DNA from: Opitutaceae bacterium
Lineage (GTDB): Bacteria > Verrucomicrobiota > Verrucomicrobiia > Opitutales > Opitutaceae
Assembly: GCA_947474995.1 (NCBI GenBank)
Contig: CANJNJ010000032.1
Coordinates: forward strand, 1-41,263
DNA: 41,263 nt
Reading direction: 5' to 3'
Made by a program: the position numbers and the translations under genes. A model generated the notes under the pieces. The model had not been told where the DNA came from. It searched no databases and saw nothing but the letters and a program-made list of their open reading frames with translations. This document shows, one piece after another, positions 1 through 41,263 of this stretch. Positions within the stretch are counted from its first letter, which is position 1; each line of letters starts with the position of its first letter.

Positions 1-1000
1 CCTCGCGCTGGGCCCCATGGCGTTTGCCGCCAACGCGCGGAAAGCCCCCACCCGCCCTGGCGCGGTTGACAATGCCACGGCTTTCAAAGGGGCCATCGTG
101 ATGGATGCGGCCACGGGGCACGTGTTGCTTGAGGATCGCGCGGATATCGTCAGCCCGCCGGCGAGCATGACGAAATTGATGACCTTTGCCGTCATCTACG
201 ACGCCATGCAAAAGGGCACGATCACGCTGCAGAGCCCGGTGACGGTGACGGCGGCCGACTCGAAGATCGGCGGTACGCAGGTCTGGCTGAAACAAGGCGA
301 GATTTTCCCCGTCGAGGAGTTGCTCTACGCGATGATGATCCAATCGGCCAACGATGCCGCGTACGCCCTGGCCCGAACGACCGCGGGGTCGGTCGAAGCA
401 TTCGTGGAGCGGATGAACGCCAAAGCCCGCGAATTGGGCATGAACCACACGACCTTTCGGACGCCCCACGGCCTCCCGGCGGCCAATCGACGCGTGGAGG
501 ATGGCGATGTCACGTCGCCGCGCGATTTCGCGCTGCTGTGCCGGTACCTCGTCAGCAGCACGGACGCGCTCAAGTATACGTCGGTCAAAGAGCGGCCCTT
601 CGGTCCGCCCGTCCGCGCGCAAGCCGTCGCCATGCGCAATCACGACAATCTCATCGGCAAAGTGGCGGGCGTGGATGGGCTAAAGACCGGCTTCACCAAT
701 GGCGCCGGATTCTGTCTGTCTGCCACCGCCCAGCGTGATGGCCGCCGCGTGATCGTGGTGGTCATGGGCAGTCCCGATTCGAAAATTCGCGATCTGAAGG
801 TGAGCGAATTCATCGAGCGCGGATTTGCGGAAATACCCGTGAAACTGGCTGTCGCCACCCCCACCACGCCCAGCGCGGCCGCCCCTTCGTCCTCGCCGAT
901 TTCGCCCGCTCCCGCCGCCTCGATGCAACCTGTCGCCGCCACGCCCGCCCCCGCCGCCGCCGGGGCCCCCGCGATCAAGTTCACGATTCCGAAAAAGTAG
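1..1000 (+). CDS. Serine D-Ala-D-Ala carboxypeptidase (peptidase S11), 5' end outside window
   Basis: Penicillin-binding DD-peptidase that trims the terminal D-alanine from peptidoglycan stem peptides in the periplasm. Numbered from the ATG at 17, all three active-site motifs are visible: SMTK (Ser50-Lys53, nucleophile and base), SAN (110-112) and KTG (223-225). The reading frame stays open upstream of 17 and encodes a short hydrophobic stretch ending in AANA, which looks like the end of a signal peptide, so the real start lies before the window and the ATG at 17 is probably internal. After the catalytic domain comes a Pro/Ala-rich tail (about 275-318) ending in a basic tip, in place of the PBP5 C-terminal beta domain and amphipathic anchor. 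The family is certain. Which paralogue (dacA, dacC, dacD type) cannot be told. Confidence 0.93.
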   Translation, partial: LALGPMAFAANARKAPTRPGAVDNATAFKGAIVMDAATGHVLLEDRADIVSPPASMTKLMTFAVIYDAMQKGTITLQSPVTVTAADSKIGGTQVWLKQGEIFPVEELLYAMMIQSANDAAYALARTTAGSVEAFVERMNAKARELGMNHTTFRTPHGLPAANRRVEDGDVTSPRDFALLCRYLVSSTDALKYTSVKERPFGPPVRAQAVAMRNHDNLIGKVAGVDGLKTGFTNGAGFCLSATAQRDGRRVIVVVMGSPDSKIRDLKVSEFIERGFAEIPVKLAVATPTTPSAAAPSSSPISPAPAASMQPVAATPAPAAAGAPAIKFTIPKK

Positions 1001-1006
1001 CGCCGC

Positions 1007-1086
1007 GTTGGTAGTCCCGCCTTCAGGCGGAAGGTTTGCCAGGCGCGATCGTACAGCTGGTTCCGCCTAAAGGCGAAAGTGCGAAC
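1007..1086. repeat. REP-like double hairpin, copy 1
   Basis: Two short palindromic units (CCGCCTTCAGGCGG near 1017-1030 and CCGCCTAAAGGCG near 1063-1075) sit in opposite orientation inside a larger inverted repeat whose outer arms start GTTGGTAGT and end GTGCGAAC. A second copy with the same core lies at 19710-19775. It occupies the gap between two convergent genes, where it could also act as a transcript-end structure. Confidence 0.75.
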
Positions 1087-1108
1087 TCAATCAGCCCGAT
1101 TCCCGTGC

Positions 1109-1828
1109 TCAGCGCTCAAGCACGATGATGAGCACGCCGAGAATGCCAAAGAGCGTCGCCAGCATCGCGGCCTCGTAGCGCTCGAAGCGATTCAGCCGGA
1201 ATTTATCAAAGCCGACCAAAGCCAGCCACGTGAAGAGCGTCATCGCGACAAAGGTGGCCACCGCGAGGATGCCGCTGAGCAGGATAAATCCGCGCCAGCC
1301 AAAGTGCACGCCGGAGAGATAAATGGGCAGGAAGCCCTCGCACGGCGACAACGTCAGCATGACAAAGAGCCCGGCCACCGCCGTCCAGTCCCCGGCCGAG
1401 CGGGAGACAAGCGGGCTGCCCTCCAATTCCTCGTGCCAGTGGCTGCGCGCGTGCGCTTCACCGCAATGTTCGTCGGCATGGTGATGACTGCCGGGTGGGT
1501 TGTGATGGCAAATCCCCCGGCCCGTCCATTGCCGGAAAGCATAATAGCCGGCAAACGCCAGCAGCAGGCCGCCGGCAATCCAGGGGAAGAGCCGCCCGAT
1601 TCGCTCGTCGAGTTGGAAGCCCAGCCAGGCAATCGCCAGGCCAATTAAACTCATCAGGCCCACATGACCCAGCGCCGCCAGCGCCAGCACCGCGATGGCC
1701 TTGGTCCGCCCCCAGCCGCGCGCCCGCGCCACCAGCACGAACGGCAGCCAGTGGGTCGGAATCGCGGCATGCAAAAATGCCACCGTAAAACCGGTCACCG
1801 CGACGGTAGTCAGGATGGGAGATTGCAT
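1109..1828 (-). CDS. Polytopic membrane protein with His-rich loop, possible metal transporter
   Basis: 239 residues with about six hydrophobic segments (roughly 5-30, 44-70, 82-98, 148-172, 180-205, 220-237). A His-rich hydrophilic loop at 107-132 contains ten histidines and two cysteines (CHHN, SHHHADEHC). A conserved-looking LHAAIPTHWLPF motif (19-30) lies in the first membrane segment and SPCEGFLPIYLSG (161-173) in the fourth. His-rich loops and intramembrane HxxxxxH patterns are typical of NicO/RcnA, HupE/UreJ and UreH-like Ni/Co or related metal transporters, so metal export or uptake is the best guess. The substrate cannot be read from the sequence. It is divergent from hemF and convergent with the carboxypeptidase. 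No urease or hydrogenase genes are nearby. Confidence 0.75.
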   Translation of the reverse strand: MQSPILTTVAVTGFTVAFLHAAIPTHWLPFVLVARARGWGRTKAIAVLALAALGHVGLMSLIGLAIAWLGFQLDERIGRLFPWIAGGLLLAFAGYYAFRQWTGRGICHHNPPGSHHHADEHCGEAHARSHWHEELEGSPLVSRSAGDWTAVAGLFVMLTLSPCEGFLPIYLSGVHFGWRGFILLSGILAVATFVAMTLFTWLALVGFDKFRLNRFERYEAAMLATLFGILGVLIIVLER

Positions 1829-2177
1829 GCGGGAGGATCAGGCAGCACGCGAGCGAGCGCGCTGTCGAATGTGAAAGAGACCAAATCCTGCAAGGAGCCC
1901 CCGCAAACTTCCGCGGATAACACCGATTACGCGGATAAGGATTCGCACGGTTGGTTTTATCCGCGTTAATCCGCGCTATCCGCGGAAAAGGCTTGGCCGT
2001 AACGATACGGTTGGGGCGGCGCCGCTCGAGGATATCCGGCGTCAAAAACGGCCCGGTCCATTTCGTCGGGCTTCGCGTCGGAGCCAGGGCAGCCGTCAAA
2101 AAATCGTTCTCGTTCTCATCCTCGCTTCCCGTTCTGCTTTTCGACGTCATGAGCCGAAAATCGAGGAGCCCCCACGC
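1829..2177. other. 349-base intergenic region between divergent genes
   Basis: It holds the palindromic repeat at 1909-1987 and, near 2098-2145, a low-complexity CT-rich stretch (TTCTCGTTCTCATCCTCGC). I see no gene. A GAGGAG ribosome-binding site lies just before hemF. Promoters for both divergent genes should be here, but none stands out. Confidence 0.6.
1909..1987. repeat. Imperfect 30-base inverted repeat (TTCCGCGGATAA family)
   Basis: The left arm at 1909-1938 begins TTCCGCGGATAAC and ends ACGCGGATAA. The right arm at 1957-1987 is its near reverse complement, ending CGCTATCCGCGGAA. The loop is about 18 bases. The arms also contain an internal direct repeat of GCGGAT. This looks like a dispersed palindromic element, not an operator. 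Confidence 0.75.
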
Positions 2178-3104
2178 ATGAGTTCGACCTCGCCCAATGT
2201 GGCCGCGGTGGAGTCCTACCTGCGCGGGTTGCAGGATGCGATTTGCCTGGCGCTCGAGCAGGACGATGGCGCGCAAAAATTTCGCACCGACAACTGGACG
2301 CGGCCGGAGGGGGGCGGCGGCCGCACCCGGATTCTCAGCGCCGGGGCGGTTTTCGAAAAGGCGGGCGTGGCTTTTTCCCATGTGACGGGCGCCAACCTGC
2401 CGGGGTCGGCCACGGCCGCACGCCCGGAACTCGCGGGCAAAGCGTTCCACGCGATGGGCGTTTCCCTCGTCCTGCACCCCGGCAACCCTTACGTGCCAAC
2501 CGTCCACCTGAACGTCCGCTTCCTCACCGCGGGCGAAGGCGCCGGCGCGATCTGGTGGTTTGGCGGCGGGTTCGATCTGACGCCCTACTATGGTTTCGAC
2601 GAGGATGCGATCCACTGGCACCGCACCGCCCGCGCGGCGTGCACCCCCCACGGCGCCGCCCTGCACCCGAAGTTCAAGCAATGGTGTGACGACTATTTTT
2701 TTCTAAAACATCGCGGCGAGCCCCGCGGCGTCGGCGGCCTTTTTTTTGACGACTTCAACACCGGCGGCTTTGACGCGAGCTTCGCGTTCCTGCGCAGCGT
2801 CGGCGACGCCTTCCTCCCGGCCTACCGCCCCATCGTCGCGCGGCGCAAGGCCACGCCGTTCGGCGACCGGGAGCGGCAATTCCAACTTTATCGGCGCGGT
2901 CGCTACGTGGAGTTCAACCTCGTCTGGGATCGCGGCACCCATTTTGGGCTGCAAAGCGGCGGACGGACGGAATCGATCCTGATGTCACTGCCGCCGCTCG
3001 TGCGCTGGGATTACGATTGGCGCCCCGAGCCAGGCAGCCCCGAGGCCCAACTCTACGAACGCTACCTCAAACCGCGCGACTGGGCGAATGAAGCCACCCC
3101 TTAG
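2178..3104 (+). CDS. hemF: Oxygen-dependent coproporphyrinogen III oxidase
   Basis: Converts coproporphyrinogen III to protoporphyrinogen IX by two oxidative decarboxylations that use O2, in the cytoplasm. At 308 residues it is normal family length. Family hallmarks are [16 protein letters not shown] (100-115) and [13 protein letters not shown] (126-138). Histidines at 100, 110, 148 and 178 have the spacing of the four conserved HemF histidines. The start at 2178 is supported by GAGGAG about 11 bases upstream, one of the few clear Shine-Dalgarno sites in the window. It heads a same-strand run hemF-hemE-hemY covering three late haem steps and implies aerobic haem synthesis. Confidence 0.97.
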
Positions 3105-3122
3105 CACCCATCATAATTGCCT

Positions 3123-3222
3123 GCAAAAAATTCCCCCATCGCTGGAGCCACAAATTTCACCAATGACACCAACCAAATCCGGGCTATTTGTGCCCATCTG
3201 TGTAATTGGTGGCAAAAATTCC
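3123..3222. repeat. Palindromic intergenic repeat before hemE
   Basis: CACCAATGACAC (3158-3169) and GTGTAATTGGTG (3200-3211) form an inverted repeat matching at 11 of 12 positions, flanked by a direct repeat of GCAAAAATTCC (3123-3134 with one extra A, and 3212-3222). It fills most of the hemF-hemE gap and ends about 20 bases before the hemE start. Confidence 0.6.
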
Positions 3223-3242
3223 GTTGCTTGGAGGCTTAGCCC

Positions 3243-4271
3243 ATGACCAGCCGTGAACGCTTCCTCGCCGCGTGCGTCGGCGAAAAACTCGATCGTCCGC
3301 CGCTCTGGGTGATGCGCCAGGCCGGGCGCTACTTGCCCGAATATCGCGCGTTGAAAGCGAAGTCGTCGTTTCTCGAAATGGTCCGCACCCCCGCGCTGGC
3401 AGCCGAGGTCACGCTCCAGCCGCTGCGACGCTTCGCGCTCGATGCGGCGATCCTGTTCTCGGACATTCTCGTCATTCCCGAGGCGCTCGGCCAGGGCTAC
3501 CATTTTCGCGACGTCGGCGGGATCGGGATGAAATACCGGCTGGAAACGCGCGCGCAGATCGACGCGCTGGCGCCGGCCTCCGCCGTTCCCGAACGATTGC
3601 GCTACGTGGCAGACACCCTCGCGGCGTTGAAGAAAGAACTCGCGGGCCGACAGGCACTGCTCGGATTCGGCGGGTCACCGTGGACGCTGGCGACCTACAT
3701 GGTGGAAGGCGGCAGCTCCGATGAATTCGAGCGCATCAAACTCCTCTTCTACACGGACCGGAGCGCCTTCGACGCCCTGCTGGAAAAACTCACCGCCGCG
3801 CTGATCGCCTATTTCAAGATGCAGATCGCGGCGGGGGCCGATGCGATTCAGATCTTCGACTCGTGGGGCGGGATTATCGCCGGGCCCGACTATGAGGCGG
3901 CGTCGCTGCGCTGGATTCGGCAAATTGTCGCGGCGCTGCCGCCGACCTTTCCCGTCATTCTCTATGCCAAGGGCACGGCGCCCCACCTCCTGGACCAAGC
4001 CTTCACCGGCATCCGCGTCCTCAGTGTCGATTGGACCAACGACCTCGCGATGGTCCGCCGCACGCTGCCGGCCAATGTCGCGGTGCAGGGTAATCTCGAT
4101 CCGGTCCTGCTCAACACCACGCCGGAAATCGTCACCCGCGAAGCCACGCGCCTGCTGGCGTCGATGCGCGGGACCACCGGCCACATTTTCAATCTCGGCC
4201 ACGGAATCATGCCGACCGCCAAAATCGAGTGCATGCAGGCGTTGGTGGACACCGTCACGGGCTGGAAGTAG
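3243..4271 (+). CDS. hemE: Uroporphyrinogen III decarboxylase
   Basis: Decarboxylates the four acetate side chains of uroporphyrinogen III to give coproporphyrinogen III, the substrate of the HemF protein encoded just upstream. At 342 residues it has the family length. The N-terminal signature PLWVMRQAGRYLPEY (20-34) contains the substrate-binding arginines 25 and 29. Asp74 in LFSDILVIPEALG fits the catalytic aspartate, and GFGGSPWTLATYMVEG follows the family consensus. The start is supported by GGAGG about 11 bases upstream. hemY begins 9 bases after the stop, so the two are probably co-transcribed. Confidence 0.97.
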   Translation: MTSRERFLAACVGEKLDRPPLWVMRQAGRYLPEYRALKAKSSFLEMVRTPALAAEVTLQPLRRFALDAAILFSDILVIPEALGQGYHFRDVGGIGMKYRLETRAQIDALAPASAVPERLRYVADTLAALKKELAGRQALLGFGGSPWTLATYMVEGGSSDEFERIKLLFYTDRSAFDALLEKLTAALIAYFKMQIAAGADAIQIFDSWGGIIAGPDYEAASLRWIRQIVAALPPTFPVILYAKGTAPHLLDQAFTGIRVLSVDWTNDLAMVRRTLPANVAVQGNLDPVLLNTTPEIVTREATRLLASMRGTTGHIFNLGHGIMPTAKIECMQALVDTVTGWK

Positions 4272-4280
4272 GATTGCCGC

Positions 4281-5660
4281 ATGTCCTCGATGCCTCGATC
4301 GATTGCCATCCTCGGGGCCGGGGCAACCGGTCTGACGGCCGCGCATCGCCTCGTGCAGCTTGGTCACCGCGTGCGAATTTTCGAGGCGGCCGATCGCGTC
4401 GGGGGTGCGGTGGGCACCGAAATCACCGACGGCTGGCTGATCGAGCGCGGCCCCAACTCGATGCTCGCCGGCGAGCCGGCGGTGACGGCGTTGCTGGCCG
4501 AGTTGGGCCTGACCGCCGAATGCCAAGCGGCCAATTCGCTCGCCAAGAACCGGTATATCGTCCGGCGCGGGCAACTGATGGCGGCGCCGATGTCGCCGCC
4601 GTCGTTCTTCTCGTCCAAGCTTTTTTCCGCCGGAGCCAAGGTGCGCCTGTTCGCCGAAGTACTCGAGCGCCGCCGCGTCCGTCCCGCGGATATCAGCTTG
4701 GAGGAATTTGTCCGCGCGCACTTCGGGCAGGAGCTCGTCGACTACGGGCTGAATCCCTTTGTCGGCGGCGTGTATGCGGGAGACCCGCGCCAGCTTTCCG
4801 CCCGGCATTCCTTTCCCAAGCTCTGGGAGATCGAGCAGAAGCACGGTTCAATTATTCGCGGTCAAATGGCCGAGGCCAAGGCCCGCAGAGCGAGCGGCCA
4901 GGCCCGCGCCGGCGGCATCATCTCCTTCGCGCGCGGGTTGCAAACGATTCCCGCGGCGCTCGCCGCGCGCCTGCCGGCCGGCACGCTGGCGACGCGGGCC
5001 CACGTCGATGCGCTGGTGGCAGGTCCGCGTTGGACGGTGGCCTGGCACGACCAGGCCGGTGCGCACACCGAATCATTTGACAAAGTCGTTTCGGCGTTGC
5101 CGGCGCCCGCGCTGGCGCAACTTCGATTTGATCGGTCGGGCGAACGTCCCCTCGCCCCCCTCGCCTCCCTCGACGCCATCGCCCACCCTCCCGTGGCGTC
5201 CCTTTTTCTGGGTTATCGGCGCGATCAGGTCACGCACGCGCTCGACGGCTTTGGCGCGCTCGTGCCCGAAATCGAAAAGCGTTCGGTCCTCGGCATCCTT
5301 TTTTCTTCGAGCCTCTTTCCCGGCCGCGCCCCCGAGGGTCACGTGGCCCTCACCGTGATGGTGGGCGGCATGCGCCAGCCCGAACTCGCGCGATTGCCGG
5401 CCGACCAACTGCTCGCCGCGGTCGAGCCTGACTTGCGACAACTGCTGGGCGTCCGCGGCCAACCCGTTTTCCAGCGCCACGCCTTTTGGCCCCGCGCCAT
5501 CCCCCAGTACAATCTCGGCTACGAAGCCCATCTCGAAACGATGGCCGCGGTGGAACGAAACCACCCCGGTTTCTACCTTGGGGGCCAGGCGCGCGATGGC
5601 ATTGCCCTGCCCGCCTGCATCGCCGCCGGGGAGAAGTTGGCCCGGCGGGCAAGCGCGTAG
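4281..5660 (+). CDS. hemY: Protoporphyrinogen oxidase, FAD-dependent HemY type
   Basis: Oxidises protoporphyrinogen IX to protoporphyrin IX with FAD and oxygen, the step after HemF. The N-terminus carries the dinucleotide-binding motif ILGAGATGLTAAHRL (GxGxxG at 12-17) followed by an acidic residue at the end of the second strand (IFEAADRVGG), as in the HemY/monoamine-oxidase superfamily. The C-terminal YLGGQARDGIALPACIAAG is the usual second FAD contact. The 459-residue length is typical. It follows hemE by 9 bases with only a weak purine stretch (GTAGGA) as ribosome-binding site. No ferrochelatase gene is in the window. Confidence 0.95.
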   Translation: MSSMPRSIAILGAGATGLTAAHRLVQLGHRVRIFEAADRVGGAVGTEITDGWLIERGPNSMLAGEPAVTALLAELGLTAECQAANSLAKNRYIVRRGQLMAAPMSPPSFFSSKLFSAGAKVRLFAEVLERRRVRPADISLEEFVRAHFGQELVDYGLNPFVGGVYAGDPRQLSARHSFPKLWEIEQKHGSIIRGQMAEAKARRASGQARAGGIISFARGLQTIPAALAARLPAGTLATRAHVDALVAGPRWTVAWHDQAGAHTESFDKVVSALPAPALAQLRFDRSGERPLAPLASLDAIAHPPVASLFLGYRRDQVTHALDGFGALVPEIEKRSVLGILFSSSLFPGRAPEGHVALTVMVGGMRQPELARLPADQLLAAVEPDLRQLLGVRGQPVFQRHAFWPRAIPQYNLGYEAHLETMAAVERNHPGFYLGGQARDGIALPACIAAGEKLARRASA

Positions 5661-5778
5661 ACGGAAATGGCCAGTTGAAGGTTAAAAATCCCGCTCCCTT
5701 GCTGCGGATGAAGGCCTCCGCGATCGGGGCTGGAACTCGGTCAGTAACTCCCCATATTCCGCCCTTTCTTTTCCGCCC

Positions 5779-6558
5779 ATGCTGCTCAAGCGCCAACTCC
5801 TTTCCACGCTCGCGCTGTTTGCGCTGGCCGGCCCGCGCCTCGCGGCCGTGATGATCGACGAGATCCAGGTCTACACCGACGACATCAACCAAGTCGGGAA
5901 ATTTGGCCTCGAGCTGCATCTCAACGCGACGCCCAAGGGCCGCACCGTGGCGGATTTTTCGGGCGAGATTACGCCGCACCACGGCATTCGCGCGACCCCC
6001 GAGTTTTCCTACGGCCTCAGCCACGATTTCGAAGCCGGCCTTTACCTGCCGCTGCAATACAGCGGAGACGGCGGGTTCGGCGTGGCCGGGCTGAAGTCCC
6101 GCCTCAAATGGCTGCCGATTCAGCCGGATGAGAAAAAAGGGGGCTGGTTCGCCGGCGCCAACGGCGAACTCGGCTGGCTCAGCCACCGGTACGAGGAAGG
6201 CCACTGGGGCTTCGAACTGCGAACGATGCTGGGCTATCGCGACCCGGAATGGCTGCTCGCGGTCAACCCGGTCTTCGGTTGGACGCTGGCCGGCCCGGGC
6301 CGCAGCTCCCGGCCCGAGGCCGAACTGCAATTCAAAGGTTCGCGGGAAATCGCCAAGGGAATTTCGGTGGGCCCCGAGTACTACGCCAGTTTCGGGCCCC
6401 TCGGTCGGGCCTCCGCCTTCGCCGACCAGGACCACGCGCTCTTCCTCGCGTTCGATATCGATCGGCACCCTTGGATCTTCAATTTTGGCGTGGGCCGTGG
6501 GGTAAGCCACGCGGCGGACCGCTGGACCGTGAAGTTCATCTTCGAACTCCCGTGGTGA
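5779..6558 (+). CDS. Predicted outer-membrane beta-barrel protein
   Basis: 259 residues beginning with a clear signal peptide (LLKRQLLSTLALFALAGPRLAA, cleavage expected near residue 23). The mature part alternates hydrophobic and polar residues in many short strands (for example FGLELHLNATP, FEAGLYLPLQY, WGFELRTMLGY, IFNFGVGRGV) and ends KFIFELPW, with the terminal aromatic residue typical of outer-membrane barrels. No catalytic motif is seen. It resembles the broad MetA/transporter-like barrel proteins, but the substrate is unknown. It follows hemY after 118 bases on the same strand. There is no Shine-Dalgarno site; the leader is CCCTTTCTTTTCCGCCC. Confidence 0.7.
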   Translation: MLLKRQLLSTLALFALAGPRLAAVMIDEIQVYTDDINQVGKFGLELHLNATPKGRTVADFSGEITPHHGIRATPEFSYGLSHDFEAGLYLPLQYSGDGGFGVAGLKSRLKWLPIQPDEKKGGWFAGANGELGWLSHRYEEGHWGFELRTMLGYRDPEWLLAVNPVFGWTLAGPGRSSRPEAELQFKGSREIAKGISVGPEYYASFGPLGRASAFADQDHALFLAFDIDRHPWIFNFGVGRGVSHAADRWTVKFIFELPW

Positions 6559-6772
6559 GGCGGAGTCGGTTTTGACCGCTATCGTCCGCCAGTTACTCCC
6601 GCGGAGCGACCAGGTGGCCCCTGCTTTTCGGCCCGTTTCGACGACGCCGCATTTCACGACGTGGCCGCAGGCCGATCCACGTGGGTCCGCGGTCAAAATC
6701 CGCGGCGTATTTTCGTGCCGCTTTCCTTGACTCTCCTCTGACCGGACATAGCCTCGCGCACTTTTCTTTGGC

Positions 6773-9625
6773 ATGGCTCAAGAACTAAAAGACACTCTGC
6801 AGCTTCCCAAGACGGATTTCCCAATGCGCGCTGGACTGGCGCAACGGGAGCCTGGCCGGGTGGCGCACTGGGAAAAGATTGGGCTCTACGACCTGATTCA
6901 AAAGAAGCGGGCGGCCAGCGATCGCAGCTTTGTCCTGCACGACGGGCCTCCGTTCACGAACAGCGACGCCCATATCGGCACCGCTCTCAACAAGGTGCTC
7001 AAGGATCTGATCAACCGCTACAAGTCGATGGGCGGTTTTCGCACGCCCTACGTGCCGGGCTGGGACTGCCACGGGCTGCCGATCGAACAAAAGGTCTCGC
7101 AGGAGATCCGCGCCGAGAAGCTCACCCTCACCACCGCCGAGCTCCGGGCGCGGTGCGATGCCTTTTCGGAAACGTGGATCGGCCGCCAAAAGGCGCAGTT
7201 CAAACGGCTGGGCGTGCTGGCCGACTGGCCAAACGAGTACAAGACCAAGACGCCGGCCTTCGAGGCCGACATCGTCCGCACCTTTGCCGCCTTCATTGCG
7301 AAGGACCTCGTCTACCGGAGCAAAAAGCCCGTGTATTGGAGCATCCCGTTTGAAACCGCGCTGGCGGAGGCGGAAATCGAGTACCAGGATCACGTCTCGA
7401 TCGCGATTTGGGTAAAGTTCGCGGTGCCCGCCGCCGAAGCGGCCAAGTTCAACCTGCCCGCGGACAAGCCCCTCTTCGTCGTCATCTGGACGACCACGCC
7501 GTGGACGATTCCGGCCAATCTCGCGATCGCCCTGCACCCCGACGTCGACTACGTCGTCGCGGACTTGGGCGCCGAACGCATCCTCGTGGCCGAACTATTG
7601 CTCGGCTCCGTGCTCGCCGCGGCGAAAATCGCCGCCCCCCCCGCCATCGTCGCGAAGCGCAAGGGCGCCGAGTTGGAGAAACTCGCCCCGCGGCATCCGT
7701 TTATCGACCGCCCTTCCCCGGTCGTGCTGGCGGACTACGTCACCACCGACAGCGGCACCGGCGCGGTGCACACCGCGCCCGGCCACGGCGCCGACGACTA
7801 TCTCACCGGCCTGAAGTACAAACTGGAAATTTACTGTCCGGTCGGCGACGACGGTCGCTACCTCGATGACGGTCGCGTCCCCGCGGACCTCGTGGGCCTC
7901 ACGACGCTCGAGACCATCGAAGATCTCGCCGCCAAAAAACCCGCCCCCGCCAACCTGGGTGTGCTGAAAAAGCTAGCCGACGCGAATGCCCTGCTCGCGA
8001 AGGCGAAATACACGCACAGTTACCCGCATTGCTGGCGCTCGAAGACGCCGATCATTTTTCGCGCGGTTGACCAATGGTTTGTTGCGCTCGACAAGCACGG
8101 TCATCGGGCCGTCGCGTTGAAGGAAATCGAAAAGATGGCCGCCCATCACGGCTGGATTCCCGCGTGGGGCCAAGCCCGCATCCGCGGCGCCGTCGAGTCG
8201 CGCCCCGATTGGTGCATCAGCCGCCAGCGGGCGTGGGGCGTGCCGATTCCCGCTTTTTACGACGAACAAAAAAAGGCCTACTTGGACGCCGGAGTGGCCC
8301 GGGCCATCGCCGACAAATTCGCCCAGCACGGGAGCAACTTCTGGTACGATGCCACGCCGGTCGAAATCCTCGACGGCATTCCCCTCCCCGCCGGATGGCC
8401 GGCGAGTTCGGCTCTCGTCTGCGGTCGCGACACGCTCGACGTCTGGATCGACTCCGGCTCGTCCCATGCGGCCGTCCTGAAGCGGGGCCAAGGGAACACG
8501 CATTGGCCCGCCGATCTCTATCTGGAAGGCAGCGATCAACACCGCGGCTGGTTTCAGTCGTCGCTTTGGACGAGCGTGATCGCGTTTGATGCCGCGCCGT
8601 ACCGCGCCGTGCTGACGCATGGCTTCATTGTCGACCACGAGCGCAACAAGATTTCCAAGAGCAGCTCCTACGAAAAACCGCAGACCAGCGATGCCTATGT
8701 CGCCGACTACGGCGCCGACGTCATCCGCCTGTGGATCGCCTCGCAGGATTTCCGCGACGACCTCCCCATTTCCAAGGAGATCCTCTCGCACGTCGGCGAA
8801 ACCTATCGGCTCCTGCGCAACACGCTGCGGTATCAACTATCCAACCTTTTCGACTTTGCCGCGCCGCACGACCTCGTGCCGGTTGGGCAAATGGACACGC
8901 TCGATCGCTGGGCGCTGCACCAGACGGCCACGCTGATCCGCGAATGCACGGCCGCCTACGAGGCCTACGAGTTTCATCGCGTCTACCAGCTGTGCAATCA
9001 GTTCTGCTCGGTCACGCTCTCGGCGACGTACCACGATATCCTCAAGGATCGCCTGTACACCCTCGGCACCAACGCGCCTTTGCGTCGCTCGTCCCAGACC
9101 GCGCTGTACCACATCTTCCACACGCTCGTCCGGGTCCTGGCTCCCATTCTCACTTTCACGTGCGATGAGGCCTGGGCGTTTGCGACGGCCAAGACCGAGT
9201 ATACCCCCGATTCCGTGCATCTGCAGGACTGGCCCACGGCTCCGGCCGAGTGGACCAACCCCGGCATCGAGGCCGACGTCGCGGTCCTGCTCAAAGTCCG
9301 GGCGCAGGTGAATGAGGCGATTGAACCGCTCCGCGCGGCCGGCCGCCTGGGCAAGTCCCTCGACGCCGCCATCACGCTCGCCTGTCCGGCCACGGATCCC
9401 GCGATGCAGGTGCTCTCAAAGCATCGGGATTTCCTGCCCGAACTCTTCATCGTGTCGCACGTCGCGCTCAGTCCCACGCCCGACGCGGCGCTTCCCGTTG
9501 AGGTTCGCCCGTGCAGCGAACTAAATTTTTCCCGTTGTCCACGGTGCTGGCGCTCGGTGCCGGCATTAGCATCCAGTGCCCACGGCCAAGTCTGTCCCCG
9601 CTGCGCGGAAGCGCTGCGCACCTAG
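6773..9625 (+). CDS. ileS: Isoleucyl-tRNA synthetase
   Basis: Class I aminoacyl-tRNA synthetase that charges tRNA-Ile. The 950-residue protein has the family layout: N-terminal Rossmann half with YVPGWDCHGLPIE, the CP1 editing domain (VIWTTTPWTIPAN, TDSGTGAVHTAPGHGADDY), the catalytic loop KISKS at 626-630 (usual KMSKS), an anticodon-binding domain, and a C-terminal zinc knuckle with two CPRC pairs. The first signature motif reads HIGT (67-70), so the last histidine of the usual HIGH is threonine (codon 6980-6982). The frame is intact and the motif context is otherwise canonical. The start is the first ATG and has no Shine-Dalgarno. The downstream dksA-like gene starts 25 bases after the stop. 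Confidence 0.97.
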   Translation: MAQELKDTLQLPKTDFPMRAGLAQREPGRVAHWEKIGLYDLIQKKRAASDRSFVLHDGPPFTNSDAHIGTALNKVLKDLINRYKSMGGFRTPYVPGWDCHGLPIEQKVSQEIRAEKLTLTTAELRARCDAFSETWIGRQKAQFKRLGVLADWPNEYKTKTPAFEADIVRTFAAFIAKDLVYRSKKPVYWSIPFETALAEAEIEYQDHVSIAIWVKFAVPAAEAAKFNLPADKPLFVVIWTTTPWTIPANLAIALHPDVDYVVADLGAERILVAELLLGSVLAAAKIAAPPAIVAKRKGAELEKLAPRHPFIDRPSPVVLADYVTTDSGTGAVHTAPGHGADDYLTGLKYKLEIYCPVGDDGRYLDDGRVPADLVGLTTLETIEDLAAKKPAPANLGVLKKLADANALLAKAKYTHSYPHCWRSKTPIIFRAVDQWFVALDKHGHRAVALKEIEKMAAHHGWIPAWGQARIRGAVESRPDWCISRQRAWGVPIPAFYDEQKKAYLDAGVARAIADKFAQHGSNFWYDATPVEILDGIPLPAGWPASSALVCGRDTLDVWIDSGSSHAAVLKRGQGNTHWPADLYLEGSDQHRGWFQSSLWTSVIAFDAAPYRAVLTHGFIVDHERNKISKSSSYEKPQTSDAYVADYGADVIRLWIASQDFRDDLPISKEILSHVGETYRLLRNTLRYQLSNLFDFAAPHDLVPVGQMDTLDRWALHQTATLIRECTAAYEAYEFHRVYQLCNQFCSVTLSATYHDILKDRLYTLGTNAPLRRSSQTALYHIFHTLVRVLAPILTFTCDEAWAFATAKTEYTPDSVHLQDWPTAPAEWTNPGIEADVAVLLKVRAQVNEAIEPLRAAGRLGKSLDAAITLACPATDPAMQVLSKHRDFLPELFIVSHVALSPTPDAALPVEVRPCSELNFSRCPRCWRSVPALASSAHGQVCPRCAEALRT

Positions 9626-9650
9626 TTACCGATCACCCCCAAAACTCCCC

Positions 9651-10538
9651 ATGGCTAAGAAACCCAAGTCTCCCGCCCGCAAAGCAGCCGCCAAACCCGC
9701 GAACAAGAAGGCGCCGCCGGCACCTTCGCGGGCCGTTGCGGTCAAGACTGCACCGCCGAAAAATCCCGCGGCCAAAGACTCTCCCTCCATGGAAAAGCCC
9801 TCTAAAAAAACCGCGCTGCGCGCCAGCATCCTGAAGCGCAAAGTCGCCTCCAAACCCATTGCGTTCAGCCTCGACGAGGTTCGAGCGATCGCAAAAACCG
9901 TCGCCAGCAAGACGACCTCGCCCTTCCCGGAAAAACCCGGCAAAGGCCCGGTCAAACCGGCAATCCTCGCGCTCCAGAAAGCGGTCAAGCCCCAGCACGT
10001 AAAGGCCGCGTCCCTTGCGGATATTCTCGGTTTCAATCCCAAGAAGGGGAAGAAGGCGACGTTGGAAGCGGACAAGGAAGTCCCGGAAAAATTCCGGCGC
10101 TACTACAAGCTGCTCCTCGATCTGCGTTCGCACCTGACCGAAGGCATCGAGCTCCACTCCGAAGAAACGTTGAAGCGCTCGGCGAAGGACGACACGGGTG
10201 ATCTTTCCTCCTACGGCCAGCACATGGCCGACGCCGGCACCGACACGTTTGATCGCGACTTCGCCCTGAGCATGGTCGCCAGCGAGCAAGAGGCCCTTTC
10301 GGAAATTGATGCCGCGATCAAGCGCATCCATGCCGGCACCTACGGCATCTGCGAAATCACGCAAAAGCCGATTGCCAAGGAACGGCTGCTGGTCGTGCCG
10401 TTCACCCGCTACACGGCCGACGCGCAGAAGGACTTGGAACGCAACCGCCATCGCTCGCGCAGCCAGGCGGGTTTGTTCGGCGAGATGGGCGAAGAAGGCG
10501 GCAAGATGATGGACGATGACTCGGGCGGCGATGCCTGA
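9651..10538 (+). CDS. DksA/TraR-family protein with Lys-rich N-terminus and degenerate zinc finger
   Basis: 295 residues. The C-terminal part (about 150-280) matches the DksA/TraR/YteA family: GDLSSYGQHMADAGTDTFDRD, a helical segment, then GTYGICEITQKPIAKERLLVVPF. Family members bind the RNA polymerase secondary channel and modulate transcription. The zinc finger, normally C-x2-C-x17-C-x2-C, here reads Cys234-x2-Thr-x17-Thr-x2-Ala, so three of four cysteines are missing. Residues 1-60 are Lys/Ala/Pro-rich and histone-H1-like; a linker of about 90 residues follows. I chose the ATG at 9651 because the alternative at 9576 overlaps ileS by 50 bases and adds non-family sequence. It lies between ileS and lspA on the same strand. 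Confidence 0.85.
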   Translation: MAKKPKSPARKAAAKPANKKAPPAPSRAVAVKTAPPKNPAAKDSPSMEKPSKKTALRASILKRKVASKPIAFSLDEVRAIAKTVASKTTSPFPEKPGKGPVKPAILALQKAVKPQHVKAASLADILGFNPKKGKKATLEADKEVPEKFRRYYKLLLDLRSHLTEGIELHSEETLKRSAKDDTGDLSSYGQHMADAGTDTFDRDFALSMVASEQEALSEIDAAIKRIHAGTYGICEITQKPIAKERLLVVPFTRYTADAQKDLERNRHRSRSQAGLFGEMGEEGGKMMDDDSGGDA

Positions 10539-10574
10539 GCCCCGGAATCGGGCGGCGGGTGGGATTTTCCGTTG

Positions 10575-11183
10575 ATGCCAAACGAGAGCCGCCCCCCCGC
10601 TTCGAATCCTGCTGCCCATTCCGGTTCGGCCTCGGGCGGGACGGCTCCCGGCGTCATCCGCCCGCCGCTTCCCGTCCGCCTCCGGGCTTATCGGCTGCTA
10701 CTCGGCCTGGCGGGCGGAGTCCTTGCCCTCGACCAGGTCACGAAATTTTGGGTCGCCACCCAGGTGCCCTTCAACCCGCTGCACGCCCACGGCGGGGGCA
10801 ATGACCGCGTCATCATGCGGGGGCTTTTCTACTTCATTCACGTGGGCAACACGGGGGCCGCGTGGAGCTTGTTTTCCGGCCGCAGCGTCATGCTCGCCCT
10901 GCTCGCCGTGGCCACGCTGTTCGCGATTTACTGGTCGCGGCACGCCCTCGGACTCCGCGAGCGGATGGCGCAGATTTCTTTCGGGCTGCTCTGTGGCGGC
11001 ATCACCGGCAATCTCGTTGACCGCCTGGCCCACGGCCACGTGATCGATTTCCTCGACCTGCACTTTGGCACCTACATTTACCCCACGTTCAACGTGGCCG
11101 ACTCCGGGATCTGCGTCGGGGTAATCCTGTTCTTGTGGCAATCGCTGCGCTCACCCGATGGGCGAGCGCCAAGTAGCAAGTAA
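10575..11183 (+). CDS. lspA: Prolipoprotein signal peptidase (signal peptidase II)
   Basis: Inner-membrane aspartyl protease that cleaves the signal peptide from lipoproteins after lipid modification. Four hydrophobic segments are seen. Family motifs are ALDQVTKFW (near 50), FIHVGNTGAAWSLF, GGITGNLVDRLAHGHVIDFLD and FNVADSGICVG. Asp158 and Asp176 fit the catalytic pair. The 202-residue product carries an N-terminal Pro/Ser/Gly-rich extension of about 35 residues before the first membrane helix. A TTG directly before the ATG could also serve as start. It follows the dksA-like gene after 36 bases, so ileS, dksA-like and lspA may share a transcript; ileS-lspA linkage is common in bacteria. Confidence 0.96.
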   Translation: MPNESRPPASNPAAHSGSASGGTAPGVIRPPLPVRLRAYRLLLGLAGGVLALDQVTKFWVATQVPFNPLHAHGGGNDRVIMRGLFYFIHVGNTGAAWSLFSGRSVMLALLAVATLFAIYWSRHALGLRERMAQISFGLLCGGITGNLVDRLAHGHVIDFLDLHFGTYIYPTFNVADSGICVGVILFLWQSLRSPDGRAPSSK

Positions 11184-11265
11184 CAAGGTCCAAGTAACAA
11201 AAAGCCAGCGCGACAGATCCCGCCGTCTTGGTCCTTGATCTTTGTCGATTGAATTTTGTCGCGCT
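11168..11265. repeat. AAGTAACAAGG-type repeat and inverted repeat between convergent genes
   Basis: AAGTARCAAG-type units are repeated at 11171-11199 (CAAGTAACAAGGTCCAAG). Their near complement CTTGGTCCTTG lies at 11227-11237, and AGCGCGAC (11207-11214) pairs with GTCGCGCT (11258-11265). The element overlaps the last codons of lspA and lies before the end of yicC, so it could serve as a bidirectional transcript end. Related stretches occur at 12151-12180 and 22284-22316. Confidence 0.5.
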
Positions 11266-11273
11266 TCGCGCGG

Positions 11274-12146
11274 CTACTCGACGTTCGCCATTTGCTCCCG
11301 CACGCGCTCCAGCTCGTTCTTCAATTCGATGACCGCGCGAGCAATGGTCAGGTCATTGGCCTTGCTGCCGATCGTGTTCACTTCCCGGCCGATTTCCTGC
11401 AGGAGAAATTCGGCCTTCCGTCCGCTTTCACCCTCCGCCCGGAGCAGGCCGGCAAACTGGTCAAAGTGGCTGCGCAGACGGGTTAGTTCCTCGGAGACAT
11501 CACAGCGGTCCGCAAACAGCGCGATTTCCCGCAAAACCCGCTCGTCGTTCAGTTCGAGCTCCAATCCGGCTTCGCGCAATCGCTTTAAGAGCTGGGTCCG
11601 GTAATGGGCCGGAACCTGCGACGCGTGTTGGGCGATCGCCTCGACGTGCCGGTGAAGAACCTCGGCCCGCTTGATAAAGTCGACGAGCAAAGCCTCGCCC
11701 TCCTTCGCCCGCATCGCGGCGAAACTGCGCAAGGCCGAGCCGACCGCCTCAAGCACCTCCGGTTGGGCCTGATCCACCGTGGGCAGCCCATTGGTCCGGC
11801 GCTGGGAATTCGCAATCTGCCAGAGCAATTCGCCGCTGGGCTGGAATTCGACTCCCTGCTTGACGGCAAAATTCCGGAGGCGCTCCAGGGCCTCCGCCGC
11901 GGCGTTCTCATCCCACGTCGCCGCACTGGAAGAGCCACCGCCCGTCAGCTCGATGTTCACGTGCACTTTGCCCCGGACCGCGACTTTGCGCACCAGCTCG
12001 CCGATGGCGGGCTCCATGCTCTCCCACTCCTCGGGCAACGAGATCGTGAGATCGAGGGTCTTGCGATTCACCGAACTGACTTGAACGGTCAGTGTGAAAC
12101 CTTCGATGGCCGCTGTCGCGCGGCCGTAGCCGGTCATGCTTCGCAT
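11274..12146 (-). CDS. yicC: YicC family endoribonuclease
   Basis: 290 residues, the usual family size. The N-terminus MRSMTGYGRATA is the family signature, and the C-terminal half ends with the conserved FLLQEIGREVNTIGSKANDLTIARAVIELKNELERVREQ block. I placed the start at the ATG at 12146 because the frame open upstream only translates an intergenic repeat. YicC proteins are now regarded as endoribonucleases that act on small RNAs; that role is known from the family and is not proven here. The gene lies downstream of trpB on the same strand with a 123-base gap. The leader is CTTCTCTCC, with no Shine-Dalgarno. Confidence 0.93.
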   Translation of the reverse strand: MRSMTGYGRATAAIEGFTLTVQVSSVNRKTLDLTISLPEEWESMEPAIGELVRKVAVRGKVHVNIELTGGGSSSAATWDENAAAEALERLRNFAVKQGVEFQPSGELLWQIANSQRRTNGLPTVDQAQPEVLEAVGSALRSFAAMRAKEGEALLVDFIKRAEVLHRHVEAIAQHASQVPAHYRTQLLKRLREAGLELELNDERVLREIALFADRCDVSEELTRLRSHFDQFAGLLRAEGESGRKAEFLLQEIGREVNTIGSKANDLTIARAVIELKNELERVREQMANVE

Positions 12147-12150
12147 GGAG

Positions 12151-12180
12151 AGAAGTAACAAGGAACCAAGAACCAGTGGC
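12151..12180. repeat. AAGTAACAAGG-type low-complexity repeat
   Basis: GAAGTAACAAGGAACCAAG followed by AACCAGTGGCAAG, in the leader of yicC. It has the same unit as at 11171-11199 and 22284-22316. Confidence 0.5.
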
Positions 12181-12269
12181 AAGAGCGGCGGAGCACGCTC
12201 AGTCCCCGGTGTCGTCCTTTCCCTCGATGGACGAAGGAATTTTTTCCATTCTTGGCGTTTGGGATTTTT

Positions 12270-13496
12270 TTAGCCCACCTTCACGCCCAATATTTTCGCC
12301 ACCTGATTCACGTCCTTGTCCCCGCGGCCGCTTAAATTGATCACCAAAATCTCGTCCTTTCGCATCTCCTTCGCGCGCTTCATCCCCTCCACCAACGCAT
12401 GCGTGCTTTCGAGTGCGGGAATGATGCCCTCCAGCTTGGCGCACAGTTGGAAGGCGGCCATGACTTCGTCGTCGCAGGCATACGCATAGCTGATCCGGTT
12501 CCGATCGCGGTAGAAGGCATGTTCCGGGCCGATCGCCGCGTAATCGAGGCCGGCACTCACGGAATGCGTCAGTTCGATTTGCCCGTCGGTATTTTGGAGG
12601 ATGTAGGTCTTGCAGCCCTGCAACACGCCGAGCTTGCCGCCTTCGAACCGCGCCGCGTGATCTCCGCGGGTAATGCCCCGGCCGCCGGCCTCGACCCCGA
12701 CGAGCCGCACGTTTTCGTCCTGGAGAAACTCAAAGAAAAAGCCGATGGCGTTGGAGCCGCCGCCGACACACGCAATCATTTCATCCGGCAGGCGGCCTTC
12801 GCGCGCCAGGATCTGCTCGCGCACTTCCTGGCCGATCACGCGGTGAAAATCGCGAACCATCATCGGATACGGATGGGAGCCAAGCGCGGAACCGAGAATG
12901 TAGTGCGTGCTGCGGACATTGGTCACCCAGTCGCGCATGGCCTCGTTGATCGCCTCCTTGAGCGTCCGCTGGCCCGCCTCGACGCTTCGCACCTCCGCCC
13001 CCATCAGCCGCATCCGAAACACGTTGAGCGCCTGGCGCTCCATATCAACGGCCCCCATGTAAATCACGCACTCGAGGCCAAACTTGGCGCACACGGCCGC
13101 CGTCGCCACGCCGTGCTGGCCGGCCCCCGTCTCGGCAATGACCCGCTTCTTGCCCATCCGCCGCGCGAGCAACGCCTGGCCGAGTGCGTTGTTAATTTTA
13201 TGCGCGCCGGTGTGGAGAAGGTCCTCGCGCTTGAGGTAAATCTTGGCCCCGCCACAATGCTCGGTCAACCGGCCGGCAAAATATAACTGCGTCGGTCGCC
13301 CGGCGAATTCTTTCAGATGCAGTTTCAACTCCTGCTGAAAAGCCGGATCCTGCCGCGCCTTTTCGTAGGTGGCGCCGAGTTCCTCGAGCGCCGTCATGAG
13401 GGTTTCCGGCACGAACACACCGCCGTAACGGCCGAAATGGCCCCCGGCGTCGGGGATGGAGAAGCGGTCAATCGGCGGAGCAGCGGTGGCGGACAT
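12270..13496 (-). CDS. trpB: Tryptophan synthase beta chain
   Basis: PLP enzyme joining indole and serine to make tryptophan. The 408-residue length is normal. The PLP lysine is Lys100 in [15 protein letters not shown]. The phosphate-binding loop [10 protein letters not shown] and the TrpB1 signatures [12 protein letters not shown] and [12 protein letters not shown] are present, so it belongs to the standard TrpA-dependent TrpB1 group. No trpA or other trp gene is nearby, which is unlike the common trpBA order. The leader before the ATG at 13496 has no Shine-Dalgarno. Confidence 0.97.
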
Positions 13497-13600
13497 GAGC
13501 GCGCAATATAAAGCGCCGCCCCTTTCGAAGCAAACCGCTTTTCCAAGCCCCCCTCACCAACCGCAAGGGTCCATCGCCACCCCAAATATAGCGGTCACCG

Positions 13601-15091
13601 TTAGCGGTTTTTTGGCGTTTGCTCTTTCCGCGCCGCCTCGCCGCGCGGCTCCACCCGCTTCACGGTCACCAGGGAAAAATCGTCCCGCTGGGGCGCTTCC
13701 CCCACGAAGCGTTCGACGGCCGCAATGATGCCGGCGTTAATCTCTCGCGCCGGATGGTGGGAGTGCGTCCGCAAGACATCGACCAGTCGCGCCCCCGAAA
13801 ACTCCTTTCCCTCCTCATTCGGCGCCTCGGTGATTCCGTCCGTATAGAGCACCAGCAGGTCACCCGGGACAAACGGGACCGTCCGCTCCGCCAGCGTACT
13901 CCCGAAGAGGTCATCCGCCACCATGCCGAGCGCCATGCCCTCCGAAGCGAGAAATTCCAGCCGGGGGACGCCCCGCGCGGGATAGGGGCGCACCAACAGC
14001 GGCAGCTCATGGCCGGCCCGGGCGAAGGTGACTTCATGGCGGGCGACGTCGATGATGGCGTAGAGCATCGTGATATACAGCCCAGCCCCGATTTCCCGAC
14101 CGAGGGCGCGGTTCAATTCGCAGAGCGCCGCCGCGGGCGTCGCATGGCGAGGTGCAATCTGCCGAAGATTCGTCCGGCAAATCGCCATGAGCAGCGAGGC
14201 CGCGATGCCCTTGCCCGAAACGTCGGCCATCACCAACCCGAGTCGCGAGTCCGAAAGCGCAAAGATGTCGTAGAGATCCCCCCCACGCGTTGGGCCGGCG
14301 CGTAATGGGCGGCGATCTCCAAACCCGCGAGCTGGGCATTTTCCCGCGGCAACAGCATTTGCTGGATGCCGCTGGCAATGGACAGATCGAGATCGAGTTG
14401 CTGCCGCTCAATTTGCAGATGGAGAAACTCGGCGTTGTGCAGGGCGAGCGCCGCCTGCTCGGCCAGCGCCTGCAACAACGTGAAGTCAGCTTCCGTGAAG
14501 CCCTCCTCGCCGCCGGGATTCGTGACGGCCAGGACCCCCGAAAAATCGCTCCCGGAAGACCAGTGGCACGACAATGGCCGAACGAACGGTCAGGGCGGGA
14601 TCGGCATGTTTGACCATGCGGGGATCGGTTGCCGCGTCAGCCAGCAGTTCGCCGCGCCGCTGTTGGGCCACCCGCCCCACGATCCCCTCGCCGACGGGAA
14701 ATTCCTCGGATTTCAGCACCTGCTCAATGAATTTAGCCCGGGTCGTGAGTTGACCCGTGGCCGCCTCGTTCAAGGGACGATGGGGCGGGAACAGCCCCTC
14801 GACGGCAATCCCACGCAGGGTGCCGTGATCGGTTTGCGCAAAGATGCAGGCGCTGAGCGCCCCCGTGGAAAGAATCGAGGCGTGCACGATTCGTTGCTGC
14901 AGCTCCTGGCGCGACAGCCCCTCGCCCAGCGCTTCGGTCATCAAGTGAATGAAATCGAAAAGGCGCTGCCGGGCTTGGGCGAGTTTCTGATTTTCCCATT
15001 CCGCCCGGTCCGACTCACGGCGGGCCCGCCGCCACGCGACGAGCGCCACGAGCAACCCGGCTCCAAGGCCAATGAGCAAAGGGAGCAGCAT
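13601..15091 (-). pseudogene. Membrane-anchored GAF-PP2C (SpoIIE/RsbU-type) phosphatase with two frameshifts
   Basis: Three pieces in two frames make one protein: a transmembrane helix (MLLPLLIGLGAGLLVALVAW), a short coiled segment, a GAF domain (HASILSTGALSACIFAQ, VGEGIVGRVAQQ, VRSAIVVPLVFRERFFG, then VLAVTNPGGE) and a SpoIIE-like PP2C domain (YAPAQRVGG, VMADVSGKGIAASLLMA, GHELPLLV, LLVLYTDGITEAPN). The frame breaks at the run of five C at 14535-14539 (one base too many) and is restored at the run of seven C at 14278-14284 (one too few for VGGDLYD). The protein would dephosphorylate a STAS antagonist such as the one encoded upstream at 15694-16206. Both breaks are in homopolymers and compensate each other, so read or assembly errors are as likely as real decay. 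An upstream in-frame ATG at 15175 is an alternative start. Confidence 0.85.
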
Positions 15092-15105
15092 GCGAAAGCC
15101 AGTGT

Positions 15106-15120
15106 GCCCGGATGCCGGGC
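15106..15120. other. Short perfect hairpin upstream of the phosphatase gene
   Basis: GCCCGG-ATG-CCGGGC forms a 6-bp stem with a 3-base loop, 14 bases before the chosen phosphatase start. There is no T-run, so a terminator is unlikely. Confidence 0.4.
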
Positions 15121-15186
15121 CGCCGCAATGGCCGAAAACCCCGGCGATCACCGCAGGAATTCCCGACCCACGCACCTCTGTTGTTT

Positions 15187-15432
15187 CTATTTTTCGAGCG
15201 CCGCCAGCACCGTCCGAAAACGGCTCAGCCCCGCCGCGATATTCTCGACGCTGTTTTCCGCGAGATCTTCAAAACGCAGGGGCTTCCGCTTGAGCGAGTG
15301 AGGCCCATTGGTCCGGTATTCGTAAGACCAGATTTCCTGCGTCCACGGGTCGTTTGCGGCCGACTTGCTGTCGAAGAAGAGCACGTTGTCGGGCAACACC
15401 ACGGCAGCGGCGCCGGTCGTCTTCCGCATCGT
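15187..15432 (-). pseudogene. Remnant of type I restriction-modification DNA methyltransferase (hsdM) C-terminal part
   Basis: The frame from about 15432 to the stop at 15187 reads as three blocks of an HsdM N6-adenine methyltransferase joined by in-frame deletions: TMRKTTGAAAVVLPDNVLF, then FFDSKSAANDPWTQEIWSYEYRTN and SLKRKPLRFEDL, then a short C-terminal helix (ENIAAGLSRFRTVLAALEK). In intact HsdM proteins PDNVLFE and the later ANVLFFD are separated by roughly 35-40 residues (IRRKLL, LRLPTGIFYAQGVK). Here the two NVLF copies are merged at about 15371-15386. The catalytic NPPF region and everything upstream are absent, as are hsdS and hsdR. It cannot be a functional methyltransferase. The open frame extends upstream to 15549 but that part is repeat sequence. 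Identification is from memory of the family. Confidence 0.75.
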
Positions 15433-15498
15433 CCGGATCGCGGAGGATGACATCCCCCGGGTGATAGCCAGAAGTGCAAAGGCGGAAACCCCGAGGCG

Positions 15499-15683
15499 CC
15501 GTGCACGGCCTTTCCTTACGTTCGACCTCACGGTCCCTTGGCCGCCCACGGAGTGGACGGCCCACCTTTACCGATCTTCGTTCCAGGACCGATCTTCGTA
15601 CCGGGTGGGCCGGGCACTCCGTGCGCGGCCTTTCCTTACGATCGGCACCACGGTTCGTTGGCCGCCCACGGAGTGGACGGTCC
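15499..15683. repeat. Tandem pair of about 65-base direct repeats with 120-base period
   Basis: GCGCGGCCTTTCCTTACG-type sequence at 15501-15520 recurs at 15621-15640, and GCCGCCCACGGAGTGGACGG is identical at 15541-15560 and 15661-15680, exactly 120 bases apart. The second copy is also palindromic: CACTCCGTGCGCGGCC (15616-15631) faces GGCCGCCCACGGAGTG (15659-15674). The spacer between copies holds a small duplication of ACCGATCTTCGT. It directly abuts the hsdM remnant and the end of the STAS gene. Confidence 0.85.
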
Positions 15684-15693
15684 GCCCCAGCGG

Positions 15694-16206
15694 CTATTTC
15701 GGTTCGACGCGGTTGCGCAGGAAAGCGATCACGTCCTGAAACTTGGTCCGGTTGGCCTCGTCCACATTCAAGAGGTTTTCGTGCGCTTCCAGCACCAACC
15801 GGGCCGTTTCAATCTCGGGGCGAGCCTGGCACTCGAGCGGCACGTTGCACTGCTCAAAACCCACCGGGAGGTCGCCCGCGTCCACAATCAACAGGCGATG
15901 CAGGCCCAGGTTGCGCATCAGTTCGAGATTGCGCAGGCCCACCCGCGTCGCGACCAAACTGCCGTTGACGGTCGATTTCTTCAGCTCAATCGCCGTCCCG
16001 GCGAGGACCCCGAGGAAGGTGCTATCCATGCTCGCGCAGTTTTGAAAATCGATCACGAACCGCGTCTTGCCCCGCTGGAGCATCGTGTTGACGAAATCAC
16101 GCAGGCAGGCGCTGTTTTGGAAACACGCCCGGCCGTCGATCCGCACGACCACGGGATCCGAGTACGCATCGACCAGAAAAACAGGCTTGTTGGCGGCTTC
16201 AGGCAT
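15694..16206 (-). CDS. STAS-domain anti-sigma factor antagonist-like protein
   Basis: 170 residues. The first 110 form a STAS domain: VVVRIDGRACFQNS, RFVIDFQNCASMDSTFLGVLAG, with Ser62 in MDSTFLG at the position phosphorylated in SpoIIAA/RsbV proteins, and LMRNLGLHRLLIV. A C-terminal extension of about 50 residues is helical and charged (ETARLVLEAHENLLNVDEANRTKFQDVIAFL). In partner switching a kinase phosphorylates this serine and a PP2C phosphatase removes the phosphate; a candidate phosphatase lies just downstream on the same strand. No HATPase kinase or sigma factor gene is in the window. The leader has no Shine-Dalgarno. Confidence 0.88.
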   Translation of the reverse strand: MPEAANKPVFLVDAYSDPVVVRIDGRACFQNSACLRDFVNTMLQRGKTRFVIDFQNCASMDSTFLGVLAGTAIELKKSTVNGSLVATRVGLRNLELMRNLGLHRLLIVDAGDLPVGFEQCNVPLECQARPEIETARLVLEAHENLLNVDEANRTKFQDVIAFLRNRVEPK

Positions 16207-16320
16207 CAGGACGTGGGACGAAAGATAAGTCTATCGACACAAAAGGAGGTAATCCCTGCATCAACATTCGGCAAGTGGGGTAAAAAGGCGGCAACCATCG
16301 CCGCCGGACGCGATCTGGCG

Positions 16321-19017
<2,697 letters not shown>

Positions 19018-19080
19018 GGGAGAGATTTGATCGTTCGGAAAACCGCGCCGTCCGGGACAAAAAACGGCGCAGGGCGTCCT

Positions 19081-19554
19081 TTAATTAGCCAAGGCGGCTT
19101 TAATGGCGGCGAAATTCGGCAAGTCCTTGAGCGTCGGCGTCTGTTCGGCGTACTTCACCAAGCCGTCTTGACCAATGACAAACGCGGCGCGACCCGACGC
19201 TTCATAGATTCCGGCCAGATTCGAAATCGCGACCTCATAGGCCCGCGTGACAGTCTTGTTCATGTCACTCAGCAGCGTAACGGTAATGTTGTTGGCCTTC
19301 GCCCACGCCTCCTGCGCGTAAGGGCTGTCCACGCTGATGCCATAGACCGTGGCGCCGAGCTTCGCGTATTCGTCGAGGCCGGCCGACTGGTCGCACAATT
19401 CCTTGGTGCACGTGCCGGTAAAAACGGCCGGGAAGAACAGCAAGACCGTCTGGTTCTTGGCAAAATTCTGACTCAACGTGACGTCTTTCGGGCCGTCGGC
19501 CGTCTTGGTCTTGAGCGTGAAATCCGGGGCGTAGGAGCCAACAGTGATGGGCAT
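19081..19554 (-). CDS. Peroxiredoxin (AhpE/Prx-type thiol peroxidase)
   Basis: 157 residues with the thioredoxin fold of AhpC/TSA peroxiredoxins: APDFTLKT, then FFPAVFTGTCTKELC, where Cys49 is the peroxidatic cysteine in the P-x3-T-x2-C context. Cys54, five residues later, is a candidate resolving cysteine, as in PrxQ/BCP-like enzymes. The C-terminal AAFVIGQDGLVKYAEQ is also typical. It reduces hydroperoxides with thioredoxin or a similar thiol donor. I start at the ATG at 19554 (MPITVGSYAPDF); the open frame further upstream has no family similarity. It lies directly upstream of aconitase, an oxidant-sensitive Fe-S enzyme, and co-transcription would make physiological sense. Confidence 0.92.
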   Translation of the reverse strand: MPITVGSYAPDFTLKTKTADGPKDVTLSQNFAKNQTVLLFFPAVFTGTCTKELCDQSAGLDEYAKLGATVYGISVDSPYAQEAWAKANNITVTLLSDMNKTVTRAYEVAISNLAGIYEASGRAAFVIGQDGLVKYAEQTPTLKDLPNFAAIKAALAN

Positions 19555-19709
19555 AAGAAAAGGGAGTGAGCAGGTTGGGGGTTCGCAGGGGCAGGTTGTC
19601 CGAAAAGGAAAAGGGACGTTGAGCCGCCGTTTGGGCCGCCGCAAACCGTTTTTCCTTCTAGCAGCACGGTTTCTATTTTCACGGCGCCCGGCATTAGCCG
19701 GACTGCAGC

Positions 19710-19775
19710 GTTCGTAGTTCCGCCTTCAGGCGGTCTGGTGACGGCCAAATTCCGCCTCAAGGCGGAACGACGAAC
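19710..19775. repeat. REP-like double hairpin, copy 2
   Basis: The arms GTTCGTAGTTCCGCCTTC (from 19710) and GGCGGAACGACGAAC (to 19775) are reverse complements with few mismatches. Each arm contains its own small palindrome, CCGCCTTCAGGCGG (19720-19733) and CCGCCTCAAGGCGG (19752-19765). It shares the core of copy 1 at 1007-1086. It lies between the divergent peroxiredoxin and tyrS genes. Confidence 0.8.
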
Positions 19776-19846
19776 CAAGCGCCAGGCAAACACCAGAAAC
19801 ACACTTGCGGCGGCCCGCCTGCGCCGCGTTTACTGGTGCTTTCGCA

Positions 19847-21127
19847 ATGACGCTCATCGAAGAACTCCAATGGCGCGGCCTCTATGCCGATTGTACCGAC
19901 TCGGACGCGCTCGCCGCGCGCCTGGCCAAAGGCCCGACGACGCTGTATTGCGGCTTCGACCCCACGGCGGATTCGCTGCACGTGGGCAACCTGGTGCCTT
20001 TGTTCGCGCTCCGGCGCTTCCAACTGCAGGGCCATCATGCGATCGCGCTGGCCGGAGGCGCCACGGGCATGATCGGAGACCCGTCCGGCAAATCGGCGGA
20101 ACGCAATCTGCAGACCCCCGGTCAGGTCGACCACAACATCGCCTGCCAAAAGGCCCAGCTTTCGAAGTTTCTCGATTTCGGGGCGAAGGCCAACCCGGCC
20201 CGCTTGGTCAACAACGCCGATTGGACGGCGGGAGTGAGTTACCTCGAATTTCTCCGCGACGTCGGAAAACACTTCACGGTGAATTGGATGATCGCCAAGG
20301 AATCCGTGCGCGCCCGGATGGAGGATCGCGAGAATGGCATCAGCTACACCGAGTTCAGCTACATGCTGCTGCAGGCCTTTGATTTTTATCACCTGCGCAA
20401 GACGCTGGACTGCGAGTTGCAGGTCGGAGCCACCGACCAATGGGGTAACATCACCGCCGGCACCGAACTCATTCGCAAGAAACTCAACGCGACGGCGTGG
20501 GGCCTCGTGTTCCCGTTGCTGACCAAGGCGGATGGGACGAAATACGGAAAAACCGCGGCCGGCGCCGTGTGGCTGGATCCGAAGCGCACCTCCCCCTACC
20601 GCTTCTACCAATTCTTCATCCAAGCCGAGGACGCGGACGTCGCGAAGCTGCTCAAAGTTCTCACTTTTCTGCCCCAGGAGGAAATTACGGCGCTCGAAAC
20701 CGAAGCAAAGGCCAACCCGGGCGCCCGGGCCGCGCAGAGGGCGCTCGCCCGGGCCATCACCACGCTGGTGCATGGCGAGACGGAGTGCGCCAACGCCCAG
20801 AAGGCCACCGAGATTATGTTCGGCGGGGGCGTCGAGGGAATCACCGAAGAGCTGTTTCGCGACGTGGTCGGGGAAATTCCCACCAAGGACTGCGAGCGGG
20901 CGAAGCTTGAAGGCGCCGGGACATCGCTGGTCGAACTGCTCGTCCACGCCGGACTGGCGCCGTCGAAGGGCCAGGCCCGCAAGGACGTCGAGGGCGGCGG
21001 GATCTACGTGAACAACGTCCGGAGCGCCGAGGCGGCCCGGATGCTCACGCTGGCGGATTTGCTCTTCGGCAAGTATCTCCTGCTGCGCAAGGGCAAGCGG
21101 ACGTACGCCGTGCTAAACGTGAGCTAG
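19847..21127 (+). CDS. tyrS: Tyrosyl-tRNA synthetase
   Basis: Charges tRNA-Tyr. The 426-residue protein has the TyrRS layout: FDPTADSLHVGNLVPL with HVGN at 45-48 (an Asn at the fourth HIGH position is common in TyrRS), the tyrosine-binding region (NNADWTAGVSYLEFLRDVGKHF, YTEFSYMLLQAFDFYHL), QVGATDQWGNITAGTELIRK, the KYGKT catalytic loop starting at Lys232, and a C-terminal S4 RNA-binding domain (LAPSKGQARKDVEGGGIYVNN). I chose the ATG at 19847 (MTLIEELQWRGLY), which places HVGN at the standard family numbering; a TTG at 19805 would add 14 non-family residues. No Shine-Dalgarno is seen. Confidence 0.97.
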   Translation: MTLIEELQWRGLYADCTDSDALAARLAKGPTTLYCGFDPTADSLHVGNLVPLFALRRFQLQGHHAIALAGGATGMIGDPSGKSAERNLQTPGQVDHNIACQKAQLSKFLDFGAKANPARLVNNADWTAGVSYLEFLRDVGKHFTVNWMIAKESVRARMEDRENGISYTEFSYMLLQAFDFYHLRKTLDCELQVGATDQWGNITAGTELIRKKLNATAWGLVFPLLTKADGTKYGKTAAGAVWLDPKRTSPYRFYQFFIQAEDADVAKLLKVLTFLPQEEITALETEAKANPGARAAQRALARAITTLVHGETECANAQKATEIMFGGGVEGITEELFRDVVGEIPTKDCERAKLEGAGTSLVELLVHAGLAPSKGQARKDVEGGGIYVNNVRSAEAARMLTLADLLFGKYLLLRKGKRTYAVLNVS

Positions 21128-21188
21128 GGACGGTCGGACACTTTTTCGCCGCCGCCCCACACGCCGGGTGCCGCCGCTGGGGAGTGGG

Positions 21189-21217
21189 GCGACGAGTTCC
21201 AGCTCGTCGCGGTTTCT
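21189..21217. terminator. Candidate terminator hairpin after tyrS
   Basis: GCGACGAG (21189-21196), loop TTCCAG, CTCGTCGC (21203-21210) form a perfect 8-bp stem followed by GGTTTCTT. The T-run is weak. It lies between the convergent ends of tyrS and opcA. It could also be one of the dispersed palindromes. Confidence 0.45.
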
Positions 21218-21280
21218 TCATCGTGCGTCGGATCGCGGACCGCGGCGCCAGGTCGCCGCACGCCAATTTCATGACCGCCT

Positions 21281-22273
21281 CTAGAAGAACATCGCCTCGC
21301 TGAGCGCGATTTCCGGCGCCAGCAGGCTGACCGCCGCGGACAGCGAAGTGCGGCCACTGCCGAAATCAGCTTCGAAGAGCGCCTGGCCCGTGGCCAAATC
21401 GCCGCTCCAGCGAAAATAACGCGACAATTCGGCGTAGTCGAAGCGGACGGCGAGACGGCCGGCCACACCGGCGTCGAGCGGGGCCAGACTAAACGTCACC
21501 TTCTCCCCCTCGCGCCCACAGGCGCCCAGCCGCCGGCGCAGCCAAGCGAGCGTGACGCGGGCCTCCGCCGCCACCGCCCCCGCATGCGAGACGGTCACGC
21601 TCCGAAGTCCCTCGACCAGCACGGCCGGGACGTAGCTGGAAAGAAACTGTCCGATGCTCTGGCGCACGGGCAGCAGCCGCGCATAGACGAGATCGCGGAC
21701 GCCATGGGGGTTCGGCCAGGGATAGGTCAACGCATCGATCGGCGCGATGGCGCTGTCGAACAGCACGCGCTTGGCGCGACTGAGCAAATAACGGTAATCG
21801 GCCAGGCGACCGCTCGCCGTGAAACGGTGCGCCCAATAGTAGAGCGGCAAATCCGTCGACAAACAGATCGAGACTTCGTTCTCCAGAAACTGTCGCGCAC
21901 TGCGCGAATAACTCAGCATGACAAACTCCACGCACCGTTTGTCGGCCTTGGATTTACCCAGGAAACATTCACCGTAAACCTTGGCCCTGATTTCCGCCGC
22001 CGGCAGGTCGATGTGCAGCGGGCAAAGCACGACGATCCGGCTCGGATAGCGCTGCGAGAAACGCTCCACGACCTTGAACTGCTGCGCGGCGTCTTCCCCG
22101 GTGGTATGGAGCCCAAGGTGCAGGACGAAGTTGACCTGCGTGGCCTTGGCATCATCGGCCTCCGGCGCCGGACGGCCGTCCGCCGCCGTTTCCGCCCACA
22201 GGTTGGCGAGGCTCTTGGAAACGGCGCCAACCGGAACCTCGATCCCGGGGAGAGCGTCAAAAATGGCGGACAT
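21281..22273 (-). CDS. opcA: Glucose-6-phosphate dehydrogenase assembly protein OpcA
   Basis: 330 residues. OpcA proteins, first known in cyanobacteria and actinobacteria, are needed for full activity or redox control of glucose-6-phosphate dehydrogenase. The call rests on recognisable family segments (ARVTLAWLRRRLG, PWPNPHGVRDLVYARLLPVRQSIGQFLSSY, SICLSTDLPLYYWAHR) and on its place directly downstream of zwf on the same strand. The chosen start, ATG at 22273 (MSAIFDALPGIEVP), removes a short upstream extension derived from repeat sequence. Cys residues near 115, 128 and 150 could be redox sensors, but this is speculative. Confidence 0.88.
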   Translation of the reverse strand: MSAIFDALPGIEVPVGAVSKSLANLWAETAADGRPAPEADDAKATQVNFVLHLGLHTTGEDAAQQFKVVERFSQRYPSRIVVLCPLHIDLPAAEIRAKVYGECFLGKSKADKRCVEFVMLSYSRSARQFLENEVSICLSTDLPLYYWAHRFTASGRLADYRYLLSRAKRVLFDSAIAPIDALTYPWPNPHGVRDLVYARLLPVRQSIGQFLSSYVPAVLVEGLRSVTVSHAGAVAAEARVTLAWLRRRLGACGREGEKVTFSLAPLDAGVAGRLAVRFDYAELSRYFRWSGDLATGQALFEADFGSGRTSLSAAVSLLAPEIALSEAMFF

Positions 22274-22283
22274 GGTGGAGGCA

Positions 22284-22316
22284 GTAACCAGGACCAAGGT
22301 TCAAGGGCCAAGAGAC
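22284..22316. repeat. CCAAGG-type low-complexity repeat between zwf and opcA
   Basis: GGCAGTAACCAGGACCAAGG followed by TTCAAGGGCCAAGAG resembles the AAGTAACAAGG units near lspA and yicC. A GGTTACTTGAAG stretch of opposite sense follows at about 22359-22370, so the zwf-opcA gap can form a long imperfect hairpin. Confidence 0.45.
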
Positions 22317-22403
22317 CGGCCCCGAACATTCCCGCGATGGAAGAAATCCGCATTCATCTGGTTACTTGAAGTGTCACTTGAACCATGCCGCCGGTCCGCG
22401 CGG

Positions 22404-23942
22404 CTAGGGTTGTCGCCACACATGCTGGTGCTTCGCCAGCAACGCGTCGGCGGACGGCGGCCCCCAGGAGCCGGCCGCGTAAGCGTCCATGCCTTCCCGA
22501 CCGACGCTGCGCCAGTAATCGAGCACCGGCGTGCAGAGTTTCCAAGAGGTTTCCGCTTCGTCGCCGCGGATGAAGAGCGTGCCATCACCCACCATGGCAT
22601 CGAGCACGAGGCGCTCGTAGGCCTCGGGCGTATTCGAGCCGAACGTGGTCGCGTACCGGAAACTCATCTTCACGGGCTGCGTGCGAGTTTCGAGGCCGGG
22701 GATTTTCGTATTGAGGATGAGGCTCAAACCCTCGTCGGGTTGAATTTGGAACGACAACGTGTTGGCCGCGAGGTCGAAGCGGCCCCCCTCGGCGAAGAGC
22801 GTGCCCGGCGGCCGGCGGAAGTTGATCGCGATTTCGGAAACCCGCCGGGCCATCCGCTTGCCCGAGCGCAAATAAAAGGGGACGCCCTGCCAGCGCCAGT
22901 TGTTGATCGAAAGCCGCATCGCGGCGTAGGTCTCGGTCCCGGATTGCGGGGCAATCCCCTCCTCCTCCGCGTACCCCAGCACCGATTTTCCCGCGACCAT
23001 GCCCGCGGCGTATTGGGCGCGCGCCACGTCGCCCTGCGGGCCGATGGTCAAAGGCTGGATGGCCCGGAGCAGCTTGACCTTCTCATCGCGGATGGCCTCG
23101 GCGTCGAGCGACACCGGCGGCTCCATCGCGGTCAGCGCCACCAGCTGCATGGTGTGGTTTTGAATCATGTCGCGCAGGCAGCCGCTCTGCTCGTAGTAAC
23201 CGCCGCGCGATCCGACGCCCACTTCCTCGGCCACGGTAATCTGCACGCTGTCGATGAAATTGCGGTTCCACAGCGGTTCGAAGATCGCGTTGGCGAAACG
23301 CTGCACCAGAAGATCCTGGACCGTCTCCTTCCCAAGATAATGATCGATGCGGTAAACCTGGTGTTCCGCAAAAACGGAACGAATCGTCGCATTCAATGCC
23401 CGCGCGGAATCGAGGTCCTGGCCAAAGGGCTTTTCGATCACGACCTTCGAATGCTGCGGCTGGCCCAGGTGCTGATCGGCCAGTCCGCTCGAACCGAGAT
23501 TGCGCAGAATCGGCGCAAACACGGAGGGAGGCGTGGAGATGTAAAACAGCCGCTGTACGTCGCGACCGAGCGTGCGCTCGATGCTGGCGATATGCGTGGC
23601 GAGGCGGACAAAAGCGGCCGGTTCATCATAACCGCCGGCCACATAGCTCGTGTGGGAGGCAATCCGCTCCCAGATGCCCGGCTCGAGATCGCGGCGCGAA
23701 AACTCCTTGATGGACTCGGCGGCAAGCGCGCGAAATTCCTCATCCGGGATCGCCTTGCGGCCGAAGCCGACGAGGAAGAAATCGGCGGGCAGCAGGTTGT
23801 CGTGGCCGAGGTTGTAGATCGCCGGGATGAGCTTGCGGGCGGTGAGGTCGCCCGAGGCACCGAAAATCACGACCACGGTCGGCGGAGCGCCGCGGTGCTT
23901 ACTGAGCCCGTGCAGGAACGGATGTCGGGGCGAATCGGCCAT
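22404..23942 (-). CDS. zwf: Glucose-6-phosphate 1-dehydrogenase
   Basis: Oxidises glucose-6-phosphate to 6-phosphogluconolactone with NADP(+) or NAD(+), the first step of the oxidative pentose phosphate and Entner-Doudoroff routes. 512 residues. The nucleotide-binding motif VIFGASGDLTARKLIP begins near residue 25, VIEKPFGQD follows, and the active-site signature RIDHYLGKETVQ contains His201. The start at 23942 (MADSPRHPF) is chosen over an upstream ATG because the added residues do not fit the family. It sits between yraN (53 bases upstream) and opcA (130 bases downstream), all on the minus strand. The leader is CACTTTTGTTTCC, without Shine-Dalgarno. Confidence 0.97.
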   Translation of the reverse strand: MADSPRHPFLHGLSKHRGAPPTVVVIFGASGDLTARKLIPAIYNLGHDNLLPADFFLVGFGRKAIPDEEFRALAAESIKEFSRRDLEPGIWERIASHTSYVAGGYDEPAAFVRLATHIASIERTLGRDVQRLFYISTPPSVFAPILRNLGSSGLADQHLGQPQHSKVVIEKPFGQDLDSARALNATIRSVFAEHQVYRIDHYLGKETVQDLLVQRFANAIFEPLWNRNFIDSVQITVAEEVGVGSRGGYYEQSGCLRDMIQNHTMQLVALTAMEPPVSLDAEAIRDEKVKLLRAIQPLTIGPQGDVARAQYAAGMVAGKSVLGYAEEEGIAPQSGTETYAAMRLSINNWRWQGVPFYLRSGKRMARRVSEIAINFRRPPGTLFAEGGRFDLAANTLSFQIQPDEGLSLILNTKIPGLETRTQPVKMSFRYATTFGSNTPEAYERLVLDAMVGDGTLFIRGDEAETSWKLCTPVLDYWRSVGREGMDAYAAGSWGPPSADALLAKHQHVWRQP

Positions 23943-23995
23943 GGAAACAAAAGTGTTCCGTTCGGGACGGCCGAGGCGCAAGGGAAATGCACCCC

Positions 23996-24427
23996 TTAAG
24001 ACCGGAAATGCTTCGAGAACAAGGGCACATTTTCGAAATGCAGGATCTCGGGCGCGGCGGCAGTTCCGGTGCCGGGAAGGATGATTTCGACCACATCGAA
24101 GCGAAAGGTCGTGGGGCGCTCCCGCAGTCGCGCCAGATAGGCTTTAATTGTCCGGCGCAGAACCTCCTGCTTGCGCCGATCAATCGCATGATAGCCGGGC
24201 ACCAGCGCCCCGGCCGCGCGTGCCTTGATTTCAACGAACACCAGCACCTCGGCATCCCGGCACACCAGGTCGAGTTCATCGCGCCGATCGCGGGGGTTGC
24301 GCCAGTTGCGCGCCACCACGGCAAAGCCTCGTTCCCGGCGGAGCCATGCGGCGGCCAGACGCTCACCGGCCGCACCGGGGTCGTCGCCAGACTTTGGCGC
24401 GAAAAATTTTTGCCAGAAGCGAAGCAT
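23996..24427 (-). CDS. yraN: UPF0102 / YraN family endonuclease-like protein
   Basis: 143 residues with the small restriction-endonuclease-like fold typical of YraN: GAAGERLAAAWLRRERGFAVVARNWRNPRDRRDELDLVCRD, then VLVFVEIKARAAG, giving the D-x(n)-ExK arrangement of PD-(D/E)XK nucleases. YraN proteins are widespread, and their exact role is unsettled (DNA processing or recombination is assumed). It starts 107 bases from the divergent PilB-like gene and lies upstream of zwf, probably on one transcript. Confidence 0.9.
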   Translation of the reverse strand: MLRFWQKFFAPKSGDDPGAAGERLAAAWLRRERGFAVVARNWRNPRDRRDELDLVCRDAEVLVFVEIKARAAGALVPGYHAIDRRKQEVLRRTIKAYLARLRERPTTFRFDVVEIILPGTGTAAAPEILHFENVPLFSKHFRS

Positions 24428-24534
24428 GCAATGGACGGAGCGCGGGGCATCGGGCTTACGCGTTTGCCGCCGTGAATTCTCATTGCGACAGCCCGGGACG
24501 CGCCTGACAATCCCAGACCAGTAACGTTTCGCCC

Positions 24535-26724
24535 ATGGCCTCTTCGAATATTGCCGGCACCCTTCGCCGCTCGCTGCTCATCAAGGTTATCTCGAAACCG
24601 GCGCCGAGCCGGGAAGACGTCGCCTCGGTCATCGAGCTGACGGCGTCGAAGGTGGTCGAGGCCCTGCAAGCCCAGTCGATGACCTTCTATCTGGTCGAGG
24701 GCAACGACATCGTCTTCAAGCAAATCTATTATTCCCCGACGCTGTGGGCGGACGCGCCGGCCAAGGAAAAACAATTTCACGACACCGCGGCCAAGCTACT
24801 GACGCTCAAGATTCCGATCGGCAAGGGCATCGTCGGCAAAGTCGTGGAGACCGGCGAGCCGGTGTTCTTCCGCAATACCGAGAGTCAGGCGCCGTTCATG
24901 CAGTCGATGGCGCAGACGACCGGCTTCGAGGTTCGCTCGATGCTGACCGTTCCGCTCAAGACCACGATTACCCTCGGAGCCATTCAGGTCCTGAACAAGG
25001 AATTGTCAGCCGGGACCGACGGCGAATTTACCGAGAAGGACCTCGCGCTCCTGCAAGAGGTCGCCGAATACTCTTCCACGATGATCCACCGCATGGTGGA
25101 TCCGAAATTCGTGCCGAGTGCGGAGGACACCGCCCGGTTCGTATCGAAGCTCACCGACCTGCCGCTCATCTCCAAGGTCGAGGAAATCGAAATCGACGAG
25201 AAACTGATCGAGGTCACCGGCGACGCCATCATTCGCCGCGAGGGCATCTTCCCCCACAAGCGCAGCAGCCCGAACTCGGTCTGCGTGCTGATGACCAATC
25301 CGCTGGATTACGCCAAGCGCGAGTCCTTCTCCCAGGCGACTGAAATGTCGATCGACGACGTCAGCGTCGTCTCGGCCACCTTCTTTGACACGCTGCTGAA
25401 GAAATTCTTCAAGGACACCAAGGCCGGCGCGGCCACGTCGGACGATGTCGACATCGGCGCCGTCGCCGATGTCATCAGCAACGCCTACAGCGCCGATGGC
25501 CCGACCGCCGGAGTCAGCGCCGCCGACCTCGAGAACGAGGACTCCGCGCCGATCGTCCAGCTCACGAACCGAATCATCGAGGACGCCTATGTCTCCGGGG
25601 CGTCCGATATCCACATTGAGCCGATGGAGAAGGATCTGCTCATCCGCTACCGCATCGACGGTCTCTGCCAGGAGAAACTCCGGCTGCCGAAGCAGGTCGC
25701 CAACTCGATGGTCACGCGCCTGAAGATCATGTGCAACCTCGACATCTCGGAGCGCCGATTGCCGCAGGACGGGCGCATCGTCTTCAAGAAGTACACGAAG
25801 AAGAACATCGACATCGATCTGCGCGTGGCCACCGGACCGATGAACCACGGCGAAAAGGTGGTCATGCGTATCCTCGACAAGACGAAGAGCACCCTGCCCC
25901 TGCCCGCCCTGGGATTCTCCGACGAAAATCTCGCCCGCTATCGCGAGTGCATCCGCCAGCCCTACGGCATGATTCTGCACTGCGGCCCCACCGGTTCGGG
26001 CAAGTCGATGACTCTTTACTCCGCGCTGGGCGAAGTAAACACGCCCGACGTCAACATCCAGACGGCCGAGGACCCCATCGAATACACGCTCGCCGGGATC
26101 AACCAAATGCAGATGAGCCGTGCGATCGGCCTGACCTTCGAGCGGGCGCTGCGGTGCTACCTCCGCATGGATCCCGACATCATCCTCGTCGGTGAAATCC
26201 GCGACAAGGAAACCGCCCAGATCGCCTGCGAAGCGGCGCTCACCGGCCACTTGCTCGTGTCGACGCTCCATACCAACGACGCCCCATCCACCGTCTCCCG
26301 CATGGGGGAAATGGGCATCGAGCCGTTCAACATCTCCGCCTCGCTCGTTTGTGTCTGCGCCCAGCGGCTCCTGCGCCGCGTGTGCAAGAACTGCAAAGTG
26401 CCCTACGAACTGTCCGGCCGCGAAAAATCCATTATGGAAAAGGCGCTCCAATGGAGCGGCCAGGCCTTCAAGGCCAACCCGCAGGGTTGCCCCACGTGCA
26501 GTGGCACCGGCTACAAGGGCCGCGTGGGCATCCATGAGTTGATGACCAATAGCGAGGCACTGACCGAAGGGATCAACAAGGAGGTCGAAGTGGCCGAACT
26601 GAAACGCATCGCGATGAAGAACGGCATGAAAACCCTGCACCAGGATTCCATGCTCAAAGTGAAGATGGGGCTCACCACCATGGAAGAGGCGCTGAGCAAC
26701 GTGCCGCCGGATCTGATTCTGTAA
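24535..26724 (+). CDS. PilB/GspE-type secretion ATPase with N-terminal GAF domain
   Basis: 729-residue cytoplasmic motor ATPase of the type II secretion / type IV pilus family. Residues about 20-190 form a GAF domain ([67 protein letters not shown]) where an ordinary GspE or PilB begins with the N1 domain. A linker (about 200-330) partly resembles the N2 region. The ATPase core follows: [10 protein letters not shown], Walker A GPTGSGKS with Lys490, [16 protein letters not shown] (Walker B), the His box [17 protein letters not shown], and a zinc C4 motif with Cys617/Cys620 and Cys652/Cys655. The catalytic core looks intact. No pilin, PilC or secretin genes are in the window, so pilus extension versus secretion cannot be decided. 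Confidence 0.93.
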
Positions 26725-26745
26725 CTTTCCTCGCGTCGGCCGCTA

Positions 26746-28695
26746 TTACTTATTCGCCGACGGCGCCTTCGTCTTGGGCAGCGGCTGTCCGGCCGGGGGC
26801 GGATTTAATTCGGCCAGCAGCCGCACCGCCGGGGGGTGGTTGGGCGTACGCCGCAATACTTCCCGGGTCAAGGCGAGGCCCGAATCCTTGTCACCGGCGG
26901 TCGCAAACTCCCGGGCAAGTTCCAGCATCTGTCGCGACCGCTCGTTGTCTCCATTAAGAAAGAGACGCGCCGCCGCCAGCGCTCCGGCTTGGTCGCCCAA
27001 GCCGTGATTGATTCGAACCAGGGTCAACCGGAAGCCAGCCTCGCGCGCGGGCAGCCACGGTGGCTCCGGGCGGACGGCGCGCAGTTCCTTCATTAGCTGG
27101 GACGCGCCCTCCCAACGCTGCGCGTGCACCGCGTCATCCAGCCGCTGCACAAAAATCTTTTCCCCCAGTTGTCGCACCGGCACCACCGTCGCGGGAGCTT
27201 TCGTGATCGCGCTCGCCGCGAGGGCCGCGGAAATGGCGTCACCCTGTGACCGGACCCAGGCGCTCGCGGGATAAATCCGCACGGCGGCGGCCGTGATGTC
27301 GCGGGCCGTCTCCCATCGCTCCGCCAGTATCAGGCTGTCGACCGTGCGCCGAAAGAGTGCGATGGGCCAGGGCCGCGAGCGCATGAACTCGCCCAGCGAA
27401 AGTTGCGCCGTGTCCGAGGGTGTCGCCGCCGCTTCGAGCAACCGTTGCGTCCAGTCGCGCCAAACCCGGGCCTGCTGGGCATCCCGGCCGGTCACTGGCG
27501 CCATGGCCGCCAGCAGGCGCCCGGCGGCATCCCATTCGGCATGCCGGAGTTGGGACGCAACGAGGAGTGTTTGAAAACGCTGCAGCGGATAACCCCGTTC
27601 GGCCGCCGCCGCCACACACCGCCGCAACAGCTCCGGCTGGTCGATTTCCGCGAGCGGTTCGGCGAGTAGCACCAAATTCGCGGCCGATCCGCCGAAGCGA
27701 AATAAATACTCATCGAGCGCGGCGGACGCCTGGTTCAACCGCCCGGCCATCGCCTGTTGTACCACCGCATCGACCATGGTCGCCGGATCGGCGCGGGCCA
27801 GGCCGCGCAGTTCGGCCAGGGCCGCCTCCATCCCCTCGAATTGTACCGCCTCGCGCAGCGCCCGGACCTGCAAGCGCGAGACCGTCGGTAGGTTCGCCCC
27901 CGGTCGTTGATGCCACTCGGCGAGAAAGGTCACGGCCTCGGCCGCGCGCTTGAGTCCCAGCAGGGCGAGCACCCGATGCTCGTTGGCCTGTTCGCCCGGG
28001 CCCTCGGCTTCGGCGAGCGCCAGCGCGTCGGCATGGCGACCAGCGGCCGTCAGCGCGGCAAACTTGCGACTGCTGAACCAACGGTAGTCGCGCACCGGCC
28101 CGTCAGCCTTGAGCCGGGCCAGATAGCGATCATAGGTCCGCACCGCCAGGTCGTAGTCCTCCCCCTGTTCCGCCACGCTCACCATCGTGTCGAGATACGC
28201 CCGTCCCGGGTAATCGTTCGTCATGCCCTCCTGCAGGATTCGCTGCGCAATCGGATGCTGGTTCGTCAGGAGGTAATACTGCGCGAGCAGCAGCCGGGCG
28301 CGTAGATCCCGGGGATAGCGTGCCAAACCCAGGCGGAGGAGGTTGGCCGCATCGTGGTACTTCTTGGCCCGATACAAATCCCTGCCCTGGGCGATGAAGG
28401 CCTGGCCCTGCTTCTCCGCCAGCGTCGCCCGGCGCAACGGATACAGGAGTGCATCCTGATAAGTCAGGACGCTGTAGGGATTGCGCTGCCAAATCCAAAA
28501 GACGGCCGTCGCGCCGGCAACGTACGCCGCCAAACCGAGACCCAGCAGCCAGAGAGCAAGCCCACGCAGGCTGATCGCGAGGGCGTCCTCCGGCTTGCCC
28601 TCGACCCGACTGTAGAGACCGAAAAGTCCGAGGAACCACCGACCTTTGATGCTCCGAGTAGCACCCCAAATCAATTTGACGTGCCGAACTCGCAT
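26746..28695 (-). CDS. Membrane-anchored tetratricopeptide-repeat protein
   Basis: 649 residues. A hydrophobic segment at about 45-70 (LRGLALWLLGLGLAAYVAGATAVFWIW) anchors a long, mostly helical C-terminal region. TPR-like repeats are visible, for example GRDLYRAKKYHDAANLLRLGLARYPRDLRARLLLAQYYL and a last one, LALTREVLRRTPNHPPAVRLLAEL. No enzymatic motif is seen, so it is probably a scaffold for protein contacts. Its ATG overlaps the smc stop by one base (TGATG), so translation is probably coupled to smc. The tail PPPAGQPLPKTKAPSANK is disordered. Its exact function is unknown. Confidence 0.8.
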   Translation of the reverse strand: MRVRHVKLIWGATRSIKGRWFLGLFGLYSRVEGKPEDALAISLRGLALWLLGLGLAAYVAGATAVFWIWQRNPYSVLTYQDALLYPLRRATLAEKQGQAFIAQGRDLYRAKKYHDAANLLRLGLARYPRDLRARLLLAQYYLLTNQHPIAQRILQEGMTNDYPGRAYLDTMVSVAEQGEDYDLAVRTYDRYLARLKADGPVRDYRWFSSRKFAALTAAGRHADALALAEAEGPGEQANEHRVLALLGLKRAAEAVTFLAEWHQRPGANLPTVSRLQVRALREAVQFEGMEAALAELRGLARADPATMVDAVVQQAMAGRLNQASAALDEYLFRFGGSAANLVLLAEPLAEIDQPELLRRCVAAAAERGYPLQRFQTLLVASQLRHAEWDAAGRLLAAMAPVTGRDAQQARVWRDWTQRLLEAAATPSDTAQLSLGEFMRSRPWPIALFRRTVDSLILAERWETARDITAAAVRIYPASAWVRSQGDAISAALAASAITKAPATVVPVRQLGEKIFVQRLDDAVHAQRWEGASQLMKELRAVRPEPPWLPAREAGFRLTLVRINHGLGDQAGALAAARLFLNGDNERSRQMLELAREFATAGDKDSGLALTREVLRRTPNHPPAVRLLAELNPPPAGQPLPKTKAPSANK

Positions 28696-31600
28696 CAGGC
28701 GGTGACCGGGGTGGCGGTCGGGGCCCGCGCCCCGCTCACCGCCTCCGCCAGATTCAGGGCCTGGGCCTCGGGCTCTCCTCGCTCCTGATTGAAGCGCATG
28801 GAAACCGTCTTCGAGACCCCGCGTTCCTCCATGGTCACGCCGTAAATCGCATTCGCCGCGGCGACCGTGCGCTTGTTGTGCGTGATGATGATGAACTGGG
28901 ACTCATTGACGAATTTTTTCAGCAGCTCGGTAAACCGGCCGATGTTCGATTCGTCGAGCGGCGCGTCGAGTTCGTCGAGCAAGCAGAATGGCGACGGCTT
29001 GACCATGTAGAGCGCGAACAGCAGCGCGACCGCCGTCAGCGTCTTCTGTCCACCCGAGAGGAGCGTAATACCCTTGAGCTTCGTGCCCGGGGGCTGCGCG
29101 ACGATCTCAATGCCGCTCTCGAGAATGTCCTCGGCCGCGACCAATTCGAGGTGCGCCCGCCCGCCGCCGAACAGGGTTTGGAACGTGTACTCGAAGTTCT
29201 TCTTGATCTGCTCGAACGTGACTTCGAACTGCTTCTGCGACGTTTGATTAATCTCGTCGATGGCCGCGATCAGCTCGGCCTTGGCCGACGTCAGGTCGTT
29301 GACCTGGCCCTGCAGGAAGTCGAAGCGCTGTTTGAGCTCCGCATATTCCTCGATGGCGACAAGATTGACGGCGCCCATGCTGTTCAGGCGCTGACGCAGG
29401 GCGTCGACCTCGACCTTGACCGCGGTCCAGTCGGTGGCCTCGAGCGCGGCCAAATCCTCCTCGGTCGGCTCCCCGCGGACGGCCTTCTTTTTCCGGCGGC
29501 GCTTGGGCGCGTCCGCCGTCGTCTCGACCGCCGCCCCTTCGGCCGCCGCGCTCGCCGGGGCGACCGCCGGCTCGCCGTCGTCGTCCTCCTCGTCCAAGTC
29601 GAGCAGCTGCAAACCCTCGGGCTCATCCTCGGCGCGCCAAAGTTCGTGCTTCCAGCTGATCGTCGCCACCGCGACCTGAAATTCGCGGGTGACTTCCTCG
29701 TCCAAAAACTTCGCGCGCTGCCGATTTTCGGCGAGGCGGACCTCGTGACGGCTTAGCTCCGCATGGGCGGCTTCCGATTCGACGCGCACGCCGTGCTGCG
29801 CGGTTTCCAGGGCATCGATACCGCGCTCGACCTCGAGCAACTCCAGCCGCACCGCCTCGACCTGCGACTGCGCCACCAACGAGGTCTCCGCGAGTTGGCC
29901 GGCGCGGCCGCGCTCCTCCCCGTCGACGCGTTCCAATTCCCGGGTCTGCTCCGACCAGCTTTCGATTTCCGTCTGCCGCTGGATCAGCAACTCACTCAGT
30001 TGCTGGCGCCGGCGTTCCATTTCGCCAAGGCCCCGGTCAATAACTTCGACCTTCTGCCGCCGCTCCGCCAATTCGAGCCGCGCCTGGGCGAGGGATTCCC
30101 GCTTCACGTCCCGCTCGGTACGCACCTCGACGATGCGGGTTTCCAGCTTCTGAATCTTTTCGCGCTGCGCCGTGGCGGCGCCGTCGCCTTCCTGTAATCC
30201 GAGCTGCGCCTTATCCCAACGGGCATGCGCTTCGTTGCGCGCCTGCTCGAGAGAAACCAATTCCTCCTCCATCCGGCGCAAGCGGTGGATGAGTTCCTCC
30301 ACCTGGCGCTGGGCGCCGCGATGCTCCGCCTGAACCGAGGCAAAGGTCTGGGTCGCGGCCAGCACGTCGCCCCGGCGCTGCTCCAACGTCTGCTCCGCGG
30401 CGGTGAGGCGCACCTGCAGGGCCTCGATGTGCGCCCGCTGCGTATCGTGGGCTTGCTGATCTTCCGCGAGGGCCCGCGCGGTTTCGCGCAAATCGATTTC
30501 GCGCTGCACAATGCTGTGCGCCGATTTTTTGGTACTTTGGTGACCGCCGTAAACAAGCCCGCGGGGATCCACGAGTTCGCCCTTGCGGGTCGCGACGGCG
30601 AGGAAGCGGAATCCGGGATGGGCCTTCCAGAACCCGAGAAAAGTCGCGAGGTCGTCGGCGACAAAGCAGTCGACCATGACGCGACGGGCCGGATGCGCCT
30701 CCTCGGTTTCCCCCAGCGCGTCCAGCGCAAGCATCATGCCGGCTGGCAGCTCCGCCGCTTGCTCGGGGGTCCGCCCGTGATCCATCACGCGCAAGACCGC
30801 CGAGCCGATCTGCTCGTTCTCCAGCTGGGCAAGAATGCGCTGCGCCGTCTCGGTGTCCGCCACGCTGATCGCCTCGGCCGCCGCGCCGAGCAAGGCTTCG
30901 ACCGCTTTGCCAAACTCGGGTTTGACGTTCAGCCCGTGGGTAATGGGCACGGCCTTCGCCCCGGCGAGCGCCGCATCGAGCCGGCCCTGCAAAACCGCCT
31001 TCGCGCCTTCGCCGAAACCTTCCCACCGTTCCTGCAATTGCTGCAGCAGCCGCAGCCGCGCGGTCCGCTGGGCCAGTTGCCGATCCGTCTCCGAGAGCTT
31101 GCGCTGCGCCTCCCGAAAATCGCGGGTGAGCTCGGTGATGGATTGCTGCGCGGCGACCGCGTCTTCATGGGCGCGGCTCTTTTCCGTGCCCGCGGACTCG
31201 ACCCGATTCGCCGACTCACCCGCGCCCTGCTGCGCCGTGGCGAATTGCTCTTGGACCTGGATGATTTCATGCGCCAGCCCGTCGTGCCGCAGGGCCGTGG
31301 TCTTCTGCTCGACCTCGTAGCCCGAGCAGTCGGTCCGCAGCCGCGCCACCGTACTCTCGAGCTGCAGCAGGTGAAACTTGGCCTGGTTGAGCTCCTGCTC
31401 GAGCTTGTTCAGTTCGCCCTCGGCGATCGCGAGCTCGCGGTTGCGCTGCTGGTAAACGGCATCGCTCCCGCCGAGCAACTCGAGCTGCAATTGCTTGTCC
31501 TGCGCGCCGGAGTCGACCTGGGAGGCCACTTCGCGCAATTGCATTTCGTGTTCCCCGAGATTGTCCCGCGACGAAGCGAGGCGATCCTCGAGCCCCGAGC

Positions 31601-32531
31601 GCTTGATGCGCGCCAGATTGGCCGCGTTTTCCGCTGCTTCCTTCTGGGAACGCAGATCAAACACCGCCTGCTGGGCGTCCTGGGCGCGCTGGTTCAACCG
31701 GCTGCGTTGCGTCTTCTTATCCGAGAGTTCGCCCGCGCGGGCCTCGAGGCTCGTCCGGCGCGCGTCCGCTTCGGCGCGCAACACGCCCACCTTGGTTTCA
31801 AGTTCGCCGAGCGCCGCGGAATATTGGGTGTAATGAAACGCGCTCCAGGCGAGCGCGTGCCGCCGGAGCCGATGGCTGAGCCGCCGGTACCGCACGGCTT
31901 TCGCCGCCTGGCGCCGCAAACTGCCAATCTGCCGGCTGACCTCGCCGATGACATCGGCGACGCGCGCCAGATTTTGATCGGTCAGCACGAGCTTGCCCAT
32001 CGCCTCGCGGCGGGCCGATTTGTACTTCGTGATCCCGGCCGCTTCTTCGAACACGGCCCGGCGTTCCTCGGGCTTCGACGACAGGATCTGGTCGATTTGG
32101 CCCTGCGCCATGATCGAGTAACTGGTCCGGCCGACGCCGGTGTCCATGAAAAGCTTGTGGATATCCTTCAGGCGGCAGGCCTGGCCGTTGAAATAGTACT
32201 CGCTCTGCCCGTCGCGGTGCACCCGGCGCATGATCTCGATCTCGTGAAACTCGCTGCCGAGCTGCTTTTCGCAATCCGTGAGGAGCAGTGACACTTCGCA
32301 CATCTGGGCCTGCTTGCGCGTGTCGGCGCCCTCGAAAATGACGTCCTGCATCTTGCCGCCGCGCAGCGCCTTGGCGCTTTGCTCGCCCAGCACCCAGCGA
32401 ATCGCATCCGCGATATTCGATTTGCCGCAGCCGTTCGGGCCGACGACGGCCGTGACGCCCGGCTCGAAGCGGAGCGTGGAGTTGTCAGCGAAACTTTTGA
32501 AGCCGTGAAGCCTGAGGGCCCGGAGATACAT
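28695..32531 (-). CDS. smc: Chromosome segregation protein SMC
   Basis: 1278-residue condensin ATPase that organises and segregates the chromosome with ScpA/ScpB. The N-terminal head has LHGFKSFAD and Walker A GPNGCGKS (31-38, Lys37). Long coiled coils flank a hinge near 500-660 (AVEALLGAAAEAISV, VDCFVADDLATFLGFW, VDPRGLVYGG). The C-terminal head has the ABC signature LLSGGQKT near 1155-1162 and Walker B PFCLLDELDAPLDESN. About residues 970-1030, in the second coiled coil, are an acidic then basic low-complexity insert (DEEDDDGEP, Ala-rich, KRRRKKK). The start is the ATG at 32531 (MYLRALRLHGFKSF). The downstream TPR gene overlaps it by one base. Confidence 0.96.
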   Translation of the reverse strand: MYLRALRLHGFKSFADNSTLRFEPGVTAVVGPNGCGKSNIADAIRWVLGEQSAKALRGGKMQDVIFEGADTRKQAQMCEVSLLLTDCEKQLGSEFHEIEIMRRVHRDGQSEYYFNGQACRLKDIHKLFMDTGVGRTSYSIMAQGQIDQILSSKPEERRAVFEEAAGITKYKSARREAMGKLVLTDQNLARVADVIGEVSRQIGSLRRQAAKAVRYRRLSHRLRRHALAWSAFHYTQYSAALGELETKVGVLRAEADARRTSLEARAGELSDKKTQRSRLNQRAQDAQQAVFDLRSQKEAAENAANLARIKRSGLEDRLASSRDNLGEHEMQLREVASQVDSGAQDKQLQLELLGGSDAVYQQRNRELAIAEGELNKLEQELNQAKFHLLQLESTVARLRTDCSGYEVEQKTTALRHDGLAHEIIQVQEQFATAQQGAGESANRVESAGTEKSRAHEDAVAAQQSITELTRDFREAQRKLSETDRQLAQRTARLRLLQQLQERWEGFGEGAKAVLQGRLDAALAGAKAVPITHGLNVKPEFGKAVEALLGAAAEAISVADTETAQRILAQLENEQIGSAVLRVMDHGRTPEQAAELPAGMMLALDALGETEEAHPARRVMVDCFVADDLATFLGFWKAHPGFRFLAVATRKGELVDPRGLVYGGHQSTKKSAHSIVQREIDLRETARALAEDQQAHDTQRAHIEALQVRLTAAEQTLEQRRGDVLAATQTFASVQAEHRGAQRQVEELIHRLRRMEEELVSLEQARNEAHARWDKAQLGLQEGDGAATAQREKIQKLETRIVEVRTERDVKRESLAQARLELAERRQKVEVIDRGLGEMERRRQQLSELLIQRQTEIESWSEQTRELERVDGEERGRAGQLAETSLVAQSQVEAVRLELLEVERGIDALETAQHGVRVESEAAHAELSRHEVRLAENRQRAKFLDEEVTREFQVAVATISWKHELWRAEDEPEGLQLLDLDEEDDDGEPAVAPASAAAEGAAVETTADAPKRRRKKKAVRGEPTEEDLAALEATDWTAVKVEVDALRQRLNSMGAVNLVAIEEYAELKQRFDFLQGQVNDLTSAKAELIAAIDEINQTSQKQFEVTFEQIKKNFEYTFQTLFGGGRAHLELVAAEDILESGIEIVAQPPGTKLKGITLLSGGQKTLTAVALLFALYMVKPSPFCLLDELDAPLDESNIGRFTELLKKFVNESQFIIITHNKRTVAAANAIYGVTMEERGVSKTVSMRFNQERGEPEAQALNLAEAVSGARAPTATPVTA

Positions 32532-32694
32532 GCAGGATGAAAAGGGGCATTGAAGGGTGGCACCCGGGTCCCGCAATGGAAAAACCGGAAAGATTGTTCA
32601 CCATGAATTCACGGCCGGGGCGCGAAAGATTTTGACGCCCGGGGCAGATAGCCATGGGCAATGGCGCCGGGCCGACCCCCGCCCGCCGGCACGC

Positions 32695-34185
32695 CTAATC
32701 GGCGCCGGGCAGCCGGGCGCGCCAGCGTTCGGCGCCGCGCTCCAGATCCGTCCACAGTTGCGGCGACAGGCGTTGGAGGAAGCGATTGTGGTAGTCGAAG
32801 CTCAGGAGAACCGCCGTGACCGCCGTGACCGCCGTGACGCAAACCGCCAGTCCGACCAACGCGACGAGGGCCATCTTCCGTCCGGCGGTGCGGGCGCGTC
32901 GTTCCAATCCGAGCCAGCCAAAGCCCGCCAGCAAGGTCAGAGCCGGGGCGAATTCGACCATGTAGCGCGTGGTCGCGCAGTAAAAACACAGAAAGAACCC
33001 GATGATGGCCGACGCCAGGGTCGCCGTCACGATGACCATCGCCCGCAAACCGCCTGACTCCCGTTCGGCGGGGCGAAAGGCAGCAAGCGGGGTCCCGAGG
33101 ACCAGCCATAGAAACGGAAAACTGACCGCGAGTCCGGCGATCGGTTCGACCCAATCGCCCAGATAGCCCGACGGCCCGCCCCGCACGCCTGAGGCTTCGA
33201 TATAGGGAAACACGGTCGACCATTTGGCCGGATGAAAGAAGTAGATGCCGGCGTTGTGCGCCATGTAGGTCAGGCTGAAGTGGCGCTGTTTTGCCTCGTA
33301 GCTGCTCGTTAACTGGTAGTTCACGCCGAACTCCAGCGGATCGCCAAACCGCGCGTAGTTATGCCAGAACACGGCGGCGAGGCACACGCCGATCCCGATG
33401 GCCGCGGCCACCGCACCCCACCGCCAACGCGATTCCATACCGGGGCGCTGGCGCAGGAACCAAAGCGCCGGGAGAAACATCGCCGCGCCGAAGAGTTCGC
33501 CTGGTCGCGAGGCGATGGCCAATCCGAAGCTAACACCCGCGCCCGCCATCGCGAGGACCGGGCGGCGGCCGTGGAAGGCCCAAAAAATCGCCAGCAAGGC
33601 CAGCATCACAAAGGCAAAGGCCGCGGCAATTGGCAGCTCCCAAACGAGGGGCCGGCGGGCCAACACGAGGAGGTGGGTGCTCAGCCCCAACATCAGAATC
33701 CCGCCCGCCCCCACGCCCACCCCGCTCGCCGTAAAATATCGCCGCCGAATGGCGAGCCACACCGGGGAGGCCGCCTGAAAACCAATCAAACCATAGACGT
33801 AAACGGCCGTGGTGGTGCCGAGCTCCCGTCCGGTGAGCGCATAATAAGGCAGGTGCAAGACCACCGCGGGCGCCGCACTAAAATAGAGATAGTAATGCTC
33901 CCGGTAATAAGACGCGTCACCCAACCGCACGTCGTGATTCTGCGCCGGGTCGTAAGGATCCTTCAGCGTCAGCATCTCGGAGCGCGGCTCCTTCGCCATG
34001 TAGAGGTGCCCCTGCCGCCAGCCGCGAACGAGAAAATTGTAGTAGTCTTCCTCGCCCGGCGGATTGAACCCGCCGCTGACCGCTTCCGTCCACCAAAACA
34101 GCCGCAGCACGGCCGCCAGCGCGAGCACGACCAGAGTCAGATCGACGACCGGCCGCCATGACCGACCTGCGGAAGACGCCGTCAT
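32695..34185 (-). CDS. Polytopic membrane protein, probable GT-C-fold glycosyltransferase
   Basis: 496 residues with about ten hydrophobic helices. The first (PVVDLTLVVLALAAVLRLFWW) is followed by an extracytoplasmic loop with EEDYYNFLVRGWRQGHLYM, an acidic-aromatic loop resembling the D/E-containing first loop of GT39/ArnT/PMT-like enzymes that use polyprenyl-phosphate sugars. A later loop has FGDPLEFGVNYQ and HNAGIYFFHPAKW. No sequence motif proves the activity or the sugar; another type of integral membrane protein is possible. The gene is monocistronic, between smc and the GlcD-like gene. A small hairpin lies just upstream of its ATG. Confidence 0.65.
   Translation of the reverse strand: MTASSAGRSWRPVVDLTLVVLALAAVLRLFWWTEAVSGGFNPPGEEDYYNFLVRGWRQGHLYMAKEPRSEMLTLKDPYDPAQNHDVRLGDASYYREHYYLYFSAAPAVVLHLPYYALTGRELGTTTAVYVYGLIGFQAASPVWLAIRRRYFTASGVGVGAGGILMLGLSTHLLVLARRPLVWELPIAAAFAFVMLALLAIFWAFHGRRPVLAMAGAGVSFGLAIASRPGELFGAAMFLPALWFLRQRPGMESRWRWGAVAAAIGIGVCLAAVFWHNYARFGDPLEFGVNYQLTSSYEAKQRHFSLTYMAHNAGIYFFHPAKWSTVFPYIEASGVRGGPSGYLGDWVEPIAGLAVSFPFLWLVLGTPLAAFRPAERESGGLRAMVIVTATLASAIIGFFLCFYCATTRYMVEFAPALTLLAGFGWLGLERRARTAGRKMALVALVGLAVCVTAVTAVTAVLLSFDYHNRFLQRLSPQLWTDLERGAERWRARLPGAD
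32811..32837. repeat. 9-base unit CCGCCGTGA repeated three times
   Basis: Three perfect tandem copies inside the membrane protein gene encode TAVTAVTAV in its last membrane helix. Copy-number change would add or remove three residues without shifting the frame. Confidence 0.85.
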
Positions 34186-34197
34186 GTTCCGAAGTAG

Positions 34198-34216
34198 CGC
34201 CGGTCGCTGACCGGCG
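34198..34216. repeat. Short hairpin CGCCGGT-CGCTG-ACCGGCG
   Basis: A perfect 7-bp stem with a 5-base loop starts 12 bases upstream of the membrane protein start codon on the other strand. There is no T-run. It is probably a dispersed palindrome lying in the transcript leader. Confidence 0.55.
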
Positions 34217-34324
34217 TTGGAGTACTTGCAACGAACGCGACGAAAAAATCACTCGAAAAGGCCATGGTTCGGGCTCCGCTGGCTCCTTCGCTTCGCTTGG
34301 GCTGAGGCATTGGATTCCGCTGCC

Positions 34325-35761
34325 TCACTTGTGATCCCACGGCAACTTCACGTCGAGCCGCGGTTGCTTCCAGACCTCATAGACATCGAACATTTTCCCG
34401 GGATTCAAGACCCCGCGTGGATCGAGCGCATCCTTCACGGCCTTCATCGCCCGCACTTGCGCCGGCGAATGCTGGATGCGCAGGAACGGGGTCTTGGCCA
34501 GACCGATGCCGTGCTCGCCCGAGATGGCGCCGCCCAACGCCACGACGGTTTCCATGAGTCGCTGCACGGTCTTCTCCGCCATCCGGCACTCGGCCGGAAT
34601 CGCTTTGTGATACATGATGTTCACATGGAGATTTCCGTCGGCCAGATGCCCGAACGTGGGAATCGCCAGCCGCGACTCGCGCTTCAGTCGGGCGAGAAAG
34701 CGCGCAAACTTCACGTAGTTCTTCATCGGCACCACGATGTCCTCATTCAGCTTGGCGTCACCGAGCTCGAACATCGCGCCAGAACACTTGCGCCGGACCG
34801 CCCAGAGATCCTCCGCCTCCGCGCGGGTGCGCGCCACCCGATGCGCCGTGGCCTGCTGCTTCGCCCACGCCATCACGACGCTGCGCTGTTCGCGGACCTC
34901 GGGCTTCGAGCCGGCCAGTTCGAGCAACAAGACCGGGCGCCCCGCCTGCCCGGCAAACACGCACTTCCCGGTGGCGCGCTCGGCGCAGAGCACGCTCTCG
35001 CGATCGAGAAACTCGCAGATCGCCGGCTGCACCCGCTCGCGAAAAAGCGCCAGCGCGGCCTGCAGCGCCCGGGTCTCATCGGGAAACGAGGTCAGCAGCG
35101 TCCACCGTTCCGCCGGCTGGGGAATCAGTTTCAGGACCGCCCCGGTGATGACGCCGAGCATCCCCTCGCTCCCAATCCACAGGTCGCGCAGATTGAAGCC
35201 GGCGGAGAATTTTTTCGTCGCGGTTCCCCATTGGACCGGCTCGCCCGTCGGCAGGAATCCCCGCAGCGAGATCACGAAATCGCGCGTCACCCCATACTTG
35301 CCGCCGTGCATCCCACCCGCGTTGCAGGCGACATTGCCGCCAATGGTGCAGTACTCCTTCGACGAAGGATCCGGCGGATAAAACCATCCTTTCGCTTCCG
35401 CCGCGCGCTGGATATCGCCGACTTTCGCCCCCGCCTGGACGTGCGCCATGCCGGCTTCGCCATCGATGGCGATTGCATTCAAGGCGAGCGTGTCGAGCAC
35501 CCACCCGCCTCGGACCGGTGTCGCCGCGCCCGTGAGAGTCGTGCCGCGGCCGCGGGTAGTTACCGGGACGCGAAACGTGTTGGCCAACTCCAGCACGACG
35601 CCAATGTCGGCCTCCTTCCGGACCTTCACGACCGCGGCGGGCTGGACTGGAATCTTCGCGCTATCGAAAGATCCCTCGTACAATGACGCGGCATCGGTGC
35701 GCACGCAGCCGGCGCCGAGTTTGCGTTGGAGGAGGCGGGTTGCCTTGGCATGTGCAATCAT
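34325..35761 (-). CDS. FAD-linked oxidase, GlcD / D-lactate dehydrogenase family
   Basis: 478 residues of the vanillyl-alcohol-oxidase FAD family that oxidises 2-hydroxy acids such as glycolate or D-lactate. The FAD-binding half has VPVTTRGRGTTLTGAATPVRGG, SKEYCTIGGNVACNAGGMHGGKYG and LWIGSEGMLGVITGAVLKL. The C-terminal half has FGHLADGNLHVN, GEHGIGLAK and DPRGVLNPGKMF. The substrate (glycolate, D-lactate or another 2-hydroxyacid) is not decided by sequence. There are no glcE or glcF genes beside it. The start at 35761 is chosen because the frame upstream to 35947 only translates intergenic repeat sequence; the conserved region begins soon after this ATG. Confidence 0.9.
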   Translation of the reverse strand: MIAHAKATRLLQRKLGAGCVRTDAASLYEGSFDSAKIPVQPAAVVKVRKEADIGVVLELANTFRVPVTTRGRGTTLTGAATPVRGGWVLDTLALNAIAIDGEAGMAHVQAGAKVGDIQRAAEAKGWFYPPDPSSKEYCTIGGNVACNAGGMHGGKYGVTRDFVISLRGFLPTGEPVQWGTATKKFSAGFNLRDLWIGSEGMLGVITGAVLKLIPQPAERWTLLTSFPDETRALQAALALFRERVQPAICEFLDRESVLCAERATGKCVFAGQAGRPVLLLELAGSKPEVREQRSVVMAWAKQQATAHRVARTRAEAEDLWAVRRKCSGAMFELGDAKLNEDIVVPMKNYVKFARFLARLKRESRLAIPTFGHLADGNLHVNIMYHKAIPAECRMAEKTVQRLMETVVALGGAISGEHGIGLAKTPFLRIQHSPAQVRAMKAVKDALDPRGVLNPGKMFDVYEVWKQPRLDVKLPWDHK

Positions 35762-36210
35762 CTCAGCCAACGAAATGAATGGCCGCCTTCCGGCACGCAA
35801 GCCGGGCGTCCGCCGACCGGCCGGGCGAATCGCTCGCCGTTCCTCGACCCGACTCGCGTCCAGCCGCCCGTGATGGTCATTCTGCGCGCCAGCGAAGGAT
35901 GACCGAAAGGGAAGGTTCTTCGGGGTACCCGCCGGAGCGACAATCACAAATACGATTGTGGCTCACGGCATCATCCCTCCGCGCGGATGAGGCCATGCCG
36001 CCACCAACCCCAGCCCGGCCCAGGTAGCGGAATCTCGCCGCCGACAAAATTATTTCCACGAACCGGGTTCTGCCGCCGCGCATCGACGATGCGCTTCCCG
36101 CGTTCGCGCCTCAGCCACCAGCGGATTATCACGCAAGATTTGGCCAAAGATCATGATCCTCGCTCGGAGGACGTCGCTCCCCCCGGCGCGACAGCCTGAC
36201 CACCGCCAAC
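35762..36210. other. 449-base region without a gene
   Basis: An imperfect palindrome at 35875-35904 (GGTCATTCT, then AGGATGACC, 8 of 9 matching) resembles dispersed bacterial repeats of the TCATTCT...AGGATGA kind. A weak CACAA/TTGTG hairpin lies near 35944-35959. The rest shows no frame with recognisable protein similarity. Both flanking genes are on the minus strand, so it separates the end of the PEP-CTERM gene from the start of the oxidase gene and should hold the oxidase promoter. Confidence 0.55.
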
Positions 36211-36903
36211 TCAGGTCGCGTTTCTTCCGGACGATTTACCCCGAAAACGTGACCGTATCCAAATCGCGGCGGCACAGCCCAGGCCCGCGATTAGCGGCGT
36301 GCCGGCCGGCTCGGGGATCGCGGTGACAAAACTGGCACCGGTAAACGTGACGGTATAGGTGCCGGTTGAGCTGGACCCACTCCAGTGATCGAGGATTCCG
36401 ACGCCTGAATTGGGAGCGTAAACACCCGTAAATGGGCTCGAGGGAAAAATGAGTGCACTGGTCGCATCGAAGGCGTCAAAATTATAGCCGGAGACGGCGA
36501 TCAGGTAATCGCCAGCCGTGAGTGCCGATAAGTGGGAATCACCGGCGGGCAGGAGCGACTTGAGTTTCCCGGAAATGTCGTCGTTCGCCAGGATTCCGGC
36601 ACCGGCTAATGTAAAAAGAAAGAGCTGCGTGTCATTCAGGTTTCCAGAGCTGACATCGGTCCTCGCCGAGAAGGTGGCCGGGTTGCTGATCTTAATCCGA
36701 AACAAATCAACATCCGTGCTCAGGCCGATGTTCCCGGTGAGGGTCGTCAGCGCTCCCGTGCCAAACAACGTCTGATAGGTGGAGACCGCACTGCCCGCGT
36801 CACCCGTTTCCGCGATCGTTTGCGCTTCTGCCCAAGTCAACGCGACCATGCCACATACCAGCAGGGTGTTAGTCAGACGAAGGAATCGAAGAGCGCGAAT
36901 CAT
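36211..36903 (-). CDS. Exported protein with PEP-CTERM sorting signal
   Basis: 230 residues. An N-terminal signal peptide (LRLTNTLLVCGMVALTWAEA) is followed by a beta-rich domain resembling pre-peptidase C-terminal / DVUA0089-like sandwiches (DVDLFRIKISNPATFSARTD, DTQLFLFTLAGAGILANDD, AGDYLIAVSGY). The end is a PEP-CTERM tripartite signal: AIPEPAG, a hydrophobic stretch (TPLIAGLGCAAAIWI) and an Arg-rich tail (RSRFRGKSSGR). PEP-CTERM proteins are processed by an exosortase and exported to the surface or exopolysaccharide matrix. No exosortase gene is in this window. I start at the ATG at 36903, which gives a proper signal peptide, not at the open frame further upstream. Confidence 0.85.
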   Translation of the reverse strand: MIRALRFLRLTNTLLVCGMVALTWAEAQTIAETGDAGSAVSTYQTLFGTGALTTLTGNIGLSTDVDLFRIKISNPATFSARTDVSSGNLNDTQLFLFTLAGAGILANDDISGKLKSLLPAGDSHLSALTAGDYLIAVSGYNFDAFDATSALIFPSSPFTGVYAPNSGVGILDHWSGSSSTGTYTVTFTGASFVTAIPEPAGTPLIAGLGCAAAIWIRSRFRGKSSGRNAT

Positions 36904-37030
36904 CGGAAGATACTGATTCCTTATCGGAAAATACTCCTGCCATTCAACTGCAAAAAGAGGCGCGCTACCGTCCGGCCAAACTTTCGCTTCCATTTTCCAC
37001 CCGCAGGGTTTGAAGTCCCCTTTCCTTTCC

Positions 37031-38011
37031 ATGACCAAGATCCTGCTCACCACCACCTCTTTTCAAGATACCCCGGGCGAACACCATAAGTTACTCGCCG
37101 ACACCGGCTGGGAGATCATTCGCGCGCGGGGCCCGTTGAACGAAGCGGATACGCTGGCGCTTGTTGGCGACATCGACGGCTACATTTGCGGCGACGACCT
37201 GATCACCCGCAAGGTACTCGAAAAAGCCCGGCCGAAGCTCAAGGTCCTGAGCAAATACGGCATCGGCGTCGACAAGATCGACGTCAAGACCTGCACGGAA
37301 TTCGGCATTCCCCTCCTGTTCACGCCCGGGGTGAATCACACCACTGTCGCCGAACACACGTTTCTCCTCCTCCTCGCGCTGGAGAAAAACTTCCTTTTCC
37401 ACACCGACTCGACCCGGGCCGGCGGCTGGAAGCGCAAGACCGGGCACGAACTGCTTGAGAAGACGATCGGCATCATCGGCCTCGGTCGCATCGGCAAGGA
37501 AGTCGCCATCCGGGCCCGGGCCTTCGGCATGAACGCCATCGGCTACGACGTTTATTGGGACGAGAAATTCGCGACCGCCAACAACGTAAAGCGCGCCGCC
37601 TCGCTCGACGAGGTCTACGCGGCCTCCGATTACATCTCGCTGCATACGAATCTCACGCCGGAGACCCGCGACATGATCAGCGCCAAGTCGTTTCCGAAGA
37701 TGAAAAAGGGCGTGATCATCCTGAACTGCGCCCGCGGCGAAATCGTCCACACCGCCGATATCGTTGACGCCCTGAAGTCCGGCCACGTTGGCGGCTACGG
37801 CACCGACGTGCTCGACGAAGAACCGCCGCAGCCCGATCACCCGCTGCTCAAGCTTCCGAATGCCATCGTCACGCCCCACGTCGGCTCCCGCACCTACGAG
37901 AGCGTCGTGCGCCAGGCCACCGCGGCGGTGAAGAATCTCATCCTCGCGATGCACGGCGACAAGCCGCTCGCTCAAATCAATCCCGAAGTGCCCGTAAAGA
38001 AAGTGGTCTGA
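37031..38011 (+). CDS. D-isomer-specific 2-hydroxyacid dehydrogenase (phosphoglycerate dehydrogenase-like)
   Basis: 326-residue NAD-dependent dehydrogenase. The nucleotide-binding motif is GIIGLGRIGKEV (GxGxxG at 150-155). The catalytic residues fit Arg235 (NCARGEIVH), Glu264 (LDEEPP) and His283 (TPHVGSRT). There is no C-terminal ACT regulatory domain as in many SerA enzymes, so the substrate may be a 2-hydroxyacid other than 3-phosphoglycerate. The start at 37031 follows the leader CCCCTTTCCTTTCC and has no Shine-Dalgarno. The Ldh2-type gene downstream on the same strand is separated by 118 bases with an inverted repeat. Confidence 0.92.
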   Translation: MTKILLTTTSFQDTPGEHHKLLADTGWEIIRARGPLNEADTLALVGDIDGYICGDDLITRKVLEKARPKLKVLSKYGIGVDKIDVKTCTEFGIPLLFTPGVNHTTVAEHTFLLLLALEKNFLFHTDSTRAGGWKRKTGHELLEKTIGIIGLGRIGKEVAIRARAFGMNAIGYDVYWDEKFATANNVKRAASLDEVYAASDYISLHTNLTPETRDMISAKSFPKMKKGVIILNCARGEIVHTADIVDALKSGHVGGYGTDVLDEEPPQPDHPLLKLPNAIVTPHVGSRTYESVVRQATAAVKNLILAMHGDKPLAQINPEVPVKKVV

Positions 38012-38032
38012 GAACCGCCGCGAGCGGCCATT

Positions 38033-38103
38033 GAAAGTTCAAGGTGGAAGGTTGAAAGACCAAGCCAGCCGAGACTTTTAAACTGACCGCACCTTCAACT
38101 TTC
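38033..38103. repeat. Inverted repeat in the leader of the Ldh2-like gene
   Basis: GAAAGTTCAAGGTG (38033-38046) and CACCTTCAACTTTC (38090-38103) pair at 13 of 14 positions. A further GGTTGAAAG unit (38050-38058) and CTCTCAACTCTCAACTTCTC (38106-38125) extend the low-complexity pattern up to the start codon at 38130. Confidence 0.65.
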
Positions 38104-38129
38104 GCCTCTCAACTCTCAACTTCTCTCCC

Positions 38130-39227
38130 ATGTCCGAAACCTTCTACGTCGTTCCCGAAGAACAGCACAACGCCCTGGTCACCGCCGCCTATAAAAAGCG
38201 CGGTTACTCGAGCCAGGAAGCCGTGGCCGGCGCCAAATTCTGCGCTGAGGCCACGCGCCACGGCATCCGCACGCACAACGCCCTCAAGGCGCTGCATCTC
38301 GACCATCTCTTCGGCTCCGGCGCCGGCGGCTGCGTGCCGAAGGCGAAAATCGAGAAGGTCAAGCTGCCGTTCCGCGCGGCCCAGGTCTGGAACGCGAATC
38401 GCAAACTCGGGCAGGCCACCGGCTATGCCGCGATCGAAACCGCCATCAAGCTCGCCGACAAATACGGCGTCGGCATGGTCTCGGTCGACAATGCCTTCCA
38501 CTACCTCTGGGGCGGCGGCTACGTGATGGACGCCGCCAAGCGCGGCTACATCGCCTACACCAATTGTACCGCGTCGCTGGCCGAGGTCGTTCCTTTCGGC
38601 GGCAAGTTTCCCACGCTCGGCACCAATCCGCACTCGTGGGGCTTTCCCACCACCAGCGCCATCGGCTATCCCATCGTGATCGACTGGGCGACGTCCGTCG
38701 TCGCAATGGGCCGGGTCCAGCAGCTCGCGCGCGAAGGCAAGCAACTCCCGTCCGGCGCGGCCGTCGACGTCGACGGCAATGCGACCACCGATCCCACGAA
38801 GGCCAAATACCTCATGCCGTTCGGCGCGCACAAGGGCTACGGCCTTTCGCTGATGAATGAAATCATCGGCGCGTTCATCGGCGGCTCGCTGCCGACGCTG
38901 CGCAACCGCTGGGACCAGCAGCCCGACGAAAAGCACACCTGCGACTTCTTCTTCCAGGTCTGGAAACCCGAAGCCATGAACGCGGGCGCCTTTGCCAAGG
39001 GCCGCAACCAGGCGGAAAATGTGAAGGCCGTCATCGACGATATCCGCGGCCACGGCAACGAGGGCTGCATGCTCCCCGGCCAGCTCGAAGCGGAAGCGGC
39101 CGCCCGCTCCGCGAAAAACGGCGGACTCCTTTTCACCGAGGCCGAAATCAACGCCTTCAACGAACTGGCCTCCGAGGCCCGCAAGGCCCGTTGGAAACTC
39201 GCGGATTTCGCGGTCGCGCAATCCTAG
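38130..39227 (+). CDS. Ldh2-family malate/L-lactate/sulfolactate dehydrogenase-like oxidoreductase
   Basis: 365-residue NAD(P)-dependent oxidoreductase of the Ldh2/YlbC/DpkA family, which is unrelated to Rossmann-fold LDH. Conserved parts are ATRHGIRTHN (catalytic histidine region), GVGMVSVDNAFHYLWGGGYVMDAAKRG, LGTNPHSWGFPT and FGAHKGYGLSLMNEIIGAF. Family members reduce 2-oxoacids or cyclic imino acids (malate, lactate, sulfolactate, ureidoglycolate, piperideine-2-carboxylate). Its neighbour is a D-isomer dehydrogenase, so the pair may act on opposite enantiomers of one hydroxyacid. A hairpin terminator candidate follows the stop. Confidence 0.92.
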   Translation: MSETFYVVPEEQHNALVTAAYKKRGYSSQEAVAGAKFCAEATRHGIRTHNALKALHLDHLFGSGAGGCVPKAKIEKVKLPFRAAQVWNANRKLGQATGYAAIETAIKLADKYGVGMVSVDNAFHYLWGGGYVMDAAKRGYIAYTNCTASLAEVVPFGGKFPTLGTNPHSWGFPTTSAIGYPIVIDWATSVVAMGRVQQLAREGKQLPSGAAVDVDGNATTDPTKAKYLMPFGAHKGYGLSLMNEIIGAFIGGSLPTLRNRWDQQPDEKHTCDFFFQVWKPEAMNAGAFAKGRNQAENVKAVIDDIRGHGNEGCMLPGQLEAEAAARSAKNGGLLFTEAEINAFNELASEARKARWKLADFAVAQS

Positions 39228-39258
39228 TCGATTTTGCCTGCGGCGAAAATCTGGCCGA

Positions 39259-39286
39259 GGGAATTTGCGCGGCGCGAATTCCCTTT
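39259..39286. terminator. Bidirectional terminator candidate
   Basis: GGGAATT (39259-39265) pairs with AATTCCC (39277-39283), followed by TTTATTC. The loop TGCGCGGCGCG can itself fold. It lies between the convergent Ldh2-like and ERCC4 genes and touches the ERCC4 stop codon. Confidence 0.6.
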
Positions 39287-39971
39287 ATTCGAGGGCCCAG
39301 CGCATTCGGCGGGCGGTGAGTTCGCCGAGGCCATTGATGGTGGCAAGGTCTTCAACTGATGCGATGGCGATAGCTTGGAGTGAGCCAAAACGAGTGAGCA
39401 AACGATCGGCTCGCTCGGGGCCGATGCCAGGCAGGCCTTGCAGGATGAACAACTGCCGGGCGCGCTTGCCCTTGGGTCGACAGCCCGGTCTCGCCATGGC
39501 CCCACGGGCAAAGCGCTCCGCCTGACACCCAAGATAGAATAACAGCCGCGCGGATTCCGCGGCATCGCGGGCCCGCAACACGGCGAGTCCGTAAAACACA
39601 CTGACCGTGATGAGCGCACCCTGCATCGACTCGCGAGTTATCCGAATTCGGGGCAAATCCGAAGCGCTGCCTTCCAAAAGCAGAACCCCACGGCGTCCGT
39701 CTGCCGCCAGCATCGCCACCTGCTTGAATAACCGGACATCAACCACCGACTGCGCAAAATCCGCCAGAGTCTTTCGTTCCACCGCGAAACGATCTTCGAC
39801 CAAAAAGTCACCCACCGCCAGCCGTCGCACCTCAAGTCTCACTCCCTCCAACCGACGCAGTTCCCCGATAACCCCACCCGCCCTTTCTCGATCATCCGCC
39901 ACAATCCGCACCGAGGCCCGAGAACGGATCTCGCCCTCCTCACCCACAGGAAAATCGCCAATAGTGCTCAT
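39285..39971 (-). CDS. ERCC4/XPF-type nuclease with helix-hairpin-helix motifs
   Basis: 228 residues. The N-terminal ERCC4 nuclease domain has the full catalytic signature: ADDRER (Asp27, Arg28, Glu29), GDF (54-56) and VERKTLADF (Glu65-Arg66-Lys67, Asp71). The last 60 residues hold tandem helix-hairpin-helix DNA-binding motifs (LQGLPGIGPERADRLLTRFGSLQAI and LATINGLGELTARRMRWAL). This is the domain order of archaeal XPF/Hef and eukaryotic XPF-family endonucleases that cut branched DNA, without a helicase domain. I start at the ATG at 39971; the open frame beyond crosses palindromes and the tRNA gene. The DNA substrate and role in repair are inferred. Confidence 0.9.
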   Translation of the reverse strand: MSTIGDFPVGEEGEIRSRASVRIVADDRERAGGVIGELRRLEGVRLEVRRLAVGDFLVEDRFAVERKTLADFAQSVVDVRLFKQVAMLAADGRRGVLLLEGSASDLPRIRITRESMQGALITVSVFYGLAVLRARDAAESARLLFYLGCQAERFARGAMARPGCRPKGKRARQLFILQGLPGIGPERADRLLTRFGSLQAIAIASVEDLATINGLGELTARRMRWALE

Positions 39972-39982
39972 GTCCGAAAATC

Positions 39983-40007
39983 GGGTTTTCGCGCCGCGCG
40001 AAAACCC
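39983..40007. repeat. Perfect palindrome, copy A (GGGTTTTCGCG / CGCGAAAACCC)
   Basis: An 11-bp perfect stem with loop CCG, preceded by CCGAAAATC. It lies 12 bases upstream of the ERCC4 start codon on the opposite strand. A second copy is at 40068-40090. Confidence 0.9.
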
Positions 40008-40067
40008 TCGGCGCTCAATAAGCGTCGTCCCCGCGTATTTGTCTCGCCCCCACTCACCCCGAAAATA

Positions 40068-40090
40068 GGGTTTTCGCTCAGCGAAAACCC
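40068..40090. repeat. Perfect palindrome, copy B (GGGTTTTCGCT / AGCGAAAACCC)
   Basis: 11-bp arms around a single central C, preceded by CCGAAAATA as in copy A. It ends three bases before the tRNA-Arg gene, so it occupies the region where the tRNA promoter or 5' processing site would be expected. Confidence 0.9.
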
Positions 40091-40093
40091 AGT

Positions 40094-40170
40094 GGATCCG
40101 TAGCTCAGTTGGATAGAGCACTTGGCTTCGAACCAAGGGGCCGGGGGTTCGAGTCCCTCCGGATCCGCCA
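40094..40170 (+). tRNA. tRNA-Arg (anticodon UCG)
   Basis: A full cloverleaf of 77 bases: acceptor GGATCCG/CGGATCC, D arm GCTC-AGTTGGATA-GAGC, anticodon arm CTTGG-CTTCGAA-CCAAG with anticodon TCG (reads CGA), variable loop GGGCC, T arm GGGGG-TTCGAGT-CCCTC with one G-T pair, discriminator G and encoded CCA at 40168-40170. Confidence 0.97.
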
Positions 40171-40191
40171 TCTTTCGCTGCTCCCCGAGGA

Positions 40192-41263
40192 ATGACCCGC
40201 TGGACTTTCGCTTTTCCTGTTTTGCCCTCCGTCCTTCGCCACGGCGCCGCCGCGCTCGGGCTGCTGGCCGCGCTCATCCATCCGGCACCGGCCCAGACGA
40301 TTTCGAATCCACCACAAAGCCAAAGCGCAGCCATCGGTGCATCGGTCACTTTCAGTGTGACCGCCAGCGGCTCCAGCCCGGTGAGCTACCAGTGGCAACA
40401 CAACGGCACTGCTGTCAGCGGGGCCAACAGTGCGACGCTCGTGCTGGCGGACGTGCAGCCCGCCAACGCCGGCATCTACACCGTCGTCGTGACCAGCGGT
40501 GCCACCAGCGTCACTAGTTCCGCCATCCTCGGCCTCACCACCACCGCCAAACTGGTCGGCCTTGGAACCGAGTTTGCGAACATCTTCCATCCCGGGACCG
40601 GCTATACCTACGACCAGATTCTCCTCGCTGGAGCCGCGGCCAGCGTCACCGCCGATCCGGGTCAGATTTTGCGCCTGTCGTATGTCGACCTCACGGATGA
40701 CATCGTACAGGTGGAATTCAGCGGACCGGGCACCCTTTCGCTGTCGCTCGACAATCCCTCCGGCCCCGCCGCCCCCGCCAAATACAATCAACCCGGGATC
40801 AGCTATATGAAGGGACACGGTTCCATCGTGATTGCGGGCGCCACGGAGAACACCCAAGTCACCGTCTTCAGTGTCGGCAGTGTCACTTCGTCCAACGCCG
40901 CGCTTTTCCCACCGGGCATGACGTTCGACGGCGTGGCCGATCTCGCCTATCTCGCCATCCTGAGTGCGAACGGAAAATTCGGCGGCATCCGGACCGCCAA
41001 CACCAGCTTCTTCGCCGCCAAGGGGCTGACCGGAATATACGCCCCCGGAGTTCAGGTCGGCGGGCCGGTTTATGTCGGGGAGATCGACGCCTTCTCCGAT
41101 TCCCGCCCGGTGCTCGTTTTCGGCTTCACCAGCGAGGCGCGGATCACCGGCGGAGACCTGCGACAAACCAATGGACAGGCGGTGACCGTGAGCGGTCTCG
41201 CGCTGCTCAACTATGCCGCCGGCCTCAAGTCGAACGGCGCCGCTTTGCCCATCCAAACGAACC
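40192..41263 (+). CDS. Secreted protein with Ig-like domain, 3' end outside window
   Basis: The frame starting with the ATG at 40192 (MTRWTFAFPVLPSVLRHG) is open to the window edge (357 codons). A signal peptide is evident (AAALGLLAALIHPAPAQ, cleavage near 35). Residues about 37-115 form an Ig-like domain (NPPQSQSAAIGASVTFSVTA, VSYQWQHNGTAVSGANSATL, ANAGIYTVVVTSGATS) of the kind found in large surface proteins of Verrucomicrobiota. The rest is Gly/Ser/Thr-rich beta-type sequence without a recognised catalytic motif. It starts 21 bases after the tRNA-Arg CCA, so it may share the tRNA transcript. Total length and C-terminal sorting signal are unknown. Confidence 0.85.
   Translation, partial: MTRWTFAFPVLPSVLRHGAAALGLLAALIHPAPAQTISNPPQSQSAAIGASVTFSVTASGSSPVSYQWQHNGTAVSGANSATLVLADVQPANAGIYTVVVTSGATSVTSSAILGLTTTAKLVGLGTEFANIFHPGTGYTYDQILLAGAAASVTADPGQILRLSYVDLTDDIVQVEFSGPGTLSLSLDNPSGPAAPAKYNQPGISYMKGHGSIVIAGATENTQVTVFSVGSVTSSNAALFPPGMTFDGVADLAYLAILSANGKFGGIRTANTSFFAAKGLTGIYAPGVQVGGPVYVGEIDAFSDSRPVLVFGFTSEARITGGDLRQTNGQAVTVSGLALLNYAAGLKSNGAALPIQTN

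Follow-up and report, generated by a model that had tools for sequence, protein, structure and literature searches.

REPs are usually regarded as mobile repeats with side effects. In PMC3733652, Opitutus terrae (O. terrae) is described as highly enriched in GTAG repeats, and the tag is mutated to GTGG in most members of one of its families. The same paper names families of REP-like stem-loops that carry no tag, hosted by M. tuberculosis, D. radiodurans, Bordetellae, Brucellae and cyanobacteria. Ribosome stalling has been reported for E. coli REPs that lie fewer than 16 nt away from a stop codon (PMC12306157, citing Liang 2015), which sets a precedent for a function of hairpins found at gene borders. 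In the open-access literature, the O. terrae repeats are the only account of such hairpins in Opitutaceae that has been found, and none of the matches listed in a search for transcript maps naming Verrucomicrobia mentions the phylum. The hairpins described below are best read as a lineage-specific family within a group of Opitutaceae-type bacteria, and the pair located between an ERCC4 gene and a tRNA-Arg gene is a typical instance of it.

Paired palindromes between ERCC4 and tRNA-Arg genes

The window, that is the whole stretch of 41,263 nt which was analysed, hosts two palindromes in the gap separating the divergent ERCC4 and tRNA-Arg genes. Two more hairpins are found at the opposite end of ERCC4. 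The elements of the region are the following.

38130-39227, plus strand: malate/L-lactate dehydrogenase gene (Ldh_2), with the stop codon beside the third hairpin
39230-39251, plus strand: third hairpin, GATTTTGCC-TGC-GGCGAAAATC, with one bulge, 2 nt past the dehydrogenase stop codon
39259-39283, plus strand: fourth hairpin, GGGAATTTGCGC..GCGAATTCCC, imperfect, 1 nt from the ERCC4 stop codon
39285-39971, minus strand: ERCC4-HHH (XPF-like) nuclease gene (PF02732, E 7.6e-23; PF14520, E 9.6e-12)
39974-39981, plus strand: lead CCGAAAAT before palindrome 1, common to both window copies
39983-40007: palindrome 1, 25 nt, GGGTTTTCGCGC-C-GCGCGAAAACCC, arms of 12 bp, centre of 1 nt
40039-40051, plus strand: TTGTCTCGCCCCC, adjoining the hairpin and conserved with the relative G004
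40059-40066, plus strand: lead CCGAAAAT before palindrome 2, common to both window copies
40068-40090: palindrome 2, 23 nt, GGGTTTTCGCT-C-AGCGAAAACCC, arms of 11 bp, centre of 1 nt
40094-40170, plus strand: tRNA-Arg gene (anticodon TCG; Rfam tRNA, E 2.8e-15)

ERCC4 is flanked at both ends, being bracketed by four hairpins. The first-pass annotation had described twin perfect palindromes of 23 and 25 nt with a shared lead, and their coordinates and arms were verified. Both are perfectly symmetrical about a single central base, are separated by 60 nt, and are 88% alike over 25 nt; the single base interposed between CCGAAAAT and the palindrome differs in the two, being C or A. Their position against the ERCC4 start and the tRNA, also pointed out at that stage, is borne out by the distances. 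Palindrome 1 is located 11 nt from the ERCC4 ATG (39969-39971, minus strand), on its upstream side, and palindrome 2 ends 3 nt ahead of tRNA-Arg(TCG), which starts at 40094. Among the copies displayed, the CCGAAAAT lead is present only ahead of the two window copies. The TTGTCTCGCCCCC tract is a possible part of a promoter.

When the 122-nt gap was subjected to 2000 dinucleotide shuffles, one perfect stem of at least 9 bp was found in 8 of them, and two stems in none. The whole window features 3 perfect stems of at least 11 bp, where 30 shuffles averaged 0.23. A further perfect 11-bp palindrome of the T4/A4 style, CGGATTTTGCGCCGCAAAATCCG, is located at 17152-17174 within a predicted gene. Folded as RNA, palindrome 1 reaches -21.6 kcal/mol on the minus strand (shuffle mean -12.8), and palindrome 2 reaches -15.8 kcal/mol on the plus strand (shuffle mean -4.9). 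Both hairpins stay when the gap is folded jointly with the tRNA, and the cloverleaf is absent from the resulting minimum-energy fold. In an Rfam scan of positions 39200-40300 the tRNA was the sole match at gathering score, and no curated cis-regulatory RNA was detected.

Copy number and organization of the hairpins

The core TTTTCGC..GCGAAAA is found in 25 copies across the source genome, G000. GGGTTTT..AAAACCC occurs at 8 sites, and the strict palindrome GGGTTTTCGC..GCGAAAACCC at 3, which include both window copies; the reversed patterns used as controls gave 0 in each case. Among 27 genomes of the same genus, the core is present in 9 to 92 copies in nine (G022 92, G018 86, G003 39, G004 34, G000 25, G016 21, G005 18, G002 14, G039 9) and in 0 to 6 copies in the other 18, the reversed controls ranging from 0 to 3. 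On a tree of RecR plus YbaB, 3 changes suffice to account for the nine hairpin-rich genomes, whereas shuffles average 7.7 and none of 500 gets as low; these genomes are hence clustered, yet do not make up one clade on that tree.

The hairpins conform to a general plan, in which a T4 run is followed by a G+C apex and the complementary arm finishes in an A4 run. The outer pairs vary with pairing kept (AGG..CCT, GGG..CCC, GGA..TCC, and CAG..CTG in G022), and the inner arms of related stems read TTTTGGC, TTTTTGC or TTTTCCGCC. Centres are mostly 3-5 nt long, and measure 2, 3, 4, 5 or 16 nt between TTTTCGC and GCGAAAA. Hairpins repeatedly come as tandem twins separated by a few nt (L109, L114, L195, L227), some of which have a stop codon located between the two or across both. 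No flanking tag was found in the 8 bases flanking 106 hairpins, as every base accounts for at most 38% at each position with the two sides pooled, a format in which a tag restricted to a subset might escape.

Palindromes of other organization were also encountered. In G022 (L124, corresponding to G022:C9, and L125-L130) a dense composite repeat was found, in which CAGTTTTCGC..GCGAAAACTG stands beside GTGGGG/CCCCAC and GGCGCC-rich palindromes, and the core is present at 12 places (13 rows) within 14 kb; the G022 copies seem to belong to a composite repeat of another kind. G000 hosts a second family of paired palindromes, GGACNNYTC-TCC/GGA-GARNNGTCC (L053 8940-8983, L056 8013-8100, L064 17950-18036), with reverse-complement loops in the two copies, as in a REP dimer. 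Palindromes like TTTGTCATCTAATAGATGACAAA are located in the same genome at L175, L177, L183, L186, L187 and L155, and also in a stretch around a PF01797 gene. Two long perfect G000 hairpins of 21 and 17 bp (L061 10950-10996 and L052 6944-6982) have AAAGGCGTAGTGTCACC in common.

Placement at gene borders

Gene borders were assigned by a purpose-written codon-usage gene finder, which missed ERCC4, so that the border count gains nothing from the window copies. The sample included 106 hairpins, 36 from G003, 33 from G004, 25 from G000, 9 from G018 and 3 from G005, the last two sets being partial (9 of 86 and 3 of 18 core copies, taken by a stricter pattern or from the G018 ERCC4 locus). Ten hairpins located deep in a predicted gene and 7 lacking a flanking gene were set aside, leaving 89. 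In G000, 2 of the 25 core copies are found deep in a predicted gene.

As many as 50 of the 89 hairpins lie no more than 6 nt from the start or stop codon of a predicted gene, whereas placing them at random in the gaps they occupy would put 22.1 there (0 of 200,000 simulations reached 50); the count is to be read bearing in mind that a hairpin carrying TAG makes the stop codon beside itself. Thirty-eight of the 50 are at 3' ends, where hairpins often overlap TAG or TGA, and 12 at starts. Divergent gaps host 15 of the 89. Ten hairpin-adjacent starts were translated; those of RimO and RecR look right in view of the N-termini of these proteins. An earlier count on G000 alone gave a small excess (11 of 21 near borders vs 7.0 expected). 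Contrary to the border rule, only 3 of 39 hairpins in G022, which was counted separately, are within 6 nt of a border, vs 1.7 expected.

Conservation at homologous borders

Homologues of ERCC4 are encoded by 6 of the 27 genomes, the source genome included (E 8e-25 or better; weaker matches, from E 4e-6 upwards, were excluded from the count). A first scan of contigs returned no named ERCC4 relatives. A hairpin is present within 260 nt upstream of ERCC4 in all six homologues, and its place is identical in G002 and G003; the G002 hairpin, found at the same distance ahead of the gene, reads AGGTTCTCCCG-CCG-CGGGAAAACCT. In G003, where ERCC4 and tRNA-Arg are about 500 nt apart, hairpins stand against both genes, 4 nt before a candidate GTG start of ERCC4 and 5 nt before the tRNA. 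G004 has conserved palindrome 2 along with its flank, TTGTCTCGCCCCC..AAAATA, and the gene that comes next is a protein gene instead of the tRNA. In G004 the alignment of the ERCC4 homologue covers just residues 18-114, and the gene appears truncated. A comparison of five tRNA-Arg orthologues sharing at least 94% identity showed the hairpin at the 5' end only in G000 and G003; G023 has a different 8-bp stem there, and in G018 and G039 perfect stems of 7 bp or longer are absent.

These data bear on the suggestion, made in the first-pass annotation, that the window pair is a recent REP-type insertion. Its REP-like character agrees with the 25 scattered copies, many of which are at gene 3' ends. 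A recent insertion of the pair is contradicted by the hairpins retained at both genes in G003, by palindrome 2 and flank in G004, and by the ERCC4 hairpin of G002.

Shared positions are not confined to ERCC4. The comparison of hairpin-holding loci yielded 29 homologous gene pairs with hairpins within 400 nt in both genomes, several of which share one border. At one convergent border the stem has changed, being GGATTTTCGC..GCGAAAATCC in G004 vs GGGTTTTCGC..GCGAAAACCC in G005. Counterparts in G003 or G004 were recognized for at least nine G000 loci, eight identified by locus comparison plus the ERCC4 locus, a lower bound since only loci matching the hairpin pattern were compared.

Covariation at the ybaB-recR border

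RecR was located in 26 of the 27 genomes independently of hairpins. Twin hairpins, in which some pairs are G-U, are found between ybaB and recR in 6 of the 26 (G000, G002, G004, G005, G016, G018), and one and a half hairpins in G003. No hairpin of the T4/A4 family was detected in the same gap in the other 19, among which is the copy-richest genome, G022. Named RecR relatives (n=80) were titled Opitutaceae, Opitutae, Opitutia, Opitutus, Cephaloticoccus and the like, or Verrucomicrobia, which points to an Opitutaceae-like lineage. The gene pair is missing in 1 of the 80 loci; 14 of the remaining 79 have a perfect stem of at least 7 bp, which is of the family type in 7, and the gaps of 5 of these 7 are the same as those of G002, G003, G005, G016 and G018. 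Two further named records, L343 and L353, feature the twins. The ybaB stop codon falls within the loop of the first hairpin in G000, L343 and L353.

Eight sequences, G003 being left out for its one and a half hairpins, were aligned. In the alignment 97.4% of 151 cells are paired, against 91.0 in shuffles, and the covariation score is 0.258, against 0.153; none of 500 shuffles was as high in either respect. Both sides have changed in 5 of the 19 pairs, a number reached by 20 of 500 shuffles, and further pair types are no more numerous than in shuffles, 205 of 500 of which have at least as many. By sliding the partner 1-3 columns, pairing becomes 37-56%. RNAalifold returned the same two helices from the same alignment. 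Some individual copies thus appear to persist by vertical descent beyond their letters, through paired substitutions at the same places.

Read on the sense strand, single-sided changes at recR are G-U in 7 cases vs A-C in 1, an excess that would fit an RNA role. When the set is widened to 25 hairpins with one mismatch, 11 changes can be assigned, 4 of them G-U and 7 A-C. The one-mismatch hairpins found at ERCC4 in G002 and G003 both show A-C when read in the direction of that gene. The sense strand is not marked out by wobble pairs, and a DNA-level role consequently fits equally. The RNA step is an inference for border hairpins, and the wobble counts favour neither RNA nor DNA.

Hairpins and transposase genes

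RAYT-type genes, identified as PF01797 matches with RAYT and IS200-type members taken together, are present in 23 of the 27 genomes, and G000 has 7 matches. The stretches surrounding 20 of these genes (6 in G000, 10 in G022, 4 in G004; a subset of the matches, some ended by contig ends) have been searched, and the core hairpin was found in none. A related GGGTTTCCGC..GCGGAAACCC is located in L171 (G004), about 1.3 kb from its PF01797 match. One G000 stretch, L156, has palindromes of its own, CGCGGGTCTCTGACCCGCG / CGCGGGTCGGAGACCCGCG, on both sides (1637-1655 and 2346-2364), and another, L157, has a similar palindrome on one side (1622-1640). They are possibly the cognate REPs of those PF01797 genes.

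The hairpins resemble REPs in the broad sense, being short palindromes with many scattered extragenic copies. They do not appear to be RAYT-associated REPs of the GTAG type, which carry a tag and have cognate copies flanking a RAYT gene. The lack of a tag in the flanks of the 106 hairpins, and of copies in the 20 stretches around RAYT-like genes, sets them apart from typical RAYT REPs.

Discussion

Copies, placement, shared positions and covariation at ybaB-recR are observed features of the hairpins, and we are inclined to see in them an untagged, REP-like family located at gene boundaries, kept by descent and probably acting as transcript stem-loops. The main competitor is that they are ordinary REPs, non-autonomous elements spread by a RAYT-type transposase and surviving near gene ends, the window pair being a functionless REP dimer; the hairpins may even correspond to a published O. 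terrae family. Size, scatter, pairing, closeness to ORF ends and repeat-supplied TAG stop codons all agree with the REPs described in PMC3733652, and hairpin and PF01797 counts correlate across the 27 genomes (Spearman 0.79), though both also climb with genome size (0.57 and 0.70). This account is possible and yet rather doubtful, given the absence of the core from the 20 PF01797 stretches, the untagged flanks, the palindromes of another family adjoining the PF01797 genes of L156 and L157, and positions common to several species with paired changes. An identity as intrinsic (rho-independent) terminators, with palindrome 2 ending leftward transcription, is distinctly less probable. Some hairpins look the part: palindrome 2, read on the minus strand, has TATTTTCGGG behind it and a terminator-like score, G004 has TATTTTTGG at the equivalent place, and TTTATT comes after the fourth hairpin on the plus strand. 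Of the 46 tails that follow hairpins located at most 6 nt from a 3' end, however, just 4 have at least 5 T in 8 bases (tails outnumber the 38 3'-end hairpins, since one lying between convergent genes contributes two), and the tRNA-side hairpin of G003 has no T-rich tail. Moreover, the 12 of 89 hairpins at start codons and the 15 in divergent gaps have no upstream message to end. Lacking a U-rich tail in 42 of 46 cases, the hairpins are set apart from intrinsic terminators, and this identity has been rejected for the family, palindrome 2 read on the minus strand being an exception.

The first-pass annotation had also considered the pair as operators through which a dimeric regulator would control ERCC4 and tRNA-Arg, and had proposed a genome-wide count to settle the matter. 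Perfect dyads in a divergent region and two copies 88% alike speak for it. The 25 scattered copies, many at gene 3' ends, go against it by that very count, as do the 38 of 50 border-adjacent hairpins at 3' ends and the stems differing by paired changes at homologous borders, and a centre of 2, 3, 4, 5 or 16 nt is unacceptable to a dimer of fixed spacing. Copy number, placement and the variable centre led to the rejection of such operators, which are very improbable, and a regulator private to ERCC4 and the tRNA is unlikely. It is also improbable, about as much as the terminators, that the hairpins are border punctuation (at stops, starts and tRNA 5' ends) held in fixed positions through selection for the fold, and that ERCC4-HHH is a structure-specific enzyme handling them as cruciform or single-stranded DNA. 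All 6 genomes with ERCC4 are hairpin-rich (at least 9 copies), vs 3 of the 21 without it (Fisher p 0.0003, uncorrected for kinship), and G005 retains conserved hairpins with no ERCC4 gene detected, which argues against hairpins needing the enzyme.

The hairpins can keep the fold while the letters change, and therefore look like maintained punctuation rather than a switch for ERCC4 and tRNA-Arg. As members of a boundary family kept by descent, they would act mainly as transcript stem-loops marking gene borders. A hairpin located at a stop codon could slow ribosomes or nucleases, others could separate adjacent messages or set the 5' end of a message. Palindromes 1 and 2 would plausibly be the leader hairpins of the ERCC4 mRNA, at its 5' end, and of tRNA-Arg, respectively. 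Several copies retained at the same borders across species, with paired changes in the stem, make selection on the hairpin itself testable, and genomes of one genus with 9-92 copies or almost none are a natural series for asking how hairpins affect transcripts.

Comparison with known repeats

Like the GTAG and CGTC REPs portrayed in PMC3733652, window-type hairpins are stem-loops of 20-40 bp that are scattered between genes, form dimers, are often located beside ORF ends and supply TAG with their termini. They differ from GTAG REPs in that no terminal tag was found and that the 20 stretches searched hold no RAYT-like neighbour; the CGTC repeats have no RAYT neighbour either, according to the same paper. 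They differ from both in being found also 1-6 nt before start codons, and in the several positions shared across species with paired changes. Likeness to the O. terrae GTAG families was judged on the description given in PMC3733652. The E. coli REPs acting on translation are alike in that a stable hairpin is located within 15 nt of a stop codon, as stated in PMC12306157; they belong to another lineage, and window-type hairpins, whose function is predicted, border starts and a tRNA as well. Compared by description only, the untagged families named in PMC3733652 are alike in being palindromic repeats without a conserved terminal motif.
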